The notes under the pieces were generated by a model. The model was given only the letters and a program-made list of their open reading frames with translations, was not told the origin of the DNA and did no database searches. A stretch of 39,687 nt of DNA, from positions 1 to 39,687 of IMG/VR virus record IMGVR_UViG_3300023440_000010, one strand, 5' to 3'. The DNA comes from a virus. A program made the position numbers and the translations under genes. This document shows positions 1 to 39,687 of this stretch, piece after piece. Position 1 is the first letter of the stretch. Every line of letters begins with the position of its first letter.

Positions 1-127
1 GAGAGGAATAGCGGTAGCTCGTACCACGTACCCTCCGCATCTAGCCAGTGCCAGATGGTCGTAGGGATCCACAGGGCAAGGAGCACCAATACTGACAGGG
101 CCAAGATTCTAAGATTGGTGCCACGGC
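1..127. repeat. Left copy of 127-bp terminal direct repeat
   Basis: Bases 1-127 are identical to 39561-39687. The size matches a common short-read assembler k-mer, and a gene reads continuously through the join. The simplest reading is an assembly overlap on a circular or circularly permuted genome, not a physical terminal repeat. Collapsing it gives a 39,560-bp unit. Confidence 0.95.
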
Positions 128-176
128 TAAGGCTACCGGGCGGACCGATGATCTTCGCTACGATGTTTGTATTCAT
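1..176 (-). CDS. Two-TM small membrane protein, N-terminal part (gene spans the circular junction)
   Basis: The ATG is at 176 on the minus strand. The reading frame runs to base 1 and continues at 39560 down to a stop at 39464 (176 + 97 = 273 bases, 90 aa). The predicted protein begins MNTNIVAKIIGPPG. It has two hydrophobic segments, roughly residues 25-40 and 53-74, separated by a short polar loop, and a charged C-terminus. Two closely spaced TM segments and small size would fit a holin, but nothing specific proves it. The stop overlaps the next gene (39336-39467) as ATGA, showing translational coupling. Upstream of the ATG there is only a G-rich stretch as a weak ribosome site. Confidence 0.85.
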   Translation of the reverse strand, partial: MNTNIVAKIIGPPGSLSRGTNLRILALSVLVLLALWIPTTIWHWLDAEGTWYELPLFL

Positions 177-213
177 GGTACTGCCCCCTATTTGCGGGGT
201 GTCGCTACACCTT

Positions 214-393
214 TCACGATTTACGCAGCGTCCAGTCGCCGCCGATGAGGTTGGCGGTGTCCAGCGCCTTCCGCGCTGCCGCAAGGGCCTCGCCAAGCGG
301 CTCCTCGGCCGGCGTCAGTGCTCTGGCGTCCACCAGTTGGCCGTCCTCGTAGTGCAGGATTTGGCCGCCGTCGTAACGATAGTGCGTGGTCAT
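214..393 (-). CDS. Small hypothetical protein, 59 aa
   Basis: The likely start is ATG at 393 (MTTHYRYDGG), preceded by GGGAG at suitable spacing, and it overlaps the stop of the upstream gene as ATGA (390-393). The product is small and soluble, with an aromatic N-terminal strand-like stretch and an Ala-rich helix; no family was recognised. It is the last gene before the 37-bp gap that precedes the junction-spanning membrane gene. The tight coupling and the conserved operon direction support it being real; its role is unknown. Confidence 0.7.
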   Translation of the reverse strand: MTTHYRYDGGQILHYEDGQLVDARALTPAEEPLGEALAAARKALDTANLIGGDWTLRKS

Positions 394-623
394 TGCCGGG
401 TCTCCCACACCCACATCAGCGAATGGCAGAGCAGGCATCTGTAGGTATCCCCCGTGCCGCTACTGATACCGAGCGCCCGCGCGCCCCTGACAGCGTCTGG
501 TGCGAAGTACGCTGCACGGCGCGCCTTTGTGCCCTCCTCCTCGAACTCGCGCGCAGGCCCAACGACGTGCTCGACGCCGCAATCGACGCACTGAAGCACG
601 AAGCCGTGCTGTAGATCGCTCAT
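390..623 (-). CDS. Small CxxC zinc-ribbon-like protein, 77 aa
   Basis: It starts at ATG 623 (MSDLQHGFVL). It contains two Cys pairs, CVDC near residue 12 and CLLC near residue 63, spaced as in a zinc ribbon, with a central acidic/basic helix. Its stop overlaps the next start (ATGA, 390-393), and its own start overlaps the stop of the gene before it (620-623), so three consecutive genes are translationally coupled. The function is unknown. Small Cys-pair proteins recur in this leftward operon (620-826, 823-1170, 8235-8594). Confidence 0.75.
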   Translation of the reverse strand: MSDLQHGFVLQCVDCGVEHVVGPAREFEEEGTKARRAAYFAPDAVRGARALGISSGTGDTYRCLLCHSLMWVWETRQ

Positions 624-826
624 TTCTCCCCCTCCCTCGGCGCGAAGTCCCGGCAGTAGACCGCCCGTTCTTGGTCCTCCAGGATGCGCCAGTTGTTCGA
701 GTGCCCAACAGTCATGTAGGCCGGGACCGGGGCAAGGCAGCGGCCGATGGTTTCACGATCTGGGCGCGGCAGATCGAGGAAGTGGCGGCACGCGCTGCAA
801 AGCTGGTTGGTGCTGCCGTCGTTCAT
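620..826 (-). CDS. Small Cys-rich hypothetical protein, 68 aa
   Basis: The chosen start is ATG 826 (MNDGSTNQLCSACRHF), because GGAGGG lies just upstream and the ATG overlaps the preceding stop (ATGA, 823-826). It carries CxxC near residue 10 and further Cys near residues 32 and 60, which could bind a metal. The C-terminal CRDFAPREGEK resembles the end of small phage Cys-containing proteins, but no named family was recognised. Confidence 0.72.
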   Translation of the reverse strand: MNDGSTNQLCSACRHFLDLPRPDRETIGRCLAPVPAYMTVGHSNNWRILEDQERAVYCRDFAPREGEK

Positions 827-1170
827 GGCTTGCCCTCCAGCAGCTCCCGCGACTGCTCCGCGAGGTCCTGGGCCTTGCGCATCCGCCAGTAAAGATCTCT
901 GGTCGGATACTCGCCGTCCGGGTTGGCCTCCCACTTGACCCAAGCGGCGAGGGCGGCGCGGAGCTTCTCGACGTGCTCGACCGGAACCAGCCGGCCGCCG
1001 CACACGCGGCACTTCCACCGCTCGGCGCTCTCGGGCGCCTCCATGATCGTGCAGCAGTGTTGCTTCCTGAGGCGCTCCATCTCGGCCACCATGTCGTAGA
1101 TGAGTGCGAGTGCGCTATTCGGGAACAACTCCGCAAGGCGATCAATGGTGCGGTGTAGATCGTCGTTCAC
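823..1170 (-). CDS. Hypothetical protein with CxxC motif, 115 aa
   Basis: It starts at GTG 1168-1170, with a strong AAGGAGG inside the last codons of the upstream nuclease gene. The N-terminal half is helical (DRLAELFPNSALALIYDMV). A CRVCGG pair near residue 55 follows an HCC cluster, suggesting a small zinc-binding module. The C-terminal third is a charged helix. It sits immediately after the PD-(D/E)XK nuclease and is probably co-translated with it. The function is unknown. Confidence 0.75.
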   Translation of the reverse strand: MNDDLHRTIDRLAELFPNSALALIYDMVAEMERLRKQHCCTIMEAPESAERWKCRVCGGRLVPVEHVEKLRAALAAWVKWEANPDGEYPTRDLYWRMRKAQDLAEQSRELLEGKP

Positions 1171-1173
1171 TTT

Positions 1174-2151
1174 TCACACCTCCTTCCCCTGGTCCAGCGG
1201 ATGCCACACGTCCTCGCGCTTGAAGTTGGCCCGCAGCCAATTGTCCCAGCTTGATGGGCTGCGCGCCTCGATGCGCCGCAGCGCCGAGTCCCACATGCTC
1301 GTGGCCGGGTTCATCGCCTCGCACCACGCACCGTCCATGGCGAGCTGCTCGGCGAACCGCACCCAGCGGATGACCGTTCGCAGCCACAGCTCCCGCTGCT
1401 CGTCGGTGCGCACGATCTCGTTGCGCTCGAAGTTCGAGAAGCCGATGGCCGTCTGGCAGGCATCGACCAGCACGCCCTTGAGCGGCGTGTGCGCGCCGAG
1501 GACGAAGGCGCTCACCAAGTCGTAGGTCCAGACTTGGACGTTGGGGTCGAACCGCTGCCAGTAGTAGAGGCCCGAGACGGTGGTGGTGGTGTGCTTGTAC
1601 TCGCGCACCAGCAGGTCGCCGTCCTCGTCCTCCACGATGCCGTCGAGCGAGCCGGCGAGGATGTAGTCCTCGCCCGTCGGCGCCTTGAGTGGCTGCCCCT
1701 CTGGGTCGGTGAGGGGTAGGGCGAAGGGGTGCTCGATGCCAGGGGAGCCGTCGGCCAGCCGCACCGGGCGGTACTGCTCGTCCTCGCCGTAGTGGGCGTC
1801 GTACCAGATGATGGCGCGGATTAGGGTGGCGACGTTGCGCTTCCGCCCATCCTTCGCACCGACGGCGATCTCGTCCAGCTCCTCCTCCCACGCCTGCGCC
1901 ACCGCCCGAGTGAGCGCATCGACGAGGGCGTCCTCGCGCGTCCAGCCCTCTAGCCGGCGAAGCTGGTAGCGGTTGATGCCGACGTGGTAGAGGCCGCCCC
2001 AGAGGAGCGGCAGCGGCTTGGTGATGGGGCGCCAGCCCTCGACGTACTGCCAGAAGTAGACGAGGGGGTCGCGCATGAAGGTGTCGAGGGTGGTGGCGTC
2101 CCACACCAGGCGCAGGCCGGGGATCTCGCGGCTGAACTGCTCAGGCCGCAT
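1174..2151 (-). CDS. RecB/Cas4-like PD-(D/E)XK nuclease
   Basis: This 325-aa protein is read from ATG 2151 (MRPEQFSREIPG), which has GGAG seven bases upstream. It shows the RecB-family nuclease pattern: a His near residue 56, a GSLDG motif with Asp near 170, EYK (Glu 184, Lys 186) about 14 residues later, and a QxxxY motif near 206-210. Enzymes of this fold cut DNA, usually as exonucleases, with Mg2+. In this genome it could act with the Sak4-like ATPase (37700-38578) and the ssDNA-binding candidate (37206-37658) in recombination-dependent replication, or process concatemers. That link is inferred. It overlaps the upstream gene by 11 bases. Confidence 0.88.
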   Translation of the reverse strand: MRPEQFSREIPGLRLVWDATTLDTFMRDPLVYFWQYVEGWRPITKPLPLLWGGLYHVGINRYQLRRLEGWTREDALVDALTRAVAQAWEEELDEIAVGAKDGRKRNVATLIRAIIWYDAHYGEDEQYRPVRLADGSPGIEHPFALPLTDPEGQPLKAPTGEDYILAGSLDGIVEDEDGDLLVREYKHTTTTVSGLYYWQRFDPNVQVWTYDLVSAFVLGAHTPLKGVLVDACQTAIGFSNFERNEIVRTDEQRELWLRTVIRWVRFAEQLAMDGAWCEAMNPATSMWDSALRRIEARSPSSWDNWLRANFKREDVWHPLDQGKEV

Positions 2152-2497
2152 CGTCCCGCTCCGCGTCGCCGAGGATGGCCACCGAGACGGCATCGCTCGG
2201 GAACACCGCCTCGGCGTCCTGCCGTGCGTCGGCCTCGCCGAGGACGTTCCGAAAGACGTTCGTCACCTGGCGGCGCAACTGCTCGGGCGAGGCGAGGCCC
2301 CGCTCGGCCGGGACGACGAAGGTCACCGAGTCCTCCACCGACCAGTGCGGGCGACCGGTGCGCCCACGGTCCAGATCCAGCGCGATGTTGAGGGCCACGT
2401 CGCGCAGGGCGTCCTGCACGCGCTGCCCCGCGCGGACGAAGATGCGCGCGCGGCGCACCACCTCCACGTCGATGATTCGGGGGCTGTTGATGCTCAC
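2141..2497 (-). CDS. Hypothetical protein, 118 aa
   Basis: It starts at GTG 2497, overlapping the preceding stop as GTGA (2494-2497), with AGGAGAAGGAGAA immediately upstream. The protein (SINSPRIIDVEVVRRARI...) looks alpha/beta, with a mid-protein strand (WSVEDSVTFVVP) and an acidic C-terminus. No family was recognised. Its position directly upstream of, and overlapping, the RecB-like nuclease suggests a related role, but no motif supports one. Confidence 0.75.
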   Translation of the reverse strand: MSINSPRIIDVEVVRRARIFVRAGQRVQDALRDVALNIALDLDRGRTGRPHWSVEDSVTFVVPAERGLASPEQLRRQVTNVFRNVLGEADARQDAEAVFPSDAVSVAILGDAERDDAA

Positions 2498-2688
2498 TTC
2501 TCCTTCTCCTCTTGCTTGCGCTGCCACTCGTCGCGCAGGCGGCGCTGGTGCTCGATCATGACCAGCCACTCCTCGCGCGTCGGCATCTCGCGCCCGTCGA
2601 TCTTCTCCCACAGGGCGTCGATGGCGCCCTCGCCCTGCTCTGCCAGCTCGTCAAGCGGCGTCGGCTTGTCCATTCCCGTCGTCGGCAT
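2494..2688 (-). CDS. Small charged coiled-coil-like protein, 64 aa
   Basis: The chosen start is ATG 2688 (MPTTGMDKPTPL), because AAGGAG lies seven bases upstream; a second in-frame ATG five codons later is possible. It is highly charged and helical, ending in a run of Gln/Lys/Glu, with a tryptophan-rich middle (EEWLVMIEHQ). It overlaps the 3' end of the ribbon-helix-helix gene by 38 bases in another frame. The function is unknown. Confidence 0.7.
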   Translation of the reverse strand: MPTTGMDKPTPLDELAEQGEGAIDALWEKIDGREMPTREEWLVMIEHQRRLRDEWQRKQEEKEK

Positions 2689-2908
2689 CGTCGTACTCCT
2701 TCCGCTCGCTCTCGATGTCGGCCAGCACCGCCTCAAGTCGTCCCTGCTCCGCCAGGCGCGCGCGAATGCGGTTGCACATGCGGTGAACGGCCTCGCGCAC
2801 GTGGTGGTTGTAGCCCCCCTCGTCGCGGTATACTCGGGCGAGCAGCAGATGATCGTCCCGGTACAGCCGGACGGAGACCTTCTCCCAATCAGGACGGCGG
2901 CGTGGCAT
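2651..2908 (-). CDS. Ribbon-helix-helix (CopG/Arc-like) DNA-binding protein, 85 aa
   Basis: From ATG 2908, the N-terminal part matches the ribbon-helix-helix layout: a short strand (KVSVRLYRDD), helix 1 (HLLLARVYRDEG), a turn (GYN), then helix 2 (HHVREAVHRMCNRIRARL). Proteins of this fold dimerise and read DNA with the strand, often as small repressors. The tail is acidic (DDADDGNGQADAA). A GGAGG lies 12 bases upstream, slightly far. This is the best candidate for a transcription regulator encoded by the phage; its target is not known. The palindromes near 9.2-9.9 kb and 4.3 kb are possible operators. Confidence 0.65.
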   Translation of the reverse strand: MPRRRPDWEKVSVRLYRDDHLLLARVYRDEGGYNHHVREAVHRMCNRIRARLAEQGRLEAVLADIESERKEYDDADDGNGQADAA

Positions 2909-3176
2909 GAGACAGCTCTACCTCCAGCTCTTGGCCTTCGATTCTCTGCCGGCGGCCGAGGCGGCGCGCCGGCTTGACCTCTCCACTCAGACGGTTGAGG
3001 CGCTGCGGGCCTCGCCAGGCTACCAGACGGCCCTCGCCTCTAGGCGGAACCCTGCGCCTCCGAGAGCAGCAGCTCTGCCTTCTCCCGAATCTCGCGCGCC
3101 TTCTCCAGCATCTCCGGCGTCGGCTTCTGGGCCATCTCGAACTGCTGCTCGGCGTACCGCCGCGCCGCGTCGATGA
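2907..3176 (+). CDS. Doubtful divergent ORF with helix-turn-helix-like N-terminus
   Basis: This plus-strand ORF starts within the same CATG as the divergent minus-strand gene. Its first 45 residues fill the 131-bp gap between two minus-strand genes and resemble a helix-turn-helix (LPAAEAARRLDLSTQTVEAL), as in small terminase or resolvase-type domains. The rest runs antisense through the 3' end of 3040-3531 and is low-complexity Pro/Ala/Arg, typical of a shadow frame. It may be the remnant of a truncated HTH gene, or chance. Its direction opposes the whole operon. Confidence 0.25.
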   Translation: MRQLYLQLLAFDSLPAAEAARRLDLSTQTVEALRASPGYQTALASRRNPAPPRAAALPSPESRAPSPASPASASGPSRTAARRTAAPRR

Positions 3177-3531
3177 TGCGCCGACTCATCTCCACGTCGA
3201 GGCGCTCCTTGGCGAGGGCGTTCACCAGACAGCGCAGCAGCGTGTAGGCGCCGAGGTCGGCGACCGTGTGCGGAAGGGCGATGCCGCCGGGCGTCTCGAA
3301 CCACGGGCGGCAGGCGGCGAGGATCAGGATGTTGAGGACGTTGGCGAGGACGAACTCGGGGCTGCGCTCGTCGCCGTCGCCCTCCTCCCAGACGAGGCAG
3401 GCCTCGGCGTGGTCCAGCAGGGCCGCAGCCAGCTTGCGCAGCTTCTCGACACGCTGCTCGACGGGCAGCTCGGCCATGAAGGTGTCCATCGCCTCGTTCA
3501 GCACCTCGGCCACGTCTCGCTTCTCGCTCAT
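3040..3531 (-). CDS. Hypothetical helical protein, 163 aa
   Basis: The chosen start is ATG 3531 (MSEKRDVAEVLNEA), because GGAG sits about seven bases upstream and a promoter lies just before it. The protein is almost all helix: an N-terminal EQRVEKLRKLAAALLDHAEA region, a hydrophobic core (FVLANVLNILILAA), and a charged C-terminal helical pair. It was not recognised. It is the first gene after the promoter at 3570-3599, so it should be well expressed early. It could be an anti-host factor, but that is a guess from position only. Confidence 0.75.
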   Translation of the reverse strand: MSEKRDVAEVLNEAMDTFMAELPVEQRVEKLRKLAAALLDHAEACLVWEEGDGDERSPEFVLANVLNILILAACRPWFETPGGIALPHTVADLGAYTLLRCLVNALAKERLDVEMSRRIIDAARRYAEQQFEMAQKPTPEMLEKAREIREKAELLLSEAQGSA

Positions 3532-3569
3532 CTCATTCTCCGGTGTTGCTTTGCCAATCGGCAGGGTCA

Positions 3570-3599
3570 AGACTACAGCAGGGTGAGGTGCTTTGTCAA
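3570..3599 (-). promoter_or_regulatory. Sigma-70 promoter driving the leftward operon from 3531
   Basis: On the minus strand there is a perfect TTGACA (3594-3599), an 18-bp spacer, and TAGTCT (3570-3575), with transcription predicted to begin near 3563, about 30 bases before the start codon of 3040-3531. The -35 box contains the stop codon of the endolysin gene. The promoter at 38607-38635 has the same arrangement. Confidence 0.65.
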
Positions 3600-4153
3600 G
3601 GGGGTTCTGCGCTGGCGGCCAGAGCGGCGGCCATCCGCTCGGCCCGCGCCGGAACCTGCGTAGCCCACTCCGACTTCAACAGCTCGCGGGCGGCCTCGCG
3701 TAGCCGCCCCTCGGCCAGCAGCGCGTGGGTGCGCTCGAAGCCGGCCCATCCCGTCGCCCCGAGCTGGAACACCAGCTCCACCACTACACGCTGGGCGGCG
3801 TCCGGGAGGCGGGCGAACCACGGGTAGGCGGCGGCCGCCGCGTGGGCGCGGGCCACGTCCTCGCGTAGCAGGCGCTCGGCCACCTCGCGCGAGAGGGGCA
3901 CCTCCACGGCCACGCGCCCGCCTTGGCAGGTGTAGCAGTGGCCGTAGCCAATGCTCCAGTGGCCGCGGGCGTCGCGGTAGGGCAGGAGGCGCAGGCCCTC
4001 ATGCCGACGGATGCTGGCCAGCAGGGCCGGGTCGTCCGGCGGGATGGCCGCAGCGGCGGGCATCAGCAGGCCTAGGGCGAGGAACAGCAGGGCGAGGAGC
4101 GGCAGCGGCATGGAGCGATTGTGCCCTCGCGCGCGGGTGCGAGTCAAGCCCAT
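3596..4153 (-). CDS. Endolysin, GH24 (T4-type) lysozyme with N-terminal signal/anchor
   Basis: It hydrolyses peptidoglycan to lyse the host. From ATG 4153 (MGLTRTRARG) it is 185 aa; an ATG two codons earlier sits too close to the GGAGGGAG ribosome site. Residues 16-38 form a hydrophobic stretch ending AAAA, a signal peptide or signal-anchor-release segment, so export should not need a holin pore. The catalytic region has Glu 52 in RRHEG, Asp 61 in YRD, and GYGH, with Ser at the position where T4 lysozyme has Thr 26. The C-terminal VFQLGATGWAGF matches the family. It lies far from the spanins at 30.5 kb but on the same strand of the circular map. Confidence 0.93.
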   Translation of the reverse strand: MGLTRTRARGHNRSMPLPLLALLFLALGLLMPAAAAIPPDDPALLASIRRHEGLRLLPYRDARGHWSIGYGHCYTCQGGRVAVEVPLSREVAERLLREDVARAHAAAAAYPWFARLPDAAQRVVVELVFQLGATGWAGFERTHALLAEGRLREAARELLKSEWATQVPARAERMAAALAASAEPP

Positions 4154-4155
4154 CG

Positions 4156-4178
4156 ACATCTCCCTCCAGGGGGGGGGG
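4156..4178 (-). repeat. Third copy of the G-tract repeat, at the endolysin ribosome site
   Basis: The sequence CATCTCCCTCCA followed by ten G matches the two arms of the inverted repeat at 29148-29171 and 29305-29328. Read on the minus strand, it provides the GGAGGG ribosome-binding site of the endolysin. Confidence 0.8.
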
Positions 4179-4246
4179 TATGCGCGAGGCGCGGAGCGCC
4201 GAGCGCATCAGGAAGCGCACAGCCCCACCCCTCTCAGCCCTTCTCC

Positions 4247-4380
4247 GTCACACTCTGGGAACCCGCGGGCGGGGGCTGTTCCCCCTATAGGGGGAACAGA
4301 CGCCCCCGCGCTCGCTAGGACTTCCCTTGCAAATCAAGCACTTACGCGCCTTCGAGCCCAAAGTGTGACGCAAGTGTGAC
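4247..4380. other. Candidate replication origin: iteron-like repeats around a palindrome
   Basis: The 228-bp gap between endolysin and RepA-like genes (4160-4387) holds AGTGTGAC repeats. Two are direct copies at 4361-4369 and 4372-4380 (11 bp apart, one helical turn) and one is inverted at 4247-4254. They flank a large palindrome (4269-4309). Short spaced repeats beside a RepA-type helicase gene are the usual layout of an iteron origin. This is inference from layout; no activity is shown. Confidence 0.45.
4269..4309. repeat. Large two-step palindrome
   Basis: A perfect 24-bp palindrome at 4276-4299 (arms CTGTTCCCCCTA / TAGGGGGAACAG) is enclosed by a second 7-bp stem, GCGGGGG (4269-4275) with CCCCCGC (4303-4309). 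The two stems are offset only by a 3-base bulge. It could extrude as a cruciform, or act as an operator or as an RNA hairpin ahead of the endolysin gene. It has no T-tract, so it is not a standard terminator. Confidence 0.85.
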
Positions 4381-4387
4381 ATCGCGC

Positions 4388-5293
4388 TCAAGTATCTGAT
4401 TCGCCGGGGGTTTTCCCGCGACGGGCGCGGTTCCGGGCCTTCCGGCAGGCCGGTGAGCAGGTAGTGGCGCGCGAGTCCGCCTTGAGCGGCTTTCCGCACA
4501 CCTCGCAGAGCCGCCCATCGGTGAGCGTGAAGCGTAGCAGCCCCTTCTCGTCCGTCTCAAGCAGCATCCGCCACTCGGGCGGGCGGGGCAGGCCGCCGCG
4601 CGTCTTGTCCCATCGCGCCAGGAACAGGCTGCGCTCGGGCAGGGCCAGCTCCTGCTCCAGCACAATCGAGTAGTCGAGGTTGTCCTCGCGCGCGCTGGCG
4701 CCGCGCTGCGTACCGCCCTTGCCAGCGTGGTGGATCAGCAGGACCGACCGCTCGCCGTGCCTTAGCATGATGAGCCACTGCTTTATCTTGTCGATCTCTG
4801 CGTTGTCGTTCTCGTCCAGCCCATGCACCAGACTGACCCAATTGTCAAGGATCAGCACCTCGATCTTGTAGTGGGCCATCGCGGCGGCCAGCTCACGCCG
4901 GACGGGCTCGCGGCTCAAGTCGAGGTCGAACTCGGCGACCGCCGCGTCCTCGCTCGCGCAGATCCAGAGGTTGTGGAGCGAGCCGCCGCGCCCCTCGTGT
5001 AGGGCGGCGATGCGTTCGCGTAGGTCGCCCAAGGGCATCTCGCCGTCCACGTACAGCACGCGGCGAGCGGTCGGCACCCTGTAGGGCATCCAGGCGCCGC
5101 CATCGGCGACCGCGAGCGCGAAGTCCAGCGCCGTGAAGGTCTTACCCGAGCCCCGCCATGCGTACAGCATGCCGAGGCTCGGGTGGGGGATGCAGCTCTC
5201 GATCAGCCACGTCCGGGGCGGCACGTCGCGGGCTAGGAACTGCTCCGCCGGCTGGATAACGCCGCGGAGCGTGGGGCGGTGGCACTCAGCCAT
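4388..5293 (-). CDS. RepA-type RecA-fold helicase/ATPase with C-terminal zinc finger
   Basis: This 301-aa protein resembles the AAA_25/RepA hexameric helicases. The Walker A motif is AWRGSGKT (residues 45-52), with the family YVDGEMP strand near 81-87, Walker B VLILDN (146-151), and LLIHHAGKGGTQRG (186-199), the histidine motif typical of RepA. The last 40 residues add a CxxC...CxxxC zinc finger (CEVCGKP, CSPACRKARNRAR) that probably binds DNA. It would unwind DNA at replication forks. No primase was found, so priming would use host or unrecognised proteins. It starts at ATG 5293, overlapping the previous stop by eight bases. The candidate origin lies directly downstream. Confidence 0.88.
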   Translation of the reverse strand: MAECHRPTLRGVIQPAEQFLARDVPPRTWLIESCIPHPSLGMLYAWRGSGKTFTALDFALAVADGGAWMPYRVPTARRVLYVDGEMPLGDLRERIAALHEGRGGSLHNLWICASEDAAVAEFDLDLSREPVRRELAAAMAHYKIEVLILDNWVSLVHGLDENDNAEIDKIKQWLIMLRHGERSVLLIHHAGKGGTQRGASAREDNLDYSIVLEQELALPERSLFLARWDKTRGGLPRPPEWRMLLETDEKGLLRFTLTDGRLCEVCGKPLKADSRATTCSPACRKARNRARRGKTPGESDT

Positions 5294-5498
5294 CCGCCCC
5301 GGCCTCGTGATCGATCTGCGTGGGCTGGCCGCCGCGGCGCGCCCAGATCCGGCGCGCCCCGTCCAGCGCCGCGTGGCTGATCGCGTAGGAGCGCCCGACG
5401 CGCTTCACGTAGGCGTCGCGGGCGCTGCGCGAGGGGAAGGTATGCAGCTCGGGGAGCTGCGTTGATCGTCCGATGTGTGTGATAGCGTAGAACCTCAT
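5286..5498 (-). CDS. Small hypothetical protein, 70 aa
   Basis: ATG 5498 (MRFYAITHIG) was chosen because AGGA precedes it at seven bases; a start seven codons upstream lacks this. The protein has a strand-rich N-terminus and a basic helix (SRSARDAYVKRVGRSYAISHAAL). It overlaps the RepA-like gene start by eight bases, suggesting coupled translation and perhaps a helicase-linked role. No family was recognised. Confidence 0.72.
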   Translation of the reverse strand: MRFYAITHIGRSTQLPELHTFPSRSARDAYVKRVGRSYAISHAALDGARRIWARRGGQPTQIDHEAGADG

Positions 5499-5508
5499 CG
5501 CATTATCC

Positions 5509-6138
5509 TCATTCCTCATGCAGCCAGCACCCGGGGCTCAGCAGCCGCCCGTCGGCGCTGAAGGTAGCGCCGTTCGCCTCGATCTCTTCCGCCACCGCCT
5601 CGTCGCTGTTCATGTGCTCATACTCGCGCTCGACATAGCGGAAGATCCAGCGGGCGAAGCCCCGCGCCCAAGTGGCCAATCTGCACTCGTGATGCCACCC
5701 CAACTCGGCCACGTCGCCGCTCGGCATCTCGGCCTCAGCCCAATCCACCTCCATGCTCTGGGGAAGGCAAGAATCGCAGCGCATCGGGCTGAGGTGCGCC
5801 GCCAGGTGCCACCAGGCATGGCGCTGAATCTGCTGGAGACGCATCGCCAGCGCGCGCAGCTCGGCATCATCTGGCCACAAGCGGGCGATCTGGAGGTGCC
5901 CGCCGCGCTTCCACGGATGCAGCCGCCCCTCGAAGGCCGCGCCGATCTCAGGCGGATGAAGGCTCCAAGAGATGTGCTCGATCTCCAGCCCCAAGTGCCT
6001 CCCGGCGCGGCACACTTCGTCCTCGCCGGAGCTGTACCACCAGTCGGCGTCTTGCTGCGCCAGCGCGCGCCATTCATCCAGCGCACGCTTGCGGGCATCC
6101 TTACTCAGGCTCTTGAGCAAATGGGGGCGCGTGTCCAT
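5509..6138 (-). CDS. Phage protein resembling the 'antitoxin of toxin-antitoxin stability system' family
   Basis: This 209-aa protein is read from ATG 6138 (MDTRPHLLKSLS), which overlaps the previous stop (TGATG). The N-terminal pattern AxxxWRALAQQDADWW, then LGLEIEHISWS and GAAFEGRL, matches a widespread phage family whose members are usually annotated by that name, without proof of antitoxin activity. A Cys pair (CDSC) lies mid-protein, and the C-terminus has a Trp-rich helix (ARGFARWIFRYVEREYEHMN). No partner toxin is visible nearby. The family match is fairly secure; the function is not. Confidence 0.7.
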   Translation of the reverse strand: MDTRPHLLKSLSKDARKRALDEWRALAQQDADWWYSSGEDEVCRAGRHLGLEIEHISWSLHPPEIGAAFEGRLHPWKRGGHLQIARLWPDDAELRALAMRLQQIQRHAWWHLAAHLSPMRCDSCLPQSMEVDWAEAEMPSGDVAELGWHHECRLATWARGFARWIFRYVEREYEHMNSDEAVAEEIEANGATFSADGRLLSPGCWLHEE

Positions 6139-6494
6139 CACTCCTCTCTCCCGTAGTCGGCGAGCTGCGCCCAAGTGTACCAGGCGGGGGTACCTGGCGG
6201 GTAGCCGAGTGCCTGGGCGGCCTCCTCAGCCGCCTCGTCCAGCGCGTGGGCGATGGCACTCTGCGCCGCCGCTGCGGTGGCCCGCTTGGCCTTGTGGATC
6301 AGATCGTCGGCGGCATCTTGGGCCATCTCCCGCGCTAGACCCGCTTCGAGGCTGTACAGCGTCGCCGTCAACTCCACCTCAGCCTTCACCGCATGGTCAT
6401 TCCATGCGGCGTCGGCGATCTCCTCAGCAGCCTCGAAGGCTGCTTGGCGGATGCGCGCCAGCGCGCGTGCCGCCTCCTCGTGCTCCCGCTTCAT
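6138..6494 (-). CDS. Ala/Glu-rich helical protein, 118 aa
   Basis: It starts at ATG 6494 with GAGGAGG upstream. Residues 1-95 are Ala/Glu/Arg-rich and predicted continuous helix (RIRQAAFEAAEEIADAAW), probably a coiled coil, followed by a short Tyr/Trp-rich tail (AWYTWAQLADYGREE). Its stop shares a base with the next start (TGATG). No family was recognised; low-complexity helices make remote matches unreliable. Confidence 0.72.
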   Translation of the reverse strand: MKREHEEAARALARIRQAAFEAAEEIADAAWNDHAVKAEVELTATLYSLEAGLAREMAQDAADDLIHKAKRATAAAAQSAIAHALDEAAEEAAQALGYPPGTPAWYTWAQLADYGREE

Positions 6495-6562
6495 TGCTTC
6501 CTCCTCGCACCGAAGGCGCGGTTGTCACTGCGAGTACAGTTGCCTCCCGTTCCCGAAGGGGC

Positions 6563-6593
6563 GGGGCGGCGGGCACCTCTCCCCCGCCGCCCC
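6563..6593 (-). terminator. Strong GC hairpin in the 6494-6602 gap
   Basis: An 11-bp perfect stem (GGGGCGGCGGG 6563-6573 with CCCGCCGCCCC 6583-6593, 9-nt loop) begins nine bases after the stop of 6602-6979. On either strand it lacks a T-tract, so it may act as an attenuator, RNA-processing or mRNA-stability element and not a full intrinsic terminator. The rest of this 107-bp gap shows only the ribosome site of the next gene. Confidence 0.5.
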
Positions 6594-6601
6594 GGCGCCG
6601 C

Positions 6602-6979
6602 TCAGCAGCGGCCCCAGTAGGTGCCGACGCTCGTGGTGATGGGGTAGTAGTCCATCTTGAGGTCTTCGGCGGCCTGGTGCCAGTCGATGTGGTAGAAAGG
6701 CCACGTCGAGCCGCGCAGCTCCTCGCCGTAGCAGTCCTCGGCGAAGTCGCGCGCGTAGTCCTCGAAGGCGCGCTCGTGGATCAGCGTCTCGCCATGTGGC
6801 CAGTCCGAGAGGGCATCGCGTCCGCCGTCGGCCAGCTCGCGTAGGAAGGCCAGCTCCTCGCGCTCCATGTCGCCGAACAGCTCCTCATCCTCGCCGGCCA
6901 GCTCTTCCAGCTCGGCCAGCCGCTCCTCCACGTCGCGGCTGTCGATCAGCGCCTCGCCGGGCTCGATCATGCTCGTCAT
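6602..6979 (-). CDS. ArdA-like anti-restriction protein, 125 aa
   Basis: The C-terminal half has the layout seen in phage ArdA-like proteins: DWPHGETLIHERAFEDYA, then FAEDCYGEE, then WPFYHIDWHQAAEDLKMDYY. ArdA proteins mimic DNA and block Type I restriction enzymes. In agreement, residues 1-60 are very acidic (EERLAELEELAGEDEELFG). At 125 aa it is shorter than plasmid ArdA (about 165 aa) and seems to keep the C-terminal domains only. The start at ATG 6979 has GGAGG eight bases before it, inside the end of the previous gene. Confidence 0.72.
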   Translation of the reverse strand: MTSMIEPGEALIDSRDVEERLAELEELAGEDEELFGDMEREELAFLRELADGGRDALSDWPHGETLIHERAFEDYARDFAEDCYGEELRGSTWPFYHIDWHQAAEDLKMDYYPITTSVGTYWGRC

Positions 6980-6982
6980 CGC

Positions 6983-7159
6983 TCAATCCTCCAGTCCTGC
7001 CGCTCTCGCGAAGCGGCGCATGTTGAAACGGGAGTTGTCCTCTGCCAGCTCCCGCATGATCGCGTAGGCGGTAGTCGCCCACTGGTACAGCGCCTCCACC
7101 TCGCGCGGGCGCGTCTCGCGGAGCGCGCGGGCGAGCCTCACGTAGTCTCTTCGGGCCAT
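6983..7159 (-). CDS. Small conserved phage protein, 58 aa
   Basis: ATG 7159 (MARRDYVRLARALRET) follows AGGAGG with eight-base spacing. It is a short basic helical protein with the stretch ALYQWATTAYAIMREL and then NSRFNMRRFARAAG, a pattern I associate with small early genes in many phages, function unknown. It is the first gene after the promoter at 7187-7214 and is followed four bases later by the ArdA-like gene, so both should be expressed early. Confidence 0.78.
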   Translation of the reverse strand: MARRDYVRLARALRETRPREVEALYQWATTAYAIMRELAEDNSRFNMRRFARAAGLED

Positions 7160-7186
7160 GTCGCGCTCCTCCTCGTGCCCTATTCC

Positions 7187-7214
7187 AGTATAGCACACTC
7201 CCGCGCGCCGTCTA
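7187..7214 (-). promoter_or_regulatory. Sigma-70 promoter with extended -10 before 6983-7159
   Basis: On the minus strand there is TAGACG (7209-7214), a 16-bp spacer, and TATACT (7187-7192) preceded by TGC, an extended -10. The start is predicted near 7180. Promoters at 16413-16441 and 26665-26693 share the TGC-TA core. Confidence 0.65.
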
Positions 7215-7220
7215 GTCGGC

Positions 7221-7326
7221 GAGGCGCAGCGCCTCTAGTAGTCGGCTGGCCGCGTTCGAGTAGCATCTCGTCGGGTAGGGCATTCAGCCTGCTCGTCTCA
7301 CCGCTCCTCGCCTCGCCTAGAGGCGC
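7221..7326. repeat. Inverted repeats in the 7160-7366 gap
   Basis: The 207-bp gap upstream of the promoter contains an odd palindrome (GAGGCGC-A-GCGCCTC, 7221-7235). It also contains a 10-bp inverted repeat GCGCCTCTAG (7229-7238) with CTAGAGGCGC (7317-7326). No gene was seen. They may be operator sites for the adjacent promoter or the end structure of the 7367-7906 transcript; no T-tract is present. Confidence 0.5.
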
Positions 7327-7366
7327 ACCAATAGCCGATCCATCGGATCGATGGTCACTTCCTCCT

Positions 7367-7906
7367 CTACGCACCGTAGCAGTGCAGAAAGGCTCGCCGC
7401 ATGCGCGCCCACGCACGATCGGCGAGGTAGCAGGCCCGCGCCTCATTCCCTGCTGCCAGAGCCAGCTGGATCCTGTGCGGCTCCACGTCGAGAAGCGGAG
7501 TCACGCGGATCGAGGCGATCAGCGCCTGAGACTCGACTGCGAGGGCGATGTCGGGGGCGATCCCGCACGGATTTGCTGGCCCGCCTAGAGTCCCTAGCGT
7601 CTCGACATCCTCAGCATACGCGCCCAGATCGTCGAGCCAGCGGGTCAGCCTCGCGCGGTCCAGGATGCCGCTCACGGTGGCATCCTGCACGTAGCGGTGC
7701 CACGCGTCCCAGTACTCGCCGCGCGGCTCGCCCACCTCATCGGCGAGGTAGCTGTAGTCGGAGTCGCCCGGCTCAGTCTCGGTCACGTCCAGGTCGGCCT
7801 CGCGCGAGGCGCGTAGCGCATCGGTATAGGTGAGGTCGCACGGCCAGTAGCAGGGATCGTGCTCGTCGGGGATACCGCTGAACTCTGCTAGGATTGCAAA
7901 CTGCAT
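7367..7906 (-). CDS. Hypothetical protein, 179 aa
   Basis: ATG 7906 (MQFAILAEFSGIPDEHD) was chosen because of AGGAGAGG upstream. It is an acidic protein with two N-terminal Cys (CYWPC), a Trp/Tyr-rich middle (GEYWDAWHRYVQD), and a C-terminal half with alternating helices ending ARMRRAFLHCYGA. No domain was recognised. It ends the gene group that lies upstream of the 7160-7366 regulatory gap. Confidence 0.75.
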   Translation of the reverse strand: MQFAILAEFSGIPDEHDPCYWPCDLTYTDALRASREADLDVTETEPGDSDYSYLADEVGEPRGEYWDAWHRYVQDATVSGILDRARLTRWLDDLGAYAEDVETLGTLGGPANPCGIAPDIALAVESQALIASIRVTPLLDVEPHRIQLALAAGNEARACYLADRAWARMRRAFLHCYGA

Positions 7907-7917
7907 GATTACCTCTC

Positions 7918-8232
7918 CTACTGCCGACACCCGGATCCCGGAGCGCACACCCGGCACGCATCCGGATCAGCATCCGGTATGAAGATCAGCTGCTCGCGCA
8001 CCGTACACAGGGTCACGAACCCGCGCACGGTGCGGCCGCGGTAGCGGAGCCGCGCGGGGATCGTAAACCAGGTGTCGGGGATTCCCGCACGCACGGTTCG
8101 CAGTTCGCCATACGGCAGCCCCGTCGGGTTGTGCGGGTTGCGGTCCACGAACACGCGCGCGCGGCGCAGCATACCGCCCGAGGGGTAACAGACATCCTCG
8201 GGTTCGATCCAAGTGTCACCGAATCGCTGCAT
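7918..8232 (-). CDS. Hypothetical protein with C-terminal Cys cluster, 104 aa
   Basis: ATG 8232 (MQRFGDTWIEPEDVCYP) has GAGGAGGAG upstream. The protein is strand-rich and basic in the middle (WFTIPARLRYRGRTVRG). It ends in CRVCAPGSGC, which with Cys near residues 15 and 75 could bind a metal. No family was recognised. Spacing to both neighbours is only a few bases, so it is co-translated within the block. Confidence 0.73.
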   Translation of the reverse strand: MQRFGDTWIEPEDVCYPSGGMLRRARVFVDRNPHNPTGLPYGELRTVRAGIPDTWFTIPARLRYRGRTVRGFVTLCTVREQLIFIPDADPDACRVCAPGSGCRQ

Positions 8233-8234
8233 GA

Positions 8235-8594
8235 TCACTCCTCCTCGATTTCGAGCATGGTCAGATCGTCGAGCCGCCCGTATGCGATGAAGTGCAGACA
8301 GTCTATGCAGATCCAAAGGTGGATCGGCTCGCCGTCGATCAGCGCATGCGCCGCGTGGTGGCTCCCGGCGAGGTCGCGCGAGCATACGTCGCACGGCGAG
8401 GCATCAAACGCGCACTCACCTGCTAGCTCACACTCCACCGGCGACGCGTCGTAGTACGGCACATGCTCCAGGCCGCACTCCTCGCACCGCGGCGCCGCGC
8501 CTACGCTCACCGCATCCAGCCCTTGCAGCCCGCGCGCCACCGCGCGGCAGTAGCGGCGATAGTCGGCGCGTGTCTCGATGTCGGGATACGTCAT
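8235..8594 (-). CDS. Hypothetical zinc-finger-like protein, 119 aa
   Basis: ATG 8594 (MTYPDIETRADYRRY) follows GAGGAGG. The protein has an N-terminal helix (RRYCRAVARGLQG), then several Cys pairs: CEEC near residue 35, CELAGEC near 55, CDVC near 67 and CIDC near 98. These could build two zinc-binding knuckles, with HH near residue 78. The C-terminus is acidic (TMLEIEEE). No family was recognised; a nucleic-acid or protein-binding role is possible. Confidence 0.75.
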   Translation of the reverse strand: MTYPDIETRADYRRYCRAVARGLQGLDAVSVGAAPRCEECGLEHVPYYDASPVECELAGECAFDASPCDVCSRDLAGSHHAAHALIDGEPIHLWICIDCLHFIAYGRLDDLTMLEIEEE

Positions 8595-8656
8595 CGCTGC
8601 ACCTCCTCGGGGTAGTGCACGCGGTACTCCGCGATCTGGTCTAGCAGATCGCTCAC
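8591..8656 (-). CDS. Possible micro-ORF, 21 aa
   Basis: A GTG at 8656 opens a 21-codon frame (MSDLLDQIAEYRVHYPEEVQ, then R) whose stop overlaps the next start as ATGA (8591-8594). A GAGGAGG lies 11 bases upstream. Its use would fill an otherwise empty 97-base gap in a densely packed operon. Overlap and charge pattern favour translation, but it could be only a leader peptide that couples ribosomes into 8235-8594. Confidence 0.45.
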   Translation of the reverse strand: MSDLLDQIAEYRVHYPEEVQR

Positions 8657-8691
8657 TGCCAGCGAAGCCTCCTCGCGCACGCGCGCGGGGC

Positions 8692-9018
8692 TCAGTAGAT
8701 GAGCCCCAGAGTGTTGAGCGTGGCGAGCAGGGCACTCGGATCCTCCCGGATGATATCCTCAGCGCGGCGCCGGAGCGCGCGCGCCTCCTCGCCGGCGTGC
8801 CAGTGCACGCCGAAGGCGTACGGGTACCCGATGGCGAGCGGCGGCTCGCCATGGACACGATGGGGAGGGGTCACCTCGACGGTGACCTCCTCGTCGGCCT
8901 CGCGGCCGCAGTAGGCCGCGACGGCGGCCGCCTCGATCTCGTCGAGGCAGCCCTCGACGATCTGGGCGCGGTGCCGATCGGCACCGCTGAGGTCTCGGAT
9001 GATGATGGTCGCTCTCAT
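8692..9018 (-). CDS. Hypothetical protein, 108 aa
   Basis: ATG 9018 (MRATIIIRDLSGADRHR) follows TGAGGAG. It starts with a strand and then a helix (GCLDEIEAAAVAAYCG). A second acidic strand (EEVTVEVTPPHRV) and a His/Trp segment (YAFGVHWHAGEEARAL) lead to a C-terminal helix. No domain was recognised, and no membrane or signal segment is seen. Confidence 0.75.
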   Translation of the reverse strand: MRATIIIRDLSGADRHRAQIVEGCLDEIEAAAVAAYCGREADEEVTVEVTPPHRVHGEPPLAIGYPYAFGVHWHAGEEARALRRRAEDIIREDPSALLATLNTLGLIY

Positions 9019-9028
9019 CTGTCGCTCC

Positions 9029-9217
9029 TCAGCAGTACGCCTCGCGGAAGGCGGTGAGCACCGCCTCCCACGAGACTCCCTGGTGCTGCGCCTCGCGGTA
9101 CAGCGCCTCGATCTCCTCCCGCGCTACGGGACGCGAGAGGAGAAATGCGTACTCTCCAGCCAGCTCGTGCGCGAGGTCGCGCGGCGCGCCGGCGAGGATT
9201 CCCGGGAGGGCGGTCAC
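9029..9217 (-). CDS. Small hypothetical protein, 62 aa
   Basis: The likely start is GTG 9217, overlapping the previous stop as GTGA inside a perfect palindrome (9208-9227). The product (TALPGILAGAPRDLAHEL...) is helical, with a C-terminal REEIEALYREAQHQGVSWEA stretch. There is only a weak ribosome site, so expression probably depends on coupling to 9214-9453. The function is unknown. Confidence 0.68.
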   Translation of the reverse strand: MTALPGILAGAPRDLAHELAGEYAFLLSRPVAREEIEALYREAQHQGVSWEAVLTAFREAYC

Positions 9218-9227
9218 TTGACCGCCC
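9208..9227. repeat. Palindrome at the 9214 stop codon
   Basis: Nine-base arms GGGCGGTCA and TGACCGCCC are separated by CT, overlapping the GTGA stop/start junction. A near-identical palindrome lies at 9484-9505, also at a stop codon. The core TCACTTGACC occurs a third time at the stop at 9685. Confidence 0.85.
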
Positions 9228-9453
9228 GCCTCTTGAGGCGCGGGAGGAAGTGCTCCCGCACCAGAGCCCAAAACTCCTCATACTCCTGGTCGCCCAGGTC
9301 GGGCGCCCAGGAATCGAGGAAATCGTGGGCGTGGTCGATGGACGACTGCCAGGCATACTGGCGATCGTCCCCGGCCGCCCGCCGCTCCGCGAGCGCCGCA
9401 TGGAAGCGGCGGCGCTCGCGCGCGAACCGCGTGAATAGGGCTGCTGCGGTCAT
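9214..9453 (-). CDS. Hypothetical helical protein, 79 aa
   Basis: ATG 9453 (MTAAALFTRFARERR) follows AGGAG at suitable distance. It is basic and helical (RRFHAALAERRAAG), with an aromatic segment (HAHDFLDSWAPDLGDQEYEEF) and a basic end RLKRRAVK. No family was recognised. Its last codons form part of the 9208-9227 palindrome. Confidence 0.74.
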   Translation of the reverse strand: MTAAALFTRFARERRRFHAALAERRAAGDDRQYAWQSSIDHAHDFLDSWAPDLGDQEYEEFWALVREHFLPRLKRRAVK

Positions 9454-9483
9454 CCAATTCTCCTCAGAAGGAAGGGAAGGGAG

Positions 9484-9505
9484 GCGGCGGTCACTTGACC
9501 GCCGC
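9484..9505. repeat. Palindrome at the 9491 stop codon
   Basis: Ten-base arms GCGGCGGTCA and TGACCGCCGC around CT. It shares its core with 9208-9227. It could form an RNA hairpin just after the stop or be a protein-binding site. Confidence 0.85.
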
Positions 9506-9685
9506 TGTGGCCGCCTCGCGCAAGAAGCGCGCGACGATGCGCGCCTCCCGCCGCGAGGTGGTGGACCAGAGGACCGCGCCCGACGCACGGGCGCGGACCT
9601 CATATGCGTGCGAGGTGACTACCACCTCGCACGCTCCGAGGGAGGCGCGCAAGATGCGCACCTCGCCACCCTTGAGGAGGCGCAT
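9491..9685 (-). CDS. Small basic protein, paralogue of the next gene upstream, 64 aa
   Basis: ATG 9685 (MRLLKGGEVRIL) overlaps the previous stop (TGATG). It is basic and strand-rich. The C-terminal part, EVRARASGAVLWST then TSRREARIVARFL and ending VK, aligns with the C-terminal part of 9685-9891 (EIRECASGALIQF, TTRREAAHEVRSIL, ending VK), so the two look like a tandem duplication. The function is unknown; small size and charge fit an early regulator or nucleic-acid-binding protein. Confidence 0.7.
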   Translation of the reverse strand: MRLLKGGEVRILRASLGACEVVVTSHAYEVRARASGAVLWSTTSRREARIVARFLREAATAAVK

Positions 9686-9891
9686 CACTTGACCCACCCC
9701 GCATCGAGGATGGACCGGACCTCATGCGCCGCCTCGCGGCGCGTGGTCCAGATCCCGGCGAACTGGATGAGTGCGCCGGAGGCGCACTCACGAATCTCGG
9801 CATGCCAGGCGCGACCGCAGCGCCGCACCTGGCCGAACAGGTGCGAGCCGGAGGCTCGAATGCGGTAACACCCCGAGTACATCTTCTCCAT
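9685..9891 (-). CDS. Small basic protein, first gene of the leftward arm, 68 aa
   Basis: ATG 9891 (MEKMYSGCYRIRASG) has AGGAGG seven bases upstream, a strong site. It is the promoter-proximal gene of the leftward arm, directly next to the 770-bp non-coding region. Its C-terminal half is homologous in pattern to the following gene (ASGA...TxRREA...VK). The first gene of an early phage operon is often a host-takeover or regulatory protein, but no domain was recognised. Confidence 0.75.
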   Translation of the reverse strand: MEKMYSGCYRIRASGSHLFGQVRRCGRAWHAEIRECASGALIQFAGIWTTRREAAHEVRSILDAGWVK

Positions 9892-9941
9892 GGCCGCGCC
9901 TCCTAGTGACTCCATGCCTGCCAGTCTAGCCGCCCGCGCTC

Positions 9942-9995
9942 CGGCCTGCAGGCCGAAATCGCACCGGATGCGACCACCTCTTGCCTGGATGCGAC
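9942..9995. promoter_or_regulatory. Operator-like cluster upstream of the leftward arm
   Basis: It contains a perfect palindrome CGGCCTGCAGGCCG (9942-9955) and two direct copies of GGATGCGAC (9966-9974 and 9987-9995), 21 bp apart, about two helical turns. A possible -10 on the minus strand (TAGACT, 9923-9928) has no good -35, which would suit an activated promoter. The regulatory role is inferred. Confidence 0.4.
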
Positions 9996-10467
9996 ATCGA
10001 GCGCCGCGCCTCGCGCACGGGCGCCTCGCGCGCCTCACTCCGGCCTGCCGCCGCGCGCCTCGTCGCGCCGAAGGCGCGGCAGCGGCCTCGCCGCAACGCA
10101 ACGCACCTCCCACCTCGCGCGCGTGCCGCACCGCACCGCACACGCATGCGCGCTTCCTTCTGCGCGCGACGTGCGCGCCCGTGCGCATACGCGCTCGCGC
10201 GCGGGTGCGTGCCCGCGTGCGCCTACCCGCGTGCGCGTGCGTGCGTGCCCGCATGCGCGCGAGGCGCCTCGCCGGCCGGCTCGCCTCGCCGCATGCGCTG
10301 CTCTGCCGCCGCGCCTCGATGAAGGCCAGCCGGCTCGCCTCTCCCTGGCGCGCGGCGCCTCGCCTCGTGCGGCGCCGCCTCGGGCGCGCCTCCTCGCCGC
10401 GGGGCGCGCCGGGTGGCGGCGCGGCGCGAGGGGGCCGGCCCCCCTTCGGGTGGCGCGAGCGTTGTTG

Positions 10468-10554
10468 TAGACCCGTTCCACGCGCGACAGTCCAGAACTT
10501 CGGTCTAGACCGAGCGGGCCAGCTCCTCGCCGCCGAAGGGTTTGAGTATAGACC
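10468..10554. promoter_or_regulatory. Triple TAGACC motif upstream of the terminase operon
   Basis: TAGACC occurs at 10468-10473, 10506-10511 and 10549-10554. The middle copy sits in a perfect 12-bp palindrome, CGGTCTAGACCG (10501-10512). The third forms TATAGA, a possible -10 without a -35. These may be binding sites controlling the rightward late transcript. Confidence 0.4.
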
Positions 10555-10662
10555 GTGCGCGCCTCTGCCGCCCCTTCGGGGCGATGGCGGCGGCAGGCCC
10601 CTTGAACCCTGCGGCCATTTGTGGTCGAATGAGACGAGTCCGCGCTTCGCAGCCAAGGCCAG

Positions 10663-11172
10663 ATGCAGACGCTCACCGTTCGCGCCCAAGCGACCTACGG
10701 CTTGACTGAGCGCCAAGCCCAAGTCGTCGCCGACTACTGCCACACCGGCAACCTCGCGTCGGCGTGCCGGAAGAACGACTATGACTACCGCGAGGCCAAG
10801 CGTCTCCTCGCGGAGAACCCCGGCTTCCAAGCGGCGGTCCACGAGTACATCCAGGGCCTCTTGGTGCGCGACCTCGTGCGCGCACGCAACGTCCTCCTCG
10901 ACCTCATGGAGCGGGCCAAGAGCGAGAAGGTGCGCCTCGACGCCGCCAAGTTCCTCACCGAGCGGGCGGCGGGCAAGACGCCCGAGCGTCACCTCCACCT
11001 CCACGAGCATCGCTTCACCTCGCGCGACGAGCTGCTGAAGCGCATCCTCGGGCTGGCCAGCGAGCTGGGCCTCGATCCCAAGGCCATCGCCCCGCGCGTC
11101 ATAGAGGGCTCGGCGACGGCGGCCCTCCCCGACGACGACTACGACCCGCCCGTGCCCGGAGTGGATGATTGA
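10663..11172 (+). CDS. terS: Terminase small subunit
   Basis: It recognises phage DNA for packaging. The 169-aa protein has an N-terminal helix-turn-helix (LTERQAQVVADYCHTGNL, then a second helix around residues 38-50), a central helical oligomerisation region (VRDLVRARNVLLDLMERAK), and a C-terminal acidic tail (DDDYDPPVPGVDD) that would contact the large subunit. It is placed directly upstream of, and overlapping (TGATG), the large terminase. It is the first gene of the rightward arm; the ribosome site is weak (CAAGG). Confidence 0.82.
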   Translation: MQTLTVRAQATYGLTERQAQVVADYCHTGNLASACRKNDYDYREAKRLLAENPGFQAAVHEYIQGLLVRDLVRARNVLLDLMERAKSEKVRLDAAKFLTERAAGKTPERHLHLHEHRFTSRDELLKRILGLASELGLDPKAIAPRVIEGSATAALPDDDYDPPVPGVDD

Positions 11173-12698
11173 TGGACCCGCAGGTTCGCGCCTACAAGGA
11201 AGCCGAGCTGGCGCAGCTCCTTGACGAGCTGGAGCGCCTCGACCGCCTTGACCGCCTCTCCACCTACCGGCCGACGCCGAAGCAGGCTGAGTTCCACGCC
11301 GCGGGCAGCGAGGTGCGCTTCCGAATGCTCTCGGCCGGCAACCAGTCCGGCAAGACCTACAGCGCCGGGATGGAGGTGGCCATGCACATGACCGGCCGCT
11401 ACCCGGATTGGTGGGAGGGCAAGGTGTTCGAGGAGCCCACCCTTTGGTGGGTCGGCGGCATCACGGGCGAGTCCACACGCGACAACCCGCAGCGCATCCT
11501 CCTCGGCGCGAAGCGCGAGTGGGGCACCGGCACCGTCCCCAAGGACGCCCTCCACGGCGACCCCACGATGAAGCGCGGCGTGCCGGACGCCGTGGACAGC
11601 TTCCAAGTGCGTTGGGGCGGTGGCGGCGACATCCAGCGCATCTCCACCTGCTGGTTCAAGTCCTACGACCAAGACCGCACCAAGTGGCAGGGCGTCACCA
11701 TCCACGGCATCTGGATGGACGAGGAGCCACCCTTCGACATCTACGACGAGGCGGTCCCGCGCCTCAACTACCACCGGGGCATCATGCTCATCACCTTCAC
11801 GCCTCTCCTCGGCATGACGCAGGTCTGCAAGCTCTTCTTCGAGCCCAGCGAGGACGACGCCTACAAGCACGAGCGCCGCCTCATCCTCATGGACCTCAAC
11901 GACGCCACCTTCTACTCCGAGGAGCAGCGCCGGGACATCGAAGCCTCCTACCCCGAGCACATGCGTCGAGCGCGCGCCCGCGGCCTCCCGGCCATCGGCG
12001 AGGGCCTCATCTACCCCATCCTCGACGAGGACGTGATGTGCGAGCCCTTCGAGATCCCCGACTTCTATCGGCGCATCGTCGGCCTCGACTTCGGCATCGA
12101 CCACCCGACCGCCGCCTGCTTCCTTGCCTGGAACCCCGACACCGACACCATCTACATCTACGACACCTACAAGCAGGTGGACGCCAACGTCGTCATCCAC
12201 GCACGCGCCCTCGTCGAGCGCGGCGCCGATCAGATCCCCGTCTCCTGGCCGCACGACGGGCTGCGCCGCCTTCCGCAGCGCGACGGCGCCGACTCCACGC
12301 CCCTCAAGGAAATCTACCAGCGCCACGGCGTCAAGATGCTCCCCTACTCAGCCCGCTACGACCCCGACAAGGGCGGGCCGCAGCCGCGCGAGCCAGTCAT
12401 CGCCGACTGCTTGGAGCGGATGCGCTCGGGGCGCCTCAAGGTGTTCTCGACGTGCGAGGACTGGTTCAAGGAGAAGAACCAGTACCACCGCAAGGACGGC
12501 AAGCCCGTCGATTACATGGACGACCTCATGAGCGCGATGCATTATGGCATCATGATGGTCCGCACGTACTCGCGCTCCACCGTGGAGATGCCCCGCCAGA
12601 CGCACGCGCTGTCTGGCTACGACCCTCTCCACTTCCAAGCGCCAAACGACACCCGCATCACCCGTCCACAGCCCGAAGGTTGGAGGCCCATCGCATGA
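11172..12698 (+). CDS. terL: Terminase large subunit
   Basis: This is the packaging motor ATPase and nuclease that threads DNA through the portal and cuts it. It is 508 aa from ATG 11172, with a TTG one codon earlier also possible. The ATPase domain has Walker A GNQSGKT (56-62) and Walker B IWMDEEPP near residue 180. The C-terminal nuclease has the RNase H-fold entry GLDFGIDHPTAACF (about residue 300) and a late acidic motif in YMDDLMSAMHYG. Length and motif order match T4/T7-type large terminases. Confidence 0.95.
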   Translation: MDPQVRAYKEAELAQLLDELERLDRLDRLSTYRPTPKQAEFHAAGSEVRFRMLSAGNQSGKTYSAGMEVAMHMTGRYPDWWEGKVFEEPTLWWVGGITGESTRDNPQRILLGAKREWGTGTVPKDALHGDPTMKRGVPDAVDSFQVRWGGGGDIQRISTCWFKSYDQDRTKWQGVTIHGIWMDEEPPFDIYDEAVPRLNYHRGIMLITFTPLLGMTQVCKLFFEPSEDDAYKHERRLILMDLNDATFYSEEQRRDIEASYPEHMRRARARGLPAIGEGLIYPILDEDVMCEPFEIPDFYRRIVGLDFGIDHPTAACFLAWNPDTDTIYIYDTYKQVDANVVIHARALVERGADQIPVSWPHDGLRRLPQRDGADSTPLKEIYQRHGVKMLPYSARYDPDKGGPQPREPVIADCLERMRSGRLKVFSTCEDWFKEKNQYHRKDGKPVDYMDDLMSAMHYGIMMVRTYSRSTVEMPRQTHALSGYDPLHFQAPNDTRITRPQPEGWRPIA

Positions 12699-12940
12699 CC
12701 ACCCTACTCCGCGCCATCCTTGGCACGAAGAAGAAGGCCGCCCCGCCGCCTCCGGCTCCGTTGCCTCCCATGCCGACGCGCAGCTCCGCCGACGTGCAGC
12801 GCGCGGCCGAGGAGGCTCGGCGCCGCGCAGCGCGTGCCCGCGGGCGCGCCGCAACCGTCCTCACCGACGCCGACGCCGAACGCTTCCCGTCCGGCTCGCT
12901 GCGTCGCAAGTCCCTGCTCGGTGGAGGAATCACCTCATGA
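12695..12940 (+). CDS. Small conserved virion-operon protein, 81 aa
   Basis: The ATG at 12695 overlaps the terminase stop (ATGA) and has GGAGG eight bases upstream. It is Pro/Ala/Arg-rich, with an amphipathic N-terminus (TTLLRAILGTKKK), a proline stretch, a basic helix, and the C-terminal pattern RGRAATVLTDAD...RKSLLGGG. Many podophages carry a small protein with this ending between terminase and portal. The function is unknown; a disordered morphogenesis factor is plausible. Confidence 0.75.
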   Translation: MTTLLRAILGTKKKAAPPPPAPLPPMPTRSSADVQRAAEEARRRAARARGRAATVLTDADAERFPSGSLRRKSLLGGGITS

Positions 12941-13209
12941 TGTACCATGCCAGCAAGACGGCCACGAGCGCCGGCAACGTGACCACCACGAAGGGCGTCC
13001 TGCGCGCCCTCACCATCATCCCCGGGGCGTCGGCCGGCAGCCTCGAAGTGCGTGACGGGAGCGGCGCGAGCGACCCCGTGCTCATCACCCTCCCGACCAA
13101 GGCCGGCGGCGAGCCCGTCCACCTCCAGCTCGGCGACGGCCTCGTGTTCAACTCCGGCGTCAACATCAAGACGCTCTCGAACATCACCTCCGTCACCTTC
13201 TGGTTCTAG
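12937..13209 (+). CDS. Small beta-rich structural protein, 90 aa
   Basis: The ATG at 12937 overlaps the previous stop and has GGAGG upstream. It is strand-rich throughout (GVLRALTIIPGASAGSLEV, VLITLP, VHLQLGDGLVFNSGVNIKT), Gly/Ser/Thr-rich, with no charged helices, like small capsid or fibre decoration proteins. Its position between terminase and portal fits a minor virion component. No named family was recognised. Confidence 0.7.
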   Translation: MMYHASKTATSAGNVTTTKGVLRALTIIPGASAGSLEVRDGSGASDPVLITLPTKAGGEPVHLQLGDGLVFNSGVNIKTLSNITSVTFWF

Positions 13210-13212
13210 CCC

Positions 13213-14853
13213 ATGGCCACCGCATCCCGCGTCAAGGAGCTGCTGGAACGCTTCAAGACTGCCTCGGCCGACCGGGCGCAGTGGGAGGCGCACTGGCAGG
13301 ACATCGCCGAAGTCGTCCTGCCCCAGCACGCCACCTTCACCATCGCCCACACGCCGGGCAACGAGCGGCGCCGCACCCTCTACGACTCGACGGCCGTGTT
13401 CGCCAACGAGACGTTCGCCTCTCAGCTCGCCTCCCAGCTCATCAACCCGGCCCTCAAGTGGTTCGGGCTGCGCCTTGTCGGCGAGGCGACCGATCTCAAC
13501 GAGGACGAGGAGACGAAGGCGTGGCTGGAGGCGGTGCGGGACACCATCCTCGACCTGTTCGGCGCGCCGCGCACCGCCTTCATCCCCTCCACCTACCCGG
13601 TGTTCTTGGAGCTGGGGGCCTTCGGCACCGGCTGCCTGTTCGTCCAAGAGGTGCCAGGCGATGGCGTGCGCTTCCTCCCGCGCCCGCTCGCCGAGGTCTA
13701 CATCTTGGAGAACGCCCGCAACCAGATCGACACGGTGATGCGGCGTGCCGAGATGCCCCTCCGACACATCGCCTCCTACTACGGCCTCGACGCGATGCCG
13801 GAGAAGATGCGCCGCGACTACGAGAAGGAGCCCGACAAGAAAACCCCGGTCATCCACTTCGTCCTCCCGCGGGCCGACCGCGACGCGCGCAAGGTGGACG
13901 CGAAGAACAAGCCCTTCGCCTCCATCCACATCTCCCAAGAGTACGAGGCGGTGCTGGCCGAGGGCGGCTTCGACGAGTTTCCCTACGTCGTCCCGCGCTG
14001 GTTCACCGCTCCCGGCGAGACCTACGGACGCAGCCCCGGCCTCACCACCCTCCCGGACAACCGGATGCTCCAGGCGATGAAGGAGGTCACCATCCGCGGC
14101 GTCCAGAAGGAAGTCGATCCGCCCCTTGTCGTCCCCGACGATGGCGTGATCGGCCCTGTGCGCCAGTCGCCCAGCGGCCTCACCATCGTCCGCGCCGGCC
14201 TGCGCGAAATCGACCACCCGCACCCGCTCCAGACCGGCGCCAAGCCCCAGCTCGGCGAACAGTTCATGCAGGTGACCCGCGACAACATCCTGCGGGCCTT
14301 CTACGTGGACCAGACCCTCTTCAGCGAGCCCAAGACCCACATCACCGCCGAGGCGACCCTCGACCGGCGCGACCACCGCTTCCAGCGCATGACGCCCATG
14401 ATCGCCCGCGTCCAGGCCGAGTTCCTCGTCCCGCTTCTCGACCGCGTGTTCGCCATCATGCAGCGCCAAGGCCTCCTCCCGCCCCCGCCGGGGAGCGTGC
14501 CCGACGGCGCCGAACTCAAGTTCGAGATGGTGAGCCCCGCCATCATGGCGCAGCGCATGAGCGAGGCCGACAACATGAGCCGCTTCCTCGCGCGCATCAC
14601 GCCCGTCCTGGAGCTGGACCCCGACGGGACGGCCAATCTCGACGTGGACGCCTTCATCCACCGCATGGGCGAGAACATGGTGGTTCCGCACGACATCCTG
14701 CGCGCACCCGACCAAGTGCGTGCCCTCCGCGAGGAGCAGGCGCAGAAGCGTGCGGAAGCCGAAGCCCTCCAGCAGGTGCAGGGCGGCTCCGAGGCAGCAG
14801 TCAACATCACGAAGGCGCTACAAAATGAACAAGCAACCACCCCAATCGCGTAA
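13213..14853 (+). CDS. Portal protein (T7 gp8-like head-tail connector)
   Basis: It forms the dodecameric ring at one capsid vertex through which DNA enters and leaves. The 546-aa protein has the T7 connector N-terminus (ADRAQWEAHWQDIAEVVLPQ), ASQLINPALKWFGLRL near residue 78, and TYGRSPGLTTLPDNRMLQ near residue 275. The size agrees with the T7-type family (about 535 aa). Its 3' end overlaps the next gene by 29 bases. Confidence 0.93.
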   Translation: MATASRVKELLERFKTASADRAQWEAHWQDIAEVVLPQHATFTIAHTPGNERRRTLYDSTAVFANETFASQLASQLINPALKWFGLRLVGEATDLNEDEETKAWLEAVRDTILDLFGAPRTAFIPSTYPVFLELGAFGTGCLFVQEVPGDGVRFLPRPLAEVYILENARNQIDTVMRRAEMPLRHIASYYGLDAMPEKMRRDYEKEPDKKTPVIHFVLPRADRDARKVDAKNKPFASIHISQEYEAVLAEGGFDEFPYVVPRWFTAPGETYGRSPGLTTLPDNRMLQAMKEVTIRGVQKEVDPPLVVPDDGVIGPVRQSPSGLTIVRAGLREIDHPHPLQTGAKPQLGEQFMQVTRDNILRAFYVDQTLFSEPKTHITAEATLDRRDHRFQRMTPMIARVQAEFLVPLLDRVFAIMQRQGLLPPPPGSVPDGAELKFEMVSPAIMAQRMSEADNMSRFLARITPVLELDPDGTANLDVDAFIHRMGENMVVPHDILRAPDQVRALREEQAQKRAEAEALQQVQGGSEAAVNITKALQNEQATTPIA

Positions 14854-15127
14854 GGCCACCGAGCGCGCGCAGGCCCTCCATGAAGCCTATCGCCACACCT
14901 TCAGCTCCGAGGCGGGCCAGCGTGTGCTCAATGACCTCATGCACCGCTTCCACATCTTCGGAAGCACCTTCGCCGAGGACGCGAGGGCGCACGCCTTCCG
15001 CGAGGGCGAGCGAAACGTCGTGATCGACATCATCGACAAGCTCGACATCTCCCCGGAGGAGTTCCGCGAACGCTACGGCAACGTGCGGCGCTCCTCGATG
15101 CTGGAGTGGGCCGATGCCCAAGACTGA
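14825..15127 (+). CDS. Bbp19-like phage protein, 100 aa
   Basis: ATG 14825 (MNKQPPQSRKATERA) lies inside the portal gene's last codons. The helical stretch YRHTFSSEAGQRVLNDLMH, then FREGERNVVIDIIDKLDIS, matches the small protein named after Bordetella phage BPP-1 Bbp19. That protein follows the portal in several podophages with T7-like virions and no RNA polymerase. The function is unproven; position implies head assembly. Confidence 0.8.
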   Translation: MNKQPPQSRKATERAQALHEAYRHTFSSEAGQRVLNDLMHRFHIFGSTFAEDARAHAFREGERNVVIDIIDKLDISPEEFRERYGNVRRSSMLEWADAQD

Positions 15128-15422
15128 GCACATCCCCAAGCGCATCAACGTCTGCGGCACCTACTACACCATACGCTTCGACCCCGAGGCGTGTGCAGAT
15201 ATGTACGGCTTCGTCCGCGACGCCGACTGCCTCATCTGCTACGGTGCCCAAGACGCCCAGCAACTCCGCAACACCCTCTGGCACGAGGCCCTGCACGCCA
15301 TCGACCACAGTCTCAAGCTTGGCCTCTCCGAGAAGCAGGTTCACGCTCTCGCCACCTCGACCCTTGACTTCATGCGGCGCAACCGCAGCTTCACCCGCTT
15401 CATCCTGACCGACAAGCAGTAG
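15114..15422 (+). CDS. HExxH zinc-protease-like small protein, 102 aa
   Basis: The ATG at 15114 overlaps the Bbp19-like gene by 14 bases. After two N-terminal strands (RINVCGTYYTIRF), it carries HEALHAID near residue 61, the HExxH zinc motif, with a Glu about 15 residues later (SEKQVHALATSTLDFM) as a possible third ligand. The layout resembles minimal ImmA/SprT-type metallopeptidases. Its place between portal and scaffold is odd; it might process the scaffold or capsid protein, or be an unrelated moron. Activity is inferred from the motif only. Confidence 0.7.
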   Translation: MPKTEHIPKRINVCGTYYTIRFDPEACADMYGFVRDADCLICYGAQDAQQLRNTLWHEALHAIDHSLKLGLSEKQVHALATSTLDFMRRNRSFTRFILTDKQ

Positions 15423-15433
15423 GAGGTACTCCG

Positions 15434-16285
15434 ATGCCCGACGATCCGACTCCCCCGGCCGGCAATCCCTCGACCACCCTCGGCGGCGGGGATCCGCCCG
15501 CCCCGGACCTCCCAGCCGTGCCCATCGACGTGCTCCCCGAGGAGATCCGCTCCGACGGCGCGCTCGCTCCGCACATCAAGGAGGGCAAGCTCGACTACGC
15601 CGGCCTCGCCAAGTCCTACGTCCACGCCCAGAAGCTCGTGGGTGCCGACAAGGTGGTCCTGCCGAAGCCTGACGCCCCGCGCGAGGAGTGGGACGCCTTC
15701 TTCAAGCGCCTCGGCCGCCCCGACGAGCCCACCGGCTATGAGCTGGCTGCGCCCGAGGGCGTCGAGTACAAGGCCGACGAGGCGACCGACAAGTGGTTCC
15801 GCGAGACGGCCCACCGCCTCGGCCTCAGCCGCACCCAGGCCAACGAGCTGTTCGCCGAGTACGTGAAGTTCGCCGACGCCGAGCTGCGCCAGGCGGCCCA
15901 AGCGACCGAGCAGCAGCGCGCCGAGGCCCTCTCCACCCTCCAGCGCGAGTACGGCACCGCCCTCCAGGAGAAGGTGGCCGTCGCGCAGAAGGCCGTGGAG
16001 TTCTTCGGCGGGGACGACCTCAAGACCTTCCTCGACGAGTCCGGGCTCGGCGACCACCCGGCTCTCGTCAAGGCGTTCGTCAAGATCGGCGAGGCCATGT
16101 CCGAGGACACCCTCGGGCCGGCCGTGCACCCAGCACGCTTCGGCTACACGCCGGAGGCGGCGCAGCGGCGCATCGCCGAGCTGCGGGCGGACGAGGCGTG
16201 GGCCGACCCCATGAACCCGCGCCACGCCGAGGTGATGAAGGAGATCAACGACCTCCTCCAGCACGCCTACCCGACGCAGGCTTGA
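15434..16285 (+). CDS. Capsid assembly scaffolding protein
   Basis: This internal scaffold of procapsid assembly is removed before DNA packaging. It is 283 aa, with a Pro-rich acidic N-terminus (residues 1-35), the motif AGLAKSYVHAQKLVGADKV, the region FFKRLGRPDEPTGYEL common to T7-like scaffolds, and then a long coiled-coil half (EQQRAEALSTLQREYGTAL). The last 25 residues are basic/helical (HAEVMKEINDLLQ), the usual capsid-binding end. AGGAGG precedes the start. It sits directly before the capsid gene, separated by a terminator and a promoter. Confidence 0.9.
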   Translation: MPDDPTPPAGNPSTTLGGGDPPAPDLPAVPIDVLPEEIRSDGALAPHIKEGKLDYAGLAKSYVHAQKLVGADKVVLPKPDAPREEWDAFFKRLGRPDEPTGYELAAPEGVEYKADEATDKWFRETAHRLGLSRTQANELFAEYVKFADAELRQAAQATEQQRAEALSTLQREYGTALQEKVAVAQKAVEFFGGDDLKTFLDESGLGDHPALVKAFVKIGEAMSEDTLGPAVHPARFGYTPEAAQRRIAELRADEAWADPMNPRHAEVMKEINDLLQHAYPTQA

Positions 16286-16380
16286 CACCGCCCCTCTCCT
16301 CCACTACCCTACGACTGCGCGGTCCTCCCTCCACAGCGTCCTCCTCCGCTCGGACCGCGCAGTCTCTCCTCTCGCTCCTT

Positions 16381-16407
16381 GCCCCGCTTCGGCGGGGCTT
16401 CTTTCTT
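16381..16407 (+). terminator. Intrinsic terminator after the scaffold gene
   Basis: The stem GCCCCGC (16381-16387) pairs with GCGGGGC (16392-16398) around a TTCG loop and is followed by TTCTTTCTT. This is a textbook terminator on the plus strand, separating terminase-scaffold transcripts from the capsid transcript. Confidence 0.9.
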
Positions 16408-16412
16408 GGGGC

Positions 16413-16441
16413 TTGCGAACTCCTCAGCTTGGTGCTAGTCT
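16413..16441 (+). promoter_or_regulatory. Promoter for the major capsid operon
   Basis: TTGCGA (16413-16418), a 17-bp spacer, then TAGTCT (16436-16441) with TGC just before it as an extended -10. The start is predicted near 16448, leaving a leader of about 130 bases before the capsid ATG. The placement right after a terminator supports independent, high-level capsid transcription. Confidence 0.65.
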
Positions 16442-16447
16442 AATGCG

Positions 16448-16577
16448 CGAAGGCCCCCGAGGCGGGCGGGTAGCCCTTGCTACCGGGTCCGTCTCCAGCC
16501 TCGGGATGGTGTCCGCCGCTGGCGGGGAGCACTCGGGGCCTGGAGACATCCGGTAAGCAACAGGGAGACCTGACCTC
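16448..16577 (+). promoter_or_regulatory. Structured 5' leader of the capsid mRNA
   Basis: Helix A pairs CCCGAGGC (16456-16463) with GCCTCGGG (16498-16505) and encloses a GGTAGC/GCTACC hairpin (16469-16484). Helix B pairs GTCTCCAG (16491-16498) with CTGGAGAC (16540-16547) and encloses a CCGCC/GGCGG hairpin (16513-16525). The 5' strand of B lies inside the loop of A, so A and B form a pseudoknot or exclude each other. It may control stability or translation of the capsid mRNA. No known riboswitch class was recognised. Confidence 0.5.
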
Positions 16578-17465
16578 ATGAGCAACCAGATCGGCACTGC
16601 CTTCGTGCAGGAGTTCGGCCGCACGGTCGATCTTCTGGCGCAGCAGCGCGGGTCCAAGCTGCGGCGGGCCATCGGCGTCCAGGAGCGCGTCAACGCGGAG
16701 TACCACTACTTCGACCAGATCGACGCGACCGCCGCCGTGCGCACGACCACGCGGCACGCGGACTCGCCGCTCATCAACACCCCGCACGCGCGTCGTCGCG
16801 TGGACATGGTGAACGTCGAGTGGGGCGACCTGATCGACGACTTCGACCGTGTGCGCACCCTCATCGACCCGACCAACGCCTACACCCAGAACGCGGCGTG
16901 GGCCATCGGGCGCGAGATCGACTCGATCATCATCGAGAACTTCTTCGCCGACGTGAGCACCGGCAAGGCCGGCGGCTCGACCACCTCGTTCCCGTCCGGC
17001 AACCAGATCGCCGCCGACTTCGACGGCGACACCACGGCCGAGAACCTGACCGTCGAGAAGCTGCGCGAGGCCCGGCGCATCATGCTGGCCAACGACATCG
17101 ACCCCGAGCGGGACGGCCCCATCTGGATCGCCGTGACCAGCTCGCAGCTCATGGCGCTGCTGGCCGACCCGCAGGTCACCTCGCGCGACTACAACGTCGT
17201 GCAGGCTCTGGTCCGTGGCGAGCTGGACTTCTACATGGGGTTCCGCTTCATCCAGACCGAGCTGCTGGAGACCGACGGGTCGAACTACCGGCGCTGCCCG
17301 GTCTGGACGAACAACGGGATGGCCCTCGCCATCGGCAAGGAGCCCGTTGCCCGGATCGCCGAGCGTCCCGACAAGCGATTCTCGACCTACGTCTACTGGT
17401 CCACGGTGGCCGGCGCCGTCCGGCTGCACGAGGACCGCGTGGTCGAGATCAAGTGCGCTGAGTAA
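16578..17465 (+). CDS. Major capsid protein
   Basis: It forms the icosahedral shell. The 295-aa protein follows the scaffold gene and a strong promoter. The sequence fits the HK97-fold capsid family found in podophages without RNA polymerase: an N-terminal helix (FVQEFGRTVDLLAQQRGSKL), an E-loop-like region (residues 40-75), the spine helix region AYTQNAAWAIGREIDSIII, and the C-terminal WTNNGMALAIGKEPVARIAE followed by VYWSTVAGAVRLHEDRVVEI. No delta-domain or protease is fused, consistent with a separate scaffold. Confidence 0.9.
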   Translation: MSNQIGTAFVQEFGRTVDLLAQQRGSKLRRAIGVQERVNAEYHYFDQIDATAAVRTTTRHADSPLINTPHARRRVDMVNVEWGDLIDDFDRVRTLIDPTNAYTQNAAWAIGREIDSIIIENFFADVSTGKAGGSTTSFPSGNQIAADFDGDTTAENLTVEKLREARRIMLANDIDPERDGPIWIAVTSSQLMALLADPQVTSRDYNVVQALVRGELDFYMGFRFIQTELLETDGSNYRRCPVWTNNGMALAIGKEPVARIAERPDKRFSTYVYWSTVAGAVRLHEDRVVEIKCAE

Positions 17466-17477
17466 GGAGGTCTGATC

Positions 17478-17909
17478 ATGGCTGTTCATCAGAGCACGCA
17501 GATGCAGGCGACCGCGCTCGCGCCGAACGACGTGAACGAGGCGGGTGGCCGTCTCCGGGTCGCCGTGTTCGAGTTCACCACGCCGACCGGCGGCGTGGGC
17601 GTGGGCGACACCGTGCAGCTCTGCAAGGTGCCCAAGGGCGCCCGCATCATCGGCGGGCATGTGGACTTCGGCGCCATGTCGTCCAGCACCGGCACCGCGC
17701 AGGTGAAGATCGGCGACGGCACCACCGCCAACAAGTACCTCGACACCACGAGCGTCGATTCGGCGGGCCAGGCGGACTTCGCCAACACCGCCGCCCTCAA
17801 CATGCTGAGCGTGACCTCCAGCGAGGAGACCATCACCGCGACGGCTGCTGGGGAGGCGTGGGCCGCGGCCAAGACGTTCAACGGCTACGTGCTGTACGTC
17901 CTCGACTAG
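17478..17909 (+). CDS. Probable head decoration/cement protein, 143 aa
   Basis: It starts 13 bases after the capsid gene with AAGGAGG. It is Gly/Ala/Thr-rich and strand-rich (GDTVQLCKVPKGARIIGG, TGTAQVKIGDGTTANKYLD), with a C-terminal FNGYVLYVLD strand, and lacks charged helices. Position directly after the capsid gene and composition match capsid-binding decoration proteins. No named family was recognised, so the role is inferred. Confidence 0.7.
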   Translation: MAVHQSTQMQATALAPNDVNEAGGRLRVAVFEFTTPTGGVGVGDTVQLCKVPKGARIIGGHVDFGAMSSSTGTAQVKIGDGTTANKYLDTTSVDSAGQADFANTAALNMLSVTSSEETITATAAGEAWAAAKTFNGYVLYVLD

Positions 17910-17921
17910 TCGGTCGGGACC

Positions 17922-17945
17922 GGGTGGGGGCTTCGGCCCCCACCC
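17922..17945 (+). terminator. Strong UUCG-loop hairpin after the decoration gene
   Basis: A 10-bp stem, GGGTGGGGGC with GCCCCCACCC, closed by TTCG. No T-tract follows, so it may be a partial terminator or a 3' stability structure that keeps capsid/decoration mRNA more abundant than downstream tail messages. Confidence 0.6.
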
Positions 17946-17963
17946 ACTCTCCAGGAGGTTCAG

Positions 17964-18164
17964 ATGGCCAACTACAGCATCAGCGGGAGCAAGGGCGACG
18001 ACACGACCAAGTTCACTGAGGGCACCCTCGCTCCCAACGCCGGCGCGGTCGAGATCCGCATCAACGACGCCTCGTTCACCTCGCGCAACGAGGTGGTGGT
18101 GCTGATCGAGCGCCTCGTGCGCCGGATGCTCACCAAGCGACAGCCGCGCCCGGGCAAAATCTAG
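17964..18164 (+). CDS. Small hypothetical protein, 66 aa
   Basis: AGGAGG precedes the ATG. The first part is Gly/Ser/Thr-rich (MANYSISGSKGDDTTKFTEG), the middle strand-like (GAVEIRINDASFTSRNEV), and the end a basic helix (LIERLVRRMLTKRQPRPGKI). No family was recognised. Its place between decoration and tail tubular A suggests a minor structural or assembly role. Confidence 0.7.
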   Translation: MANYSISGSKGDDTTKFTEGTLAPNAGAVEIRINDASFTSRNEVVVLIERLVRRMLTKRQPRPGKI

Positions 18165-18179
18165 CCGCCGGAGGCACCC

Positions 18180-18788
18180 ATGGCCTCCAAGGTGGACATC
18201 GCCAACTACGCACTGGCGCTGCTGGGGCAGGATCCCATCACCGACCTCACCGAGGACTCGAAGGCAGCCCGCACCCTCAACCTGCGCTTCGACTCGGTGC
18301 GCGACGCGGTGCTGCGCGGCCACCCGTGGAACTTCGCCGTCCAGCGCGACTCCCGCGCTGCCCTCGCGACGGCGCCGGCGTGGGGCTGGACCTACGCCTA
18401 CAACCTGCCGAGCGACTTCCTGCGCCTGCTCGACTTCAACCCCGAGACGCGCGACCCCTACGAGCTGGAGACGCAGGACGGCGAGCGCGTCCTGCTGACG
18501 GACGCCAGCTCCTGCGACATCAAGTACATCGCGCGCGTCACCGACACCACCCTCTACGACTCCCTGTTCATCGAGGCGCTGGCCGCGCGCTTGGCGTGGG
18601 CTTCCTGCGTCGCCATCACCGGCAGCGCCGAGCTGCTTGCCAAGCTCAAGCAGGACTACGAGGACAAGCTGGGCGAGGCGCGCAGCATCGACGGGCAGGA
18701 GAACCCGAGCGTGGTGCTGGGCTTCGACGAGTTCACCGACGCGCACCTCGGCTACATGAGCAGTTGGCGGCCCATCTCGTCCTCGTAG
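18180..18788 (+). CDS. Tail tubular protein A-like (T7 gp11) adaptor
   Basis: This protein binds the portal and forms the upper ring of the short tail. At 202 aa it matches T7 gp11 in size, with the family start DIANYALALLGQDPITDLTE, then AARTLNLRFDSVRDAVLRGHPWNFA (conserved HPWNFA near residue 52) and YAYNLPSDFLRLL. GGAGG lies upstream. It is followed nine bases later by tail tubular B. Confidence 0.92.
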   Translation: MASKVDIANYALALLGQDPITDLTEDSKAARTLNLRFDSVRDAVLRGHPWNFAVQRDSRAALATAPAWGWTYAYNLPSDFLRLLDFNPETRDPYELETQDGERVLLTDASSCDIKYIARVTDTTLYDSLFIEALAARLAWASCVAITGSAELLAKLKQDYEDKLGEARSIDGQENPSVVLGFDEFTDAHLGYMSSWRPISSS

Positions 18789-18797
18789 GAGGCATGA

Positions 18798-20834
18798 ATG
18801 GCCCGCCTTGACCGCCTCCAGACCAACTTCACCGCCGGCGTCCTCTCCCCGCGGATGCGCGGGCGGCTGGACTTCGACGGCTACGTCGATGGTGCGGAGA
18901 CGCTGGAGAACATGATCGTGCTGGCGCAGGGCGGCGCCATCCGCCGGCCCGGCACGCGCTTCGTCGTGGAGGTGAAGGACTCCTCCAAGACCACGCGCCT
19001 CATCCCCTTCATCTTCTCCACCACCCAAGCCTACATCATCGAGGCGGGCGATCAGTATTTCCGCTTCATCGCCGACAGCGCGCAGGTCACCTCCAGCGGC
19101 TTGCCCGTCGAGGTCTCCACCCCCTACACGGCGGCGATGCTGGCCAACCTGAGCTGGACGCAGAGCGCCGACATCCTCTACTTGGCCCACCCGAGCGAGG
19201 AGCCGCGCGAACTCCACCGCACCAGCTCCACCGCCTTCTCGCTCAGCCTGCACGACTTCCAAGATGGCCCCTACTTGGAGGTGAACACCACCTCCACCAC
19301 CCTCACGCCCTCCGGCACCACCGGCAGCATCTCCCTGACGGCCAGCGCCACCACGGGAATCAACGACGGCTCCGGCTTCCAAGCGACCGACGTGGGCCGT
19401 CTCATCCGCTTCAAGGACTCGGCCGGCAACTGGACGTGGCTCAAGATCACTGCCGTCACCTCGACGACCGTGGTGCAGGCCGACGTGAAGGGAGCTGATC
19501 TGGCCACCACGACGGCCACGACCGACTGGCGCCTAGGCGCATGGAGCGACACCACGGGTTGGCCATCAGCCGTAACCTTCCACAAGCAGCGCCTTTGGTG
19601 GGGCGGCACGACCGACAACCCGCAGACCCTCTGGTCCTCGGTCGCCGGCGACTTCACCAACTACCAGCCGTCGGCCGCCGACGGGACGGTGGCGAGCGAT
19701 GATGGCATCACCGTCACCCTCGACACCAACACGGTGAACGCCATCAACTGGCTCCTCTCCACCCAGATCGGTCTGCTGGTGGGAACGGCCGGCTCCGAGA
19801 TGCTGCTGAGCGCCGCCAGCTCGTCCAGCGGCATCAGCCCCACGAACATCGAGGCTGACACGCAGACGAAGCGCGGCTCGCGCTCGGGCGTGCTGCCCAC
19901 CGAGATCGGCCAGACCATCCTGTTCGTGCAGCGCGACGGACGCACCATCCAGGAGCTGGTGTTCGACTTCAACGCCGGCGTCGAGGGCGGCTTCATCGAC
20001 AACGACCGCGGCGTGCTGGCCGAGCACCTGCTGCGGAACGGCGTGGCGCGCCTCGCCTACCAACAGGCGCCGCTGAGCGTGGTGTGGGGGTGCACGGACG
20101 ACGGCCAGCTCATCGGCCTCACCTACCTGCGCCCGCACCGCGTCTTTGCCTGGCACTCCCACACCATCGGCGGGACGGCAGTGGCGGTGAAGGACGTGGC
20201 CGTAATCCCCGAGCCCACGCGCGACGACCTCTATCTGTTGGTGAGCCGCACCATCAACAGCATCACCAAGCAGTACATCGAGGTGCTGGACCCCATCTTC
20301 GAGGGCGGGGCGGTGGCCGACGCCTTCTTCGTGGATTCGGGCCTCACCGGCACGTCCGGCTCGCCGACGACCTCGTGGTCCGGCCTCAGCCACCTGGAGG
20401 GCGAGACCGTCGCCATCCTCGGCGATGGGGCCGTCCAGCCGTCGAAGGTGGTCTCGGGCGGCGCGGTGACGCTGGACCGCGCCGTCTCCAAGGTGCAGAT
20501 CGGGCTGGCGCAGAGCGCCAAGGTGCGGACGATGCCGGCCGAGCTGGCTACCGAGAGCCTCACCACCACCGGCAAGACCAAGCGCATCATCCGCGCCTAC
20601 ATCCTGTTCAACGAGACGGTGGGTGCCCAAGTAGGGTATGATGATACCCACATGGACACGCTGCCCTTCCGCAGCGCCGGCGACCCGATGGACCAGCCGG
20701 TCCCGCTGTTCACCGGCTACAAGGAGGTGCTGTTCCCCTACGGCTACGACGAGGAGGTGCAGGTGCAGGTGGTCAACGACCAGCCTCTCCCCATGCACAT
20801 CCTCAGCATCACAGCGAAGCTGACGACGGAATGA
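18798..20834 (+). CDS. Tail tubular protein B-like (T7 gp12) nozzle
   Basis: It forms the nozzle of the short tail. It is 678 aa with the N-terminal signature NFTAGVLSPRMRGRLDFDGY, ETLENMIVLAQGGAIRRPGT, and later HKQRLWWGGTTDNPQTLWSS near residue 258, all typical of this family. The middle is rich in Thr/Ser beta repeats. The 3' end overlaps the next gene by four bases. It is slightly shorter than T7 gp12 (794 aa), as in other podophages of this kind. Confidence 0.92.
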   Translation: MARLDRLQTNFTAGVLSPRMRGRLDFDGYVDGAETLENMIVLAQGGAIRRPGTRFVVEVKDSSKTTRLIPFIFSTTQAYIIEAGDQYFRFIADSAQVTSSGLPVEVSTPYTAAMLANLSWTQSADILYLAHPSEEPRELHRTSSTAFSLSLHDFQDGPYLEVNTTSTTLTPSGTTGSISLTASATTGINDGSGFQATDVGRLIRFKDSAGNWTWLKITAVTSTTVVQADVKGADLATTTATTDWRLGAWSDTTGWPSAVTFHKQRLWWGGTTDNPQTLWSSVAGDFTNYQPSAADGTVASDDGITVTLDTNTVNAINWLLSTQIGLLVGTAGSEMLLSAASSSSGISPTNIEADTQTKRGSRSGVLPTEIGQTILFVQRDGRTIQELVFDFNAGVEGGFIDNDRGVLAEHLLRNGVARLAYQQAPLSVVWGCTDDGQLIGLTYLRPHRVFAWHSHTIGGTAVAVKDVAVIPEPTRDDLYLLVSRTINSITKQYIEVLDPIFEGGAVADAFFVDSGLTGTSGSPTTSWSGLSHLEGETVAILGDGAVQPSKVVSGGAVTLDRAVSKVQIGLAQSAKVRTMPAELATESLTTTGKTKRIIRAYILFNETVGAQVGYDDTHMDTLPFRSAGDPMDQPVPLFTGYKEVLFPYGYDEEVQVQVVNDQPLPMHILSITAKLTTE

Positions 20835-21244
20835 TGATCGTCCCGGGCAAGAAGGAGCACTACGTGCAGGTGGCGCCGCGCGAGCCGCTCAAGGCTCCGG
20901 CGTGGGACGACTTCGCCCAGCAGCCCTGCCACGAAGCCTACGCCGCCATCCGCCCGGACGGCTCGGTGGTGGGGATGGTCGGCGCGTTCGAGTTGTGGCC
21001 CGGCGTGGCGAGGGCTTGGGCAGTGGTGGACGGCCGCGCGTCCCCGCGCGAGGTCGCCCCGCTCGTGGCCTTCGCGCACGAGTGGCTCGTCCTCTGCCGC
21101 TACCACCGCGTCGAGACCACGGTGGACGCCCACTTCGTCCCGGGGATGGTGTTCGCCGAGCACCTTGGCATGACACTTGAGGGGCTGTTGCGAAAGTATG
21201 CCCCGGACGGCGCGGATCACCTCATGTACGCATACGTGAAATGA
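20831..21244 (+). CDS. GNAT-like internal protein (T7 gp13-like position), 137 aa
   Basis: It overlaps tail tubular B by four bases. The body looks like a degenerate N-acetyltransferase fold: AAIRPDGSVVGMVGAFEL, RAWAVVD, an EVAPLVAFAHEWL helix, and the ending FAEHLGMTLEGLLRKY, typical of GNAT C-termini. Proteins of this kind commonly occupy the T7 gp13 place between nozzle and internal core genes. Whether it keeps enzymatic activity is unclear. Confidence 0.72.
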   Translation: MMIVPGKKEHYVQVAPREPLKAPAWDDFAQQPCHEAYAAIRPDGSVVGMVGAFELWPGVARAWAVVDGRASPREVAPLVAFAHEWLVLCRYHRVETTVDAHFVPGMVFAEHLGMTLEGLLRKYAPDGADHLMYAYVK

Positions 21245-21765
21245 GCGTCGGACTTGCAATCGCCGGGATGGCCGCCGGCCAAGTGATCCAGGGCGTGATG
21301 GCCAAGCGCCGCGCTGGGCGCGAGGCCGCTCTGCTCGATCAGGAGGCGCAGTACCGGATGGAGGAGGCGCAGCAGGCGCGCCTCCGGGCTGCGCTGCGCG
21401 TTGAGCAGATGCGCCGCGAGGCTCGGCGGCGGCAGGGCCAGCGCCGCGCCAACATGGCCACCAGCGGCCTCACCATCTCCGGCTCCTTCCTTGACGTGCT
21501 GGCCGACGCCGCGATGGAGGAGGAGCAGGCGGCGCTGCTGACGCAGTTCGAGGGGGCAGCCATCGCCCAGCAGGCTGAGCGCCAAGCCTCCCTGACACGC
21601 ATCGAGGCGAAGAACCGCCGGGCGGCGGGGCGCGGGGCGCTGATCAGCAGCATCATCGGTGCCGGCACCACCATCCTCGGCGGCTACCGCTCCGGCGCCT
21701 TCGGCAAGCAGCAGCCCTCCTCCTTCCAGTACGGCAGCTACGCGGACTGGAGGCGCCACTACTGA
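21241..21765 (+). CDS. Internal virion protein (T7 gp14-like), 174 aa
   Basis: It starts with a hydrophobic Gly/Ala segment (SVGLAIAGMAAGQVIQGVMA), followed by a long charged coiled coil (residues 22-75) and then ATSGLTISGSFLDVLADAAM, a pattern seen in gp14-like ejection proteins. The C-terminus again has a Gly-rich hydrophobic stretch (LISSIIGAGTTILGGY). Such proteins leave the virion first and form a pore in the outer membrane during DNA entry. The stop overlaps the next start (TGATG). Confidence 0.82.
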   Translation: MSVGLAIAGMAAGQVIQGVMAKRRAGREAALLDQEAQYRMEEAQQARLRAALRVEQMRREARRRQGQRRANMATSGLTISGSFLDVLADAAMEEEQAALLTQFEGAAIAQQAERQASLTRIEAKNRRAAGRGALISSIIGAGTTILGGYRSGAFGKQQPSSFQYGSYADWRRHY

Positions 21766-23339
21766 TGCCCGTCATCCGCCAGCCTTCCGCCACCGGCAGC
21801 ATCGGCCTCTCGCCGCCACGCGCTCCTCGCGCTCCTCGCCTCGCGCCGGGCGTGGGTGAGCAATTCGGGCGCGCATTGGCGCGCAATTCCGAGCGCCTCC
21901 TGCGCATTGAGGAGCAGCGCCTCGCCGAGCAGGAGCGGGCGCGCGCCGAGGCCGAGCGGGTCGAACGCGCGCGCAAGATCGCCACGGCCAAGGTTCAAGC
22001 CACCGAGATCCTCTCCTCCGTGGAAGGAGAAGTCCTCGCCAACGAGGACATCTCCCTCCCGGAGAAGGCCGCCGCCTACGAGGCCGAGGCCCGCCGGCGT
22101 CTGGGCGAGGCGCTTGGACGCGAGCGCGATGACGCCGTGCGCACCACCCTCGCCCTCGAACTCCGCAAGGACATCGCCACGACCTCGTCGCGGCTTCGCC
22201 GAGACATCTACAAGCAGCTCTCGGCGCAGGCCCGCGACTCGGCCGAATCCCTCATCACCGCCTCCATCACCCGGGCGGCGACGGCCGGGAGCGAAGCGGA
22301 GCGCGCTGCGGCCATCTCCGACGCGCGCGCGGCCATCGACGAGATGGTCACCCTCGGCTTCATCGACAAGCGCGAGGCCAAGCTCCACAAGGAGGCCGTC
22401 GCCCAGAGCATCGCCTACCAGACGGTGCTGGACCGCGTGGCGCAGGGCAAGTTCGGCGAGGCGCAGGGCCTGCTGGAGCAGACCAAGGGCCTGTCGCCCG
22501 AGCAGGAGCAGCGCCTCACCAACATCATCATCGACGGCCGCCTCAAGCAGCTCCGGCTTGAGGACAGCCTCACGGCGCGCGTCGAGAAGGCCAAGCGTGA
22601 GGCGCAGACGGAGCGGACGCGCCAGTTCGCCGTCGATGTGCTGGAGGGGCGCATCGACGATCCGAGCGCCCTCGTGGCCGCCCTCGACCGCGGCGACATC
22701 GACCTCTCCGGCTACGAGACACTGAGCAAGATACTGGAGGCCGAGGGCGCGCCCGAGGACGACCCGCTCCTGCTCTTCGCCGTCACGCGCGCCGCTCTCC
22801 GCGGCGATGCCCGCTCGGTGATTCCGATTCTCGGCCGCAGCCTCCAGGACGGCACGCTCACCAAGGGCTCGGCGCTCCGCATCCTGACAACTCTGGACGA
22901 GGCGCAGCGCCGCGGCGGGGTGCTGTCGCGCGACGACGTGAAGCGTGGCTTCGAGCACATCGAGGCCATCGTCGGCGAGGCGCGCGGCCCGGCGGCCAAC
23001 ATCACCGGCGACCAAGCTGAGGCCACCGTCCGCGCGCTGGAGGACTACCGCGAGCGCGTGCTGGCTGCGGCGCAGCAGCCCAACTTCGACCCGCTGGCCA
23101 TCGCCGAGCAGGTGGCCGCGTCGTGGCGCACCTCGCCGCGCACCGTCCTCACCCTGCCCCGCCCGCGCTACATGGTGGGGCCGAACCGCGCGCAGATCGA
23201 CATCCAAGCCACCTACGCTGCGACCGCCCGCGCCCTTCAGGCCGGCGAGATCGACGACGTGGAGGCCGAGCGCCAGATGGAACTCATCCAGCAGTACGAG
23301 GAGCTTCTGAATGTCCAAGCCCTTGCCACCGGAAAGTGA
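21765..23339 (+). CDS. Internal virion protein (T7 gp15-like position), 524 aa
   Basis: It is mainly helical and charged, with long Glu/Arg/Ala coiled-coil runs (residues 40-120 and 160-300). It ends in LMQ-type helices after WRTSPRTVLTLPRPRYMVG. Order and size fit the gp15-like periplasmic tunnel protein of T7-type ejectosomes, though sequence similarity is not obvious. Its 3' end overlaps the 1,130-aa gene by 29 bases in another frame, suggesting coupled synthesis of the core proteins. Confidence 0.75.
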   Translation: MPVIRQPSATGSIGLSPPRAPRAPRLAPGVGEQFGRALARNSERLLRIEEQRLAEQERARAEAERVERARKIATAKVQATEILSSVEGEVLANEDISLPEKAAAYEAEARRRLGEALGRERDDAVRTTLALELRKDIATTSSRLRRDIYKQLSAQARDSAESLITASITRAATAGSEAERAAAISDARAAIDEMVTLGFIDKREAKLHKEAVAQSIAYQTVLDRVAQGKFGEAQGLLEQTKGLSPEQEQRLTNIIIDGRLKQLRLEDSLTARVEKAKREAQTERTRQFAVDVLEGRIDDPSALVAALDRGDIDLSGYETLSKILEAEGAPEDDPLLLFAVTRAALRGDARSVIPILGRSLQDGTLTKGSALRILTTLDEAQRRGGVLSRDDVKRGFEHIEAIVGEARGPAANITGDQAEATVRALEDYRERVLAAAQQPNFDPLAIAEQVAASWRTSPRTVLTLPRPRYMVGPNRAQIDIQATYAATARALQAGEIDDVEAERQMELIQQYEELLNVQALATGK

Positions 23340-26300
23340 CCCGAACGGGGACGATCTCGGCGGGCAGTTCTTGGCACGCCGGGAGACCGAGCGGCGGCAG
23401 CTCCTCCTCGACGAGCTGAACGCGCGGGCCGCTGCGGCGCAGTCGCCTCGGCAGCAGCCGACTGAGCAGGGCGGGGAGCCGCCGCGGCGTGGAGTGCTGG
23501 CCGACCTCGGCCACGGCTTCCGCGAAGCCCCGCGCGCCATCGCCAACGGCATCCTCGACGCAGCGGGCGAGGCCGTCCAGACCCTGTTCGACCTCGCCAA
23601 GCCCATCGCCGACCGCCTTGAAGCCATCGCGCCGCTCGGCACCGCCATCCCGCCCGGCTTCCTTGACGAGATCAAGACCCACTACAACGGACTCAAGTTC
23701 GACGAGCCCGAGACGGTTACTGGCAACGCTGTGAAGCTGATCTCCCAATTCACCGTCGGCTTCGTCGGCGCCACCAAAGCACTCAACGCCGTGAAGGCGG
23801 GCGCGGGCCTTGGCGGGACGGCTGCACGCAACCTGCTGGCCAGCTCGCTTGCCGAGGCTGCCGTGTTCGACGAGCAGGAGAAGCGCCTCGCAAACCTCGT
23901 CCAAGAAGTGCCCGCACTGGCTAACCCGGTGGCCGAGCTGCTCGCCGCCGACCCCAACGACCCCGTGCCGCTGGCGAAGGCCAAGCAGGTTCTCGAGGGG
24001 CTGGGCCTCGGCCTCCTTGGCGAGACCTTCCTCGTCGGCCTTGACATCTTCCGCAAGGCGCGGCGCGTCCTCGGGCGCACGGGCAAGCTTCCCCCGCCAG
24101 CCGAGCTGGCATCGGGCACGAAGGCGCCCGAGGGAGCGAAGCGGTTCCAGGCGCGCCACAGCGGGCCACTCATCAAGATCGACGACGACTTCAAGCAGGC
24201 GATGAACGAGGTGCTGCGCTCCGAGCCCAACGCCACGCCGCCCGACTCGCTCCAGAAGTACTTCGCCAACATCAACATCCAGCGCATCGGCGACCCGGCC
24301 GACGTGCGCGACCTCATCGCCCGCACGGCCACCGCCTTTGAGAAGGAACTGGCCAGCGAGCCCGAGACCTTCAAGCAGATCGAGGCGCTGGCCGAGGAGA
24401 TCGGCACCAACCCGAAGCGCCTCGCCGCGCTGGTCACCGAGGGCGGCACCGGCAAGGGCTTCACGCGCGCCGAGGTGCTGGCCATCCGCACCCTCCTCCA
24501 CACCTCGGCGGCGCGGATGCGCGGGCTCGCCAACATGATCCTCAGCAAGACGGCCACCGACGCCGACAAGATCGACCTCCTCCGCACGATGCAGTTCCAC
24601 CGCGCCGTGCTGGGGCAGGTGAGCGGAGCAGCGCGCGAGGCGGGGCGCCAGCTCAACGCCTTCCGCATCATCGCCAAGGACTCGCTGGGGCAGCAGCGGG
24701 TGCTCGACGACCTCATGGGGTTGGTCGAGACGGGCGGGTTCGGCGGCGGGAAGGTGCCCGGCGGCGTCGATGGGCTCGCGGCGGCCATCGCCGACCTGCC
24801 CCGCCCCGGCCAGCTCAACCGCTTCATCAAGGGCGCGACGAAGGGCGAGATGTTCATCGAGGCGTTCATCAACGGTCTCCTGAGCGGCCCCAAGACCCAC
24901 ATCGCCAACATCACCGGCAACGCCGCCGCCCTCCTCTACCAGGTGCCCGAGCGCCTGCTGGCTGCCACCATCCGCTCCGCGGTGGGCGGGAAGGGTGTCG
25001 CCTCTGAGGAGGTCGGCGCGATGCTGTTCGGCATGATGCGCGGGGTGTGGGACGGGCTGCGCGCCGCCGGAGGCGCCTTCCGCTCCGGCGAGGGCTCCGA
25101 TCTGTTCAACAAGGTCGAGCTGGGCCAGTTCAAGGCCATCCGCGGGGCGAGCGTGGGACTCGACGAGGCGGGGATCTTCGGGCAAGGAGTCAACCTGCTG
25201 GGCGAGGCGATCCGCGTGCCCGGGCGTCTCCTGCTGGCGGCCGACGAGTTCTTCAAGGCGGTGGCCTACCGCACCGAGCTGCAAGCGCGGGCTGCCCGCA
25301 CCGCCGCCCACGAGGGCCTCACGGGCAAGGCGTTCGGCGCGCGCGTGGCCGAGGTGGTGGAGAACCCGCCGCCCGACATCAAGATGGATGCGGTGGACTT
25401 CGCCCGGTACAGCACCTTCACGCAGCCCCTCGGCGAGCTGGGCCAGACGGTCCAAGCCTTCGCCAACACCCACCCGGTGATGAAGGTGCTCATCCCCTTC
25501 GTTCGCACACCCGTCAACATCGTGAAGTTCGTCGGTGCGCGCACACCCCTCGCGCCCATCGCCAAGGGCATCCGCGCGGACATCGCCGCCGGCGGCGCGA
25601 AGCGCGACCTCGCGCTGGCCCGCATCGGGCTCAGCTCGCTGGTCATGGGCATGGCCGCCGATTGGGCGGCCTCTGGCCTCATTACCGGCCCCGGCCCTGC
25701 CGACCCGACCCTGCGCGACACGTGGATGCGGAATGGGTGGCGTGCATGGTCCATCCGCATCGGCGACAAGTACGTCTCCTACAACCGCACCGACCCCGTG
25801 GGCATGATGCTCGGCCTCGCCGCAGGCTTCACCGAGATCGTCGGCCAGCTTGAGCAGGAGGAGGTGGACGCCGCCGTCGCCGCGATGGTCATCACCACCT
25901 CGTCCCAGCTCCTCTCCAAGACGTGGCTGAGCACCCTCTCGGACCTCGCCGAGACCGTCGCCGTGGGCACCATCAGCCCGAAGTTGGCGACCGAGCGCCT
26001 CCGCAGCCTTCTCCAGACCACCTCGCAGAACGTGGCCGTGCCGTTCGGCGCCGTCCAGCGCCAGCTCTCCACGGCCCTCGACCCCGTCTACCGCCAGACG
26101 CAGAACACGCCCATCGAGGAGGCGGCCTTCCGCTACACGCAAGACCTGATCGACCGCCTGCGTGACCGCGTGCCCTCCTACTCGGAGAAGCTGCCCCCGC
26201 GCCTCAACCTCTGGGGCGAGCCCATCACCTTCTTCGCCGGCTTCGGCCCGGACAACACCGACTCGACGGCCGACCCGGGGGCCTTCATGCTCCGCTTCCT

Positions 26301-26703
26301 GTCGCCGGCCGAGGTGGTCAAGGCCGAGCCGCCGCCCATCGACGAGGAGATGCTCCGTCTCAACATGGGCATCTCGATGCCCGAGAAAACCCTCGACGGC
26401 GTGGAACTCACCCCCGAGGAGTACAACGAGTACGTCCGGCTGGCCGCCCGCGACATCCACGACCCGGCGACTGGCATGGGCGCCTTCGAGACCCTGAACG
26501 CCATCGTCACGGGCAAGCACCCCCTCTCGGCCAAATACCGGATGTTCAACGATGCGGCGAAGGAGATGGTGATCCGCGACGTGGTGACCAGCTTCCGCGA
26601 GTTGGCGCGCGAGAAGATGCGCCGCAAGCCCCGCATCGCCGCCGAGCGCGAGCGCCTCCGGTCCTTGGAGGAGCAGCCCGGACTTGCTATCATGACGCCG
26701 TAG
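23311..26703 (+). CDS. Large internal virion/ejection protein (T7 gp16-like position), 1130 aa
   Basis: This is the largest gene in the genome. The N-terminus (residues 1-60) is charged and Gln-rich. Hydrophobic segments around 155-185 and 775-800 could contact membrane, while most of the rest is helical. I could not find the SLT transglycosylase signature that T7 gp16 has at its N-terminus, so peptidoglycan cutting may be missing or done elsewhere. By position it should line the channel through the inner membrane during infection. The tail fibre promoter overlaps its last codons. Confidence 0.78.
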   Translation: MSKPLPPESDPNGDDLGGQFLARRETERRQLLLDELNARAAAAQSPRQQPTEQGGEPPRRGVLADLGHGFREAPRAIANGILDAAGEAVQTLFDLAKPIADRLEAIAPLGTAIPPGFLDEIKTHYNGLKFDEPETVTGNAVKLISQFTVGFVGATKALNAVKAGAGLGGTAARNLLASSLAEAAVFDEQEKRLANLVQEVPALANPVAELLAADPNDPVPLAKAKQVLEGLGLGLLGETFLVGLDIFRKARRVLGRTGKLPPPAELASGTKAPEGAKRFQARHSGPLIKIDDDFKQAMNEVLRSEPNATPPDSLQKYFANINIQRIGDPADVRDLIARTATAFEKELASEPETFKQIEALAEEIGTNPKRLAALVTEGGTGKGFTRAEVLAIRTLLHTSAARMRGLANMILSKTATDADKIDLLRTMQFHRAVLGQVSGAAREAGRQLNAFRIIAKDSLGQQRVLDDLMGLVETGGFGGGKVPGGVDGLAAAIADLPRPGQLNRFIKGATKGEMFIEAFINGLLSGPKTHIANITGNAAALLYQVPERLLAATIRSAVGGKGVASEEVGAMLFGMMRGVWDGLRAAGGAFRSGEGSDLFNKVELGQFKAIRGASVGLDEAGIFGQGVNLLGEAIRVPGRLLLAADEFFKAVAYRTELQARAARTAAHEGLTGKAFGARVAEVVENPPPDIKMDAVDFARYSTFTQPLGELGQTVQAFANTHPVMKVLIPFVRTPVNIVKFVGARTPLAPIAKGIRADIAAGGAKRDLALARIGLSSLVMGMAADWAASGLITGPGPADPTLRDTWMRNGWRAWSIRIGDKYVSYNRTDPVGMMLGLAAGFTEIVGQLEQEEVDAAVAAMVITTSSQLLSKTWLSTLSDLAETVAVGTISPKLATERLRSLLQTTSQNVAVPFGAVQRQLSTALDPVYRQTQNTPIEEAAFRYTQDLIDRLRDRVPSYSEKLPPRLNLWGEPITFFAGFGPDNTDSTADPGAFMLRFLSPAEVVKAEPPPIDEEMLRLNMGISMPEKTLDGVELTPEEYNEYVRLAARDIHDPATGMGAFETLNAIVTGKHPLSAKYRMFNDAAKEMVIRDVVTSFRELAREKMRRKPRIAAERERLRSLEEQPGLAIMTP
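26665..26693 (+). promoter_or_regulatory. Promoter for the tail fibre gene
   Basis: TTGGAG (26665-26670), a 17-bp spacer, then TATCAT (26688-26693), five of six matches to the -10 consensus and preceded by TGC (extended -10). The start is predicted near 26700, at the stop of the ejection protein gene, about 22 bases before the fibre ATG. Confidence 0.65.
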
Positions 26704-26721
26704 TCCAGAGGTTCAGCGACC

Positions 26722-28290
26722 ATGACCGTTTCATCGGCAACCGCAGTCTCCCGCTACACCGGCGACGGCAGCACCACCAAGTTCTCGCCGACGTGGCTCG
26801 TCTACGACCAGACCCACATCGAGGTGCTGGTCGATGACACCGTGCAGACCCTCGGCTCCGACTACACGGTCGCCAACGTCGGCCCGCCGGCCGGCTTTGA
26901 CGTGACCTTCACCACGGCGCCCGCCAGCGGCACGACCGTCACCATCAAGCGAAACATGCCGTTCACGCAGACGACCGACTACGTGGAGAACGACTCCTTC
27001 GCCGCCGAGACCCACGAGCAGGCCCTCGACTACCGGACGATGGAGGGGCAGCAGCTCAAGGAGGAGCTGGATCGGGCAATCAAGCTGGCGAAGTCCAGCA
27101 CACTGTCGGGTGTCGAGTTGCCCGAGGGGGCCGACAAGATCGTGAAGTGGAATGCTGCGGGCACCGATCTCGAAGTCGTGAACGCAGCGGACGCTTCCCT
27201 CGTGACGCTGTACGCCGCGCTCACCGCCATCAACGCCCTGACGCCCGCCGCCGACAAGCTGCCTTACTACACCGGGGCAAGCAGCGCCACACTGACGACG
27301 CTCACAGCCTTCGGCCGATCACTGATCGACGACGCCAATGCGTCGGCCGCCCGCACAACTCTCGGCCTCGGCACTGCCGCAACGAAGAACACGGGTACGG
27401 GCAGCGCCGACGTGCCGACCAACGCCGACCTCGGAACGTGGAGCCTCAAAACGGCCACCGTGCTCTCGAAGTCCGCCGCCTACACCGTTGCTGCAAGCGA
27501 TGACGGCAAGGTGATCCCCGTGGACACGTCGGGCGGGGCCGTGACGCTCAGCTTCGCAGCGGCCGCGACCCTCGGCGACGGATTCCGCATCGAGGTTCGG
27601 AACGAAGGCTCGGCCAGCAACGGCGTGACGCTAGACCCGAACGGCACCGAGACCATCAACGGCTCCACCACGTTGACGCTGACCGATGGGCAGGGGGCCA
27701 TCGTCTGGAGCGATGGGACGAACTTGCGCGCTCTGGTGGTGCCGTCTGCCGGAGCAGCAAGTCAGACCTTCGAGCTGATTGCGTCGGCCACGGCGAGTTC
27801 CAGCAGTGCCATCGACTTCACCGGACTCAGCACGACGTACCAAGCCTACCTCTTGGAGTTCGATGGCGTGGTGCCCGCAACCGATAATCAGCACCTCGTG
27901 CTGCGCACGTCCATCGACAACGGAACCACCTTCAACGCTGGCGCATCGGACTACCAGTACGCCTCTTTGGGCCTCAATGCCGGCGGGACTGCCGGCTCTG
28001 TCTCATCGACAGGCGCCTCATCCATACGCCTGACCTACGCTGGTCAAGGCAATGCCGCTGGGGAGGCTCTGTCGGGCAGCATCACGCTACTCAACCCCGC
28101 CGATAGCGGCCTCCGCACGCAGATGCTCTACAGGACGGCGGGTGTCTACTGGTCGGCAGGCGAGATCATCATCACCACTGGCGCCGCGGAGAGGAAAGCA
28201 GCCGAGGCCAACAACGCCATCCGCCTGCTGTTTGCCTCGGGCAACATCTCCAGCGGCAACTTCCGCCTCTACGGCCTGAGGGCTTCATGA
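26722..28290 (+). CDS. Tail fibre (T7 gp17-type N-terminus), 522 aa
   Basis: This is the host receptor-binding fibre. Residues 1-130 match the phage T7 tail-fibre attachment domain: RYTGDGSTTKFS, IEVLVDDTVQTLGSDYTVAN, GTTVTIKRNMPFTQTTDY, and then a helix (ALDYRTMEGQQLKEELDRAI). The middle has Thr/Ala beta repeats, and the C-terminal 170 residues (TFELIASATASSSSAIDFTG onward) look like a compact beta domain that may bind the receptor. No reverse transcriptase or template repeat is nearby, so no diversity-generating system is indicated. It has its own promoter. Confidence 0.9.
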   Translation: MTVSSATAVSRYTGDGSTTKFSPTWLVYDQTHIEVLVDDTVQTLGSDYTVANVGPPAGFDVTFTTAPASGTTVTIKRNMPFTQTTDYVENDSFAAETHEQALDYRTMEGQQLKEELDRAIKLAKSSTLSGVELPEGADKIVKWNAAGTDLEVVNAADASLVTLYAALTAINALTPAADKLPYYTGASSATLTTLTAFGRSLIDDANASAARTTLGLGTAATKNTGTGSADVPTNADLGTWSLKTATVLSKSAAYTVAASDDGKVIPVDTSGGAVTLSFAAAATLGDGFRIEVRNEGSASNGVTLDPNGTETINGSTTLTLTDGQGAIVWSDGTNLRALVVPSAGAASQTFELIASATASSSSAIDFTGLSTTYQAYLLEFDGVVPATDNQHLVLRTSIDNGTTFNAGASDYQYASLGLNAGGTAGSVSSTGASSIRLTYAGQGNAAGEALSGSITLLNPADSGLRTQMLYRTAGVYWSAGEIIITTGAAERKAAEANNAIRLLFASGNISSGNFRLYGLRAS

Positions 28291-28538
28291 TGAACGAGCA
28301 CAAACTGGTTAACGGCAAGTCGGTCCCGCTCAGCCCCGAGGACGTGGCGCAGCGCGAAGCCGACCGCCTCGCCGAACAGGCAGCGCGCGCCCAACACGAG
28401 GCTGAGGAGCACCTGCGCCACCTGCGCCGCAAGGCCATCGACGCCTACTTGGAGCGCGCGCTGGCCCTTGCCGGCCAAGTCCCCAACCCGCACCCTGCCA
28501 TCGCCGCCTACTTGGCCGCCAAGGGATCGGCGCAATGA
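28287..28538 (+). CDS. Tail-fibre-linked small protein, 83 aa
   Basis: The ATG at 28287 overlaps the fibre stop; a second ATG follows at once. The N-terminus KLVNGKSVPLSPEDVAQREAD resembles the start of phage tail assembly proteins that accompany fibres. The remainder is a charged helix (AQHEAEEHLRHLRRKAID). A fibre chaperone role is plausible. The stop overlaps the next start (ATGA). Confidence 0.68.
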   Translation: MMNEHKLVNGKSVPLSPEDVAQREADRLAEQAARAQHEAEEHLRHLRRKAIDAYLERALALAGQVPNPHPAIAAYLAAKGSAQ

Positions 28539-28762
28539 GCTGGCTCGGCACCCTCACGGCGAAGGCGGCTTGGGCGCTCGTGGCCGTCGTGATCTCGACG
28601 GGGGTGACGTGGACCCTCGTGCGCGCCCACGAGCAGGCCCCGCTCCCGCACGCCAACATCGTGCTCTACCGCGAGTACGCTGCGCAGATGCGGCGCATCG
28701 AGTCGCGCCTCGAACGCATCGAGACCAAGCTGGACCGCCTGCTGGCCCGCCAGCAGCCTTGA
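28535..28762 (+). CDS. Single-TM protein with coiled coil, 75 aa
   Basis: Residues 7-28 form a transmembrane segment (AKAAWALVAVVISTGVTWTL), followed by a short linker and a C-terminal coiled coil (MRRIESRLERIETKLDRLL). This layout fits small phage holin-like or inner-membrane accessory proteins. It is expressed with the late virion genes, whereas the spanins are on the other arm, so it is a reasonable holin candidate along with 30810-31145 and the junction gene. No decisive motif. Confidence 0.72.
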   Translation: MSWLGTLTAKAAWALVAVVISTGVTWTLVRAHEQAPLPHANIVLYREYAAQMRRIESRLERIETKLDRLLARQQP

Positions 28763-28774
28763 CCGGAGGAAACC

Positions 28775-29101
28775 ATGGCCAACCTCTCCTGGACCTACGA
28801 CAGCAACCTTGACCACCAGCGCCTCGACCTTACGGTCACGGCGGGCACCACCTCCGACCCGCTGCCCATCGAGCAGTCGCCGCGGCCCATCACCGTGACC
28901 GCCCTGCCCGGCGCTTCGGGTACGGCGCTGGTGCAGTTCACCACCTCGCCCAAGAGCGCCATCGACGCCGGAACGGCAAAGTGGATCGACTGGTCCCCGG
29001 GCTCCGTCGGGGCCAACACCTCGTCCTCCTTCACCACCCCCATCACCGGCCTGCGCTTCTCTGCCACCACAGCCGACGCTACCTTCGAGGTGATCCGGTA
29101 A
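28775..29101 (+). CDS. Beta-rich virion-type protein, 108 aa
   Basis: The ribosome site CCGGAGGAAACC precedes the ATG. Ser/Thr/Gly-rich strands (DLTVTAGTTSDPLPIEQSP, SGTALVQFTTSPKSAID, GLRFSATTADATFEVI) indicate a small beta-sandwich similar in composition to head or fibre decoration proteins. It is the last rightward gene, just before the convergence region. No named family was recognised. Confidence 0.7.
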   Translation: MANLSWTYDSNLDHQRLDLTVTAGTTSDPLPIEQSPRPITVTALPGASGTALVQFTTSPKSAIDAGTAKWIDWSPGSVGANTSSSFTTPITGLRFSATTADATFEVIR

Positions 29102-29117
29102 CCGTGACCCGCTCATG

Positions 29118-29146
29118 ATCGCCTCGGGCCTCCGGCCCTCGGCGAT
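29118..29146 (+). terminator. Hairpin ending the rightward arm
   Basis: ATCGCC pairs with GGCGAT and, inside, GGGCC pairs with GGCCC around TCC, with symmetric TC mismatches. It begins 17 bases after the last rightward stop. A C-tract and not a T-tract follows, so termination may need Rho or opposing transcription. Confidence 0.55.
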
Positions 29147-29147
29147 A

Positions 29148-29328
29148 CCCCCCCCCTGGAGGGAGATGCGCGTAGGGCGGGCCTTGAAATCCTTGCACGC
29201 GCTGCCGGATTTTCAGGGATCTCCGCGCGCGCCGCGGAGCTTACCCCGCTGATTCTCCGCAAAAGAAGCCCCGCACGGAGCGGGGCAAGGAGTGGAGGAG
29301 AGGAGCGCATCTCCCTCCAGGGGGGGGG
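29148..29328. repeat. 24-bp perfect inverted repeat with G9/C9 ends at the convergence point
   Basis: The left arm 29148-29171 (nine C, then TGGAGGGAGATGCGC) is the exact reverse complement of the right arm 29305-29328. The 133 bp between hold a hairpin (CTCCGCG/CGCGGAG, 29221-29239) and a leftward terminator. A third, single copy lies at 4156-4178. The whole gap 29102-29335 has no credible gene. It could be a MITE-like insertion, a packaging signal, or a paired regulatory site. Confidence 0.85.
29259..29286 (-). terminator. Intrinsic terminator of the leftward arm
   Basis: On the minus strand the stem GCCCCGC/GCGGGGC (29268-29274 with 29280-29286, 5-nt loop) is followed by TTCTTTTG. It lies about 50 bases beyond the last leftward stop and ends the long leftward transcript. 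Confidence 0.88.
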
Positions 29329-29335
29329 TTCGGGT

Positions 29336-29548
29336 TCAGTCAGGCGCCACCGCCTGCTCCACGCACTCGATGGCGATGTCGTACTTCCCTTGCACGTCGC
29401 TCCACTCGCGCCGCAGATCCTCAGCCCCGAGCAGGCACTCCTCGCGCGTTGGGTAGGCCGAGTACACCATGCGCACTTGCACCGCCTGAGCGGGCTCTCG
29501 AAGGACGGCCGTCAACACGAGCACCCACACCGTCATGATGTTGATCAT
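29336..29548 (-). CDS. Small exported or membrane protein, 70 aa
   Basis: ATG 29548 has GGAGG in the end of the previous gene and overlaps its stop. Residues 1-22 (MINIMTVWVLVLTAVLREPA) form a hydrophobic signal-like segment. The mature part has two Cys (ECLLG and ECVEQ) that could form a disulphide in the periplasm. It is the last gene of the leftward arm, next to the envelope/lysis block. The function is unknown. Confidence 0.7.
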   Translation of the reverse strand: MINIMTVWVLVLTAVLREPAQAVQVRMVYSAYPTREECLLGAEDLRREWSDVQGKYDIAIECVEQAVAPD

Positions 29549-29745
29549 CGCTTCGCCTCCTCTCCGTTGTGCAGGGGGCTCCTCGCACCCCTGTCGTACA
29601 TCCAGCGCAGCGTCGCCGCCACGCCCCTCTCGTAGGGGGTCGCCCGCCCCCGGCGCAGCAGCTCGTCAACGCGCTGGCCGAGGGCCACGATCTCGCCCTC
29701 GTGCCGGGCGATGGGCGCGAGCTTCAGCTCGAAGCGCAGCGTCAT
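29545..29745 (-). CDS. Small basic hypothetical protein, 66 aa
   Basis: ATG 29745 (MTLRFELKLAPIARHEG) overlaps the protease stop (TGATG). It is a basic helical protein (GEIVALGQRVDELLRRGRAT, then YERGVAATLRWMYDRGARS). There is no membrane segment. No family was recognised; it is probably translationally coupled to the protease. Confidence 0.65.
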   Translation of the reverse strand: MTLRFELKLAPIARHEGEIVALGQRVDELLRRGRATPYERGVAATLRWMYDRGARSPLHNGEEAKR

Positions 29746-30497
29746 CACCGCCGCAGCGCACTCAGGTCGATGCCGTAACGCTTGAGGCCATCGACCACCT
29801 CCGCGATGGGAATCACGATCACCTCGCCGCCGGGTGAGGGCACCACGCCGCCGAGCATCTGGCTGTAGGTGAAGGGTGCCGAGGCGACCAGCACGCCGCG
29901 CAGGCACCCCCGCTCGTCGTAGACGCCCCCGCCGCTGGCCCCGCCGCCGCTGGCCCCTTGCATGACGATGGTGCCGGCGATGAGTCCCCACTCGACTGAG
30001 GCGGTCGGCGCGCTCACCCGGCCGTAGAGGCGCAGCGGCGTCTCGAACTGCACCGGCGCGCCGAGGGCGAACAGCTCGTCGCCCAAGACCGGCCGCTCCG
30101 TGTCCAGGCAGGGGAGGCGTTCCACGGTGGGCGTCGGGGCGAACACGATGGCCCAATCGCCGACCGAGGCGTCCGGCCCCGGCCCCTCCAGCAGCACCTT
30201 GGGCATGTGGTAGGTGGAGCGGTTGGCGAACAGCACGCGCACGGTCTCGCCCTCGAAGTAGCGGGTGATGTGGCGCGCCGTCAGGATCAAGTTGGGGGCG
30301 ATCACCACGCCCGAGCCGCGGGCCACCTCGGAGTCCAGCACCACGGTCGCCTGCTCAGGTAGGGGCAAGCTACCGCGCCTCGCGGCGCGATCTACCGTGA
30401 AGGCGAGGGCCATCCCGGCGAAGATCACCAGCATGATCCCGTAGAAGTGCTTGTCGAGCCAAGCGGTCACTCGGGGCAGTCGTCTGAACAGATGCAT
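29745..30497 (-). CDS. Membrane-anchored trypsin-like serine protease, 250 aa
   Basis: Residues 19-34 (YGIMLVIFAGMALAFT) form a signal anchor that would place the rest in the periplasm. The chymotrypsin-fold triad is visible: His 76 in ILTARHIT, Asp 114 in VGDWAIV, and Ser 188 in GASGGGVYD (the usual GxSGGPV with Pro changed to Gly). The five residues GASGG occur twice in tandem here (181-190). GSGVVIAPNLILTARH is a classic DegP/trypsin opening. No PDZ domain follows. Its N-terminus overlaps the o-spanin gene by 31 bases. Roles in lysis, superinfection exclusion or periplasmic defence are possible; none is proven. Confidence 0.85.
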   Translation of the reverse strand: MHLFRRLPRVTAWLDKHFYGIMLVIFAGMALAFTVDRAARRGSLPLPEQATVVLDSEVARGSGVVIAPNLILTARHITRYFEGETVRVLFANRSTYHMPKVLLEGPGPDASVGDWAIVFAPTPTVERLPCLDTERPVLGDELFALGAPVQFETPLRLYGRVSAPTASVEWGLIAGTIVMQGASGGGASGGGVYDERGCLRGVLVASAPFTYSQMLGGVVPSPGGEVIVIPIAEVVDGLKRYGIDLSALRR

Positions 30498-30688
30498 TGG
30501 TACTTACCGTTCTCGCGGTCCACCTGGCGCAGCGTCTCGGGGGTGTCGGCCCCGCTGGCGTAGATGGGCTCGTAGATGGCGCAGTAGCTACGGACCGCGC
30601 CGCCGGAACTTGGCACGCACCCGGCGAGCCCAACGAGAGTCGCCCCGAGCAGCGTCACGCGCGCGTACCGCCTTGCGGATGTCCTCAT
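30467..30688 (-). CDS. o-spanin-like outer-membrane lipoprotein (Rz1 role), 73 aa
   Basis: ATG 30688 lies after GGAGGAGGAGA. A signal peptide ends in the lipobox LAGC (residues 21-24), predicting an outer-membrane lipoprotein of about 50 residues after processing. The mature part has YCAIYEPIYASGADTPETL and CICSDDC, with four or five Cys, a pattern seen in phage Rz1-like proteins. It starts inside the i-spanin gene in a different frame, the usual overlapped Rz/Rz1 arrangement. With the i-spanin it would fuse the two membranes in the last lysis step. Confidence 0.78.
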   Translation of the reverse strand: MRTSARRYARVTLLGATLVGLAGCVPSSGGAVRSYCAIYEPIYASGADTPETLRQVDRENGKYQCICSDDCPE

Positions 30689-30806
30689 TCTCCTCCTCCA
30701 GCGTCCGCCGGATGGCGGCGTCCTTGCCGGCCCGCCTCGCCGCGAAGTAGAACCAGAGCTTGGCGATGATCGGGGCGAGGCGGGCGAACAGGTTGAGCAG
30801 CCACAC
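30588..30806 (-). CDS. i-spanin-like inner-membrane protein (Rz role), 72 aa
   Basis: It starts at GTG 30806 with AAGGAG six bases upstream. Residues 2-24 are hydrophobic (WLLNLFARLAPIIAKLWFYF), followed by a charged coiled-coil region (RRTLEEENEDIRKAVRARDA) and a basic end. Size, TM-plus-coil layout and an o-spanin gene overlapping in another frame support the assignment. It is shorter than lambda Rz (153 aa), so the coil would have to be compact. A holin is the alternative. Confidence 0.65.
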   Translation of the reverse strand: MWLLNLFARLAPIIAKLWFYFAARRAGKDAAIRRTLEEENEDIRKAVRARDAARGDSRWARRVRAKFRRRGP

Positions 30807-30809
30807 GGC

Positions 30810-31145
30810 CTACTCCTTGGACTTCTCCACCAACTCCTTGTCGCGCAGGTGGTCGCTGTCGAGCATCTGGGTGACGGAGTTGAGGAGCTTGTAGTAGCGA
30901 TCCTTCCCGGCCTTCGCCCGGTAGCGATTCAGCCCCCACTGGATCAGGGTGTAGTAGTCGATGGGCTGGCCTGTCTGCTTCTCGACCGAGGCGAGGACGC
31001 CGTGGAGGAAGGCCACCATCTCGTCGTCCCACTTCCAAGGGGTGAGGGCCGCGAGGCGCTTGGCTCGGTTGCTGGCCAGCAGGCTCACCACCAAGGCGAC
31101 GGCGGCGAGCAGTAGGCCGATGTAGGCGATCAGGTTCTCGAACAT
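30810..31145 (-). CDS. Inner-membrane protein with N-terminal TM, possible holin, 111 aa
   Basis: ATG 31145 has GGAGG upstream and its own candidate promoter. Residues 5-26 (LIAYIGLLLAAVALVVSLLA) are one strong TM segment. The remainder is soluble and helical (PWKWDDEMVAFLHGVLASVE), with a basic middle and an acidic/basic end. It is directly followed by the spanins, so it belongs to the lysis/envelope block and may be a holin, antiholin or accessory factor. Confidence 0.7.
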   Translation of the reverse strand: MFENLIAYIGLLLAAVALVVSLLASNRAKRLAALTPWKWDDEMVAFLHGVLASVEKQTGQPIDYYTLIQWGLNRYRAKAGKDRYYKLLNSVTQMLDSDHLRDKELVEKSKE

Positions 31146-31175
31146 CTTCTCAGCACCTCCAGTTCAGTTCTGGGT

Positions 31176-31204
31176 ATGGTAGCACCGGCACGCCCGCATC
31201 ACCA
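31176..31204 (-). promoter_or_regulatory. Candidate promoter of the lysis/envelope block
   Basis: On the minus strand TACCAT (31176-31181), preceded by TGC as an extended -10, lies 17 bp from a weak -35 (TGGTGA, 31199-31204). It occupies the 53-bp gap ahead of 30810-31145 and overlaps the stop of the phosphoesterase gene. Confidence 0.45.
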
Positions 31205-32425
31205 CAGCTCCGAGAACGGGCTGGCGATGATCGGCATCAGCCAGTTGATCCCGAGGCGCTCGTGGACGGTGAAGGCCACCTGGATCGGGGGCTCGTAGGG
31301 CAGGAGCCTCATGCCGCCGTACTCGTCGTGGCCCTTGAGCGTCCCGTTGACCACGAGGCGCCGGTTGGCGATGAAGGTGTGGTGGTGGCCGCACACGAGG
31401 ATGTCGTAGCCCTCGCGCAAGGGGGTGAGCACGGCCGAGTGACGCTTCCGCACGTCGCCCCGCATGATGGGGCCGATGGGGCCGATGATGCCGTCGCCGC
31501 CGATGAAGGAGTCGCCGTGGGTGAGGCGGATGGTGTGGCCAGCCACGCGCAGGGTCACGTCCGGCGCCACCGGGAAGTGGCAGGACACCCGCTCGTCGTC
31601 CTTGAGCAGCAGCTCAAGCATCTGGCAGACCAGCCAGTCGAAGGAGGTGTGGGCCTTGCCCTTGGCGCGGTTGCGCTTGGTGATGCGCCCGTGGTTGCCC
31701 GGCACGCCCCACACGTCCACGCGGCCGAACTCGCCGGCGAGGAAGCGGAGGGCGGCGCCGAGGTGCTCGATCACGTCGCGCACCTGCGCCATCATCTCGA
31801 CCTCGTTGGTAGCCAGCAGCTCCTCGTGGATGCTGCCCGAAATGAGATCCCCGCCCAGCAACACGACGATGCCCGGGTAGGTGTCGTCGTGCCGGAGATG
31901 GGCGAGGAACAGCTCGGACGCCGTAGTTACGACCTCCTTCAGGCGGGCACGCGCGACGGCGAGGTTGTAGCCGTTGAGGCCGCCCATCTCGGCGCTGTCC
32001 ACGCGCTCGCCCCAATGGAGGTCGGACAGTACCAGGACCGGCGTGCCGGGCGCGTGGGCCTTCGGCTGCGCGGCCACCCACTCCGGGATGGCATAGTCGA
32101 TGTCGGTGAGGTGCCCGATGGCTCGGCGCACCCAGGCGGCATCGACCTCCTGCGTTCGCAGGCGCGCCAGCTCGGCACGCAAGTCCTTGATGATGCGCTC
32201 GGCGTCCAGCGGCGTCTCGCGGGCGCGGAGGGCGTCCTCCTTGCCCCGCAGGGCGTAGACGTACATGCGGCCCGAGCGCGCCGCCACCACCTTCCCCAGC
32301 CGCTTGAGGTCGCCCAGCGCCCGCCGCGCGGAGGGCAGCGGCACGCCGAGGAGGGATTCCGCCTCGGCGGCCGTCAACGTGCCTCGGGCAGCGAGCGCAT
32401 CGAGGATGCGGCTGCGCGCGCTCAT
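31199..32425 (-). CDS. Winged-helix/metallophosphoesterase fusion, 408 aa
   Basis: From ATG 32425 (MSARSRILDALAARG), residues 1-60 form a winged helix-turn-helix (TLTAAEAESLLGVPLPSARR, then wing strands KVVAARSGRMYVYAL). A calcineurin-like phosphoesterase follows: LSDLHWGE (Asp 135, His 137), LLGGD (Asp 193), VPGNHGR (Asn 244, His 245), LTHGDS (His 303) and VCGHHHT (His 347, His 349), a full two-metal site. Such enzymes cut phosphodiesters in DNA, RNA or nucleotides (for example SbcD/Mre11, lambda phosphatase). Fusion to a DNA-binding domain points to a DNA or regulatory substrate; that is inferred. The gene before it encodes a similar stand-alone winged helix. Confidence 0.88.
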   Translation of the reverse strand: MSARSRILDALAARGTLTAAEAESLLGVPLPSARRALGDLKRLGKVVAARSGRMYVYALRGKEDALRARETPLDAERIIKDLRAELARLRTQEVDAAWVRRAIGHLTDIDYAIPEWVAAQPKAHAPGTPVLVLSDLHWGERVDSAEMGGLNGYNLAVARARLKEVVTTASELFLAHLRHDDTYPGIVVLLGGDLISGSIHEELLATNEVEMMAQVRDVIEHLGAALRFLAGEFGRVDVWGVPGNHGRITKRNRAKGKAHTSFDWLVCQMLELLLKDDERVSCHFPVAPDVTLRVAGHTIRLTHGDSFIGGDGIIGPIGPIMRGDVRKRHSAVLTPLREGYDILVCGHHHTFIANRRLVVNGTLKGHDEYGGMRLLPYEPPIQVAFTVHERLGINWLMPIIASPFSELW

Positions 32426-32426
32426 G

Positions 32427-32645
32427 CTACACCCGCTGGTACATGTTGTGCGGGCGCCGACTGCCGTGGGCGCGAACCGTCCCGGCGAAGCCGATGCGCT
32501 TGGCACGCTGGAGGCGCCGCAGCATCTCCTTCGCCGCGCCGGGCGTGATGCCCACCTGCTCGGCCACCGCCCGGGACGTGATGGGCGTCGCCGAGCGCGT
32601 GACCACGCGCTCCACCTTGTCGATGATCAGGGCTTTCTTGGTCAT
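32427..32645 (-). CDS. Small winged-helix DNA-binding protein, 72 aa
   Basis: The ATG at 32645 overlaps the polymerase stop (ATGA) and has AAGGAGG. The protein is one winged helix: helix 1 (ALIIDKVERVVTRS), then ITSRAVAEQVGITPGAAKEM as the helix-turn-helix, LRRLQRAKRIGF, and a wing ending NMYQRV. It looks like the N-terminal domain of the following phosphoesterase, so the pair may come from duplication. It could be a replication initiator, regulator or partner of the phosphoesterase. Confidence 0.78.
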   Translation of the reverse strand: MTKKALIIDKVERVVTRSATPITSRAVAEQVGITPGAAKEMLRRLQRAKRIGFAGTVRAHGSRRPHNMYQRV

Positions 32646-34051
32646 GAGACCTCCTTCCAGTTGCTGCCGACTTTCCATTCCCACGGGATGACCATCACGC
32701 GCCCGTTGATGTGCCACTCGACGCGGCACATCGCCAGCACGCGAGGCTCCCACTCCGACCACTCCCCTCTGAACTGGAGGAGCACGCCGTCGTGCGTGTG
32801 CATGAGGAGCTGGAAGTCGGTCGAGTCCAGCTCCCGCCACAACCGCACAAAGACGATGTGATTGGTCCAGGCGATGAGGCTCTGGGGCAGGTGGGCGACC
32901 GCCTCCTTCAGCGTGGAGGGGTCGTGCGGGTTGGCGAAGAACTGTCGGCGGTAGCCGAGCAGGTCGATGCAGCCCGTCGATGCAAGCTGCTCGCGAATCG
33001 TTTCGTGCCACTTGCGGATGCGCGGGAAGGCGGCGAAGTAGCGTTCCTGCGCCTCCTGCACCGCTTGCACCGGCAGGCCCGTCTCGCGCGCGAGGCCGTG
33101 CGGGCTGCCCACGTAGTTCGAGCCGTGCTGGATGCGCTTGCTCACGTCGTAGCGCGACCAGTGCCGGATGAAGTTGGGCTCCTTCGCCAGCGCGAGGTCG
33201 GCCTCGTCGTCCCCCGACCAGCCGGCCTCCGGCCACAGCATCCGCGCGACGATGAGGTGGGTGTTGCCCTCCTCGTGGGCGCGGATGTAGCCCTCGTCGC
33301 CGGAGAGGTAGGCGACCGCGCGCGACTCGGCCCGCTCCTGGTCGCCCTGCGCCATCGTGTAGCCCGGGTCGGGGATGTACATCGAGCGCAGGCGCTTCGT
33401 CTGGTTCTGGAGGTTGGTGCCGTCGCCCAGCGGGGTGCTGGAGGAGCTGGCCCGGAACGTCTCCGTCGCGCCGACGTTGATGCTGCCGCGCATCCGGTCG
33501 CTGCGCGCCCGCGCGCCGAGCGCCGCCAGCAGCTTCCCGTGCTCGCGCGACTCCCGCACCAAGCGGCACACCTCGGCGGCCACGTCCTTGCGCCGCCGGA
33601 TCTCCTTGCGGTCGGCGGCCGGATCGTCCACGGCGACCGCGCGCTTCTCGAAGCGCCGCAGCACCTTCTCGTCGGTGCCGAGGCCGCCGCTCTTGCCCCG
33701 CTGGGGGCGCATCCGCAGCTCCTCGTACAGCCAGTCGCGCAGCTTGGCGGTGGAGATGGCCTTCTCGCCCGACAGCTTCACGCCGGCCAGGCGCTCGGCC
33801 TCCTCGATGCAGCGGCGCACGTCGGCGCGCAGCTCCTTGAGCTTGATCTTGCGCTCGCGCTGGTCGAGGCGGATGCCTCGGAGCTGGACGGCGAGGAAGG
33901 CCGCTTGGATGGCCTTCTCGGCGCGGTAGACGCGCGTTGCGGTTGCGTCGGCGTCGAGCTTGGGCGCGAGGGCGCGGGCGACCTCCCAGGTGACGCAGCA
34001 GTCGAGGCCGTTGTAGGTCCAGCGGCGCTCGGCGGCGGGCGGGATGTGCAT
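32642..34051 (-). CDS. DNA polymerase, family A: exonuclease motif III plus polymerase domain
   Basis: The 469-aa protein starts abruptly near the end of a 3'-5' exonuclease domain: WTYNGLDCCVTWEVA contains the Exo III pattern Y13-x3-D17, but Exo I and II are absent and lie on 35860-36957. The polymerase motifs follow: A, GDQERAESRAVAYLSGD (Asp 237, Glu 242, Arg 244); B, KRIQHGSNYVGSPHGLA (Lys 305, His 309 at the Phe762/Tyr526 place, Tyr 313); C, MHTHDGVLL (His 420, Asp 421; Gly replaces the usual Glu). The ATG at 34051 overlaps the stop of a 25-aa peptide gene. It should copy phage DNA; proofreading would require the partner protein. Confidence 0.9.
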   Translation of the reverse strand: MHIPPAAERRWTYNGLDCCVTWEVARALAPKLDADATATRVYRAEKAIQAAFLAVQLRGIRLDQRERKIKLKELRADVRRCIEEAERLAGVKLSGEKAISTAKLRDWLYEELRMRPQRGKSGGLGTDEKVLRRFEKRAVAVDDPAADRKEIRRRKDVAAEVCRLVRESREHGKLLAALGARARSDRMRGSINVGATETFRASSSSTPLGDGTNLQNQTKRLRSMYIPDPGYTMAQGDQERAESRAVAYLSGDEGYIRAHEEGNTHLIVARMLWPEAGWSGDDEADLALAKEPNFIRHWSRYDVSKRIQHGSNYVGSPHGLARETGLPVQAVQEAQERYFAAFPRIRKWHETIREQLASTGCIDLLGYRRQFFANPHDPSTLKEAVAHLPQSLIAWTNHIVFVRLWRELDSTDFQLLMHTHDGVLLQFRGEWSEWEPRVLAMCRVEWHINGRVMVIPWEWKVGSNWKEVS

Positions 34052-34128
34052 CAGTCCAGCGCCTCCAGCACGAACAGCAGGGCAATCAGCCCCACCACGA
34101 TCAGGCCGATGGCGTCCATCTCGCTCAT
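34051..34128 (-). CDS. 25-aa transmembrane micropeptide
   Basis: ATG 34128 has GGAGG seven bases upstream and overlaps the methyltransferase stop (ATGA). Its own stop overlaps the polymerase start (TGATG). The peptide begins MSEMDAIGLIVVGLIALL and is nearly all one membrane-spanning helix with acidic ends. Perfect packing between two coupled genes and a strong ribosome site argue that it is translated. Its role is unknown; it may be regulatory, or may anchor or couple synthesis. Confidence 0.65.
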   Translation of the reverse strand: MSEMDAIGLIVVGLIALLFVLEALD

Positions 34129-34625
34129 GCCTTGGCCTCCTCCCGCAGATCCCACACCCGCACCATCGGGCTGGCCGTCTGGCGCCAGCGCGAGCCGAAC
34201 AGCACCACCATCGAGCCGAATGGCGGGCTTCCCGCGGCGCCGACGAAGCGCACCCGCGGGCGCAGGAAGGAGATGGAGAGGGCGTGTGGGAACACCGCCT
34301 CGTGGAACCAGCGCGTCGAGGTGTCGGAGGGCAGGAGGGCGACCACCTCGCACAGGCGCGTGCTGGCGCCCCACGTCTCCTCGATGGCCTTGGAGATCCA
34401 TCGCTCCGGCGCGCTGTAGGGCGGGTTCATCCAGCACCGCCCGTACCACGGCAGCACGAGCGAATCGTCGGCAGGGCTGAAGAACTGCCGACACTTTGTG
34501 TTCGCCTCGGTGGCGCACACGTCGAGGTTGAACTCGCCGAAGCGCCGGACGCAGGCGTTGAACAGCCAGTCGGGAGTCTCCCACTCGTCGCCGGGGCCGC
34601 TTCGGGCCTTCTGGAAAGCGTGCAT
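34125..34625 (-). CDS. Phage N6-adenine DNA methyltransferase (Dam-like)
   Basis: It transfers methyl from S-adenosylmethionine to adenine in DNA. The 166-aa protein shows the phage Dam family start DEWETPDWLFNACVRRFG, then FNLDVCATEANTKC, and the catalytic CWMNPPYS motif (NPPY) near residue 68. PPFGSMVVLFG is near the end. The size is typical for the phage family. It probably protects phage DNA from host restriction, together with the ArdA-like protein. It lies inside the gene group separating the two polymerase parts. Confidence 0.9.
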   Translation of the reverse strand: MHAFQKARSGPGDEWETPDWLFNACVRRFGEFNLDVCATEANTKCRQFFSPADDSLVLPWYGRCWMNPPYSAPERWISKAIEETWGASTRLCEVVALLPSDTSTRWFHEAVFPHALSISFLRPRVRFVGAAGSPPFGSMVVLFGSRWRQTASPMVRVWDLREEAKA

Positions 34626-34628
34626 CGC

Positions 34629-34820
34629 TCAGTCCTCCAGTCTCTCCATCCACTCAGCGAACTGCGCCACGGTCGCCTCGATGCGGTCCAGGCGCACTTC
34701 CAGCGCGCGCCGAGCGACGCGCTCCTTCCACAGTTGGGCGTTGAGCACGCCGAGTGCCCCACGCACGCTCTCCAGCTCATGGCGCAGCTTGTGCACCTTC
34801 TGCTCAGCCTTCTTGCCCAT
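34629..34820 (-). CDS. Small coiled-coil protein, 63 aa
   Basis: ATG 34820 (MGKKAEQKVHKLRHE) overlaps the previous stop (TGATG), and GGAGG lies eight bases upstream; a GTG one codon earlier is possible. The whole protein is heptad-like (KLRHELESVRGALGVLNAQL, LEVRLDRIEATVAQFAEW), predicting a coiled-coil dimer. No family was recognised. Confidence 0.7.
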   Translation of the reverse strand: MGKKAEQKVHKLRHELESVRGALGVLNAQLWKERVARRALEVRLDRIEATVAQFAEWMERLED

Positions 34821-35209
34821 CACTTCGCCCTCCGCAGCGGCGCCACCTTGCCCTCGGGAGGCGAGGGCGCCTGATCGGGCGGCCGATCATCCACCGTCCC
34901 AGGCCGCGGCATGATCTTCTCCTCCAGCAGGCGCAGGATGTTCCAGGCGGCGAAGGCGAGGTGGTCGATCTCGAAGCCGGCCTTCTTCGCCTCGGAGTCG
35001 TACTCCACGCGGCTCATGGAGGCGAGCATGTGCCGGCGCGCCGCGCTGTAGGACTCGCTGTAGGGCGCACCCTTGAGGTAGTTGTAGGGAGCGTACTTCT
35101 TGGCGCCGTACTCGAACACGCGGGCCACCTCGCGCAGGGCGTGGGGGAAGGTGTCCAGGTAGTGGAGCTGGGGCTTGCCCGCGTCGTGGCGCATCGCTCG
35201 CTCGGCCAT
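34820..35209 (-). CDS. dATP/dGTP diphosphohydrolase-like protein, 129 aa
   Basis: ATG 35209 (MAERAMRHDAGKPQ) has GGAGG upstream. The pattern MRHDAGKPQLHYLD, VARVFEYGAKKYAPYNYLKG, SAARRHMLASM, then DHLAFAAWNILRLLE matches the phage dGTP/dATP diphosphohydrolase domain, an all-helical MazG-like fold whose acidic/His residues bind metal. It would lower certain purine dNTPs. In 2-aminoadenine phages a related enzyme accompanies PurZ, but no PurZ is present here. It is probably part of a dNTP-pool module with 35209-35601. Confidence 0.8.
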   Translation of the reverse strand: MAERAMRHDAGKPQLHYLDTFPHALREVARVFEYGAKKYAPYNYLKGAPYSESYSAARRHMLASMSRVEYDSEAKKAGFEIDHLAFAAWNILRLLEEKIMPRPGTVDDRPPDQAPSPPEGKVAPLRRAK

Positions 35210-35601
35210 CACTCGTCCTCCTCCGCCTCGCGGAGCAGCAGTTGCCACTCCATATCCTCAAACATCCACTGCACGTCGTAGTAGGCGATGGGCTTGCGCA
35301 TCTTCTTGAACCACACGATCTCGTGCTTCACCCCGATGCTCTTGTCCCAGCCGGGGAGCTGCCCCACCACCAGCAGACTGCAGTTCGTGGCGAAGGCGTA
35401 GTCGTGCTCCAGCCACCAGTCCATCAGGTGGTTGCCAATCTCCTCCTCAATGGGCACGGTCATGGCGATGGGGGCGAACACCCGCCAGCCCATCTTCATC
35501 AGCTCGCCGGCGATGCGCGCCGAGGCGCGGAAGCGCAGCTCACGCACGCGCGGACTCGGATGGCTGTAGGGGGTGGCGAGGTAGATAAGGGGCTTAGCCA
35601 T
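35209..35601 (-). CDS. DUF1937-like nucleoside deoxyribosyltransferase-fold protein, 130 aa
   Basis: From ATG 35601 (MAKPLIYLATPYSHPS), the sequence IYLATPYSHP, then GWRVFAPIAMTVPIEEE, then NCSLLVVGQLPGWDKSIGVK and a late Glu (HEIVWF) match the DUF1937 family, related to nucleoside 2-deoxyribosyltransferases and DNMP hydrolases. It may cleave or exchange bases on (deoxy)nucleotides. It overlaps the gene upstream by eight bases and the diphosphohydrolase start downstream (TGATG). Confidence 0.8.
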   Translation of the reverse strand: MAKPLIYLATPYSHPSPRVRELRFRASARIAGELMKMGWRVFAPIAMTVPIEEEIGNHLMDWWLEHDYAFATNCSLLVVGQLPGWDKSIGVKHEIVWFKKMRKPIAYYDVQWMFEDMEWQLLLREAEEDE

Positions 35602-35860
35602 CGCCCAGATCCTCGAACACGTCGCCCGCCTGGCGGCGCTTGCCATTCTCGTAGGGGGCGACCACGCGCCGGAAGAACTCGGCCTTGGTGCTTTCGAGTG
35701 CGCCGAGCACCTCGGCGAAGGTGATGTATGAGCGTCCGCACGTCTTGACGTACTGGACGCAGAGGCGCGCCACCTGGAACGACAGCTCGCCGGCGACGCG
35801 CGCCGCCGCCTCGGGGCGGGGCTCCAGCATCGCTCGCTTCGTCTTGGGGATGTAGGGCAT
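35594..35860 (-). CDS. DUF6899-like conserved phage protein, 88 aa
   Basis: ATG 35860 overlaps the stop of the UDG/exonuclease gene (TGATG). The family pattern is clear: YIPKTKRAMLEPRPEA, GELSFQVARLCVQYV, GRSYITFAEVLGALESTKAE, FFRRVVAPYENGKRRQAGDV. This small protein is common in phage replication and nucleotide-metabolism blocks, and its function is unknown. Confidence 0.8.
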   Translation of the reverse strand: MPYIPKTKRAMLEPRPEAAARVAGELSFQVARLCVQYVKTCGRSYITFAEVLGALESTKAEFFRRVVAPYENGKRRQAGDVFEDLGDG

Positions 35861-36957
35861 CACTCGTCCCTCTTGCCTGTTGAGGCCCCCGCCCCGCGCA
35901 TCAGCTTCCACGAGGGGAAGTTGGTGTAGAGCGAGCCGAGGGTCGCCAAATCCTTCTTCAGCTCGGGGAACAGGGCGTGGTGCATGAGGCGGGTGTCGTC
36001 CACCCAGCCGCGCACCTGCACGCGCCAGTGCTCCCACAGCCAGTGTACGTCGTAGGCGCCGTTCTGGAGCACCTTGTGGAAGGCGGGGTTGGTGAGGAAC
36101 TCGCCGATGGCGAGCCGCGCCTCCAGCTCCTCCTCGGCCGTGCGCCAGTAGGAGGTGCCGCGCGGGAGGATGGTGAACGGGACCACGAGGGCGCGCGCCG
36201 CCGAGGGCGCGAAGCCGATGCAGTCGATCTCCCCCTTCGCCGTCTCGATGTCCACGGCCACCAGCCCGCCCGGCTGCACGTGCTCTCTCAGCCACTGGCG
36301 CACCTGCTCGGGCGACTGCGCCACGGTGATCTCGGGCGAGGGCGCCGCCTCCAGCTCGCCACTCGCGGCCCGGGCAATGTCCGCCCAGATGAAGGTGCGG
36401 TGGTGCGGGTTGCCGTGGAGGACGCTCGCCGGGTGGTAGGTGGGGATGACCTTGAGGCCCGGCACGAGCACGCAATCGTGGACCGTCCCGCGGATCTTGG
36501 CCACCTTGCCGCTCGGCGCGATGCGCAGCAGCGCCCAGATGGCCGTCGCCCCGAGGGCCACCACGCAGCGCGGCGCAGCCTTCTCCAAGTCGGCGGCGAG
36601 GGCGGGCAGCACCTCCTCGACCAGCTCCGGTGGGATGTAGGCTCCTGAGTCTATCGCGATGCGCGACCACTCGTGCCACGTGCTGCCCTCGCACTCCTCC
36701 AGCTCCGCTTGGACGACGCGCCGCGGCTTGCTGATCCGCTTCACGTCGTTGCGCGGCAGCTTGAAGGAGAACACGTTGCCGACGAAGCAGTCCCAGCGGC
36801 TCACGTCGGCAGCGTGCAGGATGCCGTTCAGGAGGCGGCCGGCCGGCCCGACGAAGGGGCGACCCTTCACCTCCTCCAAGTCCCCCGGCGCCTCGCCCAC
36901 CAGCGCGATGCGGGCGGGCAGCTCCCGAGGCCACTCGTTGGGGACGGTTCGCGTCAC
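35860..36957 (-). CDS. Uracil-DNA glycosylase domain fused to 3'-5' exonuclease motifs I and II
   Basis: From GTG 36957 (GTGA overlap with the previous stop) it is 365 aa. Residues 17-195 resemble family 4-type UDGs: GEAPGDLEEVKGRPFVGPAG (21-40) and YHPASVL (174-180). The four Fe-S cysteines of family 4 are not evident. Residues 230-355 are the DnaQ-like exonuclease of family A polymerases: Exo I, VAVDIETA (Asp 236, Glu 238), and Exo II, LQNGAYDVHWL (Asn 299, Asp 303), then DDTRLMHHALFPELKKDLAT. It stops before Exo III, which opens the polymerase gene at 34051. Intact phage polymerases with UDG-exo-pol order are known, so this looks like one enzyme split in two. Confidence 0.88.
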   Translation of the reverse strand: MTRTVPNEWPRELPARIALVGEAPGDLEEVKGRPFVGPAGRLLNGILHAADVSRWDCFVGNVFSFKLPRNDVKRISKPRRVVQAELEECEGSTWHEWSRIAIDSGAYIPPELVEEVLPALAADLEKAAPRCVVALGATAIWALLRIAPSGKVAKIRGTVHDCVLVPGLKVIPTYHPASVLHGNPHHRTFIWADIARAASGELEAAPSPEITVAQSPEQVRQWLREHVQPGGLVAVDIETAKGEIDCIGFAPSAARALVVPFTILPRGTSYWRTAEEELEARLAIGEFLTNPAFHKVLQNGAYDVHWLWEHWRVQVRGWVDDTRLMHHALFPELKKDLATLGSLYTNFPSWKLMRGAGASTGKRDE

Positions 36958-37133
36958 GAGCGCCCAGCCTCCAAGCGCATTGCCGCCAGCACCATCTCAC
37001 GCGCCTGGCGCAGGCGCACCTGCGCGGTCGGCGCGATGGAGTCGTCCCGCGCCAAGTTGCCGAGCTGCGCCGCGAGACCCGCCAGGCGATGGCTCACCGG
37101 GAACTCTCGGCGCTTCTTCCCGCTCTCCTTCAT
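36954..37133 (-). CDS. Small basic protein, 59 aa
   Basis: ATG 37133 (MKESGKKRREFPVSHRL) has GAGGAGG about six bases upstream, and its stop overlaps the UDG gene start (GTGA, 36954-36957). The N-terminus is basic and the rest helical (AGLAAQLGNLARDDSIAPTA, then QVRLRQAREMVLAAM). It may bind nucleic acid, perhaps with the ssDNA-binding candidate upstream. Unrecognised, but the ribosome site and overlap make it convincing. Confidence 0.72.
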   Translation of the reverse strand: MKESGKKRREFPVSHRLAGLAAQLGNLARDDSIAPTAQVRLRQAREMVLAAMRLEAGRS

Positions 37134-37205
37134 CCCTCACCTCCTCGGAACGGCGACCGACTGCCCGCCTCTGCGCGGCCTGTCGGCCGCCGTCCCTTCT
37201 TGCAC

Positions 37206-37658
37206 TCAGGCGGCCGGGGCGATGGCGCGCGCCTGCGCGCGGGTCTCGCCCTCGTACTCCTCGTGCTCGACCTCGACCAGCACCTCGAACCCGCCATCGT
37301 ACTCGTCGATGGTCTCGCCGATGTTGCGCCCTTCCAGCGGGATGCCGATCTGCTCCAGCATGTGCCGGACGCGGTTGAGGTCGCGCTTGCCGTAGATGAA
37401 GTCCCGCCGGGTGACGATGGTCTCGCCGTCGGGGTCCGCCTCCAAGAACGCCTGGGCCTCGTTCGGGTCCACGTCTTCCTGCGGCTCGCGCGGCCGGATG
37501 GAGAAGCGGACCATGCGGTAGGTGCGGCCCTTGCGGTCCTCGCGGTCCTCGTCGTCGATGGCGATGCGGACCAGCTCGCCCTTCCAGGTGCCCTCCGGAA
37601 CCTCGGGGATGTCCACGTCCTCCCACGAGGAGCCGAGCAGTGTGCTGAGATCAGCCAT
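37206..37658 (-). CDS. Probable ssDNA-binding / DUF669-like protein, 150 aa
   Basis: GGAGG lies nine bases before ATG 37658. The protein is acidic and strand-rich (EGTWKGELVRIAIDDED, RTYRMVRFSIRPR, GFEVLVEVEHEEYEGET), consistent with an OB-like fold, and has a helix with conserved-looking RVRHMLEQIGIPLEGRNIGE. Proteins like this sit next to Sak4-like ATPases in phages and coat single strands. The assignment rests on context and composition more than on a firm motif. Confidence 0.6.
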   Translation of the reverse strand: MADLSTLLGSSWEDVDIPEVPEGTWKGELVRIAIDDEDREDRKGRTYRMVRFSIRPREPQEDVDPNEAQAFLEADPDGETIVTRRDFIYGKRDLNRVRHMLEQIGIPLEGRNIGETIDEYDGGFEVLVEVEHEEYEGETRAQARAIAPAA

Positions 37659-37699
37659 AGGCTTTTACCTCCAGTTGTCGATGAGCGCGGCGCGTGCCG

Positions 37700-38578
37700 C
37701 TACTTTCTGAGGGCCTCCACGATGGTCCAGAGGGAGTCCGCTGGCACCTCCACCGGGAGGGACTTCGGGGGTACGGGCACCTTCACGTCCACGTCGTCGT
37801 CCGGCACGGTGGCCAGGACGCGCCGGGCCGCTTGGCCCTTGCCGACGCGCTTCGCCTGCAACACCACGGAGAAGTAGCCGCCGATGCGCGGCGGGAGCTT
37901 CTGGCCGAGGGTCGCCGGGTAGCGCATCAAGAGGTTGTCGGGGAGCTTGCGCGCGGCCGCCGGCTTGCCGCTGGCGCCGCCGCTCTCCTCGTCGTCCTCG
38001 ATCTCGTCCTGCGACAGCCGCATCAAGTGGGCCGTCACGATCATGTTGATGGGAAGGGAGCGGAGCATCTGGATGGCCCCCTCCACCTTGTCGATGGCCA
38101 CGCCCCAATCCTTGAGGCGGCGCGGCCGGCCGCCCTTCATGGAGGTGCCGAGGCGGCCCGCCTTGTGCAGGGTGTGCCACATCGCTGCGTGGCTGAACGA
38201 CGTGAGCGGGTCGATGACCAGCCAGTCGTTCGGCCCCCAGGACTCGGGCGGGCCGTAGTCCTCGCCCGTCTCGCTGTCCACCCACGACTTCACCAGCTTG
38301 ACGAAGCCGGCGAAGGCCGTCGGGCGCCCCTCAACCGTCGGATTGCCCTCCTTGTCGAAGCGCACCTTGTCCACGAGGGTCTCGTAGATGAGGTTGTCGT
38401 GGAACTCCTTGGGGACCAGTTTGAAGATGGGGTCGAGGTTGTCGTCGAAGTCGCACACGAACAGGCGCTGGCCGTGCGCAAGGAGCGACCCGTAGGCGCA
38501 GGTCTTGCCGGCGCCTGGGTCGCCCACGATGAGGATGCGTGTGCTTTCCTTCGAGCGATGGGATGAACCCTTGGGCAT
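37700..38578 (-). CDS. Sak4-like RecA-fold ATPase (AAA_24), 292 aa
   Basis: From ATG 38578 (MPKGSSHRSKESTRIL), with AGGAG upstream, Walker A GDPGAGKT lies at residues 19-26 at the extreme N-terminus, as in Sak4 single-strand annealing ATPases. FVCDFDDNLDPIFKL follows, then a Walker B-like DWLVIDPLTSFSHA near residue 118, then a sensor-like INMIVTAHLMRL near 180. Sak4 proteins aid recombination and repair of phage DNA, usually with an SSB encoded next door, as here. A consensus promoter precedes the gene. Confidence 0.82.
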   Translation of the reverse strand: MPKGSSHRSKESTRILIVGDPGAGKTCAYGSLLAHGQRLFVCDFDDNLDPIFKLVPKEFHDNLIYETLVDKVRFDKEGNPTVEGRPTAFAGFVKLVKSWVDSETGEDYGPPESWGPNDWLVIDPLTSFSHAAMWHTLHKAGRLGTSMKGGRPRRLKDWGVAIDKVEGAIQMLRSLPINMIVTAHLMRLSQDEIEDDEESGGASGKPAAARKLPDNLLMRYPATLGQKLPPRIGGYFSVVLQAKRVGKGQAARRVLATVPDDDVDVKVPVPPKSLPVEVPADSLWTIVEALRK

Positions 38579-38606
38579 TGTCTTTTCTCCTCTCGCTTCG
38601 GGAGGT

Positions 38607-38635
38607 ACTTTACTGCGAGGCGGGGTGGCTGTCAA
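38607..38635 (-). promoter_or_regulatory. Sigma-70 promoter for the DNA-metabolism block
   Basis: On the minus strand a perfect TTGACA (38630-38635) lies 17 bp from TAAAGT (38607-38612), with a start predicted near 38600. The -35 box contains the stop codon of 38632-38967. It should drive the Sak4-like ATPase, the ssDNA-binding candidate, UDG-exonuclease and later genes. Confidence 0.75.
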
Positions 38636-38967
38636 CCCGCCTCGCCCAGCCACTCGAAACGATCCGCCTGCGCCTCAGCGGCCCGCGCCGCCATCTCGTC
38701 GTCGGCCTCCTCGGCAACCTGATCCATCCACTCGGCGACGGCTGCCTCGTCACCGATCATGGCGTACACGGCCTCGGGGTCGAGGTAGTGGCGCGTGCCG
38801 TTCGCGCCAGCCACCCACGCCTCGACGATCTCGACCTCGGCCGGCTCGGGCGGGTAGCACAGCTCGGGCGGGCCGCTCATGCGCCCGGGGTCGGCGGGGG
38901 TGATGTCGCAGACCACGTGGATTGTGGTGTCGGGGATGATGGTGGTTTCGTAGTCACGGATGAGCAT
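38632..38967 (-). CDS. Conserved hypothetical protein, 111 aa
   Basis: ATG 38967 follows GAGGAGG. It begins with strands (MLIRDYETTIIPDTTIHVVC) and has the segment DITPADPGRMSGPPELCYPP, a run resembling hypothetical proteins found in several phages and prophages. It ends with a strongly acidic helix (AAVAEWMDQVAEEADDEMAA). The function is unknown. Confidence 0.75.
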   Translation of the reverse strand: MLIRDYETTIIPDTTIHVVCDITPADPGRMSGPPELCYPPEPAEVEIVEAWVAGANGTRHYLDPEAVYAMIGDEAAVAEWMDQVAEEADDEMAARAAEAQADRFEWLGEAG

Positions 38968-38985
38968 GGCTCAGGCCTCCTCGTG

Positions 38986-39339
38986 TCACACCTCTGGCGG
39001 ATCGGCCACGCGCTCCCGCTCAAAAATCTCGCCTGCGGCAGCATGCAACGGCCTGATTGGCTCATAGGTCCGCTCGAAGATATCCGGCTTGCAGGGGTAA
39101 ATCTCGCCCTTGACGCCCCGGATGATCCAGTCGTTCCAGTCGATGCGGTGGACGCCCTCTAGCGTACCACAGACGAGACGCTCGCGCGCCGGGTCGTCTG
39201 GGTCGATCCACATGGCGCCCTCGCCGGGGTCGCTGTTCCATGCCTCGTGCAGCCAGTTCGGCCATTCGGAGTTGTCCCACCGGCGCTCCTTGGTCATTTG
39301 GAATGCTTCGATGGTGACGGGCTTCTTGCGGTACATCAT
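38986..39339 (-). CDS. Conserved phage protein with YRKKPVTIEAFQ start, 117 aa
   Basis: The start is ATG 39339 (M-MYRKKPVTIEAFQMT) with GGAGG nine bases upstream, overlapping the stop of a micro-gene. The opening is typical of a small, widespread phage/prophage family of unknown function (MxYRKKPVxIEAxQ). It then has Trp-rich segments (WDNSEWPNWLHEAWNSD), LEGVHRIDWNDWIIRGVKGE, and IYPCKPDIFERTYEP near the end, the usual family ending. Confidence 0.82.
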   Translation of the reverse strand: MMYRKKPVTIEAFQMTKERRWDNSEWPNWLHEAWNSDPGEGAMWIDPDDPARERLVCGTLEGVHRIDWNDWIIRGVKGEIYPCKPDIFERTYEPIRPLHAAAGEIFERERVADPPEV

Positions 39340-39467
39340 CTGTTGAATCCTCCACAGCCCCACGTCGGGGGCGGATAGTGCGCCGGTGGCGCGGGAATGG
39401 TCCAGGCGGCTAGGGGCAGTAGGATCCAGGCCAGCAGGGAGAGGATGATGCGGGCTGCTCTGTTCAT
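39336..39467 (-). CDS. 43-aa membrane or exported micropeptide
   Basis: ATG 39467 overlaps the junction gene's stop (ATGA, 39464-39467), and its own stop overlaps the next start (39336-39339). The N-terminal half is basic then hydrophobic (MNRAARIILSLLAWILLPLA), and the rest Pro/Gly/Trp-rich (IPAPPAHYPPPTWGCGG). This fits a signal-anchored or secreted peptide. Double ATGA coupling supports translation. The role is unknown. Confidence 0.68.
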   Translation of the reverse strand: MNRAARIILSLLAWILLPLAAWTIPAPPAHYPPPTWGCGGFNR

Positions 39468-39687
39468 TGTCTGCGATCAGCAATTTCCTTCAGCTTATCG
39501 TACCAATTGAGCAGAGAGTAGACGCCCGCAGATACGAGGGCGAAGCCCAGGAGGAACAGCGAGAGGAATAGCGGTAGCTCGTACCACGTACCCTCCGCAT
39601 CTAGCCAGTGCCAGATGGTCGTAGGGATCCACAGGGCAAGGAGCACCAATACTGACAGGGCCAAGATTCTAAGATTGGTGCCACGGC
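39464..39687 (-). CDS. Two-TM small membrane protein, C-terminal part (continues at base 176)
   Basis: This is the same gene as 1-176 on the minus strand. It is open at the window edge and, after collapsing the 127-bp overlap, runs from ATG 176 to the stop at 39464-39466 (90 aa). The second TM helix is LPLFLSLFLLGFALVSAGVY, followed by a charged tail (NWYDKLKEIADRRQ). It may be a holin; not proven. Confidence 0.85.
   Translation of the reverse strand, partial: RGTNLRILALSVLVLLALWIPTTIWHWLDAEGTWYELPLFLSLFLLGFALVSAGVYSLLNWYDKLKEIADRRQ
39561..39687. repeat. Right copy of 127-bp terminal direct repeat
   Basis: Identical to 1-127. See the left copy for interpretation as an assembly overlap on a circular map. 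Confidence 0.95.

Follow-up and report, generated by a model that had tools for sequence, protein, structure and literature searches.

Proofreading exonucleases are normally complete in one chain, and in those of the Klenow type the metal site requires the Exo III aspartate. The intact UDG-exo-pol polymerases (PHROG_17 type; Pseudomonas phage PaBG gp205, MW202489, vir526) are likewise one chain, and the family-A polymerase of phiLo (PDB 9qhs) has a UDG-like part. Phage polymerases that are split are also known. In the LUZ24, PaP3 and tf phages the polymerase and the exonuclease are encoded as separate genes (PMC3517423); by inspection LUZ24 gp25 holds all three exonuclease motifs, with YCLQD as Exo III, so the cut there separates whole domains and spares the active site. 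In the OM43 phages MEP401 and MEP402 a family-A polymerase is spread over two ORFs that flank a small gene (PMC10580990), as it does in Vibrio phage VS-ABTNL-3, and in all three the break is inside the polymerase domain and the exonuclease domain stays on ORF1. The T4-like family-B gp43A/43B of Aeromonas phage 25 copurify and are active, and the split NrdA of Aeh1 is also active (PMC2988022). Finally, ExnV1 from an Icelandic virus metagenome is a Pol I-type 3'-5' exonuclease without a polymerase domain (PMC9629493), whose single chain carries the whole active site, including the counterpart of Klenow Asp501. A break through the exonuclease site itself appears to be undescribed.

Results

We found that the polymerase in the window (the whole stretch analysed, 39,687 nucleotides of the viral record IMGVR_UViG_3300023440_000010) is encoded in two ORFs that lie 1.8 kb apart with six genes between them (Table 1). 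The product of the first ORF matches Pfam UDG (E 5.8e-20) followed by DNA_pol_A_exo1 (E 2.4e-5, residues 216-347), and because the latter match covers profile positions 7-130 of 173, this exo half is without the C-terminal end of the exonuclease domain. The product of the second ORF matches Pfam DNA_pol_A (E 4.8e-22), spans positions 4-381 of the 381 in PF00476 and carries polymerase motifs A (D228), B (K305) and C (D421). On the PHROG_17 profile the exo half corresponds to 537-788 and the pol half to 807-1232, and since these matches adjoin, the two ORFs make one polymerase from which nothing substantial has been lost. The Pfam and PHROG_17 matches confirm the original prediction of a polymerase split within its proofreading domain, in position and strand; its placing of Exo I and Exo II on the first gene and of Exo III on the second was also right, and the joined order UDG-ExoI-ExoII-ExoIII-Pol is that of the intact phage enzymes. 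No complete exonuclease domain was found on either protein by Pfam, PHROG_17 or motif reading.

Table 1. Features of the split polymerase locus in the window.
Feature	Position	Strand	Basis or remark
UDG-exonuclease half, 365 aa	35860..36957	-	Pfam UDG, DNA_pol_A_exo1; PHROG_17; without the last (Exo III) helix
UDG domain (family 4/UdgX-like fold), residues 15-194	36376..36915	-	Pfam; structural match
Exo I Asp236 and Glu238 (DIET)	36244..36252	-	Conservation
Exo II Asn299 and Asp303 (NGAYD)	36049..36063	-	Conservation
Exo-half C-terminal tail, predicted disordered	35860..35898	-	pLDDT; purine-rich DNA, RBS-like for next gene
Inserted gene 1, 87 aa (MPYIPKTKRAML...)	35594..35859	-	No family found
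Inserted gene 2, nucleoside 2-deoxyribosyltransferase-like (DUF1937)	35209..35601	-	Profile searches
Inserted gene 3, dATP/dGTP diphosphohydrolase N-terminal domain family	34820..35209	-	Pfam PF18909 E 4.4e-20
Inserted gene 4, 63-aa coiled coil	34629..34820	-	Sub-threshold coiled-coil matches only
Inserted gene 5, Dam-type adenine methyltransferase	34125..34625	-	Pfam Dam E 5.2e-33; orphan MTase models
Inserted gene 6, 25-aa hydrophobic peptide, single membrane-span-like	34051..34128	-	Sequence; stop overlaps pol start
Polymerase half, 469 aa, Exo III helix and family-A polymerase	32642..34051	-	Pfam DNA_pol_A; PHROG_17
Exo III Tyr13 and Asp17 (YNGLD)	34001..34015	-	Conservation
Polymerase motif A catalytic Asp228	33368..33370	-	Conservation
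Polymerase motif C catalytic Asp421	32789..32791	-	Conservation

When comparing the locus with the described systems, we observe that it shares its domain order, motifs and profile family with the intact UDG-exo-pol enzymes, having an N-terminal UDG and the Exo I, II and III residues, although these are divided over two proteins by a cut between Exo II and Exo III. In contrast to LUZ24 gp25, the exo half has no Exo III, and in contrast to MEP401, MEP402 and VS-ABTNL-3, the polymerase domain is whole. The gp43A/43B and Aeh1 NrdA cases concern other enzyme families and are tied to homing endonucleases, whereas no homing-endonuclease family was found in the window insert with Pfam and PHROG profiles. 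The phiEco32 protein gp33 was considered as a parallel exonuclease subunit and rejected; it instead weakly matches 5'-3' exonuclease families.

The six inserted genes each overlap or almost touch their neighbour, and they include a Dam-type methyltransferase and members of nucleotide-enzyme families (DUF1937 and the dATP/dGTP diphosphohydrolase family), in line with the methyltransferase and dNTP enzymes of the original prediction. About three quarters of the split contigs have a relative of the DUF1937 gene between the halves, and inserted genes of split loci are often nucleotide-pool enzymes; inserts range from none to about five genes among the split relatives, and because of this variation the six genes of the window are not essential to the split. 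By reading, HNH-like genes are present at the break in locus L039 and near the exo half in locus L102.

Upon surveying relatives, we identified 100 sequences broken at the same Exo II-III linker, or 77 once near-copies were removed, which places the break where it had been predicted; the split is widespread, but the inserted genes are not the same. Nearly all of the split sequences are metagenomic. The one isolate, Caulobacter phage Kuura, has the same break in its complete genome, with its exo half (Kuura_029, paired with Kuura_026) annotated as "hypothetical". The split is both inherited and recurrent: the window, Kuura and most split contigs form one lineage in the tree, the same linker was broken at least three more times within an intact lineage, and a single origin of all splits is rejected (AU p 5.4e-8). 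Breaks at two other loops occur in related polymerases. Among GTDB hosts, six MAG contigs and no isolates carried such genes, five split like the window and one within the polymerase domain. A single stop codon alone parts the halves in loci L002 and L104, the latter retaining the split without any insert, and in L102 the exo half is inverted. Every split pol half whose upstream sequence exceeds 1.5 kb is accompanied by an exo half; the five pol-only loci all have less than 1.5 kb upstream.

Next, we examined the conservation of the key residues on both chains. D236, E238, N299 and D303 are invariant among 46 aligned exo halves, as are D17 and K305 among 46 aligned pol halves, in which Y13 exceeds 90%. 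Across the nonredundant split contigs, the Exo I D/E, the Exo II N/D and the Exo III Asp are each present in 77/77 and the Exo III Tyr in 76/77, and the Exo I, Exo II and Exo III acidic and Asn residues are likewise found in 54/54 split loci fetched through a polymerase motif only, a set chosen without any exonuclease motif. The catalytic Asp228 of motif A and Asp421 of motif C are kept in all 77 split and all 32 intact sequences. The UDG motif residues, unlike those of the exonuclease, drift in split contigs, and the window UDG retains its GEAPG and HP motifs. Because key residues are kept on both proteins, the two halves very probably must join to proofread. Additionally, exo-half and pol-half distances correlate (r 0.79 over length-matched columns, against 0.47 for the nucleoside-deoxyribosyltransferase-like gene that usually separates them), although shared descent can also make neighbouring genes co-vary.

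Structure prediction with AlphaFold gave a confident fold for the window exo half alone (pLDDT 89.4, pTM 0.84), with residues 354-365 below 50 pLDDT; the best structural match of its UDG domain is UdgX (Z 19.9, rmsd 1.8 over 161 residues). The Kuura row was left out of the alignment used for prediction. Reading through the TAA of L104 yielded a single-chain model (pLDDT 93, pTM 0.90) whose best solved match is the Pol I of Thermus phage G20c (Z 32.5). Its sole internal stretch below 50 pLDDT is 312-319 and the stop is residue 318, so that in this model, which presupposes that the halves meet, the break falls in a predicted disordered loop of an otherwise confident exo-pol structure.

The pol half has translation signals of its own. 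In the window its ATG is preceded by GGAGG at 10 nt, and only 12 residues precede Tyr13, shorter than the 21-26 typical of the lineage. An RBS-like sequence stands before the pol start in 45/75 cases, whereas the figure for internal start-like codons is 5.6%; a loose N-terminal motif is common to 64/75 pol halves. Furthermore, 63/77 contigs have an SD-like sequence in the final 24 nt of the exo ORF, against a background of 18%. A conserved KxxDE tail of the exo half was considered as a binding peptide, which is possible, but its DNA resembles the ribosome-binding site of the next gene, and for this reason the amino-acid conservation is not readable as function.

Discussion

These results are best read as a polymerase of two subunits that form the proofreading site in trans, and we consider this probable. 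A family-A polymerase would here exist as two subunits from one tightly overlapping gene run: subunit 1 would carry Exo I and Exo II, on the UDG and the greater part of the exonuclease domain, and subunit 2 would carry Exo III, on the last exonuclease helix joined to the polymerase. The halves would be translated separately and then associate, the Exo III helix of subunit 2 completing the metal site of subunit 1 to give a working proofreading polymerase; we infer that the two proteins bind each other and that the predicted exonuclease site is active. The copurification and activity of gp43A/43B and the activity of split Aeh1 NrdA favour this reading, and the short pol N-terminus of the window speaks against it. 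That the site is put together from two proteins, as originally proposed, is supported by the residue conservation on both chains and by the L104 model. One break would date from the ancestor of the window's lineage and several more would have followed in a sister lineage, each of them in the flexible linker from Exo II to Exo III and probably through genes inserting there, and the pol half would afterwards have acquired its own start and ribosome-binding site.

Most cases come from metagenomic contigs, and L102 with its inverted exo half could be misassembled, which would suit a sequencing, assembly or binning artefact. However, the isolated phage Kuura has the break in its complete genome, and independent downstream starts accompany the break point common to about 100 contigs; because the Kuura genome and these contigs share it, assembly error and chance are excluded. 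An artefact is already refuted for the lineage as a whole and has a negligible probability overall; the arrangement is not chimeric, as the original prediction allowed it might be if relatives had an intact polymerase, since a phage lineage conserves it as a trait. It is very unlikely that the halves are rejoined before acting, by a self-splicing intron, a split intein or ribosomal bypassing, into a single-chain enzyme. Group I introns are frequent in phage polymerase genes (LUZ24, PMC3517423; OM43 phages, PMC10580990), and the HNH-like genes of L039 and L102 also fit rejoining, but the window break is occupied by six overlapping genes, the halves of L002 and L104 are parted by one stop codon, and the pol half begins at a start codon of its own, frequently behind an RBS-like sequence. 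No intron reached the Rfam gathering score in the window, Kuura, L002, L039, L055, L058 or the second-type split loci; the gathering search over six and eleven further loci returned tRNAs in L012 only, a search that divergent introns could escape. As for inteins, the 12 residues before the Exo III Tyr leave no room for a half, and the exo tail, by reading, is without one.

Proofreading could instead have been lost, leaving the pol half exonuclease-free and the UDG-exo half in another role such as repair. Stand-alone viral exonucleases such as ExnV1 (PMC9629493), the confident fold of the exo half alone and the retained UDG motifs of the window are in keeping with this, yet nothing would in that case constrain the Exo III Asp of the pol chain, which is present in 77/77, and the Exo I and Exo II residues remain invariant too; we find such a loss unlikely. 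The split might also be adaptive, with proofreading changed through the subunit ratio, as the original prediction suggested it could be, or through exchange of the UDG-exo subunit. That one linker was broken independently at least four times, and that the L104 split persists without an insert, fits either a benefit or a permissive site, and nucleotide-pool enzymes are often among the inserted genes; however, a breakage-tolerant flexible loop accounts for the recurrence without any benefit, two other loops are split in related polymerases as well, and the tight co-variation of the halves disfavours exchange; we regard an adaptive split as unlikely. Similarly doubtful is a regulatory device in which, since the exonuclease site exists only when both proteins meet, fidelity would be set by how much UDG-exo subunit is available, and the nucleotide-pool enzymes encoded between the halves would be expressed along with them.

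The split has consequences for annotation, as "hypothetical protein" labels such as that of Kuura_029 can conceal half a replicase and single-ORF searches overlook such split enzymes. These phages would also supply polymerases that already come in two parts, and addition of one subunit could then serve to study or switch proofreading. Overall, a lineage with a divided active site, alongside further independent fissions in the same loop, would offer a natural test of how obligate complexes originate.

A polymerase divided inside its exonuclease domain

We found that, as originally noted, the UDG-exonuclease and the family-A polymerase of the window, an IMG/VR virus record 39,687 bases long, are encoded by separate genes, with the cut falling inside the exonuclease domain. 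The exonuclease domain of the UDG-exonuclease protein (exo half) covers Pfam profile positions 7-130 of 173, its C-terminal end being truncated, and within the PHROG polymerase family the exo half matches 537-788 and the Exo III-bearing polymerase protein (pol half) 807-1232, which are adjoining parts of one family. The six small genes noted between the halves, including a methyltransferase and dNTP enzymes, are present, each overlapping or almost touching its neighbour. They encode a protein with no family in Pfam or PHROG, a nucleoside-deoxyribosyltransferase-like protein (DUF1937), a member of the dATP/dGTP diphosphohydrolase family, a short coiled coil, a Dam methyltransferase and a hydrophobic peptide of 25 residues. 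Just as the window has an ATPase gene upstream of its UDG-exonuclease gene, Kuura, Tiera and vir526 each carry a gene annotated as an ATPase or helicase upstream of their polymerase.

Coordinates of the split polymerase genes, their neighbours and the informative relative loci
Locus	Feature	Position	Strand	Description
Window	UDG-exonuclease gene	36957-35860	minus	Pfam UDG and 3'-5' exonuclease domain
Window	UDG domain	36376-36915		nearest structure UdgX
Window	C-terminal tail of exo half	35860-35898		conserved, charged; overlaps ribosome-binding-site-like sequence for next gene
Window	Polymerase gene	34051-32642	minus	Pfam, whole polymerase domain
Window	Next gene downstream	31199-32506	minus	winged-helix and calcineurin-like phosphoesterase protein; matches phage exonuclease family phrog_284
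Window	Gene upstream of UDG-exonuclease	37700-38653	minus	Sak4-like ATPase (phrog_124)
L002	Junction of halves	3244-3251		single in-frame TAA, no inserted gene; GGAGG seven bases before new ATG
L104	Junction of halves	5955-5959		single in-frame TAA directly followed by ATG, no inserted gene
L102	Exo half	703-1722	minus	
L102	Pol half	3011-4534	plus	about 1.3 kb from exo half
L173 (MW202554.1)	Break after Exo III	1727-4364		NrdR-like zinc-finger reading frame in gap (by reading)

The split is widespread among relatives

A tblastn search against 50,697 phage records recovered UDG-exonuclease relatives in few, and among those inspected the Caulobacter phage isolate Kuura was the sole phage with a window-like split. 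Its exo half (Kuura_029, annotated "hypothetical protein") is followed by two small genes and the polymerase (Kuura_026); the Kuura paper names a DNA polymerase only (PMC9959647). Profile scans of IMG/VR led to 156 fetched loci, and when ORFs were classed by two HMMs, 100 sequences, window and Kuura counted, proved to be split at the Exo II-III linker, 45 intact and 7 split elsewhere. Removal of near-copies and partial polymerase cores left 77 split and 32 intact. Among GTDB MAG contigs, five of six are split as in the window. The break point is constant. Exo ORFs stop roughly 10-25 residues past a W-K that is almost invariant, and the start of the pol ORF typically lies 21-28 residues ahead of the Exo III Tyr. 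Split pairs hold more residues in total (exo tail plus pol leader) between W-K and this Tyr than intact enzymes, mostly 18-20.

Its start signals mark the pol half as a real gene in its own right. A ribosome-binding-site-like sequence precedes 45 of 75 pol starts, a count mildly biased because the first start with such a sequence was taken, versus 89 of 1577 internal start-like codons, and a loose N-terminal motif of the M-x-I-I-x-T type fits 64/75 pol halves.

The halves behave like partners

Five exo motif residues, namely the Asp and Glu of Exo I, the Asn and Asp of Exo II and the Asp of Exo III, are each conserved in 77/77 split contigs, and the Exo III Tyr in 76/77. As one scan had used an Exo II pattern, the count was repeated on 54 contigs fetched via a polymerase motif, where all residues were conserved in 54/54 except Exo III Tyr (53/54). 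In the same exo-half proteins the UDG motif residues vary, so the exonuclease is more strongly constrained than the UDG. The GEAPG Pro is often Trp and the HP motif His is kept in 50/77; in the split lineage the exonuclease stays, while the function of the UDG domain may be changing or being lost.

Wherever the sequence reached beyond 1.5 kb upstream of a split pol half, an exo half was present. Across 42 contigs, exo and pol distances correlate (r 0.79, length-matched columns), and the deoxyribosyltransferase-like gene, though physically between the halves, gives 0.47 with pol. In these sequence comparisons, the exo and pol halves behave like partners while the genes between them turn over.

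Repeated breakage of the polymerase gene

A quick IQ-TREE tree was built with junction columns left out and long outgroups removed. In it, a branch with support 100 separates the window, Kuura and the sampled main-lineage splits from the other sequences, the exact place of the window being unsure owing to its long branch and unusual composition. Three further split loci (L002, L039, L055) fall within an otherwise intact lineage, and a forced single origin of all splits was rejected (AU p 5.4e-8), indicating at least four separate breaks of the gene in the same linker. L058, which sits on a long branch, is a possible fifth break. L002 carries only a stop codon between its halves, as does L104 inside the main split lineage, and in L039 the break holds a gene that is HNH-like (by reading). 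The deoxyribosyltransferase-like gene lies between the halves in 55/77 split contigs by HMM, and in L096, L111 and L010 by further matches, and in the fetched stretch of only 1/32 intact loci; its tie to the split is confounded with descent.

A second recurrent split lies just before motif A (L031, L033, L047, L052, L060, L066, L078, L168 and Vibrio phage VS-ABTNL-3, L172), where one ORF ends in NLQNIPKGDE and the next begins M-LPNIRxMFIPDPG; the genes within it are MazG-like, HNH-like, methyltransferase-like or ribonucleotide-reductase-like (by reading). In L173 the cut comes at a third place, past Exo III, where the exonuclease domain gives way to the polymerase domain. With these two other loops, loop breakage is tolerated generally in this polymerase family, which weakens any argument that the split exists for the sake of dividing the exonuclease site.

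Probable assembly of the exonuclease site from two proteins

UDG-exo-pol enzymes (PMC7412058), separately encoded exonuclease subunits in the LUZ24 group (PMC3517423) and family-A polymerases cut in the polymerase domain (PMC10580990) are already known. The LUZ24 exonuclease gene has all three exo motifs by inspection and its cut is thus between domains, whereas the window cut passes through the exonuclease active site. This cut appears to be new, as no description of it was found in the open-access literature searched.

L104 was modelled as one chain with its lone stop read through (TAA as Gln, residue 318 of the modelled chain). The AlphaFold model (pLDDT 93, pTM 0.90) falls below pLDDT 50 internally only at 312-319, followed by a short strand (322-324) formed by the start motif of the pol half and a long helix (336-361) bearing Exo III; among solved structures the model most resembles Thermus phage G20c Pol I (Z 32.5, rmsd 3.9 over 556 residues). 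The window exo half modelled alone (pLDDT 89.4, pTM 0.84) is below 50 in its last 12 residues only.

RNA or protein splicing that rejoins the halves is unlikely, as no Rfam intron reached the gathering score in the loci searched and half an intein would not fit in the space available. It is also unlikely that proofreading has been lost, given that the Exo III Asp, carried on the pol chain, is invariant. We infer that, most likely, two co-translated subunits bind each other, so that the polymerase subunit contributes its Exo III helix to complete the metal site in the exonuclease of its partner. Such association and activity are plausible since split T4-like replication enzymes reassemble (PMC2988022). 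The halves of L102 lie on opposite strands and, if the locus is not a misassembly, would be joinable solely by assembly at the protein level.
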